64,000 bases of DNA, from positions 1 through 64,000 of the forward strand of contig JAKAKL010000140.1 of assembly GCA_021824565.1 (NCBI GenBank). The letters are read 5' to 3'. The position numbers were made by a program, and so were the translations under genes. Shown one piece after another: positions 1-64,000 of this stretch (its first letter is position 1; the number at the start of each line of letters is the position of its first letter). Origin of the DNA: Bacteroidota bacterium (lineage in GTDB: Bacteria > Bacteroidota > Ignavibacteria > Ignavibacteriales > Ignavibacteriaceae). Under the pieces are notes generated by a model. It saw only the letters and a program-made list of their open reading frames with translations. It ran no database searches and was not told where the DNA came from.

Positions 1-1
1 A

Positions 2-115
2 GAGGATAAGGCAGAAAATGCGGCGGATATAAAGAAAGGCAATTATACTACAATTGAAGATTTAATTGCAAAAAAGAAAATTAGAAAATCATCAAATAAA
101 AAAGCCGTTAAATGA
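2..115 (+). CDS. C-terminal end of a probable RelB-like antitoxin (partial, cut by window edge)
   Basis: The frame is open from the left edge of the window and ends in TGA at 113-115, giving 37 residues that include NYTTIEDLIAKKK and a lysine-rich tail. A short helix of the type 'G.YTTIEDLI' followed by a basic tail is common at the end of RelB/ParD-like antitoxins. The stop overlaps the ATG of the next frame (ATGA at 112-115), the usual coupling of antitoxin and toxin genes. The toxin frame that follows looks truncated, so the pair may be inactive. The family is inferred mainly from this context because the N-terminal DNA-binding part lies outside the window. Confidence 0.4.
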   Translation, partial: EDKAENAADIKKGNYTTIEDLIAKKKIRKSSNKKAVK

Positions 116-282
116 GCTTTAAAGTTATTATCCCGCCTAAGGTAGAGAAGCAAATGTACTCTCTGCCAGATAAGCTTTTCTTCTTCGACATTCTGCGTGC
201 CTTTCCCGGGATAAGCTTCTTAACCATTAAACTTTCATTGCAGCAACTTAAAAAGAAAAAGATTATCAGAACAATCAGCTAG
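112..282 (+). pseudogene. Truncated RelE/ParE-family toxin remnant
   Basis: The 56-residue frame begins MSFKVIIPPKVEKQMYSLPD, which is the beta-strand plus helix start seen in RelE/ParE toxins. Family members are usually 85-95 residues and continue with a conserved central 'PRP..KL.G....RIRVG.YR' segment. Here the sequence stops after a lysine-rich stretch (QQLKKKKIIRTIS) without that segment, and I could not find it in the other two frames just downstream. The catalytic C-terminal half is therefore missing. The ATGA overlap with the upstream antitoxin-like end supports an original toxin-antitoxin pair. A very short divergent toxin cannot be excluded. Confidence 0.45.
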
Positions 283-453
283 GGAAGAGATTCCAAATAT
301 CCAAAATAATATCATGAATCCGTTAATGGGTTCACATTGCACCAATGTGAGTCCATTACTAAGACTAACTGGACTCTAATCAATTTGAATAATGCGAAAA
401 GTGTGTGAAAATAGTTGTGCTAAATATTTATAATCTCTGTAAATTTGTACTAT

Positions 454-1584
454 ATGAAAACTGAAATTGAAATAAATAACAATATTCTAACTTGGGCGGT
501 TGAACGAGCCGGGTTAAATTTTGATGAGATTTCCCAAAAGATACCTTACTTTTCTTCCTGGCTCACCGGCGAAAAGAAACCCACTGTTAAGCAGCTTGAA
601 AAGTTTTCCCAAAAAGTACATCTTCCTTTTGGTTATTTGTTTTTGGATAACCCGCCGGAAGAAAAAATTCCTATACCTTTTTTCCGTACTATTGCTTCCG
701 CGTCTGACAAAGTTGCTCTTAATATATATGATACAATTTTAATACTCCAGCAAAGGCAGCAGTGGCTTATAGATTATCTAAAAGATAATGATTATGATCC
801 TCTTGAATTTGTCGGAAAATTTTCCGGCAATGAAAATATCTATGATATAGTCTCCGATATTAGAAATACATTAACACTTCAAGAAAATTGGGCTGATGAG
901 TTTCCTAATTGGGAAAAAGCAAAAGATTATTTTACTCAAAAAATAGAAGAAGCCGGTATAATAACTGTCTTCAGTAGTATTGTAGGCAATAATACTCACC
1001 GCAGTATTAAAGTTGATGATTGCCGCGGCTTCGTTCTGGTTGATAGCTATTCTCCATTTATGTTTATAAATTCTGCCGACAGTAAATCGGCACAAATTTT
1101 TACACTCGCTCATGAACTTGCGCATATTTGGCTTGGTAAAAGTGCCGGATTTGACTTCCGGCAATTGCAGCCTGCTAATAATCCCACAGAGATATTATGC
1201 GATAAAATAGCTGCTGAATTTTTAGTCCCTCAAAAAGTTCTTAATAATATTTTGAAAGATGAAACTAGAATTGAAGATCTTGCTAAAAAGTTTAAGGTAA
1301 GCCAAATAGTTATTGCACGCAGATTGCTTGATCTTGGAATACTTAGTCGTAAAGAGTTCTTTGAATTTTATGATGAATACATAAAACGCGATTTTCTAAA
1401 GAACGAAGAAAAAGAAGGCGGCGGCGATTTTTACAAAACACAACGCAAAAGACTAAGTATTCGTTTTTTAAGTTTTGTTAATCAAGCAGTATTGGAAAAT
1501 AAATTATTAATAAGAGATGCTTACCAGCTTACAGAGATGAAGGGCAATACCTATCATAAATTCATGAAGGAGCATCTCTACTAA
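454..1584 (+). CDS. ImmA/IrrE-family metallopeptidase with N-terminal helix-turn-helix-like region
   Basis: This 376-residue protein resembles ImmA/IrrE (DUF955) zinc peptidases, which in ICEBs1 and in Deinococcus cleave repressors to switch genes on. The motif HELAH lies at residues 220-224 in the context FTLAHELAHIWLG, and the following AAEFLVP segment matches the usual position of the third zinc ligand. The first 70 residues look like the degenerate XRE-type DNA-binding region often fused to this family (SSWLTGEKKPTVKQLEKF). I prefer the ATG at 454; an in-frame TTG at 445 would add three residues. The stop overlaps the start of the next gene (TAATG), so the two are translationally coupled. 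Pairs of this peptidase with DUF4411 proteins recur in genomes and are treated as toxin-antitoxin-like modules; that role is inferred here. Confidence 0.85.
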   Translation: MKTEIEINNNILTWAVERAGLNFDEISQKIPYFSSWLTGEKKPTVKQLEKFSQKVHLPFGYLFLDNPPEEKIPIPFFRTIASASDKVALNIYDTILILQQRQQWLIDYLKDNDYDPLEFVGKFSGNENIYDIVSDIRNTLTLQENWADEFPNWEKAKDYFTQKIEEAGIITVFSSIVGNNTHRSIKVDDCRGFVLVDSYSPFMFINSADSKSAQIFTLAHELAHIWLGKSAGFDFRQLQPANNPTEILCDKIAAEFLVPQKVLNNILKDETRIEDLAKKFKVSQIVIARRLLDLGILSRKEFFEFYDEYIKRDFLKNEEKEGGGDFYKTQRKRLSIRFLSFVNQAVLENKLLIRDAYQLTEMKGNTYHKFMKEHLY

Positions 1585-2090
1585 TGCCGCTTTATGTTGT
1601 AGACACTAATTTTTTCATTCAATCGCATCGGATAACTTATCCGTTAGACATAGCAAAAGGGTTTTGGGAAAAAGTAAAAAGCATTTCTTTGTCCGGTAAT
1701 ATTATTAGTATCGATAAAGTAAAGGATGAAATTTATAATAATGAAGATGACCTAAAGAATTGGATCGATACAAATTTGCCGCTTGATTTTTTTAAGTCAA
1801 CAGAAACCCCGGAAATTCTAACTCAATATTCAAAAATTGTGAACTGGGCAAATACTAAAAACAGCTTTTATCTTCCAAAAGCAATAGCGGAATTTTTAGA
1901 TTTAAAATGCGCTGATGCCTGGCTTTGTTCCTATGCTCTTTCTATAAATGCAGATTGCTGTATTATAACCCAAGAAAAAAGTGAAACCAACCGCAAATCA
2001 AAAATAAAAATACCTGAAGTGTGCAATGCCTTCAATCTTCAATATAAAAATATCATTGAAATGTTTAGAGAATTAGGTGAAACTTTTTAA
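1584..2090 (+). CDS. DUF4411 family protein, PIN-like nuclease fold
   Basis: The 168-residue protein begins MPLYVVDTNFFIQSHR, the beta-strand-Asp-Thr-Asn start of PIN-like ribonucleases, with a putative metal-binding Asp at residue 7. A second acidic cluster occurs in LKCADAWLCSYAL and a third near CCIITQEKS, the spacing expected for a PIN fold. Length and pattern fit DUF4411. The gene overlaps the ImmA-like gene by one base. Family knowledge suggests a toxin-like or RNA-cleaving partner of the peptidase, but activity has not been shown in the sequence itself. Confidence 0.75.
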   Translation: MPLYVVDTNFFIQSHRITYPLDIAKGFWEKVKSISLSGNIISIDKVKDEIYNNEDDLKNWIDTNLPLDFFKSTETPEILTQYSKIVNWANTKNSFYLPKAIAEFLDLKCADAWLCSYALSINADCCIITQEKSETNRKSKIKIPEVCNAFNLQYKNIIEMFRELGETF

Positions 2091-2163
2091 AGTCTTTTTA
2101 TAATACTCCGCAAATTCATTTGCTCCCCAAAAGTAAACCCATTATTTTCATAATAACATTTTA

Positions 2164-2609
2164 TAGGAGACTATCATGCAAAAAGCCGGCATAATTCTTT
2201 AGCCATAGATACAGTTCATCATCGACTCTTTAGCGGATGCAGAAGCGGTCTGCTTGCAGTATCGGATTATGATGCCGGAAAAATTGTTGCTACTGTGCCA
2301 ATAGGCGCGGGAGTAGATGGAGCCGCTTACGATCCATCATTCGGTGATATATTTGCTTCATGCAGCTACGGTACATTAACCATCATACATGAAGACAGTC
2401 CGGATAAATATCACGTAGTTCAGACATTGAAGACGGGAGAGAACGGCAAGAATATGGGACTCGATATTATAAACCACCGGATTTATGTTGTAGCTGCGCG
2501 ATTCGAGAAGCCATCAAACAAAGAGTCCGCCGGAAACCGTTACCGCGCTAAGATGATCCCGGGTTCGTTTATTATGATGATGATCGAGCGGGCAGACTCA
2601 TCGCGATGA
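2164..2609 (+). pseudogene. Decayed YncE-type beta-propeller gene (internal deletion and frameshift)
   Basis: A good ribosome binding site (AGGAG at 2165-2169) precedes an ATG at 2176, but that frame stops after eight codons at 2200-2202. In a frame shifted by one base, 2184-2609 reads a clear piece of the YncE/YVTN beta-propeller family, including LAIDTVHHRLFSGCR, HEDSPDKYHVVQTLKT and the end motif MIPGSFIMMM. In complete proteins these segments form the C-terminal half of a roughly 320-residue secreted propeller. The signal peptide and N-terminal repeats are absent, so the start codon now sits directly against the C-terminal half. A large internal deletion plus a frameshift explains this. 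Confidence 0.7.
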
Positions 2610-2758
2610 AATAGATTTCCTTGGAACACTTAATTACTTCAATTAAAGATATGAATTGGCTTTATTAAGGATTACTAGAGCAATAAGAACAAAAGTTATT
2701 TTAGTGGATCGAGTTAATTTGCTTTCGTCAATGGATGGTATTCATAGCCATTTATTAG

Positions 2759-3523
2759 CTATTTCAAAAATGTATGCCGCATAATGTTAGCATATCTATA
2801 ACTAAAATCGAAAGTTTCTTTAATGTTCCTCAAATGAACAGTATAAGTTCTTTCGTTAACCTTTGTAATTTCTTCTATGTAGTTTATATTAATTATTGTT
2901 GCGCGGTGTATCCGCAGAAATGTTTCCGAAGCAAGAGTCTTAACCCAGGTTTTTAAGGACTTTCTTACAATTATTTTGGAGCTATTAACGGTAATTATCT
3001 TACTATATTCTCTTAAAGCGATGATACAAATTATTTCGGAAAACTCGATCAGCTTTAATTTATTTCCAATCTTTATCAGGATATGATCATTCTTTTGCGG
3101 TATGGTTTTATATTCGTCAAACGTATTTAGAGAACTATGTATCGACTGTTTTATAAGAGATAATTTTGATAAACGGTTTTTGACAGAGGTAGATAAGCTT
3201 CTTTCTAAAAAATCAAATGTTATATAGTCATCAGCCCCAAAGTCCATTAATTCTCGTTGTTCTTGTATAGTGCTATTTTCAGATATTACTATTAAAGGAA
3301 TAGCAGCAAGTGCCAAATCAGCACTTATCTTTTTGATGAAGCTTGCATTATCTTTATTACCGTTAACGTGCAGCAATATCAAATCAGGTTGATAACGAAC
3401 AGCAATTTTATAACCATCGGTTTTATTATGCGAAGTAAAAATTTTATAATCGGGATAGGTTAAAATTTTTTCTATCTCCTTCGATATTTCCCCGGACGAT
3501 TCAACAATCAATACTCGTTTCAA
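2759..3523 (-). CDS. LytTR-family DNA-binding regulator with degenerate receiver domain
   Basis: The 254-residue protein has a receiver-like domain (residues 1-120) followed by a LytTR DNA-binding domain (about 150-250, with ICIIALREYSKIITV and FLRIHRATIININYI). The receiver fold is recognisable (RVLIVESSG, RYQPDLILL, DFGADDYITF), but the catalytic residues are gone: His52 replaces the phospho-acceptor Asp, the N-terminal acidic pair reads Glu8-Ser9, and the conserved Lys before the last helix is Phe. It is therefore probably not activated by phosphorylation. It is divergent from amtB with 342 bases between the two starts, so it may control itself or the transporter. No sensor kinase is adjacent. 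Confidence 0.85.
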   Translation of the reverse strand: MKRVLIVESSGEISKEIEKILTYPDYKIFTSHNKTDGYKIAVRYQPDLILLHVNGNKDNASFIKKISADLALAAIPLIVISENSTIQEQRELMDFGADDYITFDFLERSLSTSVKNRLSKLSLIKQSIHSSLNTFDEYKTIPQKNDHILIKIGNKLKLIEFSEIICIIALREYSKIITVNSSKIIVRKSLKTWVKTLASETFLRIHRATIININYIEEITKVNERTYTVHLRNIKETFDFSYRYANIMRHTFLK

Positions 3524-3865
3524 AGCAATAATATTTTTACCAAAGAAACATAAGAAACATTAGTGAGATATTCTCTCCGTTACAAATCTATTTTTCTGAG
3601 TCTAAATTAAATAGGAATACTTAAGCAAAATAGTCAAAGTGTTTCGATTAAGACAAAATTGTAGCGCTCGTTGAAAATAACTATAAAATAAGAATGGCGT
3701 TTAGCAGTTTTGTAAAGCAAATTTTTATTTTATTAAAATATTTAACACCCGTTATATGGGACAAATATTTACCAAATCAGAATCACCTTAATATCCCGAA
3801 CTTATAGTAAAGTTCAGAGATGAAGGACTAATATTAAAATCATTTCAAATCAATAAGAGGTTTTT
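3524..3865. other. Divergent intergenic region between the LytTR gene and amtB
   Basis: This 342-base AT-rich stretch must hold the promoters for both flanking genes. I see a short hairpin (GAACTT at 3798-3803 with AAGTTC at 3810-3815) in the amtB leader and a modest ribosome binding site (AAGAGG) just before the amtB ATG. I found no convincing sigma-54 site and no open frame of note. Confidence 0.5.
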
Positions 3866-5086
3866 ATGTTCAATACTGGAAGTACAGCATTTATGCTTAT
3901 ATCAGCAAGCCTGGTAATGTTAATGACTCCAGGCCTAGCTCTTTTCTACGGCGGTCTTGTCGGTAGAAAAAATGTTTTAACAATAATGATCCAGAGTTTC
4001 TTTTCTTTGGGTTGGACAACCGTAATCTGGATAGCCTTTGGATATTCATTGTGCTTCAGCGGAGGTCAGGGGGGTATAATTGGTAATTTAAATATGGTTT
4101 TTCTTTCCGGAACAAATATAAATACAGCCTTCTTCGGTAACAATCAAATACCGCTATATGTATTTATCGCATATCAAATGATGTTCGCAATTATAACACC
4201 CGCACTTATTACCGGGGCATTTGCCAACAGAGTAAGATTCCCAGCTTACGTCTTATTTTTAACATTGTGGCTAATTTTTGTTTACTTTCCCCTGGTTCAT
4301 ATGATTTGGGGAAATGGTCTTTTGGCGCAATGGGGAGTTCTTGACTTTGCAGGAGGTATTGTAGTACATGCAAGCGCGGGAATGGCGGCTTTAGCATCTG
4401 TGTTTTATGTAGGAAGAAGGAAAATATTCGAAAGAGGACCTCATAGCTTGCCTTTAGTTGCAATCGGCACTGCATTGCTTTGGTTCGGCTGGTACGGCTT
4501 TAACGGCGGAAGCGAGTTGAAAATTGATACTATTGCAACCGCGGCTTTTCTTAACACTGATGTGGCTGCCTCCTTTGCTGCAGTCACATGGTTGTTCTTA
4601 GCATGGTCACTTGAAAAGAAACCTAAACTAATAGGGCTTCTGACAGGATCTGTTGCGGGTCTGGCGACTATTACTCCAGCCGCAGGATTTGTTACTGTCG
4701 GTGACTCTGCACTAATTGGTATTGTCTCAGGCATTCTATGCTATTTTGCCGTTTCACTTAAGAATAAACTAAAATGGGATGATGCGCTTGATGTCTGGGG
4801 TGTCCATGGAGTGGGCGGTACATTGGGAATTATTATGCTGGGTTTATTAGCCACCAAAGCAGTTAATCCTGCTGTTCAAGTTGAAGGATTACTTGTCGGC
4901 GGATCGGCTGAATTCTTCTTCAAAGAATTAATTTCCGTACTTGGAGTTGGCGCCTACTGTTTCATCTTTACATACGTAATGCTGAAAATAATAAATTTAA
5001 TTACACCTGTTAAAGTTACTCAAGAAGAAGAGATCGCCGGTCTGGACACTTCACTTCATGGAGAAATTGCTTATGAAGAGGATTGA
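3866..5086 (+). CDS. amtB: Ammonium transporter, Amt/MEP family
   Basis: The 406-residue inner-membrane protein carries the Amt signature throughout: FMLISASLVMLMTPGLALFY near the start, FGWYGFNGGS in the middle and WGVHGVGGTLG near the end. The two pore histidines of the family are visible at His168 (VVHASAGMAAL) and His314. About eleven membrane segments fit the usual topology, and the length is normal. It conducts ammonium/ammonia across the cytoplasmic membrane. No glnK/PII gene lies next to it, which is unusual because amtB is commonly paired with one. A strong hairpin terminator follows 29 bases downstream, so it is a single-gene transcript. Confidence 0.97.
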   Translation: MFNTGSTAFMLISASLVMLMTPGLALFYGGLVGRKNVLTIMIQSFFSLGWTTVIWIAFGYSLCFSGGQGGIIGNLNMVFLSGTNINTAFFGNNQIPLYVFIAYQMMFAIITPALITGAFANRVRFPAYVLFLTLWLIFVYFPLVHMIWGNGLLAQWGVLDFAGGIVVHASAGMAALASVFYVGRRKIFERGPHSLPLVAIGTALLWFGWYGFNGGSELKIDTIATAAFLNTDVAASFAAVTWLFLAWSLEKKPKLIGLLTGSVAGLATITPAAGFVTVGDSALIGIVSGILCYFAVSLKNKLKWDDALDVWGVHGVGGTLGIIMLGLLATKAVNPAVQVEGLLVGGSAEFFFKELISVLGVGAYCFIFTYVMLKIINLITPVKVTQEEEIAGLDTSLHGEIAYEED

Positions 5087-5114
5087 GCTAAGGTAGTTAT
5101 TTTTTCATCTTAAC

Positions 5115-5142
5115 AGCCTGGAAAAACATTCCAGGCTTTTTT
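5115..5142 (+). terminator. Rho-independent terminator of amtB
   Basis: A perfect 9-bp stem (AGCCTGGAA at 5115-5123 with TTCCAGGCT at 5129-5137), a five-base loop and a T tract to 5142. Confidence 0.93.
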
Positions 5143-5515
5143 ATTGAATTATTTTTGAACTTATTTTTTTAGTAATAGCTTTTCGTTCTCAAGTCAAATG
5201 TTTTCTCTGACTCATGGAATTTCTACTTGTAATTGTATCTTAATTTATTATTATGAAATTCCATTTCCAACTGAAGCTTTACAAAAGATTAACATAAAAA
5301 CTTTGCAATATTGTTAAAATAGAAATTTTATTAATCCTTCATTTGAGTGCTGATTAATCCCGAAGGCTTTGACAAGAGCTGCTAACGCAAGTAAGCCACT
5401 CGAAGTTAAGTAGCCGCATCATTTAGAATATCATTAAACGTACTCGCTATAAAAGAAGATGGGATACTTTTAAGAAGCGGTGAAAAATTGAGTATCCGGA
5501 TCTATATTTTTCTCC
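5143..5515. other. Intergenic stretch without a recognisable gene
   Basis: An AT-rich region between the amtB terminator and the lacI-type promoter. It contains a 10-bp inverted repeat (ATGGAATTTC at 5214-5223 and its complement at 5255-5264) separated by 31 bases, of unknown meaning. No open frame with coding character was seen on either strand. Confidence 0.5.
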
Positions 5516-5543
5516 TTGATCAAGTATACACTTCGTTGATCAA
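5516..5543. promoter_or_regulatory. Tandem palindromes upstream of the lacI-type promoter
   Basis: The 8-bp palindrome TTGATCAA occurs twice, at 5516-5523 and 5536-5543. The centres are 20 bp apart, about two helical turns, and the second ends 9 bases before the -35 box. The placement suggests a dimeric activator or repressor site. No regulator can be named. Confidence 0.4.
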
Positions 5544-5552
5544 ATAAAAAAC

Positions 5553-5581
5553 TTGACAAATGATTTTTTATATCGTAATTT
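5553..5581 (+). promoter_or_regulatory. Sigma-70-type promoter for the LacI-family gene
   Basis: A perfect -35 box TTGACA (5553-5558), a 17-base spacer and a -10 box TAATTT (5576-5581). Transcription would start near 5588, giving a leader of only about 20 bases before the ATG at 5610. There is no Shine-Dalgarno sequence in that leader. Confidence 0.6.
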
Positions 5582-5591
5582 CATTGCAATG

Positions 5592-5606
5592 TCGAAAACG
5601 ATTTTT
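5592..5606. promoter_or_regulatory. Putative LacI-family operator, autoregulatory position
   Basis: The core AAACGATTT (5596-5604) is the same 9-mer found in the two operators before the symporter gene. Here it lies between the predicted transcription start and the ATG, where a bound repressor would block its own gene. The flanks differ from the other two sites, so binding may be weaker. Confidence 0.5.
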
Positions 5607-5609
5607 TAA

Positions 5610-6617
5610 ATGCGAAACACAACAATTACAGATATAGCCAAGAAATTAAAGATTTCAGCATCTACGGTATCGCGTGCATTGAATGATTACCCCGATATTA
5701 ATGAGGAAACAAAAAATCAGGTAAAGATGCTGGCAAAGAAATTAAACTATTGGCCTAATCCTATTGCAAGGAGTTTAAAAAGCAACAGGACTAACGTAAT
5801 CGGAGTGATTGTTCCTGAGATTAAGCATGACTTTTTTTCTTCTGCCATCAGCGGAATAGAGGAAGTGGCATACCATTCAGGCTATACTATTTTAGTATGT
5901 CAATCTAATGAAAGTTATGATAGGGAGGTTATTAATACAAATGCTTTAATGCATCAAAGAGTTGCGGGCTTCATAGTTTCAATTTCCCAGAGCACAACCA
6001 ACGGCGATCACTTCAAAGCATTACTGGACAGAAAAATACCGCTAGTCTTTTTTGACAGAGCATTTGACCAATTGCCTGCTATTAAAGTGGTAATAGATGA
6101 CGCTAAAAGTTCATGCCGGGCTGTTACACACTTAATAGAGCGAGGCTATAAAAAGATAGCTCATTTTAGCGGACCCATCGCTATGGAAATAAGCAAGCAG
6201 AGACTAAAGGGCTATAAGAACGCATTGAAGAAAGCGAACTTGCCGATTCTAAATGAATTAATTCGCTATGGCGGACTACAAGAATCTGACGGGTATGCAT
6301 CAATGGATGCGCTTATAAAAGAGAATGTAATACCTGACGCTATATTTGCCGTTAATGACCCGGTAGCAATCGGAGCTTTTCAGAGAATAAATGAAGCCGG
6401 CTTGAAGATTCCAGACGATATAGCAATAGTAGGTTTTTCAAATAATAAAATTACGAGTTTGATAGAACCGCCTATGACAACAGTGAATCAGCCTTCATAT
6501 GAAATGGGAGAGAAGGCAGCAGAGATATTAATTGAAATGATTGAAAAAAAGAAAACACATAATGAAAATAAAGCAATTGTGTTTGAAGCTGAGCTTGTTG
6601 TTAGAAAATCAACGTAA
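5610..6617 (+). CDS. LacI/GalR-family transcriptional regulator of the galactose/galactan locus
   Basis: The 335-residue protein has the classic LacI layout. An N-terminal helix-turn-helix (TITDIAKKLKISASTVSRAL) and hinge helix (NPIARSLKSNRTNVIGVIVP) are followed by a periplasmic-binding-protein-like sugar sensor domain ending near AAEILIEMIEKK. It is the first gene of the locus and is followed by two identical 18-bp operator-like sites before the symporter gene. It most likely represses transport and metabolism genes until galactose or a galacto-oligosaccharide binds. The effector is inferred from the neighbours. The ATG at 5610 is chosen because the helix-turn-helix starts immediately after it. 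Confidence 0.93.
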   Translation: MRNTTITDIAKKLKISASTVSRALNDYPDINEETKNQVKMLAKKLNYWPNPIARSLKSNRTNVIGVIVPEIKHDFFSSAISGIEEVAYHSGYTILVCQSNESYDREVINTNALMHQRVAGFIVSISQSTTNGDHFKALLDRKIPLVFFDRAFDQLPAIKVVIDDAKSSCRAVTHLIERGYKKIAHFSGPIAMEISKQRLKGYKNALKKANLPILNELIRYGGLQESDGYASMDALIKENVIPDAIFAVNDPVAIGAFQRINEAGLKIPDDIAIVGFSNNKITSLIEPPMTTVNQPSYEMGEKAAEILIEMIEKKKTHNENKAIVFEAELVVRKST

Positions 6618-6634
6618 GATTTTTTTATAGCTTA

Positions 6635-6652
6635 TTATGCAAACGATTTCGG
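6635..6652. promoter_or_regulatory. LacI-family operator 1 before the symporter gene
   Basis: The 18-mer TTATGCAAACGATTTCGG is repeated exactly at 6702-6719. It fits the catabolite-responsive-element / LacI-family pattern (ATGNAANCGNWNNC) closely. It lies 18 bases after the regulator stop codon and 112 bases before the symporter ATG. Confidence 0.75.
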
Positions 6653-6701
6653 TAAAATTAAATATGAAACAACTTTTCTCCAAGAGTATTTTTTTATTTG
6701 C

Positions 6702-6719
6702 TTATGCAAACGATTTCGG
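6702..6719. promoter_or_regulatory. LacI-family operator 2 before the symporter gene
   Basis: An exact copy of the 18-mer at 6635-6652, with starts 67 bp apart, which could allow looping between two bound dimers. It ends 44 bases before the symporter ATG, so it probably overlaps or flanks the promoter. I could not place a convincing -35/-10 pair here. Confidence 0.75.
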
Positions 6720-6763
6720 AAAAACAATATTGAAAAAATTATTCAAAATAAAATAGAGAATGT

Positions 6764-8437
6764 ATGCAAACAATTGGACTATCTTTTATTGACTGGACTA
6801 TAATCTTAGTCTACTTCGGCTTTATCCTCGGAATAGGATGGTATCTCAGAAAATTTACGACAAATGAAGAAGACTTTTTTTTAGCTGGAAGAAAAAATTC
6901 CTCATGGGTAGCGGGACTGGCTTTTCTGTCTGCAAACTTGGGTGCGCTTGAGCTGCTTGGAATGACAGGCAATACATTTAAGTACGGGATGTACGTGGCA
7001 CATTTTTATTGGATAGGAGCAATTCCTGCAATGTTATTCCTGGGAGTATTTATGATGCCGTTCTATTACAGCAGCAAAATAAAGTCAGTACCAGGTTACT
7101 TAAAGCTGCGATTTGATGAAAAGACGCGAGTACTAAATGGAATTGCATTTGCAATAATGACGCTTTTAGTCTCTGGAATAAATCTATATGCAATGGCGCT
7201 TGTTCTGCATACTTTTCTCGGCTGGCATTGGGATATAAGTATGTGGGTGTCAGCCATTACTGTGGGCTTATATGTTACGATGAGCGGGTTGATGTCTGCA
7301 ATATTTACGGAGATAATTCAGTTCTTTCTTATTTGGTTTGGACTATTTCTAGTTTCAATAATGGGATTTATAGAGATTGGCAGCTGGCAAACAATAGTCA
7401 CCAGGATTAATGAAATATCTAAAGTATCGCTTACGACACTCTGGTCGACCTCAGGCAGTGCCGCTAATAACGGAATGTTTATTAACTGGGCAGGAATAGT
7501 ATTGGGATTAGGCTTCGTCCTATCGTTTGGATACTGGACTACGGATTTTTTAGTAATTCAACGAGCATTTTCGGCAAAGAATTTAAGATCAGCTCGATTG
7601 ACCCCAATAGTGGCGTCATTCTTTAAAATGGCTTTACCTTTCATAGTAATCCTTGCGGGATTAATTGCCATAATACTTTCTAACGACCCGAATAGCGGTT
7701 TCAAATTATTGCACGATGGCGGGCATATAAATTATGATTCGGCACTTCCTTTATTAATAGCAAGATATTATCCTACCGGCTTAGTCGGACTGGGTGTTAC
7801 TGCATTATTAGCAGGGTTCATGGCGGGTCAAGCAGGAAATATAAGTGCGTTTAATACTGTATGGACGTATGATATTTATAAATCAGTATTAAATAAAAAT
7901 GCTACTGACTCGCATTTACTTTGGATGGGAAGAGTTTCAACGATAGCAGGCATAGTTATTTCGCTTGGAACGGCATACTGGGCGAAAAGTTTTCCAAGCA
8001 TTATGGATTATATGCAGGCAATCTTTTCATGGGTAAATGCACCTTTGTTTGCAACAATGCTTTTGGGAATGTTTATATGGTGGATAACTCCTAACGGAGC
8101 GTTCTGGGGATTAGTAGCAGGAATGTCATCGTCATTTACGCTATACATGGCTGTAAAGTATAATTGGTTCAGCCAAAGTGCTATCACATTCTCCAGCGTT
8201 CAAAGCGATATGGCGGCAAACTTATGGCGAGCCTGGTGGGCGTGGTTAATCTGTGCTGCGGTTACAATTATTATCAGCTTATTTACAAAGAAAAAGTCTA
8301 AAGAAGAATTAGTTGGACTCGTAAAAGGATTGACAGAAGAGAACCTTGACCAGGATCTACCTTTTATAAAACGACCGGAGTTTTACGCAATAATATCCTT
8401 AATAGTTTTAGTAATACTTAATCTTCTGTTCTGGTAA
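6764..8437 (+). CDS. Sodium/solute symporter (SSS family), probable galactose uptake
   Basis: The 557-residue protein has about 14 membrane segments and SSS-family motifs: an N-terminal FILGIGWYLRKF followed by EEDFFLAGRKNSSW, and the core GLGVTALLAGFMAGQAGNISAFN matching the sodium-binding helix region. It belongs to the SGLT-like branch that couples Na+ entry to uptake of sugars. Its position directly before galK and galT, and behind two LacI-type operators, points to galactose as substrate; this is inference. The next gene begins within 15 bases of the stop, so the two are co-transcribed. Confidence 0.9.
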   Translation: MQTIGLSFIDWTIILVYFGFILGIGWYLRKFTTNEEDFFLAGRKNSSWVAGLAFLSANLGALELLGMTGNTFKYGMYVAHFYWIGAIPAMLFLGVFMMPFYYSSKIKSVPGYLKLRFDEKTRVLNGIAFAIMTLLVSGINLYAMALVLHTFLGWHWDISMWVSAITVGLYVTMSGLMSAIFTEIIQFFLIWFGLFLVSIMGFIEIGSWQTIVTRINEISKVSLTTLWSTSGSAANNGMFINWAGIVLGLGFVLSFGYWTTDFLVIQRAFSAKNLRSARLTPIVASFFKMALPFIVILAGLIAIILSNDPNSGFKLLHDGGHINYDSALPLLIARYYPTGLVGLGVTALLAGFMAGQAGNISAFNTVWTYDIYKSVLNKNATDSHLLWMGRVSTIAGIVISLGTAYWAKSFPSIMDYMQAIFSWVNAPLFATMLLGMFIWWITPNGAFWGLVAGMSSSFTLYMAVKYNWFSQSAITFSSVQSDMAANLWRAWWAWLICAAVTIIISLFTKKKSKEELVGLVKGLTEENLDQDLPFIKRPEFYAIISLIVLVILNLLFW

Positions 8438-8451
8438 TGAAAGGAAACTCT

Positions 8452-8652
8452 ATGAAATCAATATGGTTTTTTGTCGGTATAATTCTGACAGTAATGGGCG
8501 GAATAATTATTCTCGGCGGAATTTATAATCTAATTGAACCGCCAGCGATTAAAACAGTACTGGCTAATACACATCCAGATTTATGGTGGGGAAGTATAAT
8601 GGTTGTATTCGGCAGTTTTATGTACTTAAAAAATAGAAAACAAAATATATGA
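8452..8652 (+). CDS. Small membrane protein between the symporter and galK
   Basis: This 66-residue protein has two hydrophobic segments (IWFFVGIILTVMGGIIILGG and, after a polar loop, LWWGSIMVVFGSFMYL). I chose the ATG at 8452 because AAGGA sits six bases before it; an ATG at 8437 overlapping the symporter stop would add five residues. The stop overlaps the galK start (ATGA), so its translation is tied to galK. Similar short proteins often follow SSS sugar transporters in this bacterial group, which suggests a transporter subunit, but no function is established. Confidence 0.75.
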   Translation: MKSIWFFVGIILTVMGGIIILGGIYNLIEPPAIKTVLANTHPDLWWGSIMVVFGSFMYLKNRKQNI

Positions 8653-9830
8653 GTAATCCTGAATTAGTAAAAAGCATAAAGAAAAAGTTTATCGAACTAT
8701 TTAAGGAAAAGCCATGTTTATATAGTTCACCCGGCAGAATTAATCTAATAGGAGAACATACAGATTACAATATGGGTTTTGTGCTTCCGGCAGCAATTGA
8801 CAAAGCAATTTACCTGGCAATTTCACCACGTAAAGATTTGCAATGTAAAATCTTTGCTTATGATCTGAACGACTATTTTGAATGTTCGCTTGAAAAAATT
8901 AGCAAATCGGAAAAGCACTGGCAAAATTATCTATTAGGTGTGGTTGATCAAATAAGAAAGGCGGGATATAAATACAGCGGATTCAACTGCGTATTTGGAG
9001 GCGATATACCAATAGGAGCAGGTTTGTCATCTTCTGCTGCATTGGAAGCGGGACTGGCTTTCGCGCTTAATAAGATATTTGATCTTGGCATTGATAACCT
9101 GTCATTAGTTAAAATGTCGCAAAAAGCGGAAAACGAATTCGTCGGTGTTAATTGCGGGATAATGGATCAGCACATAAATATATTTGGCAAAGAAGGGAAA
9201 GTTCTCCGGTTAGATTGCCGCAATTTAGAGTATGAATACTTCCCATTTGACTTTGAAAATATTTCCATCGTTCTATTTGATACAAATATATCACACTCGC
9301 TTGCTTCTTCCGAATATAATACGAGAAGAGAAGAATGCAATACCGGAGTTCAAATAATTAAAAATGATTTTCCTTTTGTTGAGAGCTTAAGAGATGTTTC
9401 ACAAGACATATTAAGCGGATACAAATCGAAGATGAGTCCAACAATTTTCAAAAGATGTAAATACGTTATTGAAGAAAACATTAGAGTACTGAGAGCATGT
9501 GAAGCTCTAAATAAAAAAGATTTGAGAGTATTTGGCGAATTAATAAATGAGTCGCATGAAGGTTTAAGCAACGAATATGAAGTAAGTTGTACCGAACTTG
9601 ATTTTCTCGCGGAGGTTTCAAAATACAATTCTAAGGTGTACGGGTCTAGAATGATGGGAGGGGGATTTGGAGGCTGTACAATAAACCTGATTGAAACTAA
9701 AGCAGTAGAAAAGGTAAGCGAAGAAGTTCAAAAGCAGTACAAGAAAAAATTTGGAAACGAAGTAAAAGTATACAATACACAAATTGGAAACGGCACAAAG
9801 CAGATGGAATATGAAGATGAAACATACTGA
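8649..9830 (+). CDS. galK: Galactokinase
   Basis: The 393-residue cytosolic GHMP kinase phosphorylates galactose at C1 using ATP, the first committed step of the Leloir pathway. The galactose-binding signature GRINLIGEHTDYNMGFVLP is at residues 27-45, the ATP-binding GHMP motif PIGAGLSSSAA follows near residue 123, and the C-terminal glycine-rich motif MMGGGFGGCTINL is intact. Length matches the family. Its start overlaps the upstream small membrane protein and its 3' end overlaps galT by 14 bases if galT starts at 9817. Confidence 0.97.
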   Translation: MSNPELVKSIKKKFIELFKEKPCLYSSPGRINLIGEHTDYNMGFVLPAAIDKAIYLAISPRKDLQCKIFAYDLNDYFECSLEKISKSEKHWQNYLLGVVDQIRKAGYKYSGFNCVFGGDIPIGAGLSSSAALEAGLAFALNKIFDLGIDNLSLVKMSQKAENEFVGVNCGIMDQHINIFGKEGKVLRLDCRNLEYEYFPFDFENISIVLFDTNISHSLASSEYNTRREECNTGVQIIKNDFPFVESLRDVSQDILSGYKSKMSPTIFKRCKYVIEENIRVLRACEALNKKDLRVFGELINESHEGLSNEYEVSCTELDFLAEVSKYNSKVYGSRMMGGGFGGCTINLIETKAVEKVSEEVQKQYKKKFGNEVKVYNTQIGNGTKQMEYEDETY

Positions 9831-10866
9831 TTTTCAATATCCGCATAGAAGAAAAAATATTTTAACCGGCGAGTGGATTTTAGTGTCGCCAAATCGAACA
9901 GTACGACCATGGCAAGGTGAAGTATCAGAGATAGAATTTGAAACGCGCCCGGAATATGATACTAATTGTTATCTGTGTCCGGGTAACAAGCGTGCAAACG
10001 GAGAGTATAATCCTAATTACAAAGATACTTTCGTATTTACAAATGACTTTTCCGCGCTTCTTGAAAATTCAGATAACAATATTAGTAATAACGGCAATCT
10101 GTTAATCGCAAAAGGCGAAAAAGGAACTTGCAGAGTCGTAAATTTTTCACCAAGACACGACTTAACCCTTGCTGAAATGGATGAAAAAGAAATTTACAAA
10201 GTAATTGATGCATGGCGCGATGAATTTAAGAAATTAAGTTTGAATCCCGTTATAAATCATATTCAGATTTTTGAGAACAAAGGTTCGGTAATGGGAAACA
10301 GCAACCCTCATCCACACTGTCAAATTTGGGCGCAGGAAAGCATTCCTCTTGAAACTGCAAAAGAATTAAAACAGTTTACGAAATATTATAAAAAGAATAA
10401 CAGGACAATTTTACAAGATTACTTAAAGCTGGAATTGAAATTAGACGATAGGATAGTATACAAAAACGAATCGTTTATAGTACTGGTCCCTTTCTGGGCT
10501 GTATGGCCTTATGAAACGCTTATAATTTCAAAGAGGAAAATTGAGAATATTATTCAGCTTAGTAAAAAAGAACAGAATGATTTTGCCAACGCTTTGAAAG
10601 CCATTACGACTAAATATGATAACCTCTTCAATACTTCGTTTCCTTATTCCTCAGGCATACATCAAGCGCCTACAGATGGGAAAAAATACAGAGAATGGCA
10701 TTTCCACATGCATTTTTATCCTCCTCTGCTGAGGTCAGCAAGTGTAAAGAAATTTATGGTAGGCTATGAAATGCTGGCTGAACCTCAAAGAGATATTACT
10801 CCGGAGTACAGCGCCAAAGTGTTGAAAGGACTATCGCAGATACATTATAAAAATAAAGCAAAATAA
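9817..10866 (+). CDS. galT: Galactose-1-phosphate uridylyltransferase
   Basis: The 349-residue HIT-superfamily enzyme exchanges UMP between UDP-glucose and galactose-1-phosphate. The catalytic motif HPH lies at residues 165-167 (SNPHPHCQIWA), His167 being the covalent nucleophile, and the zinc-site start NCYLCPGNKR is present. The frame extends further upstream inside galK, but homologues begin near HTDFQYPHRRKNILTGEW, so ATG 9817 (with GGA about eight bases before it) or ATG 9811 is the likely start. It follows galK with an overlap and is in one transcript with it. Confidence 0.96.
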   Translation: MKHTDFQYPHRRKNILTGEWILVSPNRTVRPWQGEVSEIEFETRPEYDTNCYLCPGNKRANGEYNPNYKDTFVFTNDFSALLENSDNNISNNGNLLIAKGEKGTCRVVNFSPRHDLTLAEMDEKEIYKVIDAWRDEFKKLSLNPVINHIQIFENKGSVMGNSNPHPHCQIWAQESIPLETAKELKQFTKYYKKNNRTILQDYLKLELKLDDRIVYKNESFIVLVPFWAVWPYETLIISKRKIENIIQLSKKEQNDFANALKAITTKYDNLFNTSFPYSSGIHQAPTDGKKYREWHFHMHFYPPLLRSASVKKFMVGYEMLAEPQRDITPEYSAKVLKGLSQIHYKNKAK

Positions 10867-10913
10867 AATGTGTGTTGAAAAAATTATTAATAAATATTAA
10901 AGCTGGAGATAAT

Positions 10914-13900
10914 ATGTCAGTCAAGATTTCTACTATTCTTTTTGCAGCAATGGTAGTTTTGCTGCTCAACAAAGCCGTATTGGGAGCTTCCGGAAGAATT
11001 GAAGGAAAAGTAATAGATGCTGCAACAGGAGGAGGGCTTTTCGGAGCAAATGTTGTTATAGAAGGAACGGGTATGGGTGCGGCAACAGATTTTAACGGAA
11101 AATACGTGATATCAAATGTTCCGGCTGGGAGTTATATAATTAAAGCATCATATATTGGATACAGGTCCACTACAATAAACATACTTCTAAAAAACGGAGA
11201 GACAGTTATAAAAGATATTAAACTTAGTGTAGTAAGCGTTACCACAAAAGAAGTAGTCGTTACAGCTCAGGCAAGCGGACAAAACTCTGCAATAAACCAG
11301 CAGTTGTCATCTGAAAATATTGCAAACGTTGTATCAGCGGCTCGTATACAAGAATTGCCCGATGCAAATGCTGCTGAATCAGTAGGAAGACTGCCCGGTA
11401 TTTCATTGGTTAGAAATGGAGGCGAAGCAACTCAAATAGTTATACGCGGGCTGCAGCCGCAGTATAACACAATTACTATAGATGGGATTCCAATACCGTC
11501 AAATGATGCAGGAAGCGTTACTACAAGCGGCTCTTATGCTACACCCACCAACACTTCCGGCGGTCGTGCAGTGGATCTAAGTATGATTTCATCAAGCTCC
11601 CTTGAAGGTATTGAAGTTTACAAAACAGTTACTCCGGATATGGATGCTGCAGTTCTTGGCGGCACAGTTAATTTCGATTTGAGAGAAGCTAAAGGATCGT
11701 CTAGCGGGATACCTTTGGTCTCCCTGCTTGCCCAGGGCGGTTATAACAATATTATTAATTCATATAACAATTACAAATTTGTCGCAAGCGCCGAACAGAG
11801 GTTTTATAATGACCGCTTAGGCATATTTGTGCAGGGAATTGCTCAAAGACAGAACCTAACGTCAAACACACTTGGTGGATCTTATTATCTACCGGATATT
11901 CAAGATAAACCGAACTATATAGTCCTTGGTAATTTGAACCTTGCATATTCACCTTCAGAAGTTCAACGGTATGACGGAACTTTGACGTTTGATTATAGGC
12001 TGCCGCACGGCAAATTAACACTCTTCAATTTAGTAAGTCACGGTTCGTCCACAACTGAGTCTCACGACGAAACTTATGATCTTGCAACCTATGGAAACGA
12101 TATACAATTCGGGACCCAGTTAACAAATAACACGCTAAATGTCATAACAAACATTTTGGGATATAAGCAAGACTTTGGTTTATTTAATTTATCCGTGAAG
12201 ATTTCCAATTCTTTTTCAGATAACCGCACTCCCAATGGCTGGAGAGTAGTATTTGATCAAATCTCTGCCGGAACAGGTAGTATCCCTAATTACCTAAGTC
12301 CGGATATAATTGCCAAACAAGCTCAGGCAATGATAAATTTGGACAAAATGTTTTGGCAGGGCAATTCCTCTTGGAGTAGTTACAATAAGCAAAATAATGC
12401 TCAAGGCTCGATTGACTTGAGCAAGAATTTTAATCTGTCGGATGAAATTTCTGTTGATTTGAGGGCTGGAGGTGAATATAGATATACTACACGGTATTAT
12501 AATTTTGATGATGGATTCGGCAGTTTATATACCGGTGCTGCGCAGGGATTTCGATATAACCTAGTACAGGCTCTTCCTTGGCTGGCACAACCTCCGTATA
12601 ATTTAAATCCATCAGGCAACCAATACTTTCCTATAAACGGTTTCTATAATTCGAATATGAATTTCGGCAATTTCCTGAAAGGAAATTATGGAATGTTTTC
12701 AGCCGTAAATGCTGGTGTAATTAATCTGATAATGAATGAGATAAAAATTTTAGGGGCATCAACATCTCAACCTCAGGCAGTTCCAAGCTATATTCCAGAT
12801 CCGTATAGCAGTATTGCCAGTGATTACTACGGAAATGAATTTAGAAGCGCCGAGTATCTTATGGCGACCATTAATATTGGTTCTCAATTAACTATTATTC
12901 CGGGAACTCGTTATCAAGGACTAAAGACCAACTATTCAGCTCCGCATTTTATAGGCAATGCAGATGCTACGAATCCATACCCAAACGAACTTAACCACAC
13001 CTGGGTAACACAGGGCGAGTATCATGGATATTTACTGCCTGATATTAGCGCGAAATATGATCCGTTTCCGTGGCTAAGTATCCGCGGCTCTTATACATGT
13101 ACACTGGCATATCCCGATTTTAACACAATCATGCCTAGAGAGGATGTTTCAAGCAATAGCGGTCACTGGGTAGTCTGGAACAATTATGCTTTAAAGCCGG
13201 CTTATTCACAAAATTTTGATTTTCAGGTTGCTTTGTATAATAATGAAATCGGGTTAATTGCCATTAGTCCGTTTCTTAAGCGAATTGATAATTTAATATT
13301 CAGCCAGTCGTCTTTCATTTCTGATCCTTCTTTATATCCTGGAGTTCCAGCCAATACAAAGACCTATTCGCTGACTACTTTTATTAATAACCCGTACCGG
13401 GTCAATGTTTATGGATTTGAAGCTGAATGGCAAACACATTTTTGGTATTTACCCGGTACTTTAAGCGGCTTGGTTATGAATGTAAATTTTACCCATATAT
13501 TTTCTAGTGCAACTTATCCATATACTGTTACGATGCGTTCGCCAGTGTATCCGTACCCAACAATACACATAGATTCTTCATACACCGACAGGCTATTTCA
13601 GCAGCCAAATGATATTGTTAATCTTTCACTAGGATTTGATTATAACCAATTCTCAATATTAGCTTCAATGATATACCAGGCGCAGATTTTTCATGGTACA
13701 AACTTTTCCAACGCTCTTCGATCGGATAAGACAAAATATTTGCGAATAGATCTTTCACTAAAGCAAGGATTACCGTGGTATAATCTTGAAGTTTATTTTG
13801 ATATAAACAACCTCAACAGTGAAGAAGATGTTTACACTGTTAGAGGCTCGGGCTTTCCGAACGCTGCATCTAACTATGGATTAACAGGTGATTTAGGTCT

Positions 13901-13916
13901 TCGATGGAGATTATAA
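10914..13916 (+). CDS. TonB-dependent outer-membrane receptor, probably for galacto-oligosaccharides
   Basis: The 1000-residue protein has a signal peptide (residues 1-25, KISTILFAAMVVLLLNKAV), a carboxypeptidase-regulatory-like beta-sandwich (about 28-110, IEGKVIDAATGGGLFGANVV), a plug domain with PDANAAESVGRLPGISLVR and VIRGLQPQYNTITIDG, then a long beta-barrel. The plug sequence resembles the 'Caulobacter-type' receptor subfamily more than SusC. I chose ATG 10914 because GGAG lies five to six bases upstream and the signal peptide starts there; an in-frame GTG at 10872 would bury it. Placement between galT and galactan-degrading enzymes suggests import of galactan fragments. No SusD lipoprotein gene accompanies it. 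Confidence 0.93.
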   Translation: MSVKISTILFAAMVVLLLNKAVLGASGRIEGKVIDAATGGGLFGANVVIEGTGMGAATDFNGKYVISNVPAGSYIIKASYIGYRSTTINILLKNGETVIKDIKLSVVSVTTKEVVVTAQASGQNSAINQQLSSENIANVVSAARIQELPDANAAESVGRLPGISLVRNGGEATQIVIRGLQPQYNTITIDGIPIPSNDAGSVTTSGSYATPTNTSGGRAVDLSMISSSSLEGIEVYKTVTPDMDAAVLGGTVNFDLREAKGSSSGIPLVSLLAQGGYNNIINSYNNYKFVASAEQRFYNDRLGIFVQGIAQRQNLTSNTLGGSYYLPDIQDKPNYIVLGNLNLAYSPSEVQRYDGTLTFDYRLPHGKLTLFNLVSHGSSTTESHDETYDLATYGNDIQFGTQLTNNTLNVITNILGYKQDFGLFNLSVKISNSFSDNRTPNGWRVVFDQISAGTGSIPNYLSPDIIAKQAQAMINLDKMFWQGNSSWSSYNKQNNAQGSIDLSKNFNLSDEISVDLRAGGEYRYTTRYYNFDDGFGSLYTGAAQGFRYNLVQALPWLAQPPYNLNPSGNQYFPINGFYNSNMNFGNFLKGNYGMFSAVNAGVINLIMNEIKILGASTSQPQAVPSYIPDPYSSIASDYYGNEFRSAEYLMATINIGSQLTIIPGTRYQGLKTNYSAPHFIGNADATNPYPNELNHTWVTQGEYHGYLLPDISAKYDPFPWLSIRGSYTCTLAYPDFNTIMPREDVSSNSGHWVVWNNYALKPAYSQNFDFQVALYNNEIGLIAISPFLKRIDNLIFSQSSFISDPSLYPGVPANTKTYSLTTFINNPYRVNVYGFEAEWQTHFWYLPGTLSGLVMNVNFTHIFSSATYPYTVTMRSPVYPYPTIHIDSSYTDRLFQQPNDIVNLSLGFDYNQFSILASMIYQAQIFHGTNFSNALRSDKTKYLRIDLSLKQGLPWYNLEVYFDINNLNSEEDVYTVRGSGFPNAASNYGLTGDLGLRWRL

Positions 13917-13941
13917 TAATTAACGTAACATAAACTTAAAT

Positions 13942-13978
13942 AGAAAGGAATAGTAAAATGAAAACAACATTTACCTGA
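13942..13978 (+). pseudogene. Duplicated gene start (leader plus six codons) before the beta-helix gene
   Basis: An AAGGA (13945-13949) is followed by an ATG at 13958 that reads MKTTFT and stops at TGA 13976-13978. The block resembles the true start of the next gene, MKTIFN at 14082 with its own leader: both have an 'ACATAAA...AACTT.AAT..AAAGG' stretch before ATGAAAACA. It looks like the remains of a duplicated or replaced secreted-protein gene. A short regulatory leader peptide is possible but less likely. Confidence 0.45.
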
Positions 13979-14081
13979 ATTTGGTCCTCGGATTTCATAG
14001 GTGATCTTAAGTCAAGATTAGATAGCCTAGTTTTTGTGTACAATTAACATAAATATAAACTTCAATGAAAGGTTGTTTGTT

Positions 14082-15809
14082 ATGAAAACAATATTTAATT
14101 CGATTTTAATGATAGTTGTGTTGTTAGTGTCATTAGCACCCTCAACATCATTTGCAGTGCCTGCCGATACTGTAGTTGTTTCAGCATTGCCTATAGGAAA
14201 TCTTAATAATGTTATAAATTCTGATACTACTGCCGATGGATCCATAGTACCAAACACGGTTTTTCTATTGAAACCAACAGGAGCTTTGGATACTGTTTAT
14301 TGGTTGACTGCGCCAATATCAAGCAAAGGAAACATTCGTGTGGTAGGCTATATAAATCCTGTTACTGGTCATCCCCCACTCGTAGCGCCATCGATTGCTC
14401 AGGACAATTCATCAATAGGATTTTTTTTCAATCCTCAAGCTAATGATACGCTAGAACTTAAAGGCATATACTTTTTAGGAACTCGAACCGATACTATAGC
14501 ATATACCGGTCGATTTGTTGAACCTACAGGAGACAATAATATATACATCTTCGACCATTGTATTATCGAGAATATTTCCGGTGCAGGCACTCCGAACATT
14601 GTTGATACATATAATCATGACCACCAAAGCTTTTATATAACTAATTGCGAATTCAGAAATAATCAGGATGATAATCCGCAGAATCCGGGTTTTGCCTGGG
14701 TAGACCCTGGAACATACCCATGTGATACGGCAATATTTAAAAACAATACTTTCTTTTTAACCGGCGGATATATTCTTGGTTCATCAGGGTACGGATGTAC
14801 ATACTTGGATTTCGAGCACAACACTATCTTCTTTTCTGGGCAGGGAGGAGCATTCGACCTATACCAAATGACTAATGCGGTAATAAAGAATAACATTTTC
14901 TTCAGTGTTTCTTCTGCGGCTTACCCTGAATCATGGTATAACAATGTACCGGGTAGCTGGGGATCTGCTGTTATTCCGATTGATTCACTACGTTCTTTGG
15001 CTGCAGCACCATATAATATGACTGAAGCTGAAAGACATTTAACAATTACAAACAACGCATATTTCTGGCCGCAGCAGACGGTTAGTAATTGGAATCAAAT
15101 TAATACCACGGGTATTTCAGGGATAACCCCTCTCCGTCCGCCTGATTTCATTAATTGTCAGCCTGGTATGACAACCAATAAAACATCGTGGCCTTATGTT
15201 GATGTAGCGAATAATGACAGTGTGGATCCAGAATTCAATTCTGCGCTTGTGCAAATGGCAGGAAGTAAGATGGCTGCATTTGTTGATACTCTGTGGAATA
15301 ACAACCAATCCGGTATGGGCTTTCGTCCCTACGTTTATCCGCTCTACGATCCTCCGTCAATAACTGCAGATTGGCCAAATGTGCCTTCTAACTGGGCATC
15401 TATTCAAGGTTATCCTGTGCCGGAGAATCTGCGTTATTCTAATACTGCACTGCAAAATGCAGGTACAGATGGAAAAGCATTAGGTGATTTAAATTGGTTC
15501 CCTGAACAAATTACAGCCGTTACAGAAATTCATAATCCGATTCTTGAGAAATATACTCTTAGCCAAAATTATCCTAATCCTTTTAACCCGTCAACAGTAA
15601 TTGAATACAGCATTCCTAAAAGTAATTTTGTAACAATTAAGGTTTACAATCTTTTGGGACAGACGGTAGCTACTATAGTTAATCAGGAACAGAAGGCAGG
15701 CACATACAGAGTAAGCTTTGACGCATCAAAACTCGCTAGCGGAGTGTACATGTATCAAATTCAAGCCGGTAATGTCAGCTTAACTAAAAAAATGATTCTT
15801 ATGAAGTAA
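14082..15809 (+). CDS. Secreted right-handed beta-helix protein with T9SS sorting domain
   Basis: This 575-residue protein has a signal peptide (MKTIFNSILMIVVLLVSLAP up to about residue 28) and a middle region of short repeated strands of the kind NIYIFDHCIIENI, FYITNCEFRNN, AIFKNNTFFLTGG, YLDFEHNTIFF and AVIKNNIFF. These fit a pectate-lyase-like parallel beta-helix. The last 85 residues are a T9SS C-terminal sorting domain: NYPNPFNPSTVIEYSIP, KVYNLLGQ, ASGVYMYQI and the final KKMILMK. It should be carried across the outer membrane and attached to the surface or released. Beta-helix proteins include polysaccharide lyases and non-catalytic binders; no catalytic residues can be assigned. Start ATG 14082 is set by the signal peptide and AAAGG ten bases upstream. 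Confidence 0.85.
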   Translation: MKTIFNSILMIVVLLVSLAPSTSFAVPADTVVVSALPIGNLNNVINSDTTADGSIVPNTVFLLKPTGALDTVYWLTAPISSKGNIRVVGYINPVTGHPPLVAPSIAQDNSSIGFFFNPQANDTLELKGIYFLGTRTDTIAYTGRFVEPTGDNNIYIFDHCIIENISGAGTPNIVDTYNHDHQSFYITNCEFRNNQDDNPQNPGFAWVDPGTYPCDTAIFKNNTFFLTGGYILGSSGYGCTYLDFEHNTIFFSGQGGAFDLYQMTNAVIKNNIFFSVSSAAYPESWYNNVPGSWGSAVIPIDSLRSLAAAPYNMTEAERHLTITNNAYFWPQQTVSNWNQINTTGISGITPLRPPDFINCQPGMTTNKTSWPYVDVANNDSVDPEFNSALVQMAGSKMAAFVDTLWNNNQSGMGFRPYVYPLYDPPSITADWPNVPSNWASIQGYPVPENLRYSNTALQNAGTDGKALGDLNWFPEQITAVTEIHNPILEKYTLSQNYPNPFNPSTVIEYSIPKSNFVTIKVYNLLGQTVATIVNQEQKAGTYRVSFDASKLASGVYMYQIQAGNVSLTKKMILMK

Positions 15810-15879
15810 CCAAGGATTGAATTATACAAACATGATTTTTTATTTGTATTTAATTTTGAGTTAAGTGATAAAATAATTT

Positions 15880-15929
15880 AATAAGGCAAGGGAAATACAG
15901 TGGAGACGCTGTGTACCCTTGTCCTTATT
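15880..15929 (+). other. Long hairpin between the beta-helix gene and the GH2 gene
   Basis: AATAAGGCAAGGG (15880-15892) pairs with 15916-15929 (CCCTT, G, bulged T, CCTTATT), giving 13 base pairs. A second stem of four pairs (ACAG 15897-15900, CTGT 15909-15912) lies inside. No T tract follows, so it is not a standard terminator. It may stabilise or attenuate the transcript between the two genes. Confidence 0.55.
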
Positions 15930-15991
15930 CGTGCTATTTATGAATTTACTTAATATTTATAAGGCGTTAAAAAATTAAAGAAGCTTTTCCA

Positions 15992-18493
15992 ATGGAAATA
16001 ATAATTTATAAAAATAAAATTCAGATAATAAAATTTTCGTTCCTATTTTTTTTAATAATATTTTCTCTTTCATTGCTGATAGGACAAGCTAGCGCTGTTT
16101 CTATTTCAAAGCAAAGAAGCAGAGAGAGTTTCGACAATAACTGGAAGTTCCATCTCGGTGATGTTAAGAACGGACAGGATACGAAGTTGAAAGATTCCAA
16201 GTGGAGAAAATTAAATCTTCCACATGATTGGAGCATTGAAGGAAAGTTCAATAAAGATAATCCTGCTGGAGTTAATGGAGGTGCTTTGCCCGGGGGAATT
16301 GGATGGTACCGAAAAGAATTTATTATGCCCGAATCAGATAAATCGAAGCTTGTGTTTATAGAATTCGATGGAGTATACCATAATAGCGAAGTATGGATTA
16401 ACGGACATTATCTAGGTATACGTCCATACGGATACAGTTCATTCCAATATGATCTTACTCCTTACCTAAATTACGGCGGCATGAAGAATGTAATTGCGGT
16501 AAGAGTTGATAATTCGCAGCAGCCAAACTCACGCTGGTATTCGGGCTCCGGTATTTATAGAAATGTATGGCTTGTTATAACAAACAAAATTTATGTTGAT
16601 CATTGGGGAACATATATAACTACGCCGGAAGTAACAAATAAATTGGCGAAAATTTCTATTCAAGTAAAAATTCGGAATGCAGAAGATAAAGATCAAAATG
16701 TTTTTGTTAAGACTGTAATCCTAAACAATAATGGAAAAAGAGTTGCAAAAGCAGAGACACCAGTATCAATGTTAAAAGACTCTTCTGATGAAATACATCA
16801 GGAACTCACTGTAGCAGACCCTGAATTATGGTCAATTGAAAATCCTAATTTATATAAAGCCGTAACGACAATTGAAAAAGACAAGGAAGTAAGCGATAAT
16901 TATAACACGACATTCGGAATCAGAACTTTTGAGTTTGATAGACAAAAAGGATTTTTTCTAAATGGTAAGCATGTAAAAATATGGGGAGTGTGCGATCACC
17001 ATGATTTAGGGTGTCTTGGTGCAGCCGTTAATTATCGGGCTATCCAGCGACAACTTGAGATATTAAAAGATATGGGCTGTAATGGTATACGTACTTCGCA
17101 CAATCCTCCTGATCCTGAACTGCTGGACTTATGCGATAAGATGGGCTTTATAGTTATGGATGAAGCGTTTGATATGTGGAAGATTCCTAAAACAAAATAT
17201 GATTATTCTACAGAGTGGGACAAGTGGCACAAAAGGGACCTTGAAGACATGGTCTTGAGAGATCGCAATCATCCTTCAATATTTCTCTGGAGTATAGGCA
17301 ATGAAATTCCAGAACAAAGAGATCCTAGCGGAATTCAAATTGCAAAAGAATTAGCAGGCATTATTAGGAACCTTGATAGATCCCGTCCAATTACTTCCAA
17401 CTGTGATGATCCTGATACGAATAATTATATCATCAAGTCAGGGGCATTAGATATTATCGGCTTTAGTTATCATCTAAATGATTATAAAACATTTCAAAAT
17501 AATTTTCCTGGGAAAAAGCTAATCGGTTCGGAAACTACATCTGCGTTGGAGACTCGAGGTCACTATGATATGCCTTCAGATAGTATACGCAGGTGGCCTA
17601 CGCGATGGGATAAACCATTCTTAGAAGGTAATCCTGGCAATACCTGTTCAGCGTATGATAATTGCAGTGCACCATGGGGCGAGACACACGAAGAAGCTTT
17701 AAAAATAGTAATGGAAGATAAATTTGTTTCAGGTATGTTTATATGGACGGGTTTCGATTACCTTGGCGAGCCTACTCCTTACGGATGGCCTTCACGCAGT
17801 TCATATTTTGGGATAATTGATATGGCAGGGTTTCCAAAGGATGCTTATTACCTGTATCAGAGTGAGTGGACTAACAAACCGGTTCTTCATGTTTTTCCAC
17901 CGTGGAATCCTCAAGTTTGGACAAATATTAAAGATGGGAAGCCTGATTGGAAACAAGGTGATTCTGTTGATGTTTGGGCTTATACCAACTGCGATAGAGT
18001 TGACTTATTTTTAAATGGAAAGTCTCTCGGAATTAAGGAAAAGACAAATAGCGAGTTTCATTTGATGTGGCGAATACCATTTATGCCCGGAACACTAAAA
18101 GCTGTTGGTTATAAAGATGGCAAAGAAATTTTAACAAGCTTTGATAAAACTGCGGGCGCACCTGAAAAAATTTCTTTGGAGCCTGATAGAAAAACAATTC
18201 ATGCAGACGGCAAAGATCTTACGTTTGTTACTGTAAAAGTGCTGGATAAAGATGGAACATTGGTTCCATATGCCGATAACTTAATCAACTTTAAAGTTAA
18301 AGGCGCAGGAAAAATTATTGGAGTTGATAATGGTTCTGAGACGGATCATGAGCCATTCAAAGCAAACTACAGAAAAGCGTTCAACGGCTTGTGCCTGGTA
18401 GTAATTCAGTCAAGCGTGAAAAAAGATAATATTACATTAGAGGCATACTCGCATGATTTGAAAAGTGCGTCTGTAATAATTAATGAGGAATAA
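15992..18493 (+). CDS. Glycoside hydrolase family 2 beta-galactosidase, exported
   Basis: The 833-residue protein has a hydrophobic signal peptide (FSFLFFLIIFSLSLLIGQASA), then the GH2 order: jelly-roll sugar-binding domain (about 45-210, NWKFHLGD, WYRKEF, NSEVWINGHYLG), immunoglobulin-like domain, and TIM barrel with RTSHNPPDPELLDLCDKMGF. The acid/base is Glu438 (SIGNEIPEQ) and the nucleophile Glu514 (LIGSETTSALETRG). The C-terminal 190 residues contain the Ig-like domains typical of DUF4982-type beta-galactosidases. There is no T9SS tail and no clear lipobox, so a periplasmic location is likely. It would remove galactose from imported galacto-oligosaccharides. Confidence 0.9.
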   Translation: MEIIIYKNKIQIIKFSFLFFLIIFSLSLLIGQASAVSISKQRSRESFDNNWKFHLGDVKNGQDTKLKDSKWRKLNLPHDWSIEGKFNKDNPAGVNGGALPGGIGWYRKEFIMPESDKSKLVFIEFDGVYHNSEVWINGHYLGIRPYGYSSFQYDLTPYLNYGGMKNVIAVRVDNSQQPNSRWYSGSGIYRNVWLVITNKIYVDHWGTYITTPEVTNKLAKISIQVKIRNAEDKDQNVFVKTVILNNNGKRVAKAETPVSMLKDSSDEIHQELTVADPELWSIENPNLYKAVTTIEKDKEVSDNYNTTFGIRTFEFDRQKGFFLNGKHVKIWGVCDHHDLGCLGAAVNYRAIQRQLEILKDMGCNGIRTSHNPPDPELLDLCDKMGFIVMDEAFDMWKIPKTKYDYSTEWDKWHKRDLEDMVLRDRNHPSIFLWSIGNEIPEQRDPSGIQIAKELAGIIRNLDRSRPITSNCDDPDTNNYIIKSGALDIIGFSYHLNDYKTFQNNFPGKKLIGSETTSALETRGHYDMPSDSIRRWPTRWDKPFLEGNPGNTCSAYDNCSAPWGETHEEALKIVMEDKFVSGMFIWTGFDYLGEPTPYGWPSRSSYFGIIDMAGFPKDAYYLYQSEWTNKPVLHVFPPWNPQVWTNIKDGKPDWKQGDSVDVWAYTNCDRVDLFLNGKSLGIKEKTNSEFHLMWRIPFMPGTLKAVGYKDGKEILTSFDKTAGAPEKISLEPDRKTIHADGKDLTFVTVKVLDKDGTLVPYADNLINFKVKGAGKIIGVDNGSETDHEPFKANYRKAFNGLCLVVIQSSVKKDNITLEAYSHDLKSASVIINEE

Positions 18494-18544
18494 AAATTTA
18501 AGCGTTATAATTAAGCATCATAAATTCAAAATAGAAGGTGCAAT

Positions 18545-19855
18545 TTGAAAAGATATTATTTAGAATCACGTATTAACAATATACAGGCAGTTATACTTAT
18601 TTTTCTTTTATTAGTAGCAGTAAAAGTAAAAGCTCAATTTGCAAACGGTGCGGATGTAAGCTGGTTATCCCAGATGGAAACATACAATTATGTATTTAAG
18701 AATAGTTCCGGAGTGCAGGAGAATTGTTTACAAATATTAAAAGAAAAAGGAATTAACGCGTTACGTTTTAGAGTTTGGGTTAATCCCCAGGGCGGACTTA
18801 ACGGTAAACAGTATGTAGCACATGAGGCATATATAGCCGACACTATGGGTTTTAAGATTTTACTCGATTTTCATTTTAGCGATACGTGGGCAGACCCGGG
18901 GCATCAAACTATACCAGCGGCATGGAGCAGCGATTCTTTTTCCCAACTTCAGACAGATGTATATAATCATGTTTACAGTGTGCTGGATACACTTAAATCT
19001 TTAGGGGTGGTGCCAAAGTGGGTGCAGATTGGGAATGAAGTTGGTAATGGAATGTTATGGCCTTATGGGAAAGCTCCTACATACATGTCCAATTTTGCGA
19101 AGCTCATAAGCAGCGGTTATAATGCTGTAAAAGCTGTTGACACAACAATACAAGTCATTGTTCATCTTGAAGACGGGCACAAAGATGCTTTGTTCAGGCA
19201 AATATTTGACGGACTAAAAAGCTACGGAGCAAAGTGGGATATAATAGGAATGTCAGTATATCCGTACTGGGCTGGTTTAACATGGCAGGCTGATGACAGT
19301 CTGGCATTAATAACAATGAAAGATATGATTTCGAGGTATAATACAAAAGTAATGGTTTGCGAAGCCGGTTACTTGTATAACAAGCCTATTGACGCCAATC
19401 ATTATCTTTTAGATTTGATTGCAAAAACAAAATCCGTTGGAGGTTTGGGAGTATTTTATTGGGAACCGGAAAGTTATAACTGGCAGGGATATCAGCTCGG
19501 CGCTTGGGATCCCAATACAAAAGAACCAACCGCAGCTATGGATGCATTTCTTGGAATTGATGTTACGTCTGTAAATACGGAAGGCAGCGTAACTCCAAAA
19601 TTAAATTTATATATATATCCAAACCCATTTAATCCTGATACAAATATTGAATTCACTATCCCAAGGTCTTCAGATGTTTCTTTAAGCATTTATAATATTC
19701 TTGGAGAAAAAATAGCCAGCCTTGTTGACGGGTATAAAAATGCAGGGAATTATAATTATAGGTGGCTACCTGAAAGCTCCGCTAGCGGTGTGTATTTCTG
19801 CGTTTTGCGAACCGGAAATTACTGGGAAACAAAAAAGATAATTCTAATGAAATAA
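18545..19855 (+). CDS. Arabinogalactan endo-beta-1,4-galactanase (GH53) with T9SS sorting domain
   Basis: The 436-residue protein has a signal peptide ending near VKVKAQ, a GH53 TIM barrel (about 35-345) and a T9SS tail. Family landmarks are FANGADVSWLSQMET, LRFRVWVNPQGG and DFHFSDTWADPGHQ. The acid/base is Glu165 (WVQIGNEVGNGMLWP) and the nucleophile Glu273 (VMVCEAGYLY). The tail has YPNPFNPDTNIEFTIP, ASGVYFC and KKIILMK. It cuts beta-1,4-galactan, a pectin side chain, at or outside the cell surface. The start is TTG at 18545 with AGAAGG six to eleven bases upstream; no ATG precedes the signal peptide. Confidence 0.94.
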   Translation: MKRYYLESRINNIQAVILIFLLLVAVKVKAQFANGADVSWLSQMETYNYVFKNSSGVQENCLQILKEKGINALRFRVWVNPQGGLNGKQYVAHEAYIADTMGFKILLDFHFSDTWADPGHQTIPAAWSSDSFSQLQTDVYNHVYSVLDTLKSLGVVPKWVQIGNEVGNGMLWPYGKAPTYMSNFAKLISSGYNAVKAVDTTIQVIVHLEDGHKDALFRQIFDGLKSYGAKWDIIGMSVYPYWAGLTWQADDSLALITMKDMISRYNTKVMVCEAGYLYNKPIDANHYLLDLIAKTKSVGGLGVFYWEPESYNWQGYQLGAWDPNTKEPTAAMDAFLGIDVTSVNTEGSVTPKLNLYIYPNPFNPDTNIEFTIPRSSDVSLSIYNILGEKIASLVDGYKNAGNYNYRWLPESSASGVYFCVLRTGNYWETKKIILMK

Positions 19856-19883
19856 AATTGAAAAGAAAGATTGGAGAAGTATA

Positions 19884-20804
19884 TTGAAAATACTAGTCAC
19901 CGGCGGAGCTGGTTTTATTGCCTCACATATAGCAGACGCATTTATTAAAGATGGTCACGAAGTTTTTATCTTGGATAATTTATCCACCGGATTTGAAAAG
20001 AATATTAATCCCAAAGCAAGATTTATTTATGATGATATTGGTAATCAGCAGCTTTCCAAACTATTTGAAGAAGAAAAATTCGATGTGGTTAATCATCATG
20101 CAGCGCAAATGGATGTACGCCGGTCAGTTGCCGAACCAGCATATGACGCAAATACAAATATAATAGGCACAATAAATATTTTACAGAATTGTGTAAAGAC
20201 AGGGGTAAAGAAATTTATGTTTGCATCAACCGGAGGCGCAGTTTACGGCGAGCAGAAATATTTTCCTGCCGATGAAAATCATTCTACGTTTCCATTATCG
20301 CCTTATGGAATTTCCAAATTGGCTGTGGAAAAATACTTGTTCTTTTACAATGTGCAATACAAACTAAAATATACAGTACTTCGTTATGCTAACATTTACG
20401 GACCCCGCCAAAATCCGTTTGGAGAAGCGGGAGTAGTTGCGATCTTTACTAATAAATTGTTAAAAGGCGAGCAGCCACTCATTAATGGAAGCGGACTGCA
20501 AACGCGAGACTATGTTTTTGTTGAAGATGTGGTTAAAGCAAACCAACTTTCATTAGGAGATGAGAGAAGCGAAATTTATAATATTGGAACCGGGAAAGAA
20601 ACAAACGTAAATGATCTGTATGGTATGCTCAATAATATTATAAGGAAAGGACAAATAGAAAAGCACGGACCGGCTGCACCTGGAGAGCAGTTGAGAAGTG
20701 TAATTGCTTCAGATAAATTTAATCATGAATTCGGATGGAAACCTTCAACTTCATTAGATGAGGGACTAAAAAAGACAGTGAATTATTTCCAAGCTAACCA
20801 ATAG
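19884..20804 (+). CDS. galE: UDP-glucose 4-epimerase
   Basis: The 306-residue short-chain dehydrogenase/reductase has the NAD-binding GGAGFIAS loop at residues 7-14, the acidic DNLSTGFEKNI segment, and the catalytic YGISK (Tyr-x-x-x-Lys) following SPYG. It interconverts UDP-galactose and UDP-glucose, closing the Leloir pathway. Length is slightly shorter than E. coli GalE (338) and typical of the short archaeal/Bacteroidota type, which may also accept other UDP-sugars. Translation starts at TTG 19884, with GGAG seven bases upstream, because the Rossmann strand KILVTGG begins at once. Confidence 0.9.
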   Translation: MKILVTGGAGFIASHIADAFIKDGHEVFILDNLSTGFEKNINPKARFIYDDIGNQQLSKLFEEEKFDVVNHHAAQMDVRRSVAEPAYDANTNIIGTINILQNCVKTGVKKFMFASTGGAVYGEQKYFPADENHSTFPLSPYGISKLAVEKYLFFYNVQYKLKYTVLRYANIYGPRQNPFGEAGVVAIFTNKLLKGEQPLINGSGLQTRDYVFVEDVVKANQLSLGDERSEIYNIGTGKETNVNDLYGMLNNIIRKGQIEKHGPAAPGEQLRSVIASDKFNHEFGWKPSTSLDEGLKKTVNYFQANQ

Positions 20805-20844
20805 ATAAAATTCACTTCGCTAAGTAAATTAGAGTATAAAATAT

Positions 20845-21819
20845 ATGCTTAAATCAGTTTTTGCAATTGAAGAAATTAATAAAATAAATTCACAAGAGAT
20901 TATTATAGTAAATAATTCTACAAAAGAATTTCTATCGATTTTGCCAGAATATGGCGGAAGGCTAAAAGAAGTTTGGCTGAATAACGGCTGTGAAAATAAA
21001 TCAATTATAAAGAGAGTTGAGCGAGTCAATTCAACTGTACGGGATGATATTTTCTTAAACGCAAAATTATCTCCTTTCGCAGGCAGAATTAAAGAGGGTA
21101 AATATTCTTTTGACGATCATGAATACAACTTGGATCTTAATTACCCAGAAGAAGGAAACGCTTGTCATGGGTTTATGTTTGATAAGAGATTTAGAGTGAA
21201 AGATAAAATTATAAGTGAAGAATCCGCATTTTGCCGTCTTGAATATTTATATAAAGGAGAATACCGCGGCTATCCTTTCCGGTATTCAATAGAATTAACC
21301 TATAAGATAACTATAGGTGGAGAAGTAATATGTGAGACTAAAGTTGTTAATCAGTCTGAAAGGACAATTCCTTTAAGCGACGGATGGCATCACTACTTTG
21401 ATCTTAATACAAAAGTAGATGACCTAAAATTAAAATTTGAAGTTGAGGAAATAATTAATCTTGACGAGAGAAAAATTCCCACAGGCATTGTAGAACCGTT
21501 TAATGAATTCAAAAAAGCAACCAGAATTGGCAGCAAACATTTTGATTCATGCTTTAAAATAAAAAACGACAACGGTAAAGCGGTCACTGAAATAATATCC
21601 GAAACCCAAAACACTCATTTGAAAATATGGCAGGAAACAGGAATTAATAAATATAATTATCTGGTTATTTATACACCTTCCGACAGAAGAGCAATTGCCA
21701 TTGAACCAATAACTTCTAACATTAATGCCTTCAACAGCAGAGAAGATTTAATCTTGCTCGGGGAAGGAAAAGAATACCAATCGAGTTTTGGAATTAGTTT
21801 GAACAATGCTAAGAGTTAA
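20845..21819 (+). CDS. Aldose 1-epimerase (GalM-like mutarotase)
   Basis: The 324-residue protein shows the aldose epimerase fold: ILPEYGGRLKEVWL near residue 32, FAGRIKEGKYSF, the substrate-binding GNACHGFMFDKRF with a conserved His, and DGWHHYFDL. It interconverts alpha- and beta-galactose so that GalK receives the alpha form. No signal peptide is present, so it is cytosolic. The divergent sequence places it in the broad GalM-like group rather than close to E. coli GalM. It is the last gene of the galactan locus. Confidence 0.85.
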   Translation: MLKSVFAIEEINKINSQEIIIVNNSTKEFLSILPEYGGRLKEVWLNNGCENKSIIKRVERVNSTVRDDIFLNAKLSPFAGRIKEGKYSFDDHEYNLDLNYPEEGNACHGFMFDKRFRVKDKIISEESAFCRLEYLYKGEYRGYPFRYSIELTYKITIGGEVICETKVVNQSERTIPLSDGWHHYFDLNTKVDDLKLKFEVEEIINLDERKIPTGIVEPFNEFKKATRIGSKHFDSCFKIKNDNGKAVTEIISETQNTHLKIWQETGINKYNYLVIYTPSDRRAIAIEPITSNINAFNSREDLILLGEGKEYQSSFGISLNNAKS

Positions 21820-22094
21820 CAATGAAAATAAAAGAAAAACTTCCTTCATATTCTTGTTAGTAAAATCTTGAATAATGAATTCTTTTTTGCCAAGGGATTT
21901 GTCTTTGTATTTTCTTCTAAAATTGCTTGGCGGCTTTTAAAGGATTAATGGCAAAGATTCTTTTTCAATTCAACATTCTTCAATCAAATTATGCTCATAT
22001 CATTTTAATGCTTAATTTGTGTGTGAACGGGCAAAAGGACAAAAATTCTAGAGTACTTTTTTTTATGATAATATTGAAATTATTTGTAAGGTTC
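21820..22094. other. Intergenic region between the galactan locus and tRNA-Ser
   Basis: About 275 AT-rich bases after the mutarotase gene. I see no gene, no clear terminator for the locus and no convincing promoter. Together with the tRNA and its terminator it makes a 572-base gap between protein genes. Confidence 0.5.
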
Positions 22095-22143
22095 TGAAAA
22101 ACAAGAACCTCGAAAACTGCTGAGCTTAACGGTAATCGAGGTT
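22095..22143 (-). terminator. Probable terminator of tRNA-Ser
   Basis: TCGAGGTT (22136-22143) pairs with AACCTCGA (22106-22113). Read on the minus strand the hairpin is followed by CTTGTTTTTCAG, an adequate U tract, and it lies 13 bases after the tRNA 3' end. Confidence 0.6.
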
Positions 22144-22156
22144 ATTAAATTAGTAG

Positions 22157-22243
22157 CGGAGAGACAGGGATTCGAACCCCGGAAGGACTTACATCCTTAA
22201 CGGTTTTCAAGACCGCCGCATTCAACCACTCTGCCATCTCTCC
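22157..22243 (-). tRNA. tRNA-Ser (anticodon UGA)
   Basis: On the minus strand the 87-base sequence folds as a tRNA with a 7-bp acceptor stem (GGAGAGA / TCTCTCC), D arm, anticodon loop CTTGAAA giving anticodon TGA, a long variable arm (AAGGATGTAAGTCCTT) typical of serine tRNA, and a GGTTCGAATCC T arm. The discriminator is G. The 3' CCA is not encoded (CTA follows), so it must be added after transcription. Confidence 0.96.
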
Positions 22244-22391
22244 GGTTAATAGTTCTTCAAAACTAAAATTTTCACCGCCAAATATATGAATAGTTTTTTT
22301 TATGACAAAGTGAAAAACCAATAGGATTTCCGGTCATTCATGTTCTCGATAAATTATTTGTAAATTTGTATAAGCTAAATTAGAGAAAAGT

Positions 22392-23156
22392 ATGAATGAG
22401 CTAAACGAATTAAAATTGTTCGGGAAACATCTTGCAGAAATGAGCGCCAAAATTATTGCGAGTTACTTCAGAAGCAATGTTCAAGTTGATTCTAAGAGTG
22501 ATAGTTCGCCAGTAACAATTGCTGATAAAAGAGCGGAAGAATTAATGCGGGAAGAAATAATGCGTGAATTCCCCAGCCATGGAATTGTAGGCGAAGAATT
22601 TGGGAGTTATAATGAGCACTCAGAATATCAATGGATACTTGACCCAATTGACGGCACGAAAAGTTTTATCTGCGGTACAGTTACATTTGGGACTTTGATT
22701 GCTCTCGCAAAAAAGGGCGAACCAATTCTTGGGATTATAAATCAACCTGTGCTTAAAGAATTTTTAATCGGCGATAATGAAAATGCTGAATTAAATGGGA
22801 AAGAAGTGAGAGTGAGAGACTGTAACTCTTTAAACGAAGCGGTGCTGCTTACCACCGATCACCTCCATGTAAAAAAATATCAGGATATAAATAAGTTTGA
22901 TAAACTGACTGAAAAAGTTAAGCTTTATAGAAACTGGGGAGACTGTTACGGATATTACTTAGTAGCAACCGGCTTTGCCGATATTATGATTGATCCGATT
23001 ATGAATATATGGGATAAGATGGCATTAATACCCGTTATTAGAGGCGCCGGAGGCACTATAACGAATTATAATGGAGAAGACGCCGTAAAAGGCACAAGCA
23101 TCATAGCAACCGGCGGCAAAATTCATAATGAAGTATTAAAAATTTTAAACTCATGA
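22392..23156 (+). CDS. Inositol-monophosphatase-family phosphatase, HisN-type histidinol-phosphatase
   Basis: The 254-residue protein has the family metal site: GIVGEEFGSY (Glu pair), DPIDGTKSFICG and, near the C-terminus, NIWDKMALIPVIRGAGG. The FICGTVTFGTLIAL context is close to the HisN-type histidinol-phosphatase group, which completes the histidinol step in bacteria lacking the other phosphatase types. Inositol monophosphatase or another sugar-phosphate phosphatase remains possible. No other his gene is nearby. Its stop overlaps the start of a secreted GH31 glucosidase (ATGA), an odd pairing of a cytosolic and an exported enzyme. Confidence 0.8.
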   Translation: MNELNELKLFGKHLAEMSAKIIASYFRSNVQVDSKSDSSPVTIADKRAEELMREEIMREFPSHGIVGEEFGSYNEHSEYQWILDPIDGTKSFICGTVTFGTLIALAKKGEPILGIINQPVLKEFLIGDNENAELNGKEVRVRDCNSLNEAVLLTTDHLHVKKYQDINKFDKLTEKVKLYRNWGDCYGYYLVATGFADIMIDPIMNIWDKMALIPVIRGAGGTITNYNGEDAVKGTSIIATGGKIHNEVLKILNS

Positions 23157-25957
23157 AAGAAAATTTTACTGCTGGCAATTCAAAATCACTAACTAAAAAA
23201 TTATTACCGCTTGCATCATATTTCTTTTTCTTATTTCTAATACCGCTTAAAGCGCAAACATATCTGGGAAATTATACTTCCTATAAAATTAATGGAGAAG
23301 TAATTACGGTCAATGCAGACACAACTGCAGTTAAATTTATTTTCTACCAACCGGACATCGTAAAAGTTGAATATTTGCCTTCTCCATCGACAATATTTGA
23401 TTCATCACTTGTAGTTGTTCAAGATACTAATCAAAATGTAAACTTTTCTGTTGTGGAAAATGATACCGCACTTTTGATCTCATCATCGTCAATAGAAATA
23501 GTGTGCAAAAAAAATCCGTTGAGGATTTCGTATTACAATAGTAACGGAAAGTTGCTGCTTGCCGAGCCGACTTGGGGCGGAATAGCTTCCAACTACCAGC
23601 AGAGGATTGCAAATTTTTTATTAAGCCCGAATGACCATTTTTACGGAACAGGAGAAAGAGGGACAAGCCTTGATAAACGCGGTCAAGCTTTCGATAGCTT
23701 TAATGAACAAATTGGGGGCTACACGTCTGCATTGCCAACAATGAATGTCAACATACCTTTTATCTCGTCCTTGAACGGCTACGCAATTTATTTCGACGAT
23801 ACATACAGAGGTCACTTTGATCTCGGACAATTGAACCCCTTGAAATTTTCTTACACTGCTTACGGAGGTGAGCTTAGTTATTTTTTTATAGCATCACCTA
23901 CAATTCCGCAGCAGCTTGAAAAATATACATGGCTTACCGGCAGACAGCCGCTTCCTCCAAGATGGGCTTTGGGATATATCCAATCAAAATATGGATATCG
24001 TAACTCAACTGAAGCAGCACAAATGATTCAAACGATGCGGCAGGATAAAATTCCTTGCGATGCTATAATTCTGGATTTGTACTGGTTCAAAAATATGGGT
24101 GATCTCTCATGGGACTTATCTAACTGGTCTGATCCTGCGCTGATGATGAAAAATTTCTTGAGCGAAGGAATAAAAACAATTGCAATAACAGAACCTTATT
24201 TAACAGAAAATTCAAGTAATTATTCTTATGCAGGCACCAACGGCTACTTTGCAAAGAATCAGAACGGAACGCCTTACTTAATAAATTCCTGGTGGTCATG
24301 CGGATGCACAGCCTCATTGCTTGACTTGACGAATCCGGCTGTTCAAAATTGGTGGTGGAGTAAATATCCGACTTTTATGGATACACTGATGGCAGGCTTA
24401 TGGACAGACCTCGGCGAGCCTGAGAACGACGATGCATCAATGCAGTTTTATCTTGGAAGCAGAGATAAGATTCATAATATCTATGATTTCCTTTGGGCAA
24501 AAACACTCTTCAACGGTTTTAAACAATACAGACCAAATCAAAGAATATTTAATTTAACAAGATCGGGCTACGCGGGCATCCAAAGATACGGCGTAATAGT
24601 TTGGTCCGGAGATGTTGGAAAAAGTTTTGGAGGACTTGCAGTGCAGGTTCCGATGCTGCTTGATATGGGTATGTCAGGGATTGCTTATCACAATTCTGAT
24701 ATTGGAGGATTTACAAACGGAACTACAAACTCTGAGTTGTATACAAGATGGATGGAATACGGAACTTTTTGTCCAATTACCCGCGCTCACGGATATGATG
24801 GAATTCAAAATACAGAGCCGTGGACTTTTGATTCAACAACATTATCGACAAGCAGAAAATATATTCAACTTCGTTACAAGCTGCTTCCTTACATTTATAC
24901 TATGGCTTATGAAAATTATGAAACCGGTATGCCGTTAGCACGCCCTTTATTATTTGATGATCCAAGTGATCCGAAATTATTTAATGAAAGTTCATCGTAT
25001 TTCTGGGGTGACAATTTTATTGTTTCTCCAGTTGTTGCAGCCGGACAAGCTACAAAGTCAATTTATCTGCCTAAAGGAATCTGGATCGATTATTGGAATC
25101 ATCAGCAGTATCCGGGAAATCAGACTATAACAATTTCAACTCCGCTTGATAAGCTTCCACTTTTTGTTAAAGCTGGGAGCATTATTCCAATGGCGCCGTT
25201 AATGGATTATTCTGATCAATATCCTCTTGACACAATGTATCTTGATATTTATCCGTCGATGGAAACTCCCGGATCTTTCACTCTTTATGAAGATGACGGC
25301 AAAACCTTAGATTATCAAAGCGGATTCTTTGCATTGACAAAATTTTCCTCTTCTGTTATTTCTTCTAACGGAATTGCTGATTTAACTTTGACGATCGGGA
25401 CATCAAACGGAAATTATTCAGGCAAGCCGTCAAAAAGAATTTATGTTTGTGAAATTAATATGATCTCACAAACGGCGACTCAAGTTGATGTAAATGGAAC
25501 TGCGGTGCAGGAAAGAACTTCTTACCAATCACTTCGGGACAATGACGGATATTATTTTGATGCAGCCTCTAAAAAATTATATATTCAGGCAGAAACAGTG
25601 CCCGACAGTGATTACCAGATTACTGTAGACGGGCTCGTGCTTGGAGTAAAAGATCAATCAATGCTTCCAAAACAATTTTTGCTTGAACAAAACTATCCGA
25701 ATCCTTTTAACCCGGTAACCAATATTGAATATCAGCTGCCGGTCGCTGGAAAAGTTGTACTTAAAGTTTATGATATTTTGGGAAGAGAAATATCTACCTT
25801 AGTAGACGAGGAAAAAACCGCCGGAAAATATTCAGTTCAATTTAATGCAGCCGGGCTTTCGAGCGGAGTATATATTTATAAGGTTAGTGTTTCGTACGAG
25901 AGTATGAATCATTTCAAAATATTTTCATCTGCAAAAAAATTAATTCTTCTTAAATGA
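23153..25957 (+). CDS. Secreted GH31 alpha-glucosidase-type enzyme with T9SS sorting domain
   Basis: The 934-residue protein has a signal peptide (PLASYFFFLFLIPLKAQ), an N-terminal GH31 beta-sandwich, a TIM barrel beginning at PPRWALGYIQSKYGY, and C-terminal beta domains. The nucleophile is Asp419 (GLWTDLGEPE) and the acid/base Asp487 (VWSGDVGKSFGG); both GH31 signatures are intact. The last 90 residues form a T9SS tail (NYPNPFNPVTNIEYQLP, SSGVYIYKV) with an extra stretch, SYESMNHFKIFSS, before the final KKLILLK. The enzyme acts outside the cell or at its surface on alpha-glucosides, possibly alpha-xylosides. The start ATG overlaps the stop of the upstream phosphatase gene. Confidence 0.93.
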   Translation: MKENFTAGNSKSLTKKLLPLASYFFFLFLIPLKAQTYLGNYTSYKINGEVITVNADTTAVKFIFYQPDIVKVEYLPSPSTIFDSSLVVVQDTNQNVNFSVVENDTALLISSSSIEIVCKKNPLRISYYNSNGKLLLAEPTWGGIASNYQQRIANFLLSPNDHFYGTGERGTSLDKRGQAFDSFNEQIGGYTSALPTMNVNIPFISSLNGYAIYFDDTYRGHFDLGQLNPLKFSYTAYGGELSYFFIASPTIPQQLEKYTWLTGRQPLPPRWALGYIQSKYGYRNSTEAAQMIQTMRQDKIPCDAIILDLYWFKNMGDLSWDLSNWSDPALMMKNFLSEGIKTIAITEPYLTENSSNYSYAGTNGYFAKNQNGTPYLINSWWSCGCTASLLDLTNPAVQNWWWSKYPTFMDTLMAGLWTDLGEPENDDASMQFYLGSRDKIHNIYDFLWAKTLFNGFKQYRPNQRIFNLTRSGYAGIQRYGVIVWSGDVGKSFGGLAVQVPMLLDMGMSGIAYHNSDIGGFTNGTTNSELYTRWMEYGTFCPITRAHGYDGIQNTEPWTFDSTTLSTSRKYIQLRYKLLPYIYTMAYENYETGMPLARPLLFDDPSDPKLFNESSSYFWGDNFIVSPVVAAGQATKSIYLPKGIWIDYWNHQQYPGNQTITISTPLDKLPLFVKAGSIIPMAPLMDYSDQYPLDTMYLDIYPSMETPGSFTLYEDDGKTLDYQSGFFALTKFSSSVISSNGIADLTLTIGTSNGNYSGKPSKRIYVCEINMISQTATQVDVNGTAVQERTSYQSLRDNDGYYFDAASKKLYIQAETVPDSDYQITVDGLVLGVKDQSMLPKQFLLEQNYPNPFNPVTNIEYQLPVAGKVVLKVYDILGREISTLVDEEKTAGKYSVQFNAAGLSSGVYIYKVSVSYESMNHFKIFSSAKKLILLK

Positions 25958-25968
25958 GAGCAAACCGA

Positions 25969-26532
25969 TTATTTTTTTCTGAGAAAATAAGTTTCGAGAT
26001 GGATTTTAATTTTGTTGTCGACAGTGTTGAATAAAAATGAAGGCTGATCGATGTTAAAATCAGAAAGTAAGATATAAAAGTTAGATTCCAGCTTTAATAA
26101 TTTTCCGTAATCGTAAAGAGTCCCTTCTATGTTTAGCAGCTTTTGAACACCGTGAAGTGTGAAAGACCCGCTTGCGCTGACTTTAAATTCTACGGCTGAA
26201 ATCGAGTCGACATTTGTAATTACACCCACATATTTTGCAAGAGGAAATTTTTTTGTATCAAGGTACTCGTTCTTCATATGGCTGTCTCGTAAGCTAATGC
26301 CGGTATTGAGCGAATCGAGAGAGACAGAAAACTCGACTATATTTTTATTTGTAATATTTCTGCCTGTCCATAATATTTCTCCATTAATTGCATTGGTAAC
26401 CCCATCAAAATTGTTGAAAGTAGCTTTAGCAAAAAATTCAACTGTATTCGTGTTCGAATGGTCAACGTTCAATTCTTGTGCATAAGAAGAAAAAGAAATT
26501 AAAACTAAGCAGAACGATAATAAATATTTCAT
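25969..26532 (-). CDS. YceI-family periplasmic protein
   Basis: This 187-residue protein has a signal peptide (MKYLLSFCLVLISFSSYAQ) and the YceI lipocalin-like pattern: LNVDHSNTNTVEFFAKATFN, LDSLNTGISLRDSHMKNEYL, and ASGSFTLHGVQKLLNIEGTL. Members bind polyisoprenoid or similar lipids, or act as secreted antigens of unknown role. I start at the ATG ending at 26532, where the signal peptide begins. A longer frame would run into the neighbouring gene. It probably shares a transcript with the unknown membrane protein upstream (20 bases between them). Confidence 0.85.
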   Translation of the reverse strand: MKYLLSFCLVLISFSSYAQELNVDHSNTNTVEFFAKATFNNFDGVTNAINGEILWTGRNITNKNIVEFSVSLDSLNTGISLRDSHMKNEYLDTKKFPLAKYVGVITNVDSISAVEFKVSASGSFTLHGVQKLLNIEGTLYDYGKLLKLESNFYILLSDFNIDQPSFLFNTVDNKIKIHLETYFLRKK

Positions 26533-26551
26533 GAGGTTTTTAAAATTTTGA

Positions 26552-27316
26552 TTAATATTTAGCAAAGAGAAAAATTACTAAAGCTGAAATTGCTCCAAGT
26601 GCTGTCCAGAGTTTTGAATTCTTTGTATTAAAAATTAAAATTAATGTTAGAATAGAAACTGAAAATAGGAGAATAGATCTTTGATCAAAAATATCTGATA
26701 AAGGTATACCGCCGTTTCCAATAGCTCCAATTTCTACTCCTTTTTTTACAGTGCTGAAAACGAAAGTATAACTGAAAAAAGCAATTGACGCAAACACAGT
26801 TAATTTTTTTGTCTTGGGTCTACCGCTAAAAGACTCAAGAGCAGTTCTAACAGCTAAAATCAAGCCTGCAAAAAGGGTAATAAAATAAAATTGATTTATT
26901 TCATCCGGTATTGGTTTTAGAAAGGTAAAAGAAGCGTTATTCTTTACAGGCAGCAGAAACGTTGTGTTTTTATTTTTAAGATGAATACGAAATTCTACTT
27001 TACTTCTCGGCAGCTGCTGAGGAATAATAGCCGACAAAAAATTCAAGCTGTCTTTCATAGTGATTGACCGCCAAGATGATTCTATTTCATTTTTCCAAAA
27101 AAGCACGGCTTGCAATCCGGCAGAATCGCTTACGAGCAAAACCGGGTAACCGTTTTTTGTATGAGCAATCTTATCAAAACTAAAAGAAACTTTATTGCCG
27201 CCGCCCACATCAACGGTGCCGCTTAAAGGAAATTCGTTAGAAGAAATGTGCTGCGCAAAGCTTACGACGAATACGATAATGATGGCTGAAATCCACAGTA
27301 TAATTGATTGTTTCAT
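26552..27316 (-). CDS. Unrecognised exported/membrane protein
   Basis: I do not recognise this 254-residue protein. It starts with a signal peptide or signal anchor (ILWISAIIIVFVVSFA). A polar beta-rich region of about 120 residues follows (for example GTVDVGGGNKVSFSFDKIAH), then three or four membrane helices in the second half (FYFITLFAGLILAV, VFASIAFFSYTFVF, ILLFSVSILTLILIF, TALGAISALVIFLF). It precedes a YceI-family gene on the same strand. The YceI pairing and the layout, an exported domain followed by helices, suggest a cytochrome- or quinone-linked membrane role at most as a guess. Confidence 0.7.
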   Translation of the reverse strand: MKQSIILWISAIIIVFVVSFAQHISSNEFPLSGTVDVGGGNKVSFSFDKIAHTKNGYPVLLVSDSAGLQAVLFWKNEIESSWRSITMKDSLNFLSAIIPQQLPRSKVEFRIHLKNKNTTFLLPVKNNASFTFLKPIPDEINQFYFITLFAGLILAVRTALESFSGRPKTKKLTVFASIAFFSYTFVFSTVKKGVEIGAIGNGGIPLSDIFDQRSILLFSVSILTLILIFNTKNSKLWTALGAISALVIFLFAKY

Positions 27317-27477
27317 AAATGTTGTTTCTGACCGATTTGATTCAGCGCAAAGATAATAAAGAAAAAGCTAATCTTTTTGTTTGTTCTCATTTGTTATGTA
27401 GAGTAACGTTGATTTTGTGATTTCAAACTGAACTTATAAAGCATTAAGTACTTAAATTATACTTATAAATTAACAGC

Positions 27478-28206
27478 ATGAATTATATGGAAAATAGAAT
27501 AAGGATGTTTGATTCGCCGCAGATATTAGCGATGAATTTAGCAGAGGAATTTAAGAAAGAAGTTTCTCAATCAAAAGATAATTTTTATCTTGCAATATCC
27601 GGCGGTTCTACGCCTAAGATATTTTTTAAAGAATTAGCTAAAACTCCTTTTAAAGAAGAAGTCGCGTGGTTGCATCTTCAAATATTTTGGTGCGATGAGC
27701 GTTGCGTTCCGCCTGATGATTCAGACAGCAATTACGGTATGACAAAGGAAAATTTATTAGACCACATAAGAATTTCTGCTGAGAATATTCATAGAATTAA
27801 AGGAGAGGCTCATCCTGAGAAGGAGGCGGTATATTATTCGAAAGAAATAGATAAACTTTTACCAAAAGCGAAAAATAATTTTCCACAGTTCGACTGGGTT
27901 TTACTCGGAATTGGCGCTGACGGGCACACGGCTTCACTATTTCCTAATTCTGAGCTTCTATACAGCTGTTCGAATATTGCCGGAGTAGCAGAGCATCCAG
28001 TAACAGGACAGAAAAGAATTTCTTTAACGGAAAAGATAATTAATAATTCGAAGCGGATAAGTTTTATTGTAACGGGAAAAGATAAAGCCAATATTTTAAG
28101 CGAGATAATCAAAGGCGACCATAAAAATTATCCAGCTGCTAGAATTAAGCCGGCAGAGGGAACTCTTGACTGGTGGCTCGATAAAGAAGCCGCATTTTAC
28201 TTATAA
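27478..28206 (+). CDS. pgl: 6-phosphogluconolactonase
   Basis: The 242-residue protein has the lactonase/glucosamine-isomerase fold with NFYLAISGGSTPKIFFKELA, IFWCDERCVPPDDSDSNYGM and GIGADGHTASLFP, the set typical of 6-phosphogluconolactonase (DevB type). It hydrolyses 6-phosphogluconolactone in the oxidative pentose phosphate pathway. No glucose-6-phosphate dehydrogenase gene is adjacent. ATG 27478 is used; ATG 27487 (MENRIRMF) is equally possible. The GH13 gene follows 67 bases later on the same strand. Confidence 0.9.
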   Translation: MNYMENRIRMFDSPQILAMNLAEEFKKEVSQSKDNFYLAISGGSTPKIFFKELAKTPFKEEVAWLHLQIFWCDERCVPPDDSDSNYGMTKENLLDHIRISAENIHRIKGEAHPEKEAVYYSKEIDKLLPKAKNNFPQFDWVLLGIGADGHTASLFPNSELLYSCSNIAGVAEHPVTGQKRISLTEKIINNSKRISFIVTGKDKANILSEIIKGDHKNYPAARIKPAEGTLDWWLDKEAAFYL

Positions 28207-28273
28207 CTTTTTTCTTTCCATATTTACAAAGGGGAGGAAAATTTTTACCGCTAAATGTAATTAACATATTTTT

Positions 28274-29749
28274 ATGAACCCGAAATTATACGAAATAAAT
28301 ACACGTATCTGGATAAAACAGTTTGGAGAAAATGCTAAACTGCGCGATATACCTTTTGATTATTTTAAAAGTTTAAGCCATCAAGGAATTAATATTGTTT
28401 GGCTCCTCGGAATCTGGAAGACATGTTACAATCAGGTTGATCAATACTGTTTTACACAGGAACTAATTTCCGAATATTCAAAAGCTCTTCCAGATTGGAA
28501 AAAAGAAGACGTAATAGGATCTCCGTTTTCTATAGATGAATATTCAGTTAACCCGAAATTGGGAAGCGAAGAAGATGTAATAATCCTTAAAGAGAAACTA
28601 AATTCTGCAGGCATAAAATTATTTTTAGATTTTGTTCCGAATCATTTTGGCTCCGGGACTAAGTATATAAGAGAAGCTCCCGAATATTTTCTTGCAGGAG
28701 ACGATGAACTTTTCGTAAGAGATCGATTTACTTTTTTTAAATCTCCGTTTGATGAATCGAAAATATTTGCGCACGGCAGAGACCCGTTTTTCCCGGCTTG
28801 GGAAGATACCGCACAATTAAATTATTTTAATGAAGACACGAGAAGTTTTATGATTAACAATCTTATTAAAATTTCTAAGCTGTGCGACGGCGTGCGCTGC
28901 GATATGGCGATGTTGGAGTTAAATAATGTTTTTGAAAATACCTGGCTTGGAGTGCTGAATAAACAGAGATATGCGAAGCCAGATTCTGAATTCTGGTCAA
29001 CGGCAATTAGCGCAGTGAAAAAATTAAATCCGGATTTTATTTTCCTAGCTGAAGCATATTGGGATCTTGAATGGCAGCTTCAACAGTTAGGTTTTGATTT
29101 TACTTACGATAAAAAATTAACGGACAGGCTTGTTGCTAAAACAGTTTCGGATATTAAAGCTCATTTGAATGCGGATAAAGAGTATCAGGAAAAATCGATG
29201 AGGTTCTTGGAAAACCATGATGAATTAAGAGCTGTTGAAAAATTCGGAATTAAAGAATCTCTAGCTGCGGCGGTTTTAGTTACTACTATTGAAGGCATGA
29301 GGCTTTACTTTGATGGTCAATTCAGCGGCAAGCACATCAAGGTTCCTATCCAGTTGGGAAGAGAGCCTGAAGAAAAAACAAATGTATTGGTCAAACAATA
29401 TTATGATAAAATCTTAAACGTCACCAAAGAAAATATTTTTAATGAAGGCGATTGGCAAATCTTAAATGCTATGCCTGTTTCTGAAAATAATTTTTCTTTT
29501 GAAAACATTCTTGCGTGGCAATGGAAACTTGGAGATGAAGTTAGAATTATAGTAATAAATTACGCTGATTGTACTTCACAGTGCAGATTGAAATTTTGTG
29601 TAGCATCTTCACGTTCCGAAATACTTTTAATAGATTTATTAAATGAAGTTAAATATTTAAGGGCAATTGATGAGATCAACACGGTTGGTTTATTTGTTGA
29701 ACTCAAGAGTTACCAAAGTCATATTTTTAAAGTAAGTGACGCAGCTTAA
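28274..29749 (+). CDS. GH13 alpha-amylase-family enzyme, cytoplasmic
   Basis: The 491-residue protein has the four GH13 regions: DFVPNHFG, GVRCDMAMLEL with nucleophile Asp210, FLAEAYWDLEW with acid/base Glu260, and FLENHDELRAV with Asp316. No signal peptide is present, so it acts inside the cell, probably on glycogen or malto-oligosaccharides. The TIM barrel starts at once (YEINTRIWIKQFGE), as in the small single-domain GH13 proteins of the Bacteroidota-Chlorobiota group. The exact specificity, hydrolase or transferase, cannot be read from the sequence. Confidence 0.88.
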   Translation: MNPKLYEINTRIWIKQFGENAKLRDIPFDYFKSLSHQGINIVWLLGIWKTCYNQVDQYCFTQELISEYSKALPDWKKEDVIGSPFSIDEYSVNPKLGSEEDVIILKEKLNSAGIKLFLDFVPNHFGSGTKYIREAPEYFLAGDDELFVRDRFTFFKSPFDESKIFAHGRDPFFPAWEDTAQLNYFNEDTRSFMINNLIKISKLCDGVRCDMAMLELNNVFENTWLGVLNKQRYAKPDSEFWSTAISAVKKLNPDFIFLAEAYWDLEWQLQQLGFDFTYDKKLTDRLVAKTVSDIKAHLNADKEYQEKSMRFLENHDELRAVEKFGIKESLAAAVLVTTIEGMRLYFDGQFSGKHIKVPIQLGREPEEKTNVLVKQYYDKILNVTKENIFNEGDWQILNAMPVSENNFSFENILAWQWKLGDEVRIIVINYADCTSQCRLKFCVASSRSEILLIDLLNEVKYLRAIDEINTVGLFVELKSYQSHIFKVSDAA

Positions 29750-29816
29750 ATTTTTAAAAAGCTTAATTCAGAAAAAATATTAAACGCTAACAATTTAATT
29801 CAACTAGAATTATTTA

Positions 29817-30521
29817 TTGAAGAATGTAGTAATTATACCGGCATTTAATGAAGAGCAATCTATCGGTAAAGTGGTCAATGCGATTCCAAAAAATTTAGTA
29901 GATGAGATTGTTGTAGTTAATAATAATTCTACCGATAAGACGATAGAAAAAGCTGTAGAGGCTGGCGCGACAGTTTTGACGGAAACCATTCAGGGCTACG
30001 GCGCTTCATGCTTAAGAGGTATTAATTATTTTAAGGAAAAAAACTGCGATATTGTTGTATTTATGGACGGAGATTTTAGCGACTATCCTGAAGAAATTAA
30101 TTTATTATTGAATCCGATTGTAAATAAGAATTATGATTTTGTTTTAGGCAGCAGGACTCTTGGCGAAAAGGAAAAGGGAGCGCTGCCGGTGCAATCAAGA
30201 TTCGGAAGTATTATAGCTGGATTGCTTATGAATTTTTTTTGGGGAATAAAATATTCCGATCTTGGCCCATTTAGAGCAATAAAATTTGACAAACTTCTTG
30301 AGCTTGATATGAAGGATAAATGGTACGGCTGGACTGTAGAGATGCAAATTAAAGCGGCAAAAAACAAGCTAAAAGTTTTAGAAGTTCCGGTAAGCTACAG
30401 AAAAAGGATTGGGAAGTCAAAAGTTACAGGCACGCTTAAAGGAACTTTGATGGCGAGCATTATCATTCTTAAAACAATATTTTCAGAATACTTCAAAGAA
30501 AAATTTTCTGATACAAATTGA
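29817..30521 (+). CDS. Glycosyltransferase family 2 protein
   Basis: The 234-residue protein is a GT-A fold transferase: VVIIPAFNEEQSIGKVV at the N-terminus, VVVNNNSTDKT, and the metal-binding VFMDGDFSDYPEE. A C-terminal basic segment (YRKRIGKSKVTGTLKG) and a weakly hydrophobic helix follow, as in dolichyl-phosphate-mannose-synthase-like GT2 enzymes. The start is a TTG at 29817; no ATG lies upstream in frame before a stop and the first strand begins immediately. Its 3' end overlaps the next gene by four bases, so both are expressed together. Confidence 0.88.
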   Translation: MKNVVIIPAFNEEQSIGKVVNAIPKNLVDEIVVVNNNSTDKTIEKAVEAGATVLTETIQGYGASCLRGINYFKEKNCDIVVFMDGDFSDYPEEINLLLNPIVNKNYDFVLGSRTLGEKEKGALPVQSRFGSIIAGLLMNFFWGIKYSDLGPFRAIKFDKLLELDMKDKWYGWTVEMQIKAAKNKLKVLEVPVSYRKRIGKSKVTGTLKGTLMASIIILKTIFSEYFKEKFSDTN

Positions 30522-31192
30522 AAAAGAAAAAGGCGCTAATAATTTTTGCAAAATATCCGCGTGAAGGAGAAGTAAAAACCAGGCTTGCAAAAGCAATGGG
30601 AGAAAAATTTGCTGTTTCTTTTTATAAAGCATGTGCTGAAAATACTTTTAAGGAATGTGAAAAAATAATTCCTATTAATGTTTCTGTTTATCTCTTTTAC
30701 GCAGATAGAAAAGACGAAAAGCTTATTTCTAATTGGGCATCCAACAGATTTTTATATAAAGAGCAAAACGGAGAAACACTTGGTGAAAGAATGGAAAATG
30801 CTTTTTCGCAAGTTTTTCATGATGAAGCCGGCAGCGCCATTATTATAGGAACAGACCTTCCGGATATTTCATATCCGCTGATTGCAGAAGCTTTTGAAGC
30901 GCTTGAAAAACATCAAGTTGTTATTGGTCCATCTTCAGACGGCGGATATTACCTTTTAGGTATGAATGAACTCTATAGCAGTTTGTTTAGCGGGATCAAG
31001 TGGAGTACCGGCTCAGTCTTGAAATCAACAATAGAAATAATAAAAAATAAAAACTTATCGGCAAAAATTCTTAAAGAGCTTACCGATATTGATGAGCACA
31101 AAGATTTGAAAAAATGGTTTTCGGTTTCAAAACCGGACGAAAATAATTTTTTATATAGGCTGATTAAGGAGCAAAGTAATATTGCGGAATAA
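30518..31192 (+). CDS. TIGR04282-type nucleotide-transferase/glycosyltransferase (DUF2064)
   Basis: The 224-residue protein matches the family with KALIIFAKYPREGEVKTRLA at the N-terminus, NGETLGERMENAF, IIIGTDLPDI and GPSSDGGYYLLGM. It has a GT-A or nucleotidyltransferase-like fold. In databases it is often labelled an arsenosugar-biosynthesis glycosyltransferase, but the family is widespread and usually paired with a GT2 gene as here. I infer a joint role in making a glycan or glycolipid. Translation begins at TTG 30518 inside the stop region of the GT2 gene (TTGA overlap). Confidence 0.87.
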   Translation: MKKKKALIIFAKYPREGEVKTRLAKAMGEKFAVSFYKACAENTFKECEKIIPINVSVYLFYADRKDEKLISNWASNRFLYKEQNGETLGERMENAFSQVFHDEAGSAIIIGTDLPDISYPLIAEAFEALEKHQVVIGPSSDGGYYLLGMNELYSSLFSGIKWSTGSVLKSTIEIIKNKNLSAKILKELTDIDEHKDLKKWFSVSKPDENNFLYRLIKEQSNIAE

Positions 31193-31379
31193 TTTGCTAT
31201 TCCATTTATCGACAATTAAAAACCATTAGTCGAAAATCCTAAAATTTTAATATTACAATTGATTTTTTCTTTTTAATTTTACAACAACTATAATTTAGGG
31301 TAGAAAAGAAAGCACATAAAAATTTTTTATAGGTTTGGTTTTATTTTTTTTACTTTATGAATTATTACGAGGAAGCAAA

Positions 31380-31487
31380 ATGGATTTGTATTCTTTAATT
31401 ATCTCTTCCTTATCGATTTTTTTCGGATCTTTCATCGTCATTCTCGGCGGCTCTTACATAGCATATAAACTGAAAAAAGATAAATAG
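31380..31487 (+). CDS. 35-residue single-span membrane protein
   Basis: ATG 31380 is preceded by GAGGAAGC. The frame encodes a short acidic-polar start, one hydrophobic helix (IISSLSIFFGSFIVILGGSY) and a basic tail (KLKKDK), ending at TAG 31487. A ribosome binding site and an N-out/C-in helix with positive tail argue that it is real. The function is unknown; comparable one-span peptides are subunits of respiratory or transport complexes. The rest of the 436-base gap between its neighbours (31193-31379 and 31488-31628) shows no gene. Confidence 0.55.
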   Translation: MDLYSLIISSLSIFFGSFIVILGGSYIAYKLKKDK

Positions 31488-31628
31488 TTTTTTTACAACG
31501 GATTTATACTAGTTACTTCTATTAGTAAATCATTTCCATTTCTTTAGTATTTCCCTCACAAGAAAAATTTTCCCCTCATATAGACTTAAATAATTTTCTA
31601 TCTTTAAAAAGATTCAAAATGAAAAGAT

Positions 31629-32696
31629 ATGGATATTCAAATTAAAGGAAGAGCCGCTCAGTTTAATCCAAAGAACCGATTTGAAAAACTCGAAATAGAT
31701 TATTCAGAGGGTGGAACGTCATTTCCAGAAGTAATAGAGCAGACAAAGAAAATTGATACTGTTTTTTTTAAGGATTATTCTAAGTCCATCATAGCCGTAA
31801 ACAACAGCTATGATGTCGGCTTCAATTATTCTTTTAATCCCTATCGAGGCTGTGAGCACGGCTGCATCTACTGCTATGCAAGACCGACACATGAATTTCT
31901 CGGATTTTCCTCCGGAGTTGATTTCGAAACTAAGATTATGGTAAAAGAAAATGCGCCGAAACTTCTTGAAGATACTTTCCAAAAAAAGTCTTACAAGCCT
32001 GATCTTATTATGTTTAGCGGCGACACCGATTGTTACCAGCCGGTCGAGCGAAAACTTAAACTAACAAGAAAATCACTTGAGGTTTGCTTAAGATATAGAA
32101 ACCCGGTTTCAATTATTACTAAAAATTATCTGATAACAAGAGACATCGACATATTAAAAGAGATGGCAGAAAAAAATATTGTCGCCGCGGCTATTTCAAT
32201 TACTAGCTTAAATAAAAATCTGGCGGCAAAAATGGAACCACGAACATCCATTCCTGAAAGACGTTTCGATGCAATAAAACTGTTAGCGGAAAATAAAATC
32301 CCCGTAGGCGTAAATGTCGCACCGATAATTCCGGGGCTAAATGATAATGAGATTCCTGAAATTTTGAAATTAGCAGCTGAGAATGGAGCTTCGTTCGCAG
32401 GAAGAACGATGCTCCGCTTGCCATATTCTGTAAAAGATTTATTTATAGCCTGGCTTGAAAAAGAATTCCCGGATAGGGCAAATAAAATATTAAATAAGGT
32501 TAGAGAAATGAGAGATGGCAAACTTAATTCATCGGAATTCGGTAAAAGATTTACAGGAGAAGGTAAAACGGCTGAATCAATCATTAATTTATTTGATATA
32601 AGCTGTGAGAAATACGGATTAAATAAGAAAAATTTGAAACTTAGCGCGGATAATTTTATAAGACCAAAAGATAACCAGTTAACATTTTTTGATTGA
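31629..32696 (+). CDS. PA0069-family radical SAM protein (SplB-like)
   Basis: The 355-residue protein carries the radical SAM cluster motif CEHGCIYCYA (Cys-x3-Cys-x2-Cys) in the context FNPYRGCEHGCIYCYARPTH, followed by FSGDTDCYQPVE and VAPIIPGLND. It belongs to the Rv2578c/PA0069 group, related to spore photoproduct lyase, which binds a 4Fe-4S cluster and SAM. The substrate of the group is unknown. It stands alone between small-protein genes. Confidence 0.9.
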   Translation: MDIQIKGRAAQFNPKNRFEKLEIDYSEGGTSFPEVIEQTKKIDTVFFKDYSKSIIAVNNSYDVGFNYSFNPYRGCEHGCIYCYARPTHEFLGFSSGVDFETKIMVKENAPKLLEDTFQKKSYKPDLIMFSGDTDCYQPVERKLKLTRKSLEVCLRYRNPVSIITKNYLITRDIDILKEMAEKNIVAAAISITSLNKNLAAKMEPRTSIPERRFDAIKLLAENKIPVGVNVAPIIPGLNDNEIPEILKLAAENGASFAGRTMLRLPYSVKDLFIAWLEKEFPDRANKILNKVREMRDGKLNSSEFGKRFTGEGKTAESIINLFDISCEKYGLNKKNLKLSADNFIRPKDNQLTFFD

Positions 32697-32791
32697 TTTT
32701 ATTGGTAAATTTGTCAAACAAATTAATATTTTTATGACCTTGAAACCAAATTATAGTTGTATCATCAAACCGAAAGAGAAAAATAGTAGCT

Positions 32792-33046
32792 ATGGCACAA
32801 AAAAAAGCTAAGCCAAGAGAAAGACAGATTGGCAAGAAACCACAGGAGAAAAAATATTTAATAAATCCAAGGTACAGAAATACTTTTTGGACTATAGTTA
32901 TCATAATTATCCTCTTAATATTTTTTATCATAAATAATACAAGCTACGTTCCTTCGAGCGGTTCTTATCCGCCCGGCTACAATGCTCAGACTGCGGAAAA
33001 GCCGACTAAAGTTATCGATAAAAGATTGCAGATGGATACAAAATAA
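32792..33046 (+). CDS. Small basic membrane protein
   Basis: The 84-residue protein has a strongly basic N-terminus (MAQKKAKPRERQIGKKPQEK), one membrane helix (FWTIVIIIILLIFFIIN) and a polar Gly/Pro/Ser tail (GSYPPGYNAQ). The layout fits an N-in single-span protein. I do not recognise a family. The TlpA-like lipoprotein gene begins 28 bases after its stop on the same strand, so they are probably co-expressed. Confidence 0.65.
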   Translation: MAQKKAKPRERQIGKKPQEKKYLINPRYRNTFWTIVIIIILLIFFIINNTSYVPSSGSYPPGYNAQTAEKPTKVIDKRLQMDTK

Positions 33047-33074
33047 ATTACTCAACTTGATGAAGGAAAATATA

Positions 33075-33641
33075 ATGCGAAAGATTTTTTTAGCGGTAAT
33101 ATTGCTTGGAGCATTTACAATCTTTGGATGCAACAAAAATGCCGGAGCCGATGATTCAAAAAATGAGGATACCACGCCGGCTGCGTTGCAAGAACAAAAT
33201 CAATTATCATCAGATAATAATACAAGTTCTAAAGCTTTCAACTTTACTCTTACAGACACACAAGGGAAAAAAATTAACCTGTCGGACTATGCCGGTAAAA
33301 TTGTAATAGTAGATTTTTGGGCAACCTGGTGTCCTCCGTGCAGAAGAGGCATACCTGATCTAATTTCTCTCCAAAAGCAGTTTAAAAATAAGATTGCCGT
33401 CATTGGAATTTCGGTTGATAGCGATACAAAATCAGATGTCATACCTTTTATTAAGTCAATGGGAATAAATTATACTGTTTGTTATGCAAGTCAAGAAGTG
33501 GTACATGCCTACGGAGACATCGAGGCAATCCCTACGTCTTTTGTAATTGATAAGGATGGTAATATTGTAAACCAGCATGTCGGGCTGACGGATAAAAGTG
33601 TCTATGTTGATGAAATAAATAAATTGCTTGGTAAGTCTTGA
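33075..33641 (+). CDS. TlpA/ResA-type thioredoxin-fold lipoprotein
   Basis: The 188-residue protein starts with a lipoprotein signal (MRKIFLAVILLGAFTIFGC, lipobox cysteine at about residue 19), a short low-complexity linker, then a TlpA/AhpC-type thioredoxin domain with DFWATWCPPCRRGIPDL (redox pair Cys-Pro-Pro-Cys) and EAIPTSFVIDKDG. It is a membrane-attached thiol-disulfide reductant, as used in cytochrome c maturation. I chose ATG 33075 because AAGGA lies nine bases upstream and the lipobox follows; a longer frame from 32982 overlaps the upstream gene. A terminator follows. Confidence 0.9.
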   Translation: MRKIFLAVILLGAFTIFGCNKNAGADDSKNEDTTPAALQEQNQLSSDNNTSSKAFNFTLTDTQGKKINLSDYAGKIVIVDFWATWCPPCRRGIPDLISLQKQFKNKIAVIGISVDSDTKSDVIPFIKSMGINYTVCYASQEVVHAYGDIEAIPTSFVIDKDGNIVNQHVGLTDKSVYVDEINKLLGKS

Positions 33642-33650
33642 TAAAAAATA

Positions 33651-33686
33651 AACCCCGCTTTAATCTTTTTACAGCGGGGTTTTTTA
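33651..33686. terminator. Convergent terminator between the tlpA-like gene and the DUF2905 gene
   Basis: A 9-bp stem, AACCCCGCT (33651-33659) with AGCGGGGTT (33673-33681), a 13-base loop and T residues to 33685. A-rich bases before it could let it serve the minus strand too. Confidence 0.9.
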
Positions 33687-33908
33687 TTTTCTGAGGAAGT
33701 AAATGATTATACTTAATAATATGCTAAACAGAAGAGAAGTAGCAATAGGAAAATAAAAAGTAAAGTTTTTCCGTTTTATAAGTATGTCTCCTGGCAGCTT
33801 ACCTAAAAAAGAAAGTTTATCGCTGAACAACAAAAAAATTCCCGCCACAAAAATTAATGAGCCTATCAAAATTAAAATTTTGCCAAACTGTTGTAGTTCC
33901 GATGTCAT
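33684..33908 (-). CDS. DUF2905 family membrane protein
   Basis: The 74-residue protein has two membrane helices (ILILIGSLIFVAGIFLLF and FPIATSLLFSILLSIIIYF) separated by the conserved loop FLGKLPGDILIKRKNFTFYF. That loop, G.LPGDI..+..N..FYFP, is the signature of DUF2905, a widespread family of unknown function. It is a stand-alone gene and its stop lies inside the convergent terminator. Confidence 0.9.
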   Translation of the reverse strand: MTSELQQFGKILILIGSLIFVAGIFLLFSDKLSFLGKLPGDILIKRKNFTFYFPIATSLLFSILLSIIIYFLRK

Positions 33909-34133
33909 AAGAAAATATCATTTTTATTATGAAAGATAAAAACAAATTATTAAATTTTTTAAGTCAATTATTTTGTCTATTTAAATTATTAACTACTTAC
34001 TACTAAATTGGACATTAAATTTTAGTAATTATATTTTTCAAATAGTTTTTCTATATGATCTCCGAAAGTTTTCTCCAATTTATATCCCAAGTGATTGCAT
34101 CTACAAGTATAGTCTGGTCAAACAGCAGCATCT

Positions 34134-34808
34134 ATGTATAAGATAAAAGTATTAGTTGTTGATGATCATTTATTAATTAGAACCGGAATAAAAAGTTTAT
34201 TAAAAGACTCATCGATAATTCATATTGTTGGTGAAGCTGAAAATGGTGATGAAGCCATAGCAAAGTTTGAAAAACTAAGACCCGACGTTGTGCTGATGGA
34301 TATTTCTATGCCAGGTATTTCCGGCATTGAAGCCACAAGAATAATTAAAGAGAAATATTCGCAAGCAAGGATTCTTATTCTTACTATGTACGAAAATGAA
34401 GAATATGTTTTAAGTTCCGTTAAAAATGGTGCATCGGGCGTTCTCCACAAGAATGTAAATAAAAAAGAATTGATTGATGCCATTCAATCTGTCGCCGAAG
34501 GCAAAAAGTATTTTGGTCAAGGACTTACTCAATTGCTGATTGAGAATTTAGTTTCGCGCTATGACGGCGAAGTATCTGGAAAGCAAAATGGAAAAATTTT
34601 TATAACTACTCGAGAGAAAGAAATACTATATTGTATTGCCGACGGTATGTCTAATGTTGAAATTGGGGATAGGCTTAAAATAAGCCCTCGTACAGTTGAT
34701 TCGCATAAGAGTAATATTATGCAAAAGTTTAATATAAAAACAACTGGCGCTCTTACACGCTTTGCCTTTGAAAACGGCTTTTATCTTCCTAAAAAAGGTA
34801 GTAAATGA
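34134..34808 (+). CDS. NarL/FixJ-type response regulator
   Basis: The 224-residue protein has a complete receiver domain (acidic pair Asp10-Asp11, phospho-acceptor Asp56 in VVLMDISMPG, conserved Lys in VLHKN) and a C-terminal LuxR-type helix-turn-helix (TTREKEILYCIADGMSNVEI, RTVDSHKSNIMQKF). It should activate or repress transcription after phosphorylation. No sensor kinase gene is adjacent, so the partner is elsewhere. The 225 bases upstream hold no gene. Confidence 0.95.
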   Translation: MYKIKVLVVDDHLLIRTGIKSLLKDSSIIHIVGEAENGDEAIAKFEKLRPDVVLMDISMPGISGIEATRIIKEKYSQARILILTMYENEEYVLSSVKNGASGVLHKNVNKKELIDAIQSVAEGKKYFGQGLTQLLIENLVSRYDGEVSGKQNGKIFITTREKEILYCIADGMSNVEIGDRLKISPRTVDSHKSNIMQKFNIKTTGALTRFAFENGFYLPKKGSK

Positions 34809-34981
34809 TTTTATAGTTGCATGTGAAAAAATTGCTACTATAAACTATCCTACGGAAATTCCGTATATCCATCTACGTAATTTGCGCAATTAAAAATACG
34901 TAAATTTACTGATTTACTTTTTCAAAACCTTTGATATATTAGCACCTGAAATTTTTGTGTTGCTGTAGGGCAGGAAAACCT
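34809..34981. other. Gene-free stretch before a strong terminator; possible small RNA
   Basis: No open frame of note. Near its end a mini-hairpin (CAGG-AAAA-CCTG, 34971-34982) sits next to the terminator stem, and a TTGATATATTAG stretch about 45 bases earlier could be a promoter. This might be the tail of the response-regulator transcript or a separate small RNA. Confidence 0.35.
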
Positions 34982-35024
34982 GGAATCATTGATTATGATG
35001 GGACTCAATGATTCCTTTTTTTTT
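34982..35024 (+). terminator. Strong rho-independent terminator
   Basis: A perfect 11-bp stem (GGAATCATTGA at 34982-34992 with TCAATGATTCC at 35005-35015), a 12-base loop and nine T residues. It lies 174 bases after the response-regulator gene, far for a simple gene terminator. The remaining bases to 35177 contain nothing recognisable. Confidence 0.92.
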
Positions 35025-35177
35025 CTGGCAAAATTGAAAGATATGCTGATAAACAAGTTATCATTCAAATTCTGTTCGACGTATTGCTGTATGGCTTAAT
35101 AAAATATAAGAATTGTTTGGGAGAATAAAAGGGGATAACTTATAATTTTAAGTTACTTCTTCATTCTCATAGAATAA

Positions 35178-36218
35178 TTAATTTCCGCTTCTCAAAAATT
35201 TCGGCTCTTCCAAGGTAAGCATTAGAGAAATCCTGTGCGTATCGCCCAAATCATTGGCTGATGAACTATATCTTGCAAATGAATAATCAATGTTTAGCTT
35301 GGGTAATTTTACACCGGCTCCTATTGTAAATTGTTTTATGTCATTATAGCCTGCTCTTACTGAAATTATATTCTTAAAATTGTATTCCAGTCCGGCATGA
35401 CCGTCAAAGCTTATCGGTCCTAAATTAAATTCTGATGCAAATTGTCTGTTTTCAAATCTTATGTCAAGATCCACAGCCGGAGTAAACACGCCTCCTAAAA
35501 ATTGAAGTTGATATGCGGTTCCAACTTTTGCAGTTGGAGAAATTAATTCATTCCTGCCTGTACTCCATGCTACTAAAGTAGTTGTTATATCCTGCAAGTT
35601 TACCCCAACGGCAAGTTTGTCTAAAGGAGAATACCACGCACCAACATCAAAGCCAATTCCGGTTGCATTATAATTTGCAATTTTTCGGTAAATAATTTTT
35701 GCATTCACTCCGTAATAAAAATTTTCGGAATATCTTTTTGCAAACGATAAATAAAATGCCCAATCCTGATCGCTGAATTGCTGTATCTGGTTGTAATCCA
35801 GTCTCGCATTAGGATTATTAATATCAGTAATCTGTCCACCTGTTGTTTGGTCTATTAACGCAGTTCTAGTATCTGGAATTCCGTCAACTCCTAAACGAAT
35901 AATACTTAGTCCAAAACTCATATCTTTTTCATAAGGAATTGCTACAGCGGCATAATCATAATTCTCAAGATTGCCGAATCGTTCATCATGCATTAATGTA
36001 ATTTCAGGATAATCTATTCGTGCTAATGCCGCCGGGTTATAATATCCGGCAGTAACATCGTTGGCAACGGCTACATAAGCTCCTCCCATGCCTAACGCTC
36101 TTCCACCGACACCAATTGACATGAATTCACCTGCATATTTTCCCCACACTACTTGCGCGTTCATTTGTGAAATAAAGAAGAATGGTATTGCTAAGACAAG
36201 TATAATTTTCCTAATCAT
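35178..36218 (-). CDS. PorV/PorQ-family outer-membrane protein
   Basis: The 346-residue protein has a signal peptide (IILVLAIPFFFISQMNAQ) and a beta-barrel with the PorV/PorQ start: FMSIGVGGRALGMGGAYVAVANDVTAGYYNPAAL. PorV shuttles T9SS cargo to the attachment machinery in Bacteroidota; Ignavibacteria encode many paralogues, so a general FadL-like barrel role is also possible. It fits with the three T9SS-tailed proteins in this window. It is preceded by phosphoglycerate mutase on the same strand (134 bases between). Confidence 0.88.
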   Translation of the reverse strand: MIRKIILVLAIPFFFISQMNAQVVWGKYAGEFMSIGVGGRALGMGGAYVAVANDVTAGYYNPAALARIDYPEITLMHDERFGNLENYDYAAVAIPYEKDMSFGLSIIRLGVDGIPDTRTALIDQTTGGQITDINNPNARLDYNQIQQFSDQDWAFYLSFAKRYSENFYYGVNAKIIYRKIANYNATGIGFDVGAWYSPLDKLAVGVNLQDITTTLVAWSTGRNELISPTAKVGTAYQLQFLGGVFTPAVDLDIRFENRQFASEFNLGPISFDGHAGLEYNFKNIISVRAGYNDIKQFTIGAGVKLPKLNIDYSFARYSSSANDLGDTHRISLMLTLEEPKFLRSGN

Positions 36219-36352
36219 TTATATGCTCTCTTTTTCCAGTGCATTTATTCATCGACGAAAAAATTGGTAAATAGAAATCTAAAGTCAAGTCTAAATTTAT
36301 TAATAACTGCAATTCGATTTCTTCGGGGAAATTTTCTCGCTGTTGTTGAACC

Positions 36353-37099
36353 TTATTTTGCTTTTGCCTGATTTGCAACCGCCTGAGCTTTTTTTGCAAT
36401 TTCTTCCGCATTGCCAAGATAATAATGCTTTAGCGGCTTTAAGTTTTCATCCAATTCATAAACTAATGGAGTGCCGGTTGGAATATTCAATTCCACTATT
36501 TCGCTTTCAGGAATATTATCTAAGTATTTTACCAGCGCTCTTAAACTGTTACCATGAGCTGCAATAATTATTTTTTTGCCTTCATTGACAAGCGGGGCAA
36601 TTCTTTTTTCCCAGTAAGGAACAAACCTATTCACTGTATCTTTTAAGCATTCTGTTAAAGGCAATTCTGACTCAGATAAATCTTTATATCTCGGATCATT
36701 ACCTGGAAATCTAGAATCGGTTTTTTCTAATGCCGGTGGTTGAATGTCATAGCTCCTTCTCCAGATTTTTACTTGCTGCTCGCCGAATTTTTCCGCAGTT
36801 TCAGCTTTGTTTAATCCTTGCAATGCTCCGTAATGTCTTTCGTTTAATTGCCACGCACGTTCAACGGGTATCCACATTAAATCTAATTCGTCAAGCGTTA
36901 GCCACAATGTTCGTATTGCTCTTTTTAATACTGATGTAAACGCCAAATCAAAAGTGTAGCCTTCATCCTTTAATGCCTTGCCTGCGTTTTTAGCTTCTAA
37001 TATTCCTTGTCCGGATAAGTCTACATCTGTCCAACCTGTAAACCTATTTTCTTTGTTCCATTTGCTTTCGCCGTGTCTTAGTAATACTATTTTATACAT
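36353..37099 (-). CDS. gpmA: 2,3-bisphosphoglycerate-dependent phosphoglycerate mutase
   Basis: The 248-residue enzyme interconverts 2- and 3-phosphoglycerate in glycolysis. The phosphohistidine motif [20 protein letters not shown] is at the N-terminus, [12 protein letters not shown] in the middle and [16 protein letters not shown] near residue 183, all as in GpmA. The start is the ATG ending at 37099, with GGAG eleven bases upstream; a longer frame to 37165 adds an implausible hydrophobic extension. The C-terminus is Ala/Lys-rich. Confidence 0.96.
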
Positions 37100-37279
37100 T
37101 ATTTCTTTCTCCAGAATTGTTAATTTTCTATATACAAAAATAGCCAATGAGAAAAGCTTTATCAAAATAAATTTACTTTTTTCGTGTCGGAAAAATTAAA
37201 GAAATCTTTTAGAATTGACTTTTCAAGCGTTATATTTATCTAACTAAATTTATAATTTCTAACAGGAGAAAAAGGAATT

Positions 37280-37642
37280 ATGAAAAAAATATTATTGCTG
37301 ATATTTATATTTGTTACGCAGATTGCCTCTTTACGTTCACAGCCGGCGATGGAAAAAGATATTGATCAAGCATACCAGTTTGCAAAAAAAGGAATCTACT
37401 GGGCTCTTACTAACATACCTGAATCTAAATCAAAAATATCAAACGACCTTATCTCTGATAATAAGCTTTATGCTAAAGTAAAATTAAATAAGTTAGTCGA
37501 CGGAATAAAAATTGAGTCAACCGGCTTTTCTAATTCAAATGAAGTTTCAATTAAAGTTTATAAGTCAAACGATAGCTTGATAGAGGAAGGCTACTTAGAG
37601 AAGAATAAAGAAGCAGTCATTCCCGTACATAAAAAGAAATGA
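37280..37642 (+). CDS. Small secreted protein of unknown function
   Basis: The 120-residue protein has a signal peptide (MKKILLLIFIFVTQIASLRS) and a short mature domain with alternating strands (ISNDLISDNKLYAKVKLNKL, SNEVSIKVYKSNDSL) and a lysine-rich end. An AGGAGAA ribosome binding site precedes the ATG. No family is recognised. It converges with the Rrf2 regulator gene, 12 bases away on the other strand. Confidence 0.65.
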   Translation: MKKILLLIFIFVTQIASLRSQPAMEKDIDQAYQFAKKGIYWALTNIPESKSKISNDLISDNKLYAKVKLNKLVDGIKIESTGFSNSNEVSIKVYKSNDSLIEEGYLEKNKEAVIPVHKKK

Positions 37643-37654
37643 CTGCGCATAAGT

Positions 37655-38134
37655 CTAACTAATTGAAATGTTGGATTCCGCAACTTCAGCAAAGTTTGAA
37701 ACTATAAGAGAAACTTTTTGTTCACTGCCGATTAAGTCTTTTAAAGTCAGTTTGCTCAAGACGCCGTCAAGCAACGACTGAATTGTTCTCCACAATGATC
37801 TGATAGAGCAGTCTATTGTATGGGTGCAAATCACTTCATTACCCGAATGAATATCGCAAAAACCGGATTCAAATAATTTTCCTCCAAGCGCTGCCAAGAC
37901 TTCGCCAATAATTATTTCGTTTGCAGGACGTGCAAGTTTATATCCACCGTTCTGACCTCGCGTGCTTTCTATAAATCCTCCCAATCTTAATGCGCGCAAA
38001 AGCTTTCCTACATTAGCTGTTGAAAGCCCTTCTAACTGGCTGATTTCTGGAATTGTCAATCCATTGAATGATTTTGACATTCCGATTCTTAATAAACATC
38101 TTAAACCAAATTCTTCTTGCGAACTAAATTTCAT
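37655..38134 (-). CDS. Rrf2-family regulator of the SUF operon
   Basis: The 159-residue protein has an N-terminal winged helix (FGLRCLLRIGM, IPEISQLEGLSTANVGKLLR, wing STRGQNGGYKLARP). Three cysteines at 93, 103 and 109 probably bind an Fe-S cluster. The spacing Cys-x9-Cys-x5-Cys differs from E. coli IscR (x5, x5). It is the last gene of the minus-strand SUF operon and likely senses Fe-S status to control it. The substitution of IscR-type spacing means its cluster behaviour could differ. Confidence 0.88.
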   Translation of the reverse strand: MKFSSQEEFGLRCLLRIGMSKSFNGLTIPEISQLEGLSTANVGKLLRALRLGGFIESTRGQNGGYKLARPANEIIIGEVLAALGGKLFESGFCDIHSGNEVICTHTIDCSIRSLWRTIQSLLDGVLSKLTLKDLIGSEQKVSLIVSNFAEVAESNISIS

Positions 38135-38169
38135 TTTTAATTACTCATCAATTCAAAATTAAATATTAC

Positions 38170-38709
38170 TTAACCTTTGAATAACGGTATCTTCGATCCG
38201 CATTGTTTTGCATAAATTACTTTAGCAAAGTTTTCCGGGCTTATCGAAGGACCTTTAGCAGTACAGAATTCGTCGAAAACTCCGATCAATTCGTTTGCAA
38301 TAGTTTCCGCGCTGTTTCCTTCTATCGCAAGCCTCGGCATAAAATAAATCAAGATTCCGTTCTTGAATAATGCAACGCTTGGAGATGAAGGAGGATAATT
38401 ACCGATTAGCTGGCGTATTCTGTCCACAGCAGCGCGCTCTTGCCCGGCAAAGCCAGTATACAATTTGTCCGGAATCTTTTCATTTTGTAAGGCAAGTGAA
38501 ACACCCGGGCGGGCGCTGCCCGCTGCACATCCGCAAACGGAGTTTATCATAACCAAAATAGTTTTATCGTCATTAACGTTTATTGCTTTATCTACATCTT
38601 CCGGCGAAAGCAATTCTTCAAAACCAACCGCAACTAATTCATCTCTCATCGGCTGAACTGCGTCCTGATCATACATCGGTGGACGCGAAACTATGTTAAA
38701 CATATTCAT
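38170..38709 (-). CDS. BrxA/BrxB-family bacilliredoxin
   Basis: The 179-residue protein matches the YphP/YqiW (BrxA/B) family: RPPMYDQDAVQPMRDELVAV near the start and NSVCGCAAGSARPGV with the family Cys-Gly-Cys. These proteins remove bacillithiol from oxidised proteins and are thiol-disulfide exchangers. The protein is about 35 residues longer than Bacillus versions, with a C-terminal extension containing two more cysteines (DEFCTAKG, AKQCGSKIP). It sits between the SUF genes and their regulator, linking thiol stress with cluster assembly. Confidence 0.87.
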   Translation of the reverse strand: MNMFNIVSRPPMYDQDAVQPMRDELVAVGFEELLSPEDVDKAINVNDDKTILVMINSVCGCAAGSARPGVSLALQNEKIPDKLYTGFAGQERAAVDRIRQLIGNYPPSSPSVALFKNGILIYFMPRLAIEGNSAETIANELIGVFDEFCTAKGPSISPENFAKVIYAKQCGSKIPLFKG

Positions 38710-38754
38710 GCTCCTATCTATTTTTTTTATTATACATTTTCTATTAACCTCTAA

Positions 38755-39075
38755 TCAATACATCCCCAATTCTACTTTCGCGTAATCAGACATCATATCT
38801 CTATCCCAAGGCGGGCTCCATACCAATTCTATATCAACAGAATTTACTTCCGGTATTGCGCGTACCTTTTCAGCAACTTCCGGCGGCAACGATCCTGCAA
38901 CGGGACATGCCGGTGAAGTTAGTGTCATGCTGATTTTTACATTAGCTTCATTATCAATTCTTATCTCGTAAATTAATCCAAGTTCAAAAATATCAACAGG
39001 TATTTCCGGATCGTAACATGTCTTTAACACCTGAATTATTTTTTCTTCCAGTTCTTGTTTGTTTATGTCGCTCAT
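38755..39075 (-). CDS. DUF59/MIP18-family Fe-S assembly protein (SufT-like)
   Basis: The 106-residue protein has the DUF59 pattern: CYDPEIPVDIFELGLIYEI, LTSPACPVAGSLPPEV with the conserved reactive Cys, and ELVWSPPWDRDMMSDYAK. Such proteins help mature Fe-S enzymes and are often the last genes of SUF operons. I start at the ATG ending at 39075, two bases after the sufU stop; a longer frame to 39150 lies wholly inside sufU. Confidence 0.92.
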   Translation of the reverse strand: MSDINKQELEEKIIQVLKTCYDPEIPVDIFELGLIYEIRIDNEANVKISMTLTSPACPVAGSLPPEVAEKVRAIPEVNSVDIELVWSPPWDRDMMSDYAKVELGMY

Positions 39076-39077
39076 AT

Positions 39078-39533
39078 TTATTCCGTTGAAACAGTTTTTT
39101 CTTCCTGCTTGAAAGCAGCTTCCATAGTATGCCATGCAAGGCTTGCGCACTTTACACGTGATGGAAACTCTCTTACACCCGCAAATACAGCTAACTTGCC
39201 GAGTTCTTGAATCTCTTTTTCGTCTGTAATTTCTCCTGTGATTACAGAATGGAATTTCTTAAATAATTTTTCCGCTTCTTCAATTGACAATCCTTTTACC
39301 ATTGAGCTCATCAACGAGGCAGAAGCTTTTGATATTGCACAGCCTGATCCTTGAAATGAAATATCTTTTATCTTCCCATCTTCTACATCAACATAAACAT
39401 TTAGCTTGTCGCCGCACAATGGATTGTAGCCTTCAGCAAAATGATTCGCATTTTCTAACTTCCTAAAATTTCGCGGATTTTTATTATGATCCAGTATTAC
39501 CTGCTGGTATAATTCTTTTAGATCTGCATCCAT
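39078..39533 (-). CDS. sufU: SUF scaffold protein
   Basis: The 151-residue protein is an IscU/SufU-like scaffold or sulfur-transfer protein: YQQVILDHNKNPRNF, NPLCGDKLNVYVDV (first Cys), SFQGSGCAISKASASLM (second Cys) and FPSRVKCASLAWHTM (third Cys), the SufU set. It accepts sulfur from SufS. The start overlaps the sufS stop by one base (TAATG), so translation is coupled. Confidence 0.95.
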   Translation of the reverse strand: MDADLKELYQQVILDHNKNPRNFRKLENANHFAEGYNPLCGDKLNVYVDVEDGKIKDISFQGSGCAISKASASLMSSMVKGLSIEEAEKLFKKFHSVITGEITDEKEIQELGKLAVFAGVREFPSRVKCASLAWHTMEAAFKQEEKTVSTE

Positions 39534-40792
39534 TAATTAAAAACCTCTATTAATTTTTTTATTCCTTTAACAAGGACATCAACTTCATCTTTGGTATTGT
39601 ATATTGCGAAAGAAGCGCGCGACGTCGCCGGAATATTATATCTGTCCATTACAGGCTGAGTGCAGTGATGCCCTGTTCTGATGGCAATTCCTTCAAAATC
39701 TAAAAATGTTCCAACATCATGAGGATGAATATTATCAAACACAAAAGATATAACACTGCTTTTATACTTTGCCTTCCCGATAATTTTTAATTCTTTTATT
39801 TGCGATAAGCTTTGCGTGGCATAGTCTAAAATTTCATTTTCGTGCTTTGCTATTTGTTCAATGCCGACTGAGGAGACATAATCAATTGCAGTCCCCAATC
39901 CTATTGCATCAGCAATGTTAGATGTGCCTGCCTCAAATTTATATGGAAGATCATTGAAGGTAGTTTTCTCAAAGGTAACTTTTGAAATCATGTCGCCGCC
40001 GCCTTGAAATGGAGGTAAAGCTTCCAAGAGTTTTTTCTTGCCGTATAAAACCCCGATTCCCGTTGGACCATAAATTTTATGTCCTGAAAAAGCGAGAAAG
40101 TCACAATCAAGTTTTTGTACATCAATCGCAATGTGTTGAATTGCTTGCGCAGCGTCGAGCAAAACTGGAATATTTTGCTGATGGGCAGTTTCGATAATTT
40201 TTTCAACAGGGTTGATTGTGCCAAGTGAGTTAGAAACATAAACGACAGAAATCAATTTTGTCTTTTCGTTTATAAGTTTTAAAAATTCCTCAAAAATAAT
40301 TTCGCCGTTATCATCAATCGGGATAACTCTTAGTTTTATTTTTTTCTGATCTTGAATCAGTTGCCAGGGTATAATGTTGGAATGATGTTCCATGCCTGAG
40401 ATAATTATTTCATCCCCGTCTTTTAAAATGCCTTTATTAAAAATATTAGCGATAAGGTTAATTGATTCCGTGGTTCCGCGGGTAAAAATAATTTCTTTCT
40501 CGCTCGATGCATTTATAAATTTTTTAATTTTTACTCTAGAGTCTTCAAATTCCTTTGTTGCAAGTTCGCTTAAGTAATGAACTCCGCGATGAATATTTGC
40601 ATTCTGCCCGGAATAATATTTTGTCAGCGTATCGATTACAACTTGCGGCTTCTGCGTTGTGGCAGCATTATCAAGATAACATAAATTTTTCCCGCGGATA
40701 ATTTCTTTTAGTATAGGAAAGTCCGCACGAATTTTATCTATATCAAAATTCATCGAAGTATTTTTTATATCATGCCATGTTTCCGCTGCCAC
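39533..40792 (-). CDS. sufS: Cysteine desulfurase
   Basis: The 419-residue PLP enzyme takes sulfur from cysteine for cluster assembly. The PLP lysine lies in LAFSGHKIYGPTGIG and the active-site Cys in IAIRTGHHCTQPVMDRY, the SufS (group II) context. The likely start is GTG at 40792: TAAGGA, overlapping the sufD stop, is placed about six bases before it. An ATG at 40753 (MNFDIDKIRADFP) would fit homologue N-termini but has no ribosome binding site. It follows sufD by nine bases. Confidence 0.95.
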   Translation of the reverse strand: MAAETWHDIKNTSMNFDIDKIRADFPILKEIIRGKNLCYLDNAATTQKPQVVIDTLTKYYSGQNANIHRGVHYLSELATKEFEDSRVKIKKFINASSEKEIIFTRGTTESINLIANIFNKGILKDGDEIIISGMEHHSNIIPWQLIQDQKKIKLRVIPIDDNGEIIFEEFLKLINEKTKLISVVYVSNSLGTINPVEKIIETAHQQNIPVLLDAAQAIQHIAIDVQKLDCDFLAFSGHKIYGPTGIGVLYGKKKLLEALPPFQGGGDMISKVTFEKTTFNDLPYKFEAGTSNIADAIGLGTAIDYVSSVGIEQIAKHENEILDYATQSLSQIKELKIIGKAKYKSSVISFVFDNIHPHDVGTFLDFEGIAIRTGHHCTQPVMDRYNIPATSRASFAIYNTKDEVDVLVKGIKKLIEVFN

Positions 40793-40801
40793 TTCAGATC
40801 C

Positions 40802-42124
40802 TTAACTTTCTTTGTTAAATCTCTTATCAAGAATTTCTTCTAAGTAATTTTTTATTGCTTCGCTTTTTATTGTTTTTACAACGTCGCCTGCAAAAGCGTG
40901 TATCAGAATTGTCCTTGCGTTCTCTTCGCCGATGCCTCTCGATTTCAAATAGAACAGTGATTCATTATCGATTTGACCAATCGTCGCTCCATGAGAGCAT
41001 TTAACATCGTCGGCAAATATTTCGAGCTGCGGCTTTGTATTTACAAGAGCTTCATTAGATAAAATAATATTATTGTTCTCCTGGAATGCGTTTGTCTTTT
41101 GTGCATTCGGTCTTACGATTACTTTACCGTTAAAAACACCGCGTGATTTTCCCTCAAGTATTCCTTTGAAATGCTCGTGGCTGTTGCAAAATGGTTTAGC
41201 GTGGTTAATCATTGTGTGAGTATCATGCAGTTGTGAGCCGTTAGTTAAGTACAAACCATTCAACGTGCATTCGCTGCCTTCAGCTTTAAACGTAGCAGAA
41301 ATTTCATCTCTTGAAATTTCTGCACCTAACGAAATTGAAATCGATTCGTAATTACTGTTTCTTTCTTGATCTGCTTCAACTTTTGAAATATGAAAAGCGC
41401 TTCCGCTTTCCTCCTGAATTTTAATGTGGTTGAGTCGTGCATTTTCTCCAACTACAACTTCGCTGACAGCATTTGTAAAATAAACATTGTCAGCCAGCCC
41501 AATATACTGTTCTATAATTGTCGCTTCAGAATTTTTACCAGAGATAAAAAGATTTCTCGGCTGCAGCAAAGCTTGATCTTCATTCGAAGTAGATATGAAC
41601 AGTAAAAAGATTGGCTCTTCGATTATTTTATTTTCTGGAATCACAATAAAGGCGCCGTCACTGCAGTAAGCAGTGTTGAGTGATGCAAATATCTGTTCGT
41701 TATAATCAGCATATTTGTTAAAATACTTATGGAACATGTCATTGTTTTCTTTAACCGCAGATTTAAGATTTTTAGCAATCATAAGTTTTGAAAGACTGCC
41801 TGTTTCAGATAATTTGGTTGAAAAAATTCCATCCACAAAAACTAAGCGATTGTTAAAAGAATCTTTTAATTTAAGTTTTCCAAATTCATTCGTGTCAAAT
41901 TCTTTTTTTCCAACAACCGGATTGAAATTAAATTTTAACAGCGGAGAAATATTAGTAAAGCGCCATTCTTCATCTTTGATAGTTGGAAATTTAAGAGATG
42001 AAAACTTTGCAAGCGCATCTTTCTTAATAGAATCTAATTGTGCTGAACTGTTTCCGTCCAGACTTCTTTCGAAGCCGTCAAATTTGTCTATAATCAATTT
42101 CTTAAAATCTATTACTTCATTCAT
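40802..42124 (-). CDS. sufD: SufD, Fe-S scaffold subunit
   Basis: The 440-residue protein has a variable N-terminal helical region (about 1-150, with EEWRFTNISPLLKF) and a C-terminal right-handed beta-helix ending in ADDVKCSHGATIGQIDNESL and a final helical domain. The conserved Cys-His in that motif lies at the SufB-SufD interface. It works with SufB and SufC as the SufBC2D complex that builds [4Fe-4S] clusters. It lies between sufC and sufS. Confidence 0.95.
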   Translation of the reverse strand: MNEVIDFKKLIIDKFDGFERSLDGNSSAQLDSIKKDALAKFSSLKFPTIKDEEWRFTNISPLLKFNFNPVVGKKEFDTNEFGKLKLKDSFNNRLVFVDGIFSTKLSETGSLSKLMIAKNLKSAVKENNDMFHKYFNKYADYNEQIFASLNTAYCSDGAFIVIPENKIIEEPIFLLFISTSNEDQALLQPRNLFISGKNSEATIIEQYIGLADNVYFTNAVSEVVVGENARLNHIKIQEESGSAFHISKVEADQERNSNYESISISLGAEISRDEISATFKAEGSECTLNGLYLTNGSQLHDTHTMINHAKPFCNSHEHFKGILEGKSRGVFNGKVIVRPNAQKTNAFQENNNIILSNEALVNTKPQLEIFADDVKCSHGATIGQIDNESLFYLKSRGIGEENARTILIHAFAGDVVKTIKSEAIKNYLEEILDKRFNKES

Positions 42125-42208
42125 TAAAAATATTTCTCCAAAATAATCTTTAGTTCATGTGAAAGTTCAGAAGAGAAGTATGAATTCTTCCTAAACATCT
42201 TCATGAAC

Positions 42209-42976
42209 TTAAACTTGAACTTGAACTTCCTTTGTGTCTTCTTTAATCCAATCGTAGCCTTTTTCTTCAAGTTCTAGAGCAAGATCCTTTCCGCCAGACT
42301 TAACTATCTTCCCTTTATAAAGCACGTGAACAAAATCAGGCACGATATATTCAAGCAATCGTTGGTAATGTGTAACAACAATTGTTGCGTTATCTTTAGT
42401 CTTCAATTTGTTTACGCCATTTGCTACAATTCGAAGAGCGTCAATATCAAGTCCTGAGTCAGTTTCATCCAGGATAGCCAGCTTAGGCTCAAGCACCGCC
42501 ATCTGAAAAATTTCATTTCTTTTTTTCTCTCCGCCTGAGAAGCCTTCATTCACGGCGCGGCTTAATAGTGACTGTTCCAATTCTACAAGTTTCATTTTAC
42601 TTTTTATCATCGATAAAAATTCCATCGTATCTATTGCTTCAAGACCACGGTATTTTCTGATTTCATTTAATGCCGTCTTTAAAAGATTTGTATTGCTTAC
42701 TCCGGGAAGTTCAACAGGATATTGAAAAGCCAAGAAGACGCCTTCTCGTGCGCGGTCTTCAGGCGAAAGTTCCAAAAGTCTTTTCCCATCAAATAATACT
42801 TCACCTTTAGTAACCTCATATTCTTGCTTGCCTGCAAGCGTTTGAGCCAGCGTGCTTTTACCTGAACCATTCGGTCCCATTATCGCGTGAACTTCTCCAG
42901 CGTTCACACTCAAATTAATTCCCCTTAGTATTTCTTTTCCTTCGACATTTACGTGAAGATTTTTTATTTCTAACAT
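42209..42976 (-). CDS. sufC: SufC, ABC-type ATPase of the SUF complex
   Basis: The 255-residue ATPase has Walker A GPNGSGKSTLAQTLAG, the SufC-type signature FSGGEKKRNEIFQM and Walker B AILDETDSGLDIDAL. It powers the SufBC2D complex from the cytosolic side. Length matches the family (about 250). A lysine-rich C-terminal tail follows the common core. It lies 41 bases after sufB. Confidence 0.97.
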   Translation of the reverse strand: MLEIKNLHVNVEGKEILRGINLSVNAGEVHAIMGPNGSGKSTLAQTLAGKQEYEVTKGEVLFDGKRLLELSPEDRAREGVFLAFQYPVELPGVSNTNLLKTALNEIRKYRGLEAIDTMEFLSMIKSKMKLVELEQSLLSRAVNEGFSGGEKKRNEIFQMAVLEPKLAILDETDSGLDIDALRIVANGVNKLKTKDNATIVVTHYQRLLEYIVPDFVHVLYKGKIVKSGGKDLALELEEKGYDWIKEDTKEVQVQV

Positions 42977-43017
42977 CTTAAACCTAATCCTAAATTCTAT
43001 TTCTAAATTTAATTGAT

Positions 43018-44466
43018 TTATCCAACGCTTCCTTCAAGGCTTACACTAAGAAGCTTCTGCGCCTCAACAGCAAATTCCATTGGAAGTTCCTTAAATACTT
43101 CCTTGCAGTATCCATTTACAATCAAGCCGATAGCATCTTCAGTCGATACCCCTCTTTGATTGAGATAAAAAATTTGATCTTCTCCTATCTTTGATGTTGT
43201 TGCCTCATGCTCAACCTGTGCAGAAGGGTTATTAATTTCAAGATATGGAAAAGTATGTGCGCCGCATTTATCGCCCAATAAAAGTGAATCGCATTGCGAA
43301 AAGTTTCTTGCATTCTCAGCGCGCCTGCCGACCTTTACCTGCCCGCGGTAACTGTTATTGCTCTTGCCGGCAGAAATTCCTTTCGAGATAATCGTGCTTT
43401 TTGTGTTCTTACCGAGATGGATCATTTTTGTCCCCGTGTCAGCCTGCTGAAAGTTATTGGTAACGGCTACAGAATAAAACTCGCCGATTGAATTATCGCC
43501 TTGCAAAATACAGCTTGGATATTTCCATGTAATTGCCGAGCCAGTTTCAACCTGCGTCCAAGATATTTTTGAATTAACACCGCGGCAGGCCCCGCGCTTA
43601 GTAACAAAATTATAGATCCCGCCTTTACCGTCCTTGTCTCCCGCATACCAGTTTTGCACTGTGGAATATTTTATCTGTGCATTATCGAGCGCAATTAGTT
43701 CTACAACTGCCGCATGAAGCTGGTTTTCATCCCTCTGAGGTGCAGTACAGCCTTCAAGATAACTAACATAAGCGCCTTCTTCTGCAATAATTAATGTTCG
43801 CTCAAACTGTCCGGTGTTGGCAGCATTCATTCTAAAATAAGTTGACAGTTCCATCGGGCATCTCACTCCTTTAGGAACGTAAACAAACGAGCCGTCGCTG
43901 AAAACTGCGGAGTTAAGACTAGCAAAAAAGTTATCGGTATATGGAACAACACTTCCGAGATATTGCTTAACAAGATCGGGATGATTTTTTACTGCTTCAG
44001 AAAACGAACAAAAAATTATTCCCAGTTCTGAAAGCTTTTCTTTAAAAGTAGTAGCAACCGACACGCTGTCGAACACAGCATCTACAGCCACTCCGGAAAG
44101 TCTTTTCTGTTCTTCGAGCGAGATGCCGAGTTTCTCAAATGTCTTTCTTAATTCTGGATCAAGTTCATTGAGGCTGTTAAGTTTTGGTTTTTTTTTCGGA
44201 GCAGAGTAATAAGAAATTTCCTGGTAATCAATCTTAGAATATTTAACATTTGACCAATGCGGCTCCGTTTGCGTTAGCCAGTGGCGGTAAGCTTTAATGC
44301 GCCACTCAAGTAAGAATTCCGGTTCGGCTTTAATAGCAGATAATTTTCTAATAGTATTCTCGCTCAAGCCAGGCGGTAAGCTCTCAGCCTCAATATCGGT
44401 AACAAACCCATATTTGTATTCTTTGTTAGTAAGCTCTTCTATTGTCGAAACTTCGGTAGAACTCAT
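43018..44466 (-). CDS. sufB: SufB, Fe-S scaffold subunit
   Basis: The 482-residue protein is the main scaffold of the SUF system. Family motifs include [14 protein letters not shown] near the start, [40 protein letters not shown] and [20 protein letters not shown]. It is the first gene of the minus-strand operon; the 237 bases upstream (44467-44703) must hold the operon promoter, though I could not place it with confidence. Confidence 0.98.
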
Positions 44467-44703
44467 TTTTCTCCTAACGGAAAAATTATTTTGTAAATCA
44501 TTTGGGAATTAATCATAAGTCAGAAGAATCCATAACAAATTCATAACTTGCCCAAGCGTTTATTAAATTCATAGACAAACGTAATCAATCTGTACTAATT
44601 AGTCAAGATTCAAAATTGGGATTCTATAATAACAATATTAGTAGTGATAGAAGGTACTATTTTTCAAGAGGATAAGTTAAAACATCGCACTGTTATTTGA
44701 TAT

Positions 44704-47478
44704 TTAAAGCTTAAGCTCTTTGCGAAGATATTTTCCAGTCCATGAATTTGGGATTTGTGCAACTTCTTCCGGTGTGCCCATGGCAACAATTTCACCTCCT
44801 TTTTCACCTGCTTCTGGACCGAGATCAATTATATAATCTGCACATTTTATTATCTCCATATTGTGTTCGATTATTACAACCGAATTATTTCTCTCTATAA
44901 GCAGATTAAAACAATTGATTAGCTTTGTAATATCATCGAAATGCAGCCCTGTTGTAGGCTCATCAAAAATAAATAGCGTATGCATTCTTTCTCTTTGTGC
45001 AGATAAATGCGATGCTAATTTTATCCTTTGAGCTTCACCGCCCGAAAGTGTATTGGACGGCTGACCGAGTTTTAAATAACCAAGTCCGACTTGTGAAAGG
45101 AGCTCAATGTATTTTATAATCTTGTCGTTTCCTTTGAAAAATTCAACTGCTTCGTCAACTGTCATGTTCAAAACGTCGACAAGGTTTTTACCGCGGTAAG
45201 TAATTTCTCTAATTTCTTTTTTGAAGCGCGTACCATTGCAATCATCGCATTCAAGATAAATATCAGCTAGGAACTGCATTTCGACTTTTATAAATCCGTC
45301 GCCCTGACATGTTTCGCATCTGCCGCCAGGAACATTAAAAGAGAAGAAGCCGGGTTTGTACCCGCGCGACTTTGCCTGGTGCGTTGAAGCGAATAATTCT
45401 CTTATAAGTTCAAAAGCTTTGATATAACTTATAGGATTAGAGCGCGGCGTCTTTCCAATTGGCGATTGATCGACAATCTCAATTTCATCTAAATATTCGC
45501 CGCCTTTGATATCTGTATATTTGCCTATCTTCGGCGGGTTCATTCCAAGATATTTTGCCAAGCCACCATAAAGAATATCGTGGATTAAAGTACTCTTGCC
45601 CGAGCCGCTGACTCCGGTTATTACTACAAATTTATTAAGCGGGATATCAACATTAATATTCTTTAAATTATTTTCTCTTGCACCGGCAATTGAAATAGTT
45701 TTCGTCTCTTCAACATTCCTTTTAGTCGGAACAGGAATTACTAATTTGCCGGATAAATATTTTCCAGTTAATGAATTCTTATTTTCTAAGATATCATCAA
45801 TTGTTCCGATAGCCATTATCTCTCCTCCGCCAGCGCCTGCCTTCGGACCCATGTCGACAATAAGGTCAGCTTCTTTAATCATTTCCGGATCATGTTCAAC
45901 AACAAGAACTGAATTTCCAATGTCGCGCAGGTTTTTCAAAATATTAATTAATCTTGCATTATCTCTCGGATGAAGTCCTATACTCGGCTCGTCGAGAACG
46001 TAAAGTGTGCCGACAAGCGAAGAACCAAGCGATGTTGCTAAATTTATTCTTTGAGTTTCACCTCCTGAGAGTGAGCTGCTCAATCTGTCTAAGGTCAGAT
46101 AACCAATTCCAACGTTATTAAGAAAAGTTAGGCGTTTTATTATTTCTTTCAATATTCTTTCACCAACCAGCATATCATATTCTGAAAGCTGCAGCTCGCT
46201 GAAAAATTTTAATGATTGCTCAATCGGAATTTTTACAACATCATAAATTGACTGTCCATTGATTTTTACCTGAAGCGCTTCACGGCGCAATCTCGATCCT
46301 TTGCATGCTGAACAGGTTGTATAGCCGCGGTAACGGCTTAACAGAACGCGGATGTGCATTTTGTAAGTTTTGGATTCGAGTTTTTCAAAAAATTTATTTA
46401 TTCCTACGTAACTCCCGAATCCACTTTGTATTAAAGAGACTTGCTCCGGCGTTAAATTCTTGAACGGAATATTTAACGGTATGCCGAATTGTTTTGCGTT
46501 TTGTACAAGGTCTCTTAAATGTGTGCTGTATTTTGCTGAGCGGAAAACGGCAATTGCTCCATCGGTTATTGATAAATTCGTATTTGGGACGACAAGATTC
46601 ATGTCGACGCCGATTGTTTTGCTAAAACCTTGACATACCGGGCAAGCGCCAAAAGGATTGTTGAAAGAAAAAAATCTCGGCTCCGGTTCTTCGTATCTTA
46701 TTCCGCAGCATTCATAAAATTTGTTAAACTCATTTTCTTCGCCGGTGTCAGCGTTGATTAGTACTAACCTATTTTCTCCTTCCTTAAAAGTAACTTCAAT
46801 TGCATCTGAAAGCCGTTCGCGCACTTTTCCTTTTTGAACTTTAAATCTTTCAATTACAACATGAACTTTATGTTTCTTTGCAGGAAGCTTATAATCTTCA
46901 TTTAAATCGTAAAGATCGTTATTAAAATATATTCTGAAGAAACCTCTTTTCTTAAGCATGTCGATTTCTTCTTTTATTTTATGACCGGAGTGAAGATGAA
47001 GAGGAAATGCAAGATAAAATTTTGAATCTTCAGGCTGCTCTTCAAGCCAATCGGAAACAGTACCAGTAGTTGCTTTTTTCACTTCTTTGCCGCATTCAAA
47101 GCAAATAGTTTTTCCGATTCGGGCGAAAAGCAATCTTAAGTAATCGTAAACTTCAGTCGTCGTCCCGACAGTTGATCTTGTATTTTTTGCGCCGGTTTTT
47201 TGCTCGATCGCTACAGCCGGGCTTATTCCCTGAATTAAATCAACATCGGGTTTGTTCATCCTTTCAAGAAATTGTCTCGCATACGCCGAAAGGCTCTCAA
47301 CATAGCGGCGCTGTCCTTCGGCATAAATAGTATCGAATACCAGCGAGGACTTGCCGCTGCCGCTAACACCGGTGAACACAATAATTTTATTCCTCGGCAG
47401 TTCAAAGCTAAGGTTTTTTAGATTATGCTCTCTTGCGCCTTTTATTATTATCTTTTTATCTTTTTTTATTTCGTTCAT
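44704..47478 (-). CDS. uvrA: Excinuclease ABC subunit A
   Basis: The 924-residue protein is the damage-sensing ATPase of nucleotide excision repair. Two ABC modules are visible: Walker A GVSGSGKSSLVFDTIYAEGQ near residue 37 and GVSGSGKSTLIHDILYGG near 610, with signatures LSGGETQRINLA and LSGGEAQRIKLA. Zinc-finger cysteines are seen in CPVC...CSAC and in CETCQGDGF with CDDCNGTRF. Length is slightly below E. coli UvrA (940). It stands alone on the minus strand, separate from uvrB and uvrC. Confidence 0.98.
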   Translation of the reverse strand: MNEIKKDKKIIIKGAREHNLKNLSFELPRNKIIVFTGVSGSGKSSLVFDTIYAEGQRRYVESLSAYARQFLERMNKPDVDLIQGISPAVAIEQKTGAKNTRSTVGTTTEVYDYLRLLFARIGKTICFECGKEVKKATTGTVSDWLEEQPEDSKFYLAFPLHLHSGHKIKEEIDMLKKRGFFRIYFNNDLYDLNEDYKLPAKKHKVHVVIERFKVQKGKVRERLSDAIEVTFKEGENRLVLINADTGEENEFNKFYECCGIRYEEPEPRFFSFNNPFGACPVCQGFSKTIGVDMNLVVPNTNLSITDGAIAVFRSAKYSTHLRDLVQNAKQFGIPLNIPFKNLTPEQVSLIQSGFGSYVGINKFFEKLESKTYKMHIRVLLSRYRGYTTCSACKGSRLRREALQVKINGQSIYDVVKIPIEQSLKFFSELQLSEYDMLVGERILKEIIKRLTFLNNVGIGYLTLDRLSSSLSGGETQRINLATSLGSSLVGTLYVLDEPSIGLHPRDNARLINILKNLRDIGNSVLVVEHDPEMIKEADLIVDMGPKAGAGGGEIMAIGTIDDILENKNSLTGKYLSGKLVIPVPTKRNVEETKTISIAGARENNLKNINVDIPLNKFVVITGVSGSGKSTLIHDILYGGLAKYLGMNPPKIGKYTDIKGGEYLDEIEIVDQSPIGKTPRSNPISYIKAFELIRELFASTHQAKSRGYKPGFFSFNVPGGRCETCQGDGFIKVEMQFLADIYLECDDCNGTRFKKEIREITYRGKNLVDVLNMTVDEAVEFFKGNDKIIKYIELLSQVGLGYLKLGQPSNTLSGGEAQRIKLASHLSAQRERMHTLFIFDEPTTGLHFDDITKLINCFNLLIERNNSVVIIEHNMEIIKCADYIIDLGPEAGEKGGEIVAMGTPEEVAQIPNSWTGKYLRKELKL

Positions 47479-47645
47479 AAACTGATTGAATATTAATTCA
47501 AACGTAAAAAAGGTTTCCTTAATGCAAATTAAAAAAGGAGAAATGATTATTCGGATAAAATATTCTGAAAATTCCTTACAAAAATAAAATACTAAAAATA
47601 TTTATTCGTGAGTTCAAGTACCCCGCTGCAAGATACTTCTAAAAA

Positions 47646-48677
47646 TTATTTCTGCTGACCTTGAAGGTTTTTTAATGTCTCAATCTTTTGATCTAATAAT
47701 TTTATCTTAGCATCAAGTTCTTTAAGCTTGTCATCAATCTTATCTTCGTATTCAGCTTTATCCCAGTAGCCGCGGTTTTCAAAATATCCTTTGAACAGCC
47801 AATTATGTTTAAGAGCTTCCATGTTTTCAGCAAGTCTTTCAGCACCGATTTTAGCTTCTTCGCTTGTCTTCTGAATATTTATCAAAGTTGCGGTAACTGT
47901 TGAATCGTATTTTCCTTTTTTGGATACAAATCCTCCGAGAACACCTTGTCCCTGGTTAATTCCAGAAATTATAGAGTCTATGTTAGTAACTGCGAAGTTT
48001 ACATTATCGATTGTCTTTTTTACGCCAATTCCCAAGCTGTCAAACAAATTTGTCACTTTATCCAGCTTACTTGTTATGCCTTTTAGACTTTCGTCGGCGC
48101 TTTTTGTAAGAAGCGTAGCGTTGTTATAAAGTTCATCATCGTTCAAAAGTTTTCCAATCGAGCCTTCGCCGCGATTTACCTTCTCGACAATTTCAGAAAG
48201 ATTCATCGTCATATTTTTTGTGTACTCCATAATTCCTTCTGTCTGCGCGATGATTGCAGAAAATCCTATTGGCTCTTCGGATTGTATTACGCCGCCGTCT
48301 TTAACCTGTTCAGCCTGGCTGCTTCCTATTTTTAAAACGACTACTTTGTTTCCCACCAAGCCTTCGGATTCGATCGAAGCTTTTGTATCGGTTCGGATAA
48401 ATCTTTTTATATCTGTCTGAAGATTCATCGTAACCTGGACACGACCGGTAGTATCGTTTATAATTTCAACGTCGCTCACGCTTCCTACATCGATGCCGCT
48501 GAGCCTAACGTTTGTTCCCGGTCGAAGACCTTGAATATCCTGGAAATATGCTCTTACTTTGAATGTCGAACTGAAAAGAGATTCCTTTTGCCCGACGAGG
48601 AAAATTGCAAGAATAAGCAGAACAATTCCCAGAAAAATGAAAATGCCTAATCTAAGGGTTGACATATTTTTAAACAT
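47646..48677 (-). CDS. MCE/MlaD-family lipid transport protein
   Basis: The 343-residue protein has an N-terminal membrane anchor (LRLGIFIFLGIVLLILAIFL), one MCE domain (about 35-115, VRAYFQDIQGLRPGTNVRLS and NKVVVLKIGSSQAEQVKDGG) and a long helical part ending in a charged coiled coil (KLKELDAKIKLLDQKIETLK). MCE proteins form hexameric rings or tubes that carry phospholipids through the periplasm. Its start overlaps the stop of the ATPase gene by one base. Confidence 0.92.
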   Translation of the reverse strand: MFKNMSTLRLGIFIFLGIVLLILAIFLVGQKESLFSSTFKVRAYFQDIQGLRPGTNVRLSGIDVGSVSDVEIINDTTGRVQVTMNLQTDIKRFIRTDTKASIESEGLVGNKVVVLKIGSSQAEQVKDGGVIQSEEPIGFSAIIAQTEGIMEYTKNMTMNLSEIVEKVNRGEGSIGKLLNDDELYNNATLLTKSADESLKGITSKLDKVTNLFDSLGIGVKKTIDNVNFAVTNIDSIISGINQGQGVLGGFVSKKGKYDSTVTATLINIQKTSEEAKIGAERLAENMEALKHNWLFKGYFENRGYWDKAEYEDKIDDKLKELDAKIKLLDQKIETLKNLQGQQK

Positions 48678-49432
48678 TAGACTCTCCCGCTTTTAACTTC
48701 AAGGATTTCACTGCTGAAAAAATCCTTGAGAAATGTATCCGAGGTAGTAACAAGGTTTTCGATGTTTCCTTCATATTTAATTTTTCCGTCTTTTAATACT
48801 ACAGCGTGTGAAGCAATAATTTTTGCGCAGATCAAATCGTGCGTTACAACTATTGCCGTTGTTTTCAAATCTTTCTGAAGCTCCACAATTAATTGGCTGA
48901 TCTCTTTAGTTGTAATCGGATCAAGACCGGTTGTTGGCTCGTCATATAAAATTAATTTTGGCTCGGTTATTATCGTTCTTGCGAGACCTATTCGTTTTTT
49001 CATTCCGCCTGAAAGCTCAGCAGGCATTTTATCGATGGCTTCTTCAAGCGAAACTTTTTCAAGAGAAGACTTAACCTTTGCCTCAACTTCCTTTTGAGTG
49101 AAGTTAAAATTACGAATCAATGGAAAGGAAAGATTTTCTCTTACAGTCATCGAATCATATAGCGCAGCGCTCTGAAATAAAAAACCAATTTCTTTACGGA
49201 CTTCATTTAATTTTTTTTCACTTAGAGTAAGTACATTTTTACCTTCAATAAAAATCTCGCCGGAATCAGGTTCCATTAATCTAACAATACATTTCAGCAA
49301 AACACTCTTGCCTGTGCCGCTTCTTCCAAAGACTACGACATTTTCGCCTTCGTTTATTTTTAAAGAAATATTATCAAGGACAACCGATTCTCCGAATGAT
49401 TTGCTCAAATTTCTTACTTCAACTTCAGCCAT
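48677..49432 (-). CDS. MlaF-type ABC ATPase for lipid transport
   Basis: The 251-residue ATPase has Walker A GRSGTGKSVLLKCIVRL, signature LSGGMKKRIGLAR and Walker B KLILYDEPTTGLDPIT, all of the MlaF/Ttg2A type. It drives the permease encoded just upstream. It lies between the permease and MCE genes, in the usual Mla order, three bases after the permease stop. Confidence 0.95.
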   Translation of the reverse strand: MAEVEVRNLSKSFGESVVLDNISLKINEGENVVVFGRSGTGKSVLLKCIVRLMEPDSGEIFIEGKNVLTLSEKKLNEVRKEIGFLFQSAALYDSMTVRENLSFPLIRNFNFTQKEVEAKVKSSLEKVSLEEAIDKMPAELSGGMKKRIGLARTIITEPKLILYDEPTTGLDPITTKEISQLIVELQKDLKTTAIVVTHDLICAKIIASHAVVLKDGKIKYEGNIENLVTTSDTFLKDFFSSEILEVKSGRV

Positions 49433-49435
49433 TTA

Positions 49436-50245
49436 TTAACCCCAAATAAGTACGGTTAATTTAACAAGAACCATATCTGCAATCAAAATTATAAGCGATG
49501 AAACTACGACAGAACTTGTTGATGCGCGTCCAACACCTTCGGTGCCGTTTTCAGTAAAGTAGCCTTTATAGGAACCAACAATACCAACAATGAAACCGAA
49601 GAAGAAAGTTTTTAATATACCAGGAATTACGTCTGAAAACTCAAGCGCATTTACAACTGTGTTTGTATATAGCTGAAAGCTGATATGACGCGACAAGAAA
49701 ATTGCAATGAATCCGCCGAAGATCGCGAGGAACATTACATAAATTGTCAGCATAGGAAGTATTAATGTACATGCGACGATTCTCGTTACAACTAAAAATT
49801 TAAATGGATTTATCGCAGAGACTTCCATTGCGTCAATCTGTTCCGTAACTCGCATTGAACCAAGCTCTGCTCCAATACCGGAGCTGACTCTTCCTGCAAA
49901 GATAAGAGCCGTAATTACAGGACCAAGTTCTCGAACGACAGAGAGTGCAACCATACTTGGAAGATATGCTTCAGCTCCGAAGCGAGCCATTGTCGGCTGG
50001 CTTTGCATTGCAAGCACAAGTCCGATAATAAATCCAGTAACGCTTACGATCGGCAGAGTTTTAACTCCGAGTTCATCCATGTGGCGCTTTATTTCTGCAA
50101 ATTCATAAGGAGGAATGAAAACTTTCTTAAAAAACTGGATTGAAAAAGTTGTAAGTCCTGCAATCATTACAAAAAATTCCGACAATCTTTTATATGCTAA
50201 AGAAGTTTTTTGCGTTTGTTCGATATTTGTTTCTGCGGAATCCAA
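49436..50245 (-). CDS. MlaE-type ABC permease for lipid transport
   Basis: The 269-residue membrane protein shows the MlaE signature: FIGLVLAMQSQPTM, VRELGPVITALIFAGRV, ELGSMRVTEQIDAMEVSAIN, about five to six helices. It is the first gene of a three-gene operon (permease, ATPase, MCE protein). MlaA, MlaB and MlaC are absent from this window. The system probably moves phospholipids between the two membranes. The first 20 residues are hydrophilic, as in many MlaE proteins. Confidence 0.95.
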   Translation of the reverse strand: MDSAETNIEQTQKTSLAYKRLSEFFVMIAGLTTFSIQFFKKVFIPPYEFAEIKRHMDELGVKTLPIVSVTGFIIGLVLAMQSQPTMARFGAEAYLPSMVALSVVRELGPVITALIFAGRVSSGIGAELGSMRVTEQIDAMEVSAINPFKFLVVTRIVACTLILPMLTIYVMFLAIFGGFIAIFLSRHISFQLYTNTVVNALEFSDVIPGILKTFFFGFIVGIVGSYKGYFTENGTEGVGRASTSSVVVSSLIILIADMVLVKLTVLIWG

Positions 50246-50468
50246 TATAATTTTCTCTAAGCTGGTAATTATTAGGGTTGAACTTCAAACATGGTTTAGA
50301 TTTTACTAAATACTTTTACTTTTCAAACCAAAATAATAAAAAATCAAACTTAAAAAAAAATTTGAATGACATTGAACACTTGCACAAACTTGAAGTTTGA
50401 CATTCATGATAAACATACTTTTAATCACTTTTTATAAAGAAGGTTGATTCTATTTTTATAAAGTGAAA

Positions 50469-52802
50469 ATGAAAATCCGTTTGAAAAAAAGTAATATAGT
50501 TTTTTTCCTAGTTTCCTTAGCTGTCGTAGCAGTTGTTTTTATTATAATGAACTTTATTTTTCCCAAACACCGGCTGGCAGCATCGATGCAAAATATTCAG
50601 CAAGAAAAGAGGCAGCTATATCGCGGCTTATATGAAAAAGGCGGCTTGATTATTTACGGAGCTTCTAATAAAGATTTATCTGAAAAATATTTTGAAGTCG
50701 CTGAAAAACTAAAAGAAAATTTCAGATGGGGAAAATTCAAAATTGTGCCGGACACGGGAAGCGTAATTGACGAATTTAAAAATAATTCCATTATTATGAT
50801 AGGCGCTTATAAAACAAATAAAGCGTTACAACTCTTGATCAGATTTCTGCCGCTGAGTTTCGGAAAAGGAAATTTTAACTTTGATGGAAATAATTTTAAT
50901 GATAGTTCCGATATTATTAAGTTATTCTATTATAATCCATTTAACAGAAATAAAATTTCTTTTATAATAACCGGGAACAGCGACAGTGCTGTTTTACAAA
51001 ACATAAACCTTCGTTTAATAAGCGACTATCAGGTACTTCGCGGCGGCGAGACTATGGAATTAGGCTTTTGGAAATCGGCGGGCAATAAATGGGTGGTCGA
51101 CAAAAGCAGAAACGTGAATTATTTTGATGAAAGAAAAATTTATAACAGAAAGTTTTATAGGTACGTCGTATATTCAAATAAAATATCCCAAAAAAGATTA
51201 AACGAAGTTGACAGCATAAATAATTATTCTATAGAAAAAATAAAAAACTTTTTCGGCAGCTCATTCCGAATAAATAAAACTAAATATTTTCTTTATGATA
51301 ATTTTGAAGACAAAGGCTTAATCAGCGGAAATACTAATCTTACAAATATCGATTGGAACGACACCTCAATTCATTCAGTATTTAATAATTGGATAAACGG
51401 TGCTGACTTCACACAGAATTCTCTGCTTTTAATTAGAAAAAATTTCGGCAAACCTAAAATTAGTTTTTTGGAAGAAGGGCTTGCTATTTATTTTTCTCAT
51501 GACTGGCGAAAGTATGGATATAATTTTTGGGCAGGCTTTATCGCAGCCTCAGATGCGGTTCCGCCGCTGAATGAACTTTTAAGCAACAAAAACTTAGAAT
51601 ATATTTCTGATTTGATCTCCGAACCGCTTGCAGGAACTTTCACTGATTTTTTAATAAATAAATGGGGAAGGGAAAAATTTGTTAAAAATTATATTTCGTG
51701 GAAACCGACCAGAAACGAAACCGAATCTCTTGAAAAAGAATGGAAAAAATATCTGGAGGTTCTGTCAAAAAAATATTCGGCTGAAATTGGAAGTTATAAA
51801 AAAAGATTTCCTTCGAGCATTCCATCGTTTCAAAAGGGATTTTGTTTCGCTCATGAAGGCTACCAGATTTATAACGGGTATCTATCCCGCGATGCATACC
51901 AATCTTTGCAAAAGCTTGTAAGCCTGGGGGTGAACTCAATTTCTATTACTCCGTTTACTTCGATGCGTTTTGCAGATAAACCGGAGCCGCTGAGATTCTG
52001 GGAGTTTGCGGGCGCTGAAAACGATGAAAGCCTGATTTATCTTTCTCACATAACTAAAGAATTAAATTTAAATGTAATTCTTAAGCCTCATATTTATCTC
52101 GGAGAAAATAGCTGGCCTGGTAATATTAAAATGAAATCTCAAAAGGAATGGAAAATATTTTTCCATGATTATTACAACTGGATAATGCATTACGCATTTC
52201 TTGCGGAGATGTACGGTATCCCGATTTTCTGTATCGGCAACGAGCTATCAAATGCAACGATTGGGCATGAAGCAGAGTGGATAAAATTAATTAAAAGCAT
52301 AAGAAAAATATACGACGGGAAATTGGTTTACGGCCCTAACTGGAGCAACGAATTTGAAAAAATAAATTTCTGGAATTATCTCGACTACATCGGTTTAAGC
52401 GAATATTTTCCTCTTAGCGAAAAGGACAACCCATCCCAGAAAAATCTGGATGAAGGCGCAGAAAAAATAATGGACAAAATAGAATCCGTTCAAAAAAAAT
52501 TTGGTAAGCCTGTAATCTTCACTGAAGTCGGATTTAGAAGCACAGAGGAACCGTGGAAAACTGCGCTTGAGAACGATGGCAAAAATAAAATAAATCTTCA
52601 ATCCCAGGCTGACTGTTATGAAGCAGTGTTAAAAGCGTCGAAAGGCAAGAATTGGCTTGCCGGCATGTATTGGTGGAAATGGCCTAGCTATCTTTCGTAC
52701 GGCGGCGGTCCTAATAATTCCGAATACACGCCTAATGATAAGCCCGCAATGCTCGTTGTTAAAAAATATTTTAACGGAAATTATTTTAACTATCAAAAAT
52801 AA
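50469..52802 (+). CDS. Membrane-anchored fusion: degenerate peptidase-like domain plus GH113-like TIM barrel
   Basis: The 777-residue protein starts with a signal anchor (NIVFFLVSLAVVAVVFIIMN). Residues about 50-440 resemble the gluzincin 'peptidase MA' region: FLEEGLAIYFSHDW near 335 matches the third-ligand motif, but the HExxH expected upstream is absent. Residues about 450-775 form a TIM barrel of the GH113 type, starting FCFAHEGYQIYNGYLSRDAY, with putative acid/base Glu592 (FCIGNELSNA) and nucleophile Glu686 (VIFTEVGFRS), and ending WYWWKWPSYLSYGGGP-like. GH113 members include beta-mannanases. I chose ATG 50469 over GTG 50463. It is divergent from the Mla operon. Confidence 0.8.
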   Translation: MKIRLKKSNIVFFLVSLAVVAVVFIIMNFIFPKHRLAASMQNIQQEKRQLYRGLYEKGGLIIYGASNKDLSEKYFEVAEKLKENFRWGKFKIVPDTGSVIDEFKNNSIIMIGAYKTNKALQLLIRFLPLSFGKGNFNFDGNNFNDSSDIIKLFYYNPFNRNKISFIITGNSDSAVLQNINLRLISDYQVLRGGETMELGFWKSAGNKWVVDKSRNVNYFDERKIYNRKFYRYVVYSNKISQKRLNEVDSINNYSIEKIKNFFGSSFRINKTKYFLYDNFEDKGLISGNTNLTNIDWNDTSIHSVFNNWINGADFTQNSLLLIRKNFGKPKISFLEEGLAIYFSHDWRKYGYNFWAGFIAASDAVPPLNELLSNKNLEYISDLISEPLAGTFTDFLINKWGREKFVKNYISWKPTRNETESLEKEWKKYLEVLSKKYSAEIGSYKKRFPSSIPSFQKGFCFAHEGYQIYNGYLSRDAYQSLQKLVSLGVNSISITPFTSMRFADKPEPLRFWEFAGAENDESLIYLSHITKELNLNVILKPHIYLGENSWPGNIKMKSQKEWKIFFHDYYNWIMHYAFLAEMYGIPIFCIGNELSNATIGHEAEWIKLIKSIRKIYDGKLVYGPNWSNEFEKINFWNYLDYIGLSEYFPLSEKDNPSQKNLDEGAEKIMDKIESVQKKFGKPVIFTEVGFRSTEEPWKTALENDGKNKINLQSQADCYEAVLKASKGKNWLAGMYWWKWPSYLSYGGGPNNSEYTPNDKPAMLVVKKYFNGNYFNYQK

Positions 52803-52894
52803 CGAATCTCTGTTGAGAAGAATTTTAATTAACTGGCTGAATCCTTTTAAATTGTCTCACATCTAAACTCAATAAAAATTTAAATGAGTAAAAA

Positions 52895-53140
52895 ATGAAT
52901 CAGGCAAAAGTTATTATTTTTACAACACCGACTTGCAGCTTTTGTACCGCAGCAAAAAGATATTTCCGAGAAAAGAATGTCCGCTTTACTGAAATAGATG
53001 TTACAAGAGATCAATCAGCAGCGCGCGATATGCTTCGCAGAACCGGTCAGATGGGCGTTCCGGTGATATTGATAAACAACCGTCCGATAGTAGGATTTGA
53101 CAGACCAAAAATAAATCAATTGTTAAACTTAAAAGATTAA
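52895..53140 (+). CDS. Glutaredoxin-family protein
   Basis: The 81-residue protein has the thioredoxin fold with CSFC active site (IFTTPTCSFCTAAKRYF, Cys12-Cys15 region) and the cis-Pro segment MGVPVILINNRPIVGF. It is of the NrdH/YruB glutaredoxin-like type, reducing disulfides or glutathionylated or similar thiols. Because the window also encodes a bacilliredoxin, its electron donor is uncertain. groES starts 13 bases downstream, so they share a transcript. Confidence 0.93.
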   Translation: MNQAKVIIFTTPTCSFCTAAKRYFREKNVRFTEIDVTRDQSAARDMLRRTGQMGVPVILINNRPIVGFDRPKINQLLNLKD

Positions 53141-53153
53141 TGGAGAATCAGTA

Positions 53154-53426
53154 ATGAAAATTAAACCAATGGATGATAGAGTTCTTGTTGAACTTGTTGA
53201 AGAAGAAGAGAAAACATATTCGGGAATAATCATTCCGGACACTGCAAAAGAAAAACCTCGTATAGGAAAAGTTGTAGCTGTTGGAACGGACGATGACCTT
53301 CGCGAAAAAGTAAAAGAAGGAAATAAAATTCTTTTTACTAAATATGGCGGCGAAGAAATTTCCTTTGACGGCGCGGAATATAAAATTGTTCAACGCGCAG
53401 ATATTTTAGCTGTGGTTGAAGATTAA
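53154..53426 (+). CDS. groES: Co-chaperonin GroES, not followed by groEL
   Basis: The 90-residue protein is a full-length GroES with the start KIKPMDDRVLVE, the mobile-loop region EEKTYSGIIIPDTAKEKP, and KYGGEEISFDGAEYKIV. It caps the GroEL ring during protein folding. A ribosome binding site (TGGAG) is present. Unusually groEL does not follow; a strong terminator does, and the operon partner is glutaredoxin instead. Either groEL is elsewhere or this is a second copy. Confidence 0.97.
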   Translation: MKIKPMDDRVLVELVEEEEKTYSGIIIPDTAKEKPRIGKVVAVGTDDDLREKVKEGNKILFTKYGGEEISFDGAEYKIVQRADILAVVED

Positions 53427-53452
53427 TAACTTCAATTATTAGCACCTCGAAG

Positions 53453-53520
53453 AGAGGGGCTGGTTAAAAAATTCGTTACCTAAATCATAATTAATTTTTT
53501 AATCAGTCCCTCTTTATTTT
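53453..53520. terminator. Long convergent terminator between groES and the nicotinamidase-like gene
   Basis: Bases 53453-53473 pair with 53493-53513 over 21 positions with two G-U wobbles and a 19-base loop. T-rich bases follow on the plus strand. The stop codon of the convergent minus-strand gene lies just beyond the stem. Confidence 0.85.
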
Positions 53521-54554
53521 ATTAACTTCACTCCTTCCCAGCTTTCAATTGGCATAGTCGATTTGACAATGTGCATCCCTGCATCGGCGAATTTTTGGAA
53601 TGACTTATTTGCATCATCAGTGTAATCAATAACGCCGGGCACTACAACCGGCGATGTGCAGTCTTCAAGAAGATATACTTTGCTTGTAAGATGTTTTTTA
53701 TACAGCAAAAAATCATGCAGAAGATCGTCGATTGTCCAGGCAACGCAGTGGCTTTTTGCCTGACCTGCAATTATAATTATATCATATCCGGATAATCTCT
53801 CAATTAGCTTGGAATTTTTATCCGCAATTTTTTTACCGTCGATTCCTTCGCGGACTTCAGGACCGAAAATTGAGTAGTGCTCGGTAAACGGATTATTTCC
53901 TTTTAGCTGAAAATTCGGCTGGCTGTACCTCGCAGCGCTGTGAAAAAAAACTGCTTCTTCAAATGCCGGAACAAGCGCATAACCTATGCCGCCGAGCATT
54001 GCATGATAAGGCCAGATTGTAAGATTATATTTATTTCCTTCCTTTAATTTTTTTGTATAATGAAGAAGATAGTTTTCAGCTTTAGCAAATTCTACTCCGA
54101 GGTTCCTGCAAGCTTCGCCATTTATTTTCCAGGTACCTCTCTCAACATCTTCAACAGAAATTAATGTATACGGGTTCGGATGTTCTCCTTTCTCGTTGAC
54201 CAAAAAAATAGGATGGAAAATTTGCAGCGGGCTGTGAGTATCCATTGTCGGAATTATTTCAGTTATAACATCTAGATTTTTATAAATAAAATTACAGAAA
54301 CGCCTTGTGTCTTCAACAGCAGCATTTCCGCTCCTTCCTCCTACAAATAATTCAAACCCCGGAATGCAAAAAGTATTTTGCATATCAACAGCTAATAAGC
54401 AAATCTTTGTCTTATCTTCCGACGAAGGCTTTATCCCAAATTTTTTTGCCCAATCGAATGCATCTTTTGCTCGATGTTCATAATCAACTTTCCAGATTTC
54501 GCCGGATTTGCTTTCATTAAAAAAGTCAGGCAGAGGCAAGTTTATCGTGTGCAT
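53514..54554 (-). CDS. Nicotinamidase/isochorismatase-like cysteine hydrolase, enlarged form
   Basis: The 346-residue protein has an alpha/beta hydrolase core of the isochorismatase superfamily: LLAVDMQNTFC (catalytic Asp), LTIWPYHAMLGG, and GQAKSHCVAWTIDDLL (nucleophile Cys). It is much longer than classic nicotinamidases (about 200), with an N-terminal extension of about 50 residues and an insertion between strands (residues about 110-180). The cofactor metal ligand pattern Asp...His is partly visible in PTMDTHSP. The substrate could be nicotinamide or another amide. It is a single gene converging on groES. Confidence 0.82.
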   Translation of the reverse strand: MHTINLPLPDFFNESKSGEIWKVDYEHRAKDAFDWAKKFGIKPSSEDKTKICLLAVDMQNTFCIPGFELFVGGRSGNAAVEDTRRFCNFIYKNLDVITEIIPTMDTHSPLQIFHPIFLVNEKGEHPNPYTLISVEDVERGTWKINGEACRNLGVEFAKAENYLLHYTKKLKEGNKYNLTIWPYHAMLGGIGYALVPAFEEAVFFHSAARYSQPNFQLKGNNPFTEHYSIFGPEVREGIDGKKIADKNSKLIERLSGYDIIIIAGQAKSHCVAWTIDDLLHDFLLYKKHLTSKVYLLEDCTSPVVVPGVIDYTDDANKSFQKFADAGMHIVKSTMPIESWEGVKLIK

Positions 54555-55100
54555 TATTTTCCCTTAATATTAATATTATAATTCATATTATAAAAATAAT
54601 AAAATCAGAATTTAATATATAAGTAACATTCCGGTAACAATCACATAATACCGGGTGTTTATTTTCGCTTCTGAAAATTAAAAATAATTTTCTGTTTTAC
54701 CTTGATTCGCTTCTCCTTCAACCGGAAAAGCAATGTAACTATGTAAGCTGATCCGGTTGAATCTTATAAATCACAAGTCCGAACAAACCATTCCTTAGTA
54801 TGCTCAAGTGCACTACTTGAATTTTCCCGAGGTTGTAAATTATGTCAACCAATATTTCACCCGGTATAAATTCTGACAATGTAAATCTTTTAATATTATC
54901 CAGGCAGATTGTATAAACTAATTTTTTTAAAAAAAACTTTATGAACTTCATTAAAGATTTAACTTTTAATTTTTTTTACGATAATTAAATATGGTACTAA
55001 TTTCTACTTTGCAAAATTCATTAAAAGAAATTAACATATTCTAAATTTGTTTTGTAGCTCATGTAAAAAGTAATCCATTCTTAAAGGACGGAGGAAAACG
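54555..55100. other. AT-rich intergenic region upstream of the PrkA operon
   Basis: These 546 bases separate divergent genes and should hold the promoters of both. An open frame of 70 codons on the minus strand (54739-54951) has no ribosome binding site and no family resemblance, so I do not call it. A TAAATTTG stretch at 55042-55049 resembles the Bacteroidota -7 box, but I cannot find a partner at the right distance. A GGACGGAGGAAAACG ribosome binding site sits before the prkA ATG. Confidence 0.5.
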
Positions 55101-57164
55101 ATGAATAATAATTGTAATACTGTCGAATCCTATCTGAAGGAATTAAAAGAAGGACAGCACCATTTTGAAAATATTTTTGAATCACTTGCGAGAATGCTGT
55201 TTAGCAATTCCGAGTTTATTAAACCAACAATTGTCAACGGCAAAAATACGTACGACTTCATGCAGTTTCGTACAGGTAAAAAACATATTATAGGTTTGTT
55301 CGAGGTTATCAATAAATTTGTAGCTTTTATTAAAGATGCCGCCGAGAACGGCGAAAGCAAAGAGATGGCTTTTGTTCTGGTTGGAGAACCTGGCAACGGC
55401 AAAACTTTCTTTGTGGATTATCTTTCCGCGATGTACCGAAAGTTTGTTTCAATTCCTGAAAATAATAAATATACTTTCCGCTTTAAGCTGCCGAATGAAT
55501 TGGCTGGCTATGGTAACATTAGGCTTATTGAGTCTCAAACTTATGAAGATCCGATGATCTTGATGATGAACTTTTACAGGAATGAAAATGAAAATAAGTC
55601 TCATCTTTCCATGTATGGTTTTTCGGATAATGAGATTGATAAACTCTACGCAAATTATCGTCCGCTTGGCGCAGATACAGAATTTATTCTGAATGATTTG
55701 GTAACTTTCTACGACGGCGATATTGAAAAAGTAAAAGAACACATTGATATTGTTAAAGTTCCGATAAGCGAAACTCTTGGTACAATCACCGGCAAATATC
55801 CGGCTAAAGATAAATTAACCAGCAGCGGAGTAGACCTTGTCGGCGAAGAAAGTATTCAACGGCTCTTGCACATTACTAACACAAATAATCCTTACCGATT
55901 CGACCTTAGGAGAGGCGCATTAGCGCGTGTCAGCGGCGGCGGCATTCACTTTGCCGATGAAATTTTTAAGAACAAAACCGACCTGCTCAAAATTTATCTC
56001 GGTGTTGTTCAAAACCGAGTTATTGAGATCGATGCATTTAAATGGCCCATTGACACTTTTATTATCGCCACCAGTAATAACGCCGACGTTCAAAACTTCA
56101 GAGCTAACGATGAAGAAAAACCTATTCTTGATAGGTGTAAGTTTTGCTACGTAGCTCATAATACCAATTATAAACTTCAAGAAGACCTTACACATTATGC
56201 TTTAGGCGAAGGCGATAAAACAACTTTTATGGGCGAAAAGCTTCATATCGATCCCAACCTTTCTTATACTTTATCGGTTATAGTTACTCTCAGCAGGCTT
56301 CCGCGCTCGGAAGATAAACTTACTCCGGTTGAAATGATGAAGCTTGCCGCTGGCGAAGTTGCCGGTGAGAAAAGCGTTAAAACTTTAGCCGAAATAGTTG
56401 ACCAGCTCGAGCATGAATCAGACACTACAAAAAGATTTGGTCAAAAAGGATTGGGGCAGCGCGATCTTGCCCGCATTATAAACACGCAGCGCAGCTACTC
56501 TGAAACAAACGAAGGTAAATGTATGTTTACTCTAAACGTTTTTAAAGCTGCCGAGGAAGTTATCCTCGATTATATTCAAGACAACACCGAACGCGCAAAA
56601 TATTTTGAGGATTTAAATATTGCTAAAGACCTTTATAGAAAAAGAATCCGCACCGAAATGTTCAACGCTTTTATGGACGAACCGGCGGCAATTAAAAAAG
56701 ACGTGCTGATGTATGTTAACATGATAGTGGGCATGGGGCGCTCCGATATTGGACCGGATAAGATTATTACTTACCGCGATCCTCAGACAAATAAAATGCA
56801 GCCCATCAAAATTGACGAGCGTTTTGTAAATGCGGTTGAGAATGAACTTGAAATGAAAACGCATGAGCAGAAAGAATCCTTCAGAGGACAAATAAGAAAA
56901 ATTTATGCGCAGCGGCTTCAGACGGATAAGAACTATGACTTTATGGATAACGTTGATCTGGTAAAGGCTGTTACCGATACCCGGCTTAATTCCGATATTG
57001 CTTCAGCCGGTGGGCTAGTTGGTGCTTTGGCAAATCGTACTAATGAAGACAATGAGAAATTGTACAACAGAATTGTAACAACGATGAAAAGTAAACTGAA
57101 TTATTGTACTACTTGTGCACAAAAAACGATTGAGTTTTTCTGTACTCAAGATCATCAAACTTGA
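55101..57164 (+). CDS. prkA: PrkA-type AAA+ serine protein kinase
   Basis: The 687-residue protein has a PrkA AAA+ domain: Walker A GEPGNGKT at residues 95-102, Walker B-like GGIHFADEIFKN near 280, and sensor-like FIIATSNNADVQNF. A C-terminal helical domain follows (GQRDLARIINTQRS onwards), where the kinase function of PrkA is placed. Homologues are E. coli YeaG and Bacillus PrkA, linked to nutrient stress, nitrogen starvation and sporulation control. It is the first of four co-directional genes with 6-15 base gaps. A GGAGGA site precedes the ATG. Confidence 0.92.
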   Translation: MNNNCNTVESYLKELKEGQHHFENIFESLARMLFSNSEFIKPTIVNGKNTYDFMQFRTGKKHIIGLFEVINKFVAFIKDAAENGESKEMAFVLVGEPGNGKTFFVDYLSAMYRKFVSIPENNKYTFRFKLPNELAGYGNIRLIESQTYEDPMILMMNFYRNENENKSHLSMYGFSDNEIDKLYANYRPLGADTEFILNDLVTFYDGDIEKVKEHIDIVKVPISETLGTITGKYPAKDKLTSSGVDLVGEESIQRLLHITNTNNPYRFDLRRGALARVSGGGIHFADEIFKNKTDLLKIYLGVVQNRVIEIDAFKWPIDTFIIATSNNADVQNFRANDEEKPILDRCKFCYVAHNTNYKLQEDLTHYALGEGDKTTFMGEKLHIDPNLSYTLSVIVTLSRLPRSEDKLTPVEMMKLAAGEVAGEKSVKTLAEIVDQLEHESDTTKRFGQKGLGQRDLARIINTQRSYSETNEGKCMFTLNVFKAAEEVILDYIQDNTERAKYFEDLNIAKDLYRKRIRTEMFNAFMDEPAAIKKDVLMYVNMIVGMGRSDIGPDKIITYRDPQTNKMQPIKIDERFVNAVENELEMKTHEQKESFRGQIRKIYAQRLQTDKNYDFMDNVDLVKAVTDTRLNSDIASAGGLVGALANRTNEDNEKLYNRIVTTMKSKLNYCTTCAQKTIEFFCTQDHQT

Positions 57165-57177
57165 TATTACATCTTAA

Positions 57178-58536
57178 ATGAAAAATAAGAAATTATTATA
57201 TAGCGATCATAAGGGAAACAGAAAGCGGGAAGATATGATACGCCTGGAATCTGCAAAGAAGCATTTTGAAATTTTTGAATGCCCGAATTTGTGCGGACCT
57301 CAAAAAGGATTTCTCAGCTTCTATGACTACAGAGATACGGAATATCTTATAAACTATACTGCTGAAGGAACCTCTTTAAGCCGCCTCTTTACTCTCGATA
57401 AATTATTAGAGCGTGATAAACTGCGTGAGAAAGATGGATTCCCGAGAAAAATAAAACTCGGTAAGCTCGTTAAGCCTTCAAAAAACGGTAAAGACAGGAC
57501 TATAATTATTCCTACAACAAGTGAAGAAAAATTTTATCATTGGAGCGGACAGCCGACCGGTGATGAAGGTCCGTCTACAGGCGGAAGCGGCGAAGAAAAA
57601 GAAGGCGATGTAATCGGCGAAGAAGTGCTGCGGGAAGAAGAAGGCGAAGGACAAGGAGCCGGGCAAGGCAAGGGCGGCGAGCACGGCGAAGGCGCTGAAG
57701 CTTATGAAATCGGACGTATCTTAACCGAGCAGTTTGAACTTCCTAACATAAAGGAGAAAGGTAAAAAAACTTCGCTTACAAAATTCACTTATGAGCTTAC
57801 CGATAAAATGAGAGGCACCGGTCAAATTCTTGATAAGAAATCCACGCTTAAGCAAGTAATTAAAACTAATCTGGCACTTGGAAATATTTCAAAGGATGAA
57901 CCGATAGATTCTGAAAAGATTGTTTTCTCGCCTGATGACAGAATTTATCATATCTTATCGCGGGAAAAAGATTTTGAATCGCAAGCGATAGTTTTCTTCG
58001 TGCGCGATTATTCCGGCTCTATGCAGGGCAAGCCCACTGAGGTGATCGTTTCTCAGCATATATATATTCATAGCTGGCTGGTTTATCAATACAAACGTCA
58101 GGTAGAAAGCAGGTTTATTGTTCACGATACAGAAGCGCAGGAGGTTCCGGACTTTTTCACTTACTTTAATAAATCTGTTGCGGGAGGTACCGATATTGCT
58201 TCCGCTTATAGACTCGTTAATAAAATTGTTGAAGAAGAACATCTGATTCGCGATTACAATATTTATGTTTTCCACGGCACCGATGGTGATGACTGGGACG
58301 ATGAGGAATCAGAAGCCGTTCGCGAGCTTGAGAAAATTTTGAAGTACGCAAGCCGCTTCGGAATTACAATCGCTAAAAATAATTATTCCATGCGAAGCAC
58401 CACCGTAGTTGAAAATTATCTTAACGAATCAAAGTTGCTTGAGAAATATTCTGACGTTCTTCACGTTGATATTTTTAATGCTGAAGAAGCTACCGAAGAT
58501 AGAATTATTCAAAGTATTAAAGCCTTAATTAGCTGA
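57178..58536 (+). CDS. DUF444 (YeaH/YhbH) protein with von Willebrand-like MIDAS
   Basis: The 452-residue protein belongs to the YeaH/YhbH family. A central acidic, glycine-rich linker (about 130-180, for example EGEGQGAGQGKGGEHGEG) precedes a C-terminal vWA-like domain whose MIDAS motif is Asp277-x-Ser279-x-Ser281 (RDYSGSMQGKP), with GGTDIASAY and HGTDGDDWDDEE supplying further metal-site residues. The partner of PrkA in E. coli and Bacillus has this same family. AAA+ plus vWA pairs generally act as metal-dependent substrate-handling machines; that is inference here. Confidence 0.93.
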   Translation: MKNKKLLYSDHKGNRKREDMIRLESAKKHFEIFECPNLCGPQKGFLSFYDYRDTEYLINYTAEGTSLSRLFTLDKLLERDKLREKDGFPRKIKLGKLVKPSKNGKDRTIIIPTTSEEKFYHWSGQPTGDEGPSTGGSGEEKEGDVIGEEVLREEEGEGQGAGQGKGGEHGEGAEAYEIGRILTEQFELPNIKEKGKKTSLTKFTYELTDKMRGTGQILDKKSTLKQVIKTNLALGNISKDEPIDSEKIVFSPDDRIYHILSREKDFESQAIVFFVRDYSGSMQGKPTEVIVSQHIYIHSWLVYQYKRQVESRFIVHDTEAQEVPDFFTYFNKSVAGGTDIASAYRLVNKIVEEEHLIRDYNIYVFHGTDGDDWDDEESEAVRELEKILKYASRFGITIAKNNYSMRSTTVVENYLNESKLLEKYSDVLHVDIFNAEEATEDRIIQSIKALIS

Positions 58537-58542
58537 TTTAAA

Positions 58543-60174
58543 ATGGAATTAATAGATCAACATACAAAGCGGATCATGGAAGGCTGCAAAGAACGCGCGG
58601 CTGATGCAGGGCTTCGCTTCGGCAAAGAAACTTTGGAATACATGGTTACAAATACTGATCTGCTGGAGCTTTCTCCCAAAAATATGATCCCTACTCTTTA
58701 TGATTATTGGTTTCAGGATATCGAAGTCCTTCATGGTAAAGGAGAATATGAGTACTATCCTAACAATCCTTACGAAACAGTTATCAATACCAGGCCTGCT
58801 ATTTCGTTTTATAATAATGAAAATCCCGACTGGATGAATGTGATGATCTTTTATCACGTAATTGCTCATATAGATTTTTTTCAGAACAATAAATTTTTTG
58901 AGCAGACGTGGGATTACGATTTTAAAGAAAAAGCTCTGACTGAGAAAAGAATTATCTCAAAGCTGCGGTCACAGAAGGGACGTGTTGTAGATTATTTAAT
59001 TGAGTTCTCTCGCGGGATAGATAATCTTGTCGGATATTTTAACGAGCTTACCGAAAAGGAAGAGACCGACCTTTTTAAGCTTCCCGAGCAGGTAGATTTT
59101 TATTTCAATCATTTCCTTCAAAGCAAGCCCTCGATGGAAATGCAAATGTACCTGAAGGAAATAGAAAGGTACAATGGCATTCAAGGCACGAATAATAAAT
59201 CCAAAGAAGAAATTTTCTTTGCTGATGTGATTGAGAAAAATCCGGAGTTCGAAGAGATGCTTAATAAGCACAAGAAAGAACAGCAGCAAAATAAAAAGAT
59301 GGACTTAATCCAGTATATAGCGGAAGAAAGCGGCTTCATTAATAAAGAAGAAAACTTGTGGATGAAAACTGTGCTCGGCATTATACGCGATACGGCGATT
59401 TATTTTTCGCCGCAGATTAGGACTAAAATTATGAATGAAGGATGGGCAAGCTACTGGCATGAAAAGCTCTTTCTTCAAGACGACCGTATTCGCGGAAATG
59501 AAGTTGCATTTGCTAAGGTAAATGCACGAGTAACTTCACTATCAAAAGTCGGATTAAATCCGTATGCAATCGGCTGGAGATTGTTCATGCACATTGAAGA
59601 CATGGCAAATAAAGGGAAATATTCAAATGATTACAGACGTTTAAACAGCATTGATAAGAGGGATGAATATAATTCAAAAGCAGGCAAGGGGCTTGACTTT
59701 ATATTTAAAGTCAGAGAGAATTATTGCGACCAAACTTTTCTTAATACATTTATCGATCAGGAGTTTGTCGATAAGCATAAATTAATGGTGGTGGGACAAA
59801 GAATTAATCCTTCTAAAAACCGTAAAGAATATTATGTGAAAAGCAGGAAGATGAAGGATTACAAGAATATGATAATCGATTCTTTGTATCATCCGCCTTA
59901 TGTTAAATTCACTACGAAGAGCGACGGCACTCTTTATCTTAATCATAAATTTGAAGAAAAAGAATTATACAGAGATTACATCGCGAATACTATGATCGGA
60001 CTTGAATACTTATGGGGAAGCAAAGTTCAGCTTGAAACGATGGAACTCGACTGGGAAAAAATGAATAAAGAAACCGACAGCAAAAGCCCGGATGATATTG
60101 CAACGATCAATCCTCTTTTCAGAAAGGTTTTATATACCGTTGAAAATAAGCAAGTAAAAAAAGAAGTTCTTTAA
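58543..60174 (+). CDS. SpoVR/YcgB-family protein
   Basis: The 543-residue protein matches SpoVR: early PTLYDYWFQDIEVLHGKGEY region, NNPDWMN-type segment followed by VIAHIDFFQNNKFF, and the hallmark NEGWASYWHEKL at residues 298-309. SpoVR affects spore cortex assembly in Bacillus, and YcgB is co-regulated with YeaG/YeaH in E. coli; the biochemical role is unknown. Its conserved His/Glu-rich motifs would fit a metal-dependent enzyme. It starts six bases after the DUF444 gene stop. Confidence 0.93.
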   Translation: MELIDQHTKRIMEGCKERAADAGLRFGKETLEYMVTNTDLLELSPKNMIPTLYDYWFQDIEVLHGKGEYEYYPNNPYETVINTRPAISFYNNENPDWMNVMIFYHVIAHIDFFQNNKFFEQTWDYDFKEKALTEKRIISKLRSQKGRVVDYLIEFSRGIDNLVGYFNELTEKEETDLFKLPEQVDFYFNHFLQSKPSMEMQMYLKEIERYNGIQGTNNKSKEEIFFADVIEKNPEFEEMLNKHKKEQQQNKKMDLIQYIAEESGFINKEENLWMKTVLGIIRDTAIYFSPQIRTKIMNEGWASYWHEKLFLQDDRIRGNEVAFAKVNARVTSLSKVGLNPYAIGWRLFMHIEDMANKGKYSNDYRRLNSIDKRDEYNSKAGKGLDFIFKVRENYCDQTFLNTFIDQEFVDKHKLMVVGQRINPSKNRKEYYVKSRKMKDYKNMIIDSLYHPPYVKFTTKSDGTLYLNHKFEEKELYRDYIANTMIGLEYLWGSKVQLETMELDWEKMNKETDSKSPDDIATINPLFRKVLYTVENKQVKKEVL

Positions 60175-60189
60175 AAGATAATTTTTATT

Positions 60190-62457
60190 ATGACCTCAAG
60201 ATTTTATAACTCGAAAGATATAATTAACCTGCTCGATGGAAAACTCAAGAAGCGTGAGAAAGGATCTATTATCCCTTTCAGCGAGTTCTTAGCAAAAACT
60301 CATGACGACCCGCTTCATTATTTTAGAAATGTTTTCCAGCTCTTCAGCAATATGCTCTATTATTATATCGACATTGAAGACGAATATAAAGACGACCCGG
60401 AAAGTATTAATTATAAAACAGTTGATTGTAAAAGGCTATTTATCGAAGGCACCGACACACCGTTCTTTGCCGATCTTCCGCTTGCCAACCGTTTGCTGGG
60501 CTTTGCGGATTCATTTAAAGAAGGCGCACAGCAGAATAAGATTTATGTTTTTATTGGTCCTCCAGGCAGCGGAAAAAGTACATTCTTAAATAATCTTCTG
60601 CAAAAATTTGAAGAGTACACACACAGCGCCGAAGGAATTAATTATGAAGTCCTATGGCGTTTAGACAATAGTAAGATAGGAAACAGCATTGCTCCGATAG
60701 TACGGGAAGCTTTGGATGAATATTACAAAAAGCAAAACGATCATACGCACGCGCAATCAGACTTTCTTGAAGTGCCGTGTCCCAGCCACGATCATCCAAT
60801 ACTTGTTATACCAAAGGAGTACCGTGCAGAGATAATAAATAAAATTATAAAGGATGACGTCCGCCTAAAAATATTTTATAAAAAAGAATATGAGTGGCTC
60901 TTTACTGATAACGCATGCACTATCTGCACTTCAATGTATGACGCGCTGATTAATAGACTCAGTTCTCCTGCAGAAGTATTTGAGATGCTTTACGCAAAGC
61001 GGTATTATTATAACCGCCGCCTTGGATACGGCATCAGCGTTTTTAATACCGCCGATAACGAGCCGGAAAAAATTGTTTTCACCAACGAAGAATTGCAGAG
61101 ACAATTAAGCTTTCGGTTTCGAGACAGCAATCTGATACAGTACTTGTTTTCACGTTATGCAAGAACCAACAACGGGGTTTTTGCTATTATGGATGTTAAA
61201 GGCTATAACGAAAAGAGATTTTTAAATCTTCACGGAATTATCAGCGAAGGCATTCATAAAATTGAAGACATCGAAGAGAACGTGAATTCATTATTCATTG
61301 CCGTGATGAATCCGGAAGACAAGCAGAAGATATCTTCTTTAGAATCCTTTAAAGATAGAATTATAGAGATTAATGTGAACTATATTCTAAATTACTCTGA
61401 AGAAGTTAAAATCTATCTTCACTCTTTCGGCGATCAGATACAAAAATATTTTCTTCCCGGCGTGCTGGAAAATTTTGCAAAGATAATTATAAGCTCCCGC
61501 TTGAATATTAATTCTTCCGCGATCAATGAATGGATTAAGGATGCAAAACAATATGCAAAATACTGCGACGATAATCTTTTGCTTTTGAAGCTGAGCATAT
61601 ACTCGAATAAAATTCCCGATTGGCTCACGGATGAAGATCGTAAAAAGTTTGATAAGAAAATACGTCTCAGGATTATTAAAGAGTCTGATAAAGAAGGAAA
61701 GACCGGCTTTTCGGGAAGGGAATCTATATATATTTTTGACGAGTTCTTTAATTCAATAAAGAAATCGAATGGCAATGCTAACGAGGAAGTCACTAAAATT
61801 ACTATGGAAGATATTCACTCATTCTTCAAAAAGCATGAGCATTATTGCGAACGGATTCCAAAAGGATTTATTGATTCAATAATTAGGCTGTATAACTACA
61901 ACGTAATGCAGGAAATTAAGGAGTCTCTTTTCCATCAGAACGAAGAAAGAATCAGTAAGGATATTCAGAATTATCTTTTTGCCTCAAACTATGATGTAGG
62001 CGAAAAGCTGCTTTGCCCTTATACAAAAGAAACAATCGAGATAACCGAACAGTTCTTGAATTCAATAGAACAATATCTGCTTCCGAATAATGTTTCTAAC
62101 TCAGGACGCAGAAAATTCCGCGAAGAAACCGCCGTCAAGGTAGGAATGAGCATTCAGCAAATGACTGAGCCAGCCAATCTGCAGGATACCGCTATCTACA
62201 ATGAATTATATTCCGATTATATAAATAATTTAAGAGAACACATTTTTCAGCCCTTTATGGAGTATCCCGCTTTTGAAAGCGCTATAAAAGAATACGGCTC
62301 GCCGAAATTTGAAGTATATGATAATAGAACAAAGGAAGAGGTCAGTTATTTAATAAAAAACCTTGCGGATAAATTTCATTACTCAAAAGAAGGAGCTAAG
62401 CACGTCTGTCTTTACGTTATTAGGAATAAAATTGCAGAAAATTTTATTTCAGATTAA
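60190..62457 (+). CDS. Second, divergent PrkA-type AAA+ ATPase
   Basis: The 755-residue protein is a distant PrkA paralogue. Walker A is PPGSGKST at residues 124-131. The expected Walker B region reads VFAIMDVKGYNEKRFLNLHG, with Asp where PrkA has the catalytic acidic pair, followed by a PrkA-like LFIAVMNPEDKQKI. A large insertion after the Walker A (about 150-290) includes VPCPSHDHPILVIPKEYR, and DNACTICTSM could bind metal. It closes the operon. The missing second acidic residue suggests altered ATP hydrolysis. Pairing of two PrkA-type proteins with DUF444 and SpoVR occurs in some non-sporing bacteria. Confidence 0.85.
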   Translation: MTSRFYNSKDIINLLDGKLKKREKGSIIPFSEFLAKTHDDPLHYFRNVFQLFSNMLYYYIDIEDEYKDDPESINYKTVDCKRLFIEGTDTPFFADLPLANRLLGFADSFKEGAQQNKIYVFIGPPGSGKSTFLNNLLQKFEEYTHSAEGINYEVLWRLDNSKIGNSIAPIVREALDEYYKKQNDHTHAQSDFLEVPCPSHDHPILVIPKEYRAEIINKIIKDDVRLKIFYKKEYEWLFTDNACTICTSMYDALINRLSSPAEVFEMLYAKRYYYNRRLGYGISVFNTADNEPEKIVFTNEELQRQLSFRFRDSNLIQYLFSRYARTNNGVFAIMDVKGYNEKRFLNLHGIISEGIHKIEDIEENVNSLFIAVMNPEDKQKISSLESFKDRIIEINVNYILNYSEEVKIYLHSFGDQIQKYFLPGVLENFAKIIISSRLNINSSAINEWIKDAKQYAKYCDDNLLLLKLSIYSNKIPDWLTDEDRKKFDKKIRLRIIKESDKEGKTGFSGRESIYIFDEFFNSIKKSNGNANEEVTKITMEDIHSFFKKHEHYCERIPKGFIDSIIRLYNYNVMQEIKESLFHQNEERISKDIQNYLFASNYDVGEKLLCPYTKETIEITEQFLNSIEQYLLPNNVSNSGRRKFREETAVKVGMSIQQMTEPANLQDTAIYNELYSDYINNLREHIFQPFMEYPAFESAIKEYGSPKFEVYDNRTKEEVSYLIKNLADKFHYSKEGAKHVCLYVIRNKIAENFISD

Positions 62458-62560
62458 CAACGCTGCTTAAAGTGAATAAACAATCAAAAATATTTGATAT
62501 GCAGCCTTGACAAATAAGGAGATAGTCTTTAATTTTGAAAGCCTTTTTAAGAAAAAATAT

Positions 62561-62632
62561 TCCGCGATAGCTCAATGGTGGAGCATTCGGCTGTTAACCG
62601 AAGGGTTGCAGGTTCGAGCCCTGCTCGCGGAG
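62561..62632 (+). tRNA. tRNA-Asn (anticodon GUU)
   Basis: The 72-base sequence has an acceptor stem TCCGCGA / TCGCGGA, D arm TAGCTCAATGGTGGAGCA, anticodon loop CTGTTAA with anticodon GTT, and T arm GCAGGTTCGAGCCCTGC. The discriminator is G and CCA is not encoded. A terminator follows ten bases later. Confidence 0.97.
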
Positions 62633-62641
62633 CACAAAGTC

Positions 62642-62675
62642 AAGCCCCGATTTATTCGGGGCTTTTGTTTTTTTT
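62642..62675 (+). terminator. Terminator after tRNA-Asn
   Basis: A 9-bp stem, AAGCCCCGA (62642-62650) with TCGGGGCTT (62656-62664), a five-base loop and a T tract interrupted by one G. Confidence 0.93.
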
Positions 62676-62745
62676 AATAAAAATTTTAACTTTTATATTA
62701 AATAAATTTCTCTTTTAATTAAAATATGTGAATGAGAAAAATAAT

Positions 62746-62952
62746 ATGAACAGTATAATAGACCTGCATGATCTTCCAGAAAAAGATGTTCAGTTTATTC
62801 GACAGCTTGTTGATCTGCTAAAAGAAAAAAAACTAGGGAGTATGAAAAAAATAAGCGGTAAAAGACAAGAGAAAAGAATTAAGCTTCCAACATACAGTTT
62901 AGGTGCTGTGCGTGGGTCCTTAAGCCGCAAAGAAATTTATGATTACCTCTGA
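62746..62952 (+). CDS. VapB/RelB-like antitoxin
   Basis: The 68-residue protein has a short helical N-terminus (IIDLHDLPEKDVQFIRQLVD), a basic central part (KKISGKRQEKRIKLP) and a C-terminus YSLGAVRGSLSRKEIYDYL that resembles the toxin-binding tail of VapB-type antitoxins. Its 3' end overlaps the PIN-toxin start by 14 bases, which is the strongest evidence. A GTG at 62728 is an alternative start. The DNA-binding fold is not typical AbrB or ribbon-helix-helix by eye. Confidence 0.75.
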   Translation: MNSIIDLHDLPEKDVQFIRQLVDLLKEKKLGSMKKISGKRQEKRIKLPTYSLGAVRGSLSRKEIYDYL

Positions 62953-63397
62953 AACTGGTCTTGTCGATACCAATGTTCTTGTCTATGCAATAAATGAAAA
63001 TGCGAAGCAGCATAATGCATCCCGTAAACTTGTAGAAGCAGGCTTGAATGGTGAAATATCAATTTGTTTTACCCCGCAAGTTCTCTCAGAATTTTTTGCA
63101 ACTGTAACTAACCCGAAACAAATTACAAAGGTCCTATCCCGTAAAAATGCTATTTCTGAGATAGAAGATTATTTCCTTAAAGGTGTCGGCGATTTGGTAT
63201 TTGTCCAAAGAAATACAATTGATAAAATAATTGAGTTGCTCAAAAAATACCCTATAAGCGCTCAAGACATATTTGACTTACAACTAGTTGCTACTATGCT
63301 GTCAAATAATGTTGCCCGCCTATATACATATAACGATAAAGACTTTTCCTTTTATTCTGAAATCGAAGTACTCAATCCTGAGTCGGCAAAATTATGA
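62939..63397 (+). CDS. VapC-like PIN-domain toxin
   Basis: The 152-residue protein begins GLVDTNVLVYAINE, with the first PIN Asp at residue 10, has SEFFATVTNP with the conserved acidic residue of the second motif, and ISAQDIFDLQLVATML with further Asp residues, then YTYNDKDFSFY. The acidic quartet of a PIN ribonuclease is therefore present. It should cleave RNA unless bound by the upstream antitoxin. The pair lies directly after a tRNA gene, a frequent integration neighbourhood. Confidence 0.88.
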   Translation: MITSETGLVDTNVLVYAINENAKQHNASRKLVEAGLNGEISICFTPQVLSEFFATVTNPKQITKVLSRKNAISEIEDYFLKGVGDLVFVQRNTIDKIIELLKKYPISAQDIFDLQLVATMLSNNVARLYTYNDKDFSFYSEIEVLNPESAKL

Positions 63398-63482
63398 TAT
63401 TAATACTTACATGAGGGTTTATAGAAATTAATTTTCCTCTCAATCACTTAATTGTGGACTACTCTTTATGTGCTTTTAACGC

Positions 63483-63914
63483 TTAAACCGCTCTGGCTAT
63501 TAAATAAGAAATTATTATTACAAGAATTGTTGAAAAAATTGTTGTTAACGAAAGCCCGATTAACTCGTTCCTCGCTTTGTTCTTTCTCCTGTTGAGCATT
63601 TTACTTTCTTCAGCTTTCGACCTGTAATCGCCCTGCCTTATCTCCCAGTACTTTGTCCTCGGAAGACGCTTTATCCTTTCCGCCTGAACTCCGGCTTCAT
63701 TATGTTTGTACGGCGAGGTTGTTTGAGTCAGCCTATATACCGGAGAAGATTTCTTTGGTATTAGCACCTCAAAGGTCGATACCGAGTACCACCAGTCATC
63801 CGGCAGCTTTACCTCTGCTGTCTTCTTTATTTTTTGAACGGCGCTTATCTCTTCAAGCTTCCTGTCTTCTATTCTCTTTACTCCGCTGACGGAGTTTATT
63901 AACGGTTCTATCAT
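63483..63914 (-). CDS. Unrecognised protein with C-terminal membrane anchor
   Basis: This 143-residue protein is not recognised. It is charged for most of its length (KKTAEVKLPDDWWYSVSTFE, VQAERIKRLPRTKYWEIRQG, EESKMLNRRKNKARNEL) and ends in one hydrophobic helix (SLTTIFSTILVIIISYLIA). The layout suggests a tail-anchored or C-terminally inserted inner-membrane protein. A short frame that ends four bases upstream on the same strand suggests an operon continuing outside the window. Confidence 0.6.
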   Translation of the reverse strand: MIEPLINSVSGVKRIEDRKLEEISAVQKIKKTAEVKLPDDWWYSVSTFEVLIPKKSSPVYRLTQTTSPYKHNEAGVQAERIKRLPRTKYWEIRQGDYRSKAEESKMLNRRKNKARNELIGLSLTTIFSTILVIIISYLIARAV

Positions 63915-63918
63915 CTTT

Positions 63919-64000
63919 TTATCCCTCGCATGATATTACGCTGTTTATTACAATTCCTTCCCGGCTGCTCTGTTTTCTTTCTTCATCTCTCATCCCGGAT
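63919..64000 (-). CDS. 3' end of an upstream gene on the minus strand (partial)
   Basis: The minus-strand frame is open from the window edge to TAA at 63919-63921, reading MRDEERKQSSREGIVINSVI near its end. Its stop is four bases before the next ATG, the spacing of an operon. It could also be a 24-residue peptide starting at the ATG near 63993. Too little is visible to name it. Confidence 0.35.
   Translation of the reverse strand, partial: SGMRDEERKQSSREGIVINSVISCEG

Follow-up and report, generated by a model that had tools for sequence, protein, structure and literature searches.

The window, the whole 64,000-nucleotide stretch of DNA that was analysed, contains a four-gene operon spanning positions 55101-62457 on the plus strand. 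The open reading frame (ORF) calls placed PrkA1, DUF444, SpoVR and PrkA2 in that order, with intergenic gaps of 13, 6 and 15 bases. The genes are:

55101-57164, plus strand: prkA1, 687 amino acids, AAA+ protein with a classical, presumably hydrolysis-competent site and a PrkA C-terminal domain.
57178-58536, plus strand: DUF444 (YeaH/YhbH-type) VWA protein, 452 amino acids, matching PF04285 and NF003712.
58543-60174, plus strand: SpoVR protein, 543 amino acids, matching PF04293, with a zincin-like predicted model lacking the general-base Glu.
60190-62457, plus strand: prkA2, 755 amino acids, AAA+ protein with an intact Walker A, an altered Walker B and a PrkA C-terminal domain.

Both Pfam domains of the PrkA family scored above the curated cut-off of 25 bits in both proteins, making PrkA1 and PrkA2 members of that family (C-terminal domain PF06798: 105.3 and 132.2 bits; AAA_PrkA PF08298: 51.6 and 31.6 bits, respectively). 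The DUF444 protein scored 122.7 bits with PF04285 (cut-off 27) and 607 bits with NF003712 (cut-off 421). SpoVR scored 184.7 bits with PF04293 (cut-off 27) while its C-terminal model PF24755 fell below the cut-off (24 compared to 27.6). The ORFs and Pfam matches agreed with the initial annotation, which had described two PrkA genes flanking DUF444 and SpoVR with gaps of 6-15 bases. The same order was found at 12 loci (the window, L003-L008 and L022-L026), and because it recurs the arrangement is not due to chance.

The distribution of the genes was followed in class, genus and phylum samples. PF06798, PF04293 and PF04285 exceeded their cut-offs in an identical 8 of the 197 genomes of the class sample, each with exactly two PrkAs and one SpoVR. 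PrkA was present in 5 of 13 genomes in the genus sample, in two copies in all five. A second PrkA living independently, which would have counted against the proposed module, was looked for and not found in these two samples: PrkA occurred in 12 distinct genomes of the class and genus, in every case in exactly two copies. A single canonical PrkA was present in one further genome from the phylum sample. The four genes were dispersed in two of the eight class genomes (G179 and G186), yet all were retained, which supports the linkage of all four. No additional gene family was common to more than six of the 19 flank loci. Co-inheritance was also evident from the distance matrices of the four proteins, which correlated at a Mantel r of 0.906-0.964 across 14 genomes, with 0 of 999 permutations as high. 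In the tree PrkA1 formed one clade and PrkA2 another, with similar but not identical internal branching. Of the four proteins, PrkA1 showed the strongest conservation (mean pairwise identity 0.735, 14 rows). The four genes behave as one unit.

The ATPase and Cys/His motifs of the two PrkAs were located as follows, with counts among orthologues:

55383-55406, plus strand: PrkA1 Walker A, GEPGNGKT (14/14).
55941-55961, plus strand: PrkA1 Walker B, G-I/V-HFADE (14/14).
60556-60579, plus strand: PrkA2 Walker A, GPPGSGKS (13/14 by pattern; Lys in 14/14).
60778-60798, plus strand: PrkA2 CPSHDHP, first half of the PrkA Cys/His motif (His in 12/14).
60916-60927, plus strand: PrkA2 CTIC, second half of the Cys/His motif (C-x-I-C in 14/14).
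61168-61200, plus strand: PrkA2 Walker B region, NNGVFAIMDVK (single acidic residue, D335, in 14/14).

The two proteins have complementary motifs. Walker B was of the Asp-Glu type in 14/14 PrkA1 rows, a lone Asp in 14/14 PrkA2 rows and E-x-x-E in 8/8 other PrkAs. The E-x-x-E of the canonical subtype (YeaG and Bacillus PrkA) was thus absent from PrkA1 and PrkA2 alike. The altered Walker B first noticed in PrkA2 is therefore constant among its orthologues, and both PrkAs keep an intact Walker A. On these motifs the PrkA1 site is classical and presumably hydrolysis-competent, while PrkA2 apparently binds ATP but is impaired in hydrolysis. The initial annotation had also described a Cys/His-bearing insertion in PrkA2. 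The Cys and His residues are present, but they are not special to PrkA2; they are a canonical PrkA feature which PrkA1 lacks. The CP-x-H and C-x-x-C pair also occurs in the solved PrkA 9xip, and among the other PrkAs CP was found in 4/8 and C-x-x-C in 3/8.

Foldseek alone gave no significant PDB match for the PrkA2 model (best E 0.0039). VIA, a re-examination of the Foldseek list which was applied to the PrkA2 and SpoVR models, matched PrkA2 to ChlI (Z 9.9), RuvB (9.1), NorQ (9.0) and BchI (8.8). With this tool a best Z of 7-8, or near 14 when the model is mainly helical, often arises without a true relative. Six NorQ-NorD entries (8.8-8.2) and cso-CbbQ (8.3) followed, and ORC and RFC (both 8.4) and sigma54 activators were within 2 Z of the top. 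The likeness to MoxR-vWA machines suggested at the outset stands in part: AAA+ proteins of NorQ-NorD, CbbQ-CbbO and Mg-chelatase (ChlI/BchI) are among the best VIA matches with moderate scores, but RuvB, ORC and RFC are close. Like MoxR-type AAA+/VWA pairs, the operon encodes a MIDAS-bearing VWA partner, DUF444, alongside the AAA+ proteins. PrkA differs from these pairs and Mg-chelatase by its large C-terminal domain and, in certain lineages, by the Cys/His motif, and the ring and client of the PrkA operon are putative. In the available text of PMC13001217 a Bacillus PrkA is placed in AAA+ Clade III (YME1-like) and not in the chelatase/MoxR group.

The MIDAS noted earlier in the DUF444 protein was located by its core motif, with two further motifs downstream:

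58006-58020, plus strand: MIDAS core, DYSGS.
58183-58191, plus strand: GGT.
58276-58293, plus strand: GTDGDD.

D-x-SGS was present in 20/21 DUF444 rows (missing in L031), GGT in 20/21 (missing in the fragment L057) and GTDGD in 12/21. Judged by these motifs and matches the protein is of the YeaH-YhbH family with a VWA MIDAS D-x-S-G-S.

Three conserved motifs were found in SpoVR, with counts for sets of 55 and 21 rows:

58771-58797, plus strand: strand motif Y-E78-T-V-I-N82-x-x-P85 (E78, N82 and P85 in 55/55 and 21/21).
58855-58869, plus strand: H105-V-I-A-H109, putative metal ligands (Glu at residue 106 in 0/55 and 0/21).
59434-59460, plus strand: N298-E299-G-W-A-x3-H306, with E299 as putative third ligand (55/55 and 21/21).

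H105, H109 and E299 were kept together in 55/55 rows. N298-E299-G300-x-A302 was present in 55/55 and 21/21 rows and lies in helix 295-311 of the predicted model, while H306 was Asp in 29/55 rows. The His-His spacing was one residue longer in 4/21 rows (E. coli and three other proteobacterial sequences). The largely helical SpoVR model (m910401bc5f80) was of moderate confidence (pLDDT 74.5, pTM 0.67) and gave no significant PDB match by Foldseek alone (best E 0.89). Its best VIA matches were mostly zincin peptidases, to be read against the same background for helical models: 3o0y (Z 11.7), ERAP2 (10.3) and BsuCP (8.4), then three lethal-factor entries (6.0-5.3) and DPP III (4.9), with a non-peptidase at rank 8 (4.7). 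Using hhalign, HVIAH aligned on the HExxH of 20 M1 peptidases. NEGWASYW aligned on the M1 NEGFATYFE with the C-terminal and spliced profiles, and the NEG motifs were not aligned together with the full-length profile. The SpoVR-M1 probabilities were low (1.8-20.5%). No column shuffle reached the real score in any of three tests (0/100 each), the best coming near it (23.6 compared to 25.9). SpoVR shares with gluzincin peptidases (M1, M32 and others) an H-x3-H helix and an NE-G-x-A helix, and its predicted fold resembles theirs with moderate scores. It differs from these clan MA enzymes in lacking the general-base Glu and in having about 190 residues between the motif halves, far more than the M1 spacing. 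SpoVR seems to resemble a metal-dependent peptidase with the catalytic residue missing and a putative metal site at H105/H109/E299.

Our preferred reading, held tentatively, is that the four genes may well encode one obligate module. Its motor would be a two-subunit PrkA-type AAA+ with PrkA1 catalytic and PrkA2 ATP-binding but hydrolysis-impaired, and the DUF444 VWA/MIDAS protein would be the adaptor docking this motor on its target. The target would be SpoVR, whose metal site (H105, H109, E299) would be like that of zincin peptidases but for the lost general base. In a mixed assembly PrkA1 would hydrolyse ATP and thereby remodel SpoVR through DUF444, by metal loading, metal exchange or conformational activation, after which SpoVR would help the cell to survive starvation or stress. 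Gene content, co-occurrence, co-inheritance, complementary motifs and the fold resemblance of predicted models are the observations behind this reading, from which the mixed assembly, the impaired hydrolysis, metal binding, the client role of SpoVR and the direction of action are inferred. By analogy this would parallel the action of NorQ-NorD, CbbQ-CbbO and the Mg-chelatase I/D subunits on their clients. Mg-chelatase pairs an active AAA+ with a degenerate AAA+. A bolder version is possible though doubtful: an AAA+/VWA metal-handling machine, with SpoVR a peptidase fold turned non-peptidase metalloprotein and the motor split, in this bacterial lineage, into catalytic and dead subunits in convergence on Mg-chelatase I/D.

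The two PrkAs could instead form separate machines, with their own rings and a shared DUF444 and SpoVR, specialised by condition or by SpoVR site. The Walker A Lys, sensor-1 Asn, finger Arg and sensor-2 Arg are kept in 14/14 rows of each PrkA, the two clades are distinct and on long branches, and the CP-x-H motif is in PrkA2 and missing from PrkA1. We consider this unlikely, as the 12 PrkA-bearing class and genus genomes always have two copies and never one, and the PrkA2 Walker B (14/14) looks unfit for an independent motor. Less probable still, SpoVR may be an active hydrolase using another residue as base (E78 is invariant), with PrkA and DUF444 only switching it on. Nine residues invariant in 55 rows (E78, N82, H105, H109, N298, E299, N339, Y341 and D396) suggest a working rather than a decayed site, but the HExxH Glu is missing in every row (0/55, 0/21).

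It is improbable that PrkA is an unfoldase feeding a protease. A ClpP-like ORF (Pfam CLP_protease, 94.7 bits) starts 57-580 bases past the viral PrkA-DUF444-SpoVR cassette on the same strand in 18/80 loci, several being near-copies, but it best fits head maturation proteases (PHROGs), and the conserved bacterial unit includes no protease gene. For B. subtilis PrkA, limited protease activity is cited in the available part of PMC13001217, which nevertheless reports that the purified Bacillus PrkA left its test substrates uncleaved. Quite improbable too is the reading behind the name PrkA, a serine/threonine kinase in a phosphorylation module acting on SpoVR or DUF444. The family annotation favours it, as does PMC4664914, where the text available cites kinase activity of recombinant YeaG and a C-terminal-domain mutant, K426A, that fails to complement. 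However, the K426 column is Arg in 14/14 PrkA1 rows and Lys in 0/14 PrkA2 rows and 4/8 other PrkAs; the Hanks-type catalytic Lys is thus absent there from both PrkAs. According to the sections of PMC13001217 available, autophosphorylation of a Bacillus PrkA was undetectable and its C-terminal part lacks a kinase P-loop. Co-travel of the genes by horizontal transfer with no single machine would fit the patchy distribution (8/197 in the class, 5/13 in the genus) but is very improbable given the retention of all four after dispersal in G179 and G186.

Two PrkA genes linked with one DUF444 and one SpoVR, always together, were reported from haloarchaea in 2011 (PMC3102087, in the part available), and the layout here is a variation on this known set. 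Compared by that description, the two haloarchaeal PrkA genes are adjacent while here they flank DUF444-SpoVR in 12/12 intact loci. The same three families make up the canonical triads of the R. etli prkA operon (PMC3188799, available part), E. coli yeaGH with ycgB, and Thermomicrobium PrkA-YhbH-SpoVR. Where clustered these share the order PrkA-DUF444-SpoVR, but they have one PrkA, with an E-x-x-E Walker B in the sequences examined. In E. coli K-12 ycgB is located apart from yeaGH. Single and double yeaG/yeaH mutants of E. coli behave alike in the available text of PMC4664914 and PMC6299236, which speaks for the one-module reading. One PrkA suffices in other PrkA systems, a counterpoint to a two-subunit motor.

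In the parts of the literature covered, spoVR and prkA were described in 1994 and 1996, and yeaG/yeaH are important for starvation survival, with the biochemical role of the set unexplained. A natural variant with PrkA as two partners, one apparently with a working and one with an impaired ATPase site, always retained as a pair in the PrkA-bearing genomes of the class and genus samples, offers a way into the construction of the motor. For SpoVR, the metal site proposed here (H105, H109, E299) poses a concrete biochemical question. Stress and sporulation genes that have long gone unexplained thereby become testable. PrkA-DUF444-SpoVR-like cassettes are common in viral contigs and an answer would therefore bear on phage biology too. 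The phage cassettes cluster the same three families, but with a single canonical-type PrkA in the loci examined, and often lie amid replication genes. SpoVR and PrkA ORFs are also present in the Ralstonia jumbo phage RsoM2USA, as described in the available part of PMC8504454.

The four genes spanning 55101-62457 lie on the plus strand with short gaps, and each product exceeded its Pfam cut-off. The PrkA/DUF444/SpoVR/PrkA operon described in the initial annotation was thus borne out. The features of the operon and its surroundings are listed below.

50463-52802: 779 aa protein, C-terminal part matching glycoside hydrolase family GH113 (165.5 bits)
52895-53140: YruB-family glutaredoxin-like protein (TIGR02196, 92.0 bits)
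53154-53426: groES (NF001531, 109.9 bits)
53514-54554, minus strand: gene for a 346 aa protein, upstream neighbour of the operon
55101-57164, plus strand: prkA1, first of the four genes, Pfam over cut-off
57178-58536, plus strand: DUF444 gene, Pfam over cut-off; NCBIfam NF003712, 607 bits (cut-off 421)
58543-60174, plus strand: SpoVR gene, Pfam over cut-off
60190-62457, plus strand: prkA2, last of the four genes, Pfam over cut-off
62561-62633: tRNA-Asn, directly downstream of prkA2 and 5' of the hairpin
62642-62664: strong terminator-like hairpin, 3' of tRNA-Asn
62939-63397: PIN-domain, VapC-like gene downstream of the operon (TIGR00028, 59.6 bits, under the cut-off of 73.6)

The tRNA-Asn may be co-transcribed with the operon. 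It was the only match in an Rfam scan of 54400-63000. In four close relatives (loci L003, L004, L007 and L008) the operon end has a tRNA-Gly nearby, encoded on the opposite strand. No sigma54 promoter is claimed for the operon, since the pattern TGGCN7TGC matched twice in the window against 4.69 expected and not at all upstream of prkA1. Sigma70-like and terminator scans were at background level. For the 346 aa protein NCBIfam gave no match and Pfam none over cut-off; it contains a VDMQNTF stretch, which we take to be reminiscent of cysteine hydrolases. No groEL directly adjoins groES, the next large ORF being on the opposite strand. A defence system was rejected as PADLOC matches were weak, the best (E 4.3e-05) covering 28 residues at the P-loop.

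PrkA1, DUF444, SpoVR and PrkA2 are a single unit. Their co-occurrence, the check proposed at the outset, was found in 8 of 197 genomes of the class, which are kin by descent under three family codes (f1, f2 and f21) and so do not represent eight independent events. Exactly two matches per genome were obtained with PF06798, and the identical eight genomes gave one match each to PF04293 and matched PF04285 over cut-off. Two genomes under cut-off were left out of the counts (G146, DUF444, 19.3 bits; G255, PrkA, 19.8 bits). A phylum-wide PrkA search of 395 genomes added to these eight only the sub-threshold G255 and genome G326, whose single PrkA is accompanied by DUF444 and SpoVR at its locus (L031). 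Within the genus PrkA was present in 5 of 13 genomes, always in two copies, and in 5 of the 8 that were ≥90% complete and ≤5% contaminated (among G000 and G502-G513). This patchy distribution points to recent loss or transfer. The gene order was kept in 12 loci. The operon was broken up in two genomes of one genus, with the four genes on four contigs in G179 and on three in G186, where PrkA2 and DUF444 are approximately 16 kb apart. Each nevertheless retains one DUF444, one SpoVR and a pair of PrkAs despite the scattering. That the genes are kept even when no longer linked argues most strongly for a joint function. Orthologue distances of the four proteins were correlated (Mantel r 0.906-0.964, 14 genomes; values reached by 0 of 999 permutations), as expected under co-inheritance. 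When 19 flanking loci were compared all-versus-all the four genes were the only families to reach 13 loci. The next commonest family, antisense ORFs inside prkA1, reached 6.

The two PrkAs differ at their ATPase sites. When 14 PrkA1, 14 PrkA2 and 8 other PrkAs of canonical type were aligned, the Walker A lysine was present in every row. Walker B was HFADE in all PrkA1 (14/14), a lone Asp within MD-V/I-K in all PrkA2 (14/14) and E-x-x-E in the others (8/8); the last form was also present in 68/68 viral PrkA ORFs of 600-760 aa. The altered Walker B first noticed in PrkA2 therefore holds across its orthologues. The sensor-1 Asn, finger Arg and sensor-2 Arg were invariant in both PrkA1 (N326, R345, R454) and PrkA2 (N374, R390, R510). 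In AAA+ proteins a Glu-to-Asp change at this Walker B place slows hydrolysis. As judged from sequence, PrkA1 looks like a fully equipped motor, whereas PrkA2 seems to be a subunit that binds ATP but is impaired in hydrolysing it. The Cys/His motif reported for PrkA2 was present as CP-x-H ... C-x-x-C (Cys 14/14, His 12/14), and CP-x-H was found in 0/14 PrkA1. It is not specific to PrkA2, as CP occurs in 4/8 and C-x-x-C in 3/8 of the other PrkAs and the solved PrkA structure 9xip has both. PrkA1 and PrkA2 each formed one clade (SH-aLRT 100). Both are on long branches which may attract each other. Mean pairwise identity was 0.735 for PrkA1, the highest of the four proteins, and 0.525 for PrkA2. 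In a tblastn search of plasmids PrkA1 matched 13 records, the best at E 8e-7 with 18.6% identity, and PrkA2 none.

The AlphaFold2 model of PrkA2 (pLDDT 81.0, pTM 0.77) was built from alignment A5, chiefly viral PrkAs of 17-22% identity. Foldseek gave nothing under E 0.001. A second look at its list (VIA), in which a best Z of 7-8 is common without a true relative, placed Mg-chelatase ChlI first (Z 9.9, rmsd 3.2, 192 aligned). This was followed by RuvB (9.1), NorQ (9.0), BchI (8.8) and four NorQ-NorD entries (8.8-8.5), then ORC and RFC (8.4), cso-CbbQ (8.3) and sigma54 activators (8.1-8.0). Structure 9xip was not among the matches listed by either method, and a family's absence from the VIA list does not count against it. 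ChlI, NorQ, BchI and CbbQ among the best matches are consistent with the MoxR comparison drawn initially and are no proof of it, RuvB, ORC and RFC being close by. A Bacillus PrkA was assigned to AAA+ Clade III rather than to the MoxR/chelatase group (PMC13001217).

SpoVR was aligned over 55 sequences (the window, six bacterial relatives and 48 from viral contigs). Invariant residues were E78, N82, P85, H105, H109, N116, N298, E299, G300, A302, N339, Y341 and D396. The combination of H-x3-H and NE-G-x-A resembles the HExxH...NEGxA of gluzincin peptidases, a likeness proposed before the fold search. The model (pLDDT 74.5, pTM 0.67) has two strands ahead of helix 96-115, which bears H105 and H109; E299 and H306 are on helix 295-311. 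Foldseek gave no match (best E 0.89). The VIA list was led by 3o0y (11.7), which we take to be a DUF885-type metallopeptidase-like protein, ERAP2 (10.3) and BsuCP (8.4). Ranks 4-7 went to three lethal-factor entries (6.0-5.3) and DPP III (4.9), the first non-peptidase row stood at 4.7, and BT_4244 metallopeptidase (4.1) was at rank 12. Because a mostly helical model may score this high by chance, the agreement in kind outweighs the size of Z. DUF885, as a nearer peptidase comparator, had no match in this genome. Against 20 M1 peptidases of related genomes hhalign placed HVIAH on HExxH with full-length, N-terminal and spliced SpoVR profiles, and NEGWASYW on NEGFATYFE with C-terminal and spliced profiles; the full-length alignment missed the second motif. 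Scores were 25.7, 25.9 and 25.4 versus 18.8, 23.6 and 22.7 for the best of 100 column shuffles each, and were above those of 19 windows of PrkA profiles (top 16.9). The program's own probabilities were just 1.8-20.5%. The general-base Glu was found in 0/55 sequences and 0/21 of a broader alignment, in which 4/21 rows, including E. coli YcgB, have the two His one residue further apart. Searches of PDB sequences gave no match to DUF444 or to single SpoVR, and the SpoVR profile gave one weak match (E 0.65), a Mediator subunit. SpoVR reads as a zincin-like protein and not a classical peptidase, and it probably binds metal.

The motors of NorQ-NorD, CbbQ-CbbO and Mg-chelatase act on clients that bear a metal or cofactor, which they load or activate. 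The best-supported reading would join an AAA+ motor, a VWA adaptor and a metal-site client. The motor, with chelatase/MoxR-like features, would here be split into an active (PrkA1) and an impaired (PrkA2) subunit. DUF444 would be the MIDAS-bearing adaptor and SpoVR the metal-site client, on which, we infer, the motor performs a step. PrkA as a kinase fits poorly. E. coli YeaG K426A does not complement (PMC4664914), but the corresponding position is Arg in 14/14 PrkA1 and Lys in 0/14 PrkA2, and autophosphorylation of a Bacillus PrkA was undetectable (PMC13001217).

The layout is of a known kind. Every haloarchaeal genome is reported to have two neighbouring PrkA-like kinase genes, which DUF444 and SpoVR genes always accompany (PMC3102087), R. 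etli has a prkA-VWA-spoVR operon with RT-PCR support (PMC3188799), and YcgB-YeaH-YeaG is a co-conserved triplet (PMC2375023). The PrkA genes are adjacent in the haloarchaeal description, whereas here they flank DUF444-SpoVR. Three points are new as far as the literature search reached, which took in a minority of subscription papers and no bioRxiv preprints: a bacterial operon flanked by PrkAs whose Walker B sites are complementary, its all-or-none distribution across the sampled class, and SpoVR read as zincin-like. None of the papers checked in that search treated SpoVR as zincin-like or MoxR-linked. PMC3533761 mentions SpoVR and a metalloprotease, the latter being YhcO.

Of the first 600 pattern matches in an IMG/VR scan with the SpoVR alignment, at least 482 were relatives. 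The best-scoring 80 loci, which are not a random sample, were ordered PrkA-DUF444-SpoVR (44), DUF444-SpoVR-PrkA (27) or partial/other (9). Viral contigs thus often carry a complete cassette with a single PrkA, before or after DUF444-SpoVR, while the window operon has one at both positions. Among the flanking families were UvsX, gp32, DNA polymerase III alpha, a DnaB-like helicase and a ClpP-like protein, and some cassettes adjoin T4-like replication genes. In PHROGs the L072 cassette matched only families of unknown function, apart from a weaker hit of its DUF444 to a 'sporulation protein'. Fifteen records of deposited phages had SpoVR relatives, and 11 of these are from Thermus phages; SpoVR and PrkA ORFs are reported for a Ralstonia jumbo phage (PMC8504454). 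The 15 kb 'viral' contig of L065 (1887-4003) has a SpoVR 44% identical to that of the window and a PrkA2-like gene split over two reading frames; this is probably bacterial DNA. A ClpP-like ORF was present in 26/80 of the best loci. It lay 57-580 bases downstream of the cassette on the same strand in 18/80, some of them near-copies (L068, L073, L076, L078, L082-L088, L090, L095, L102, L112, L115, L120 and L127). It possibly links PrkA to proteolysis, or is just a head protease.
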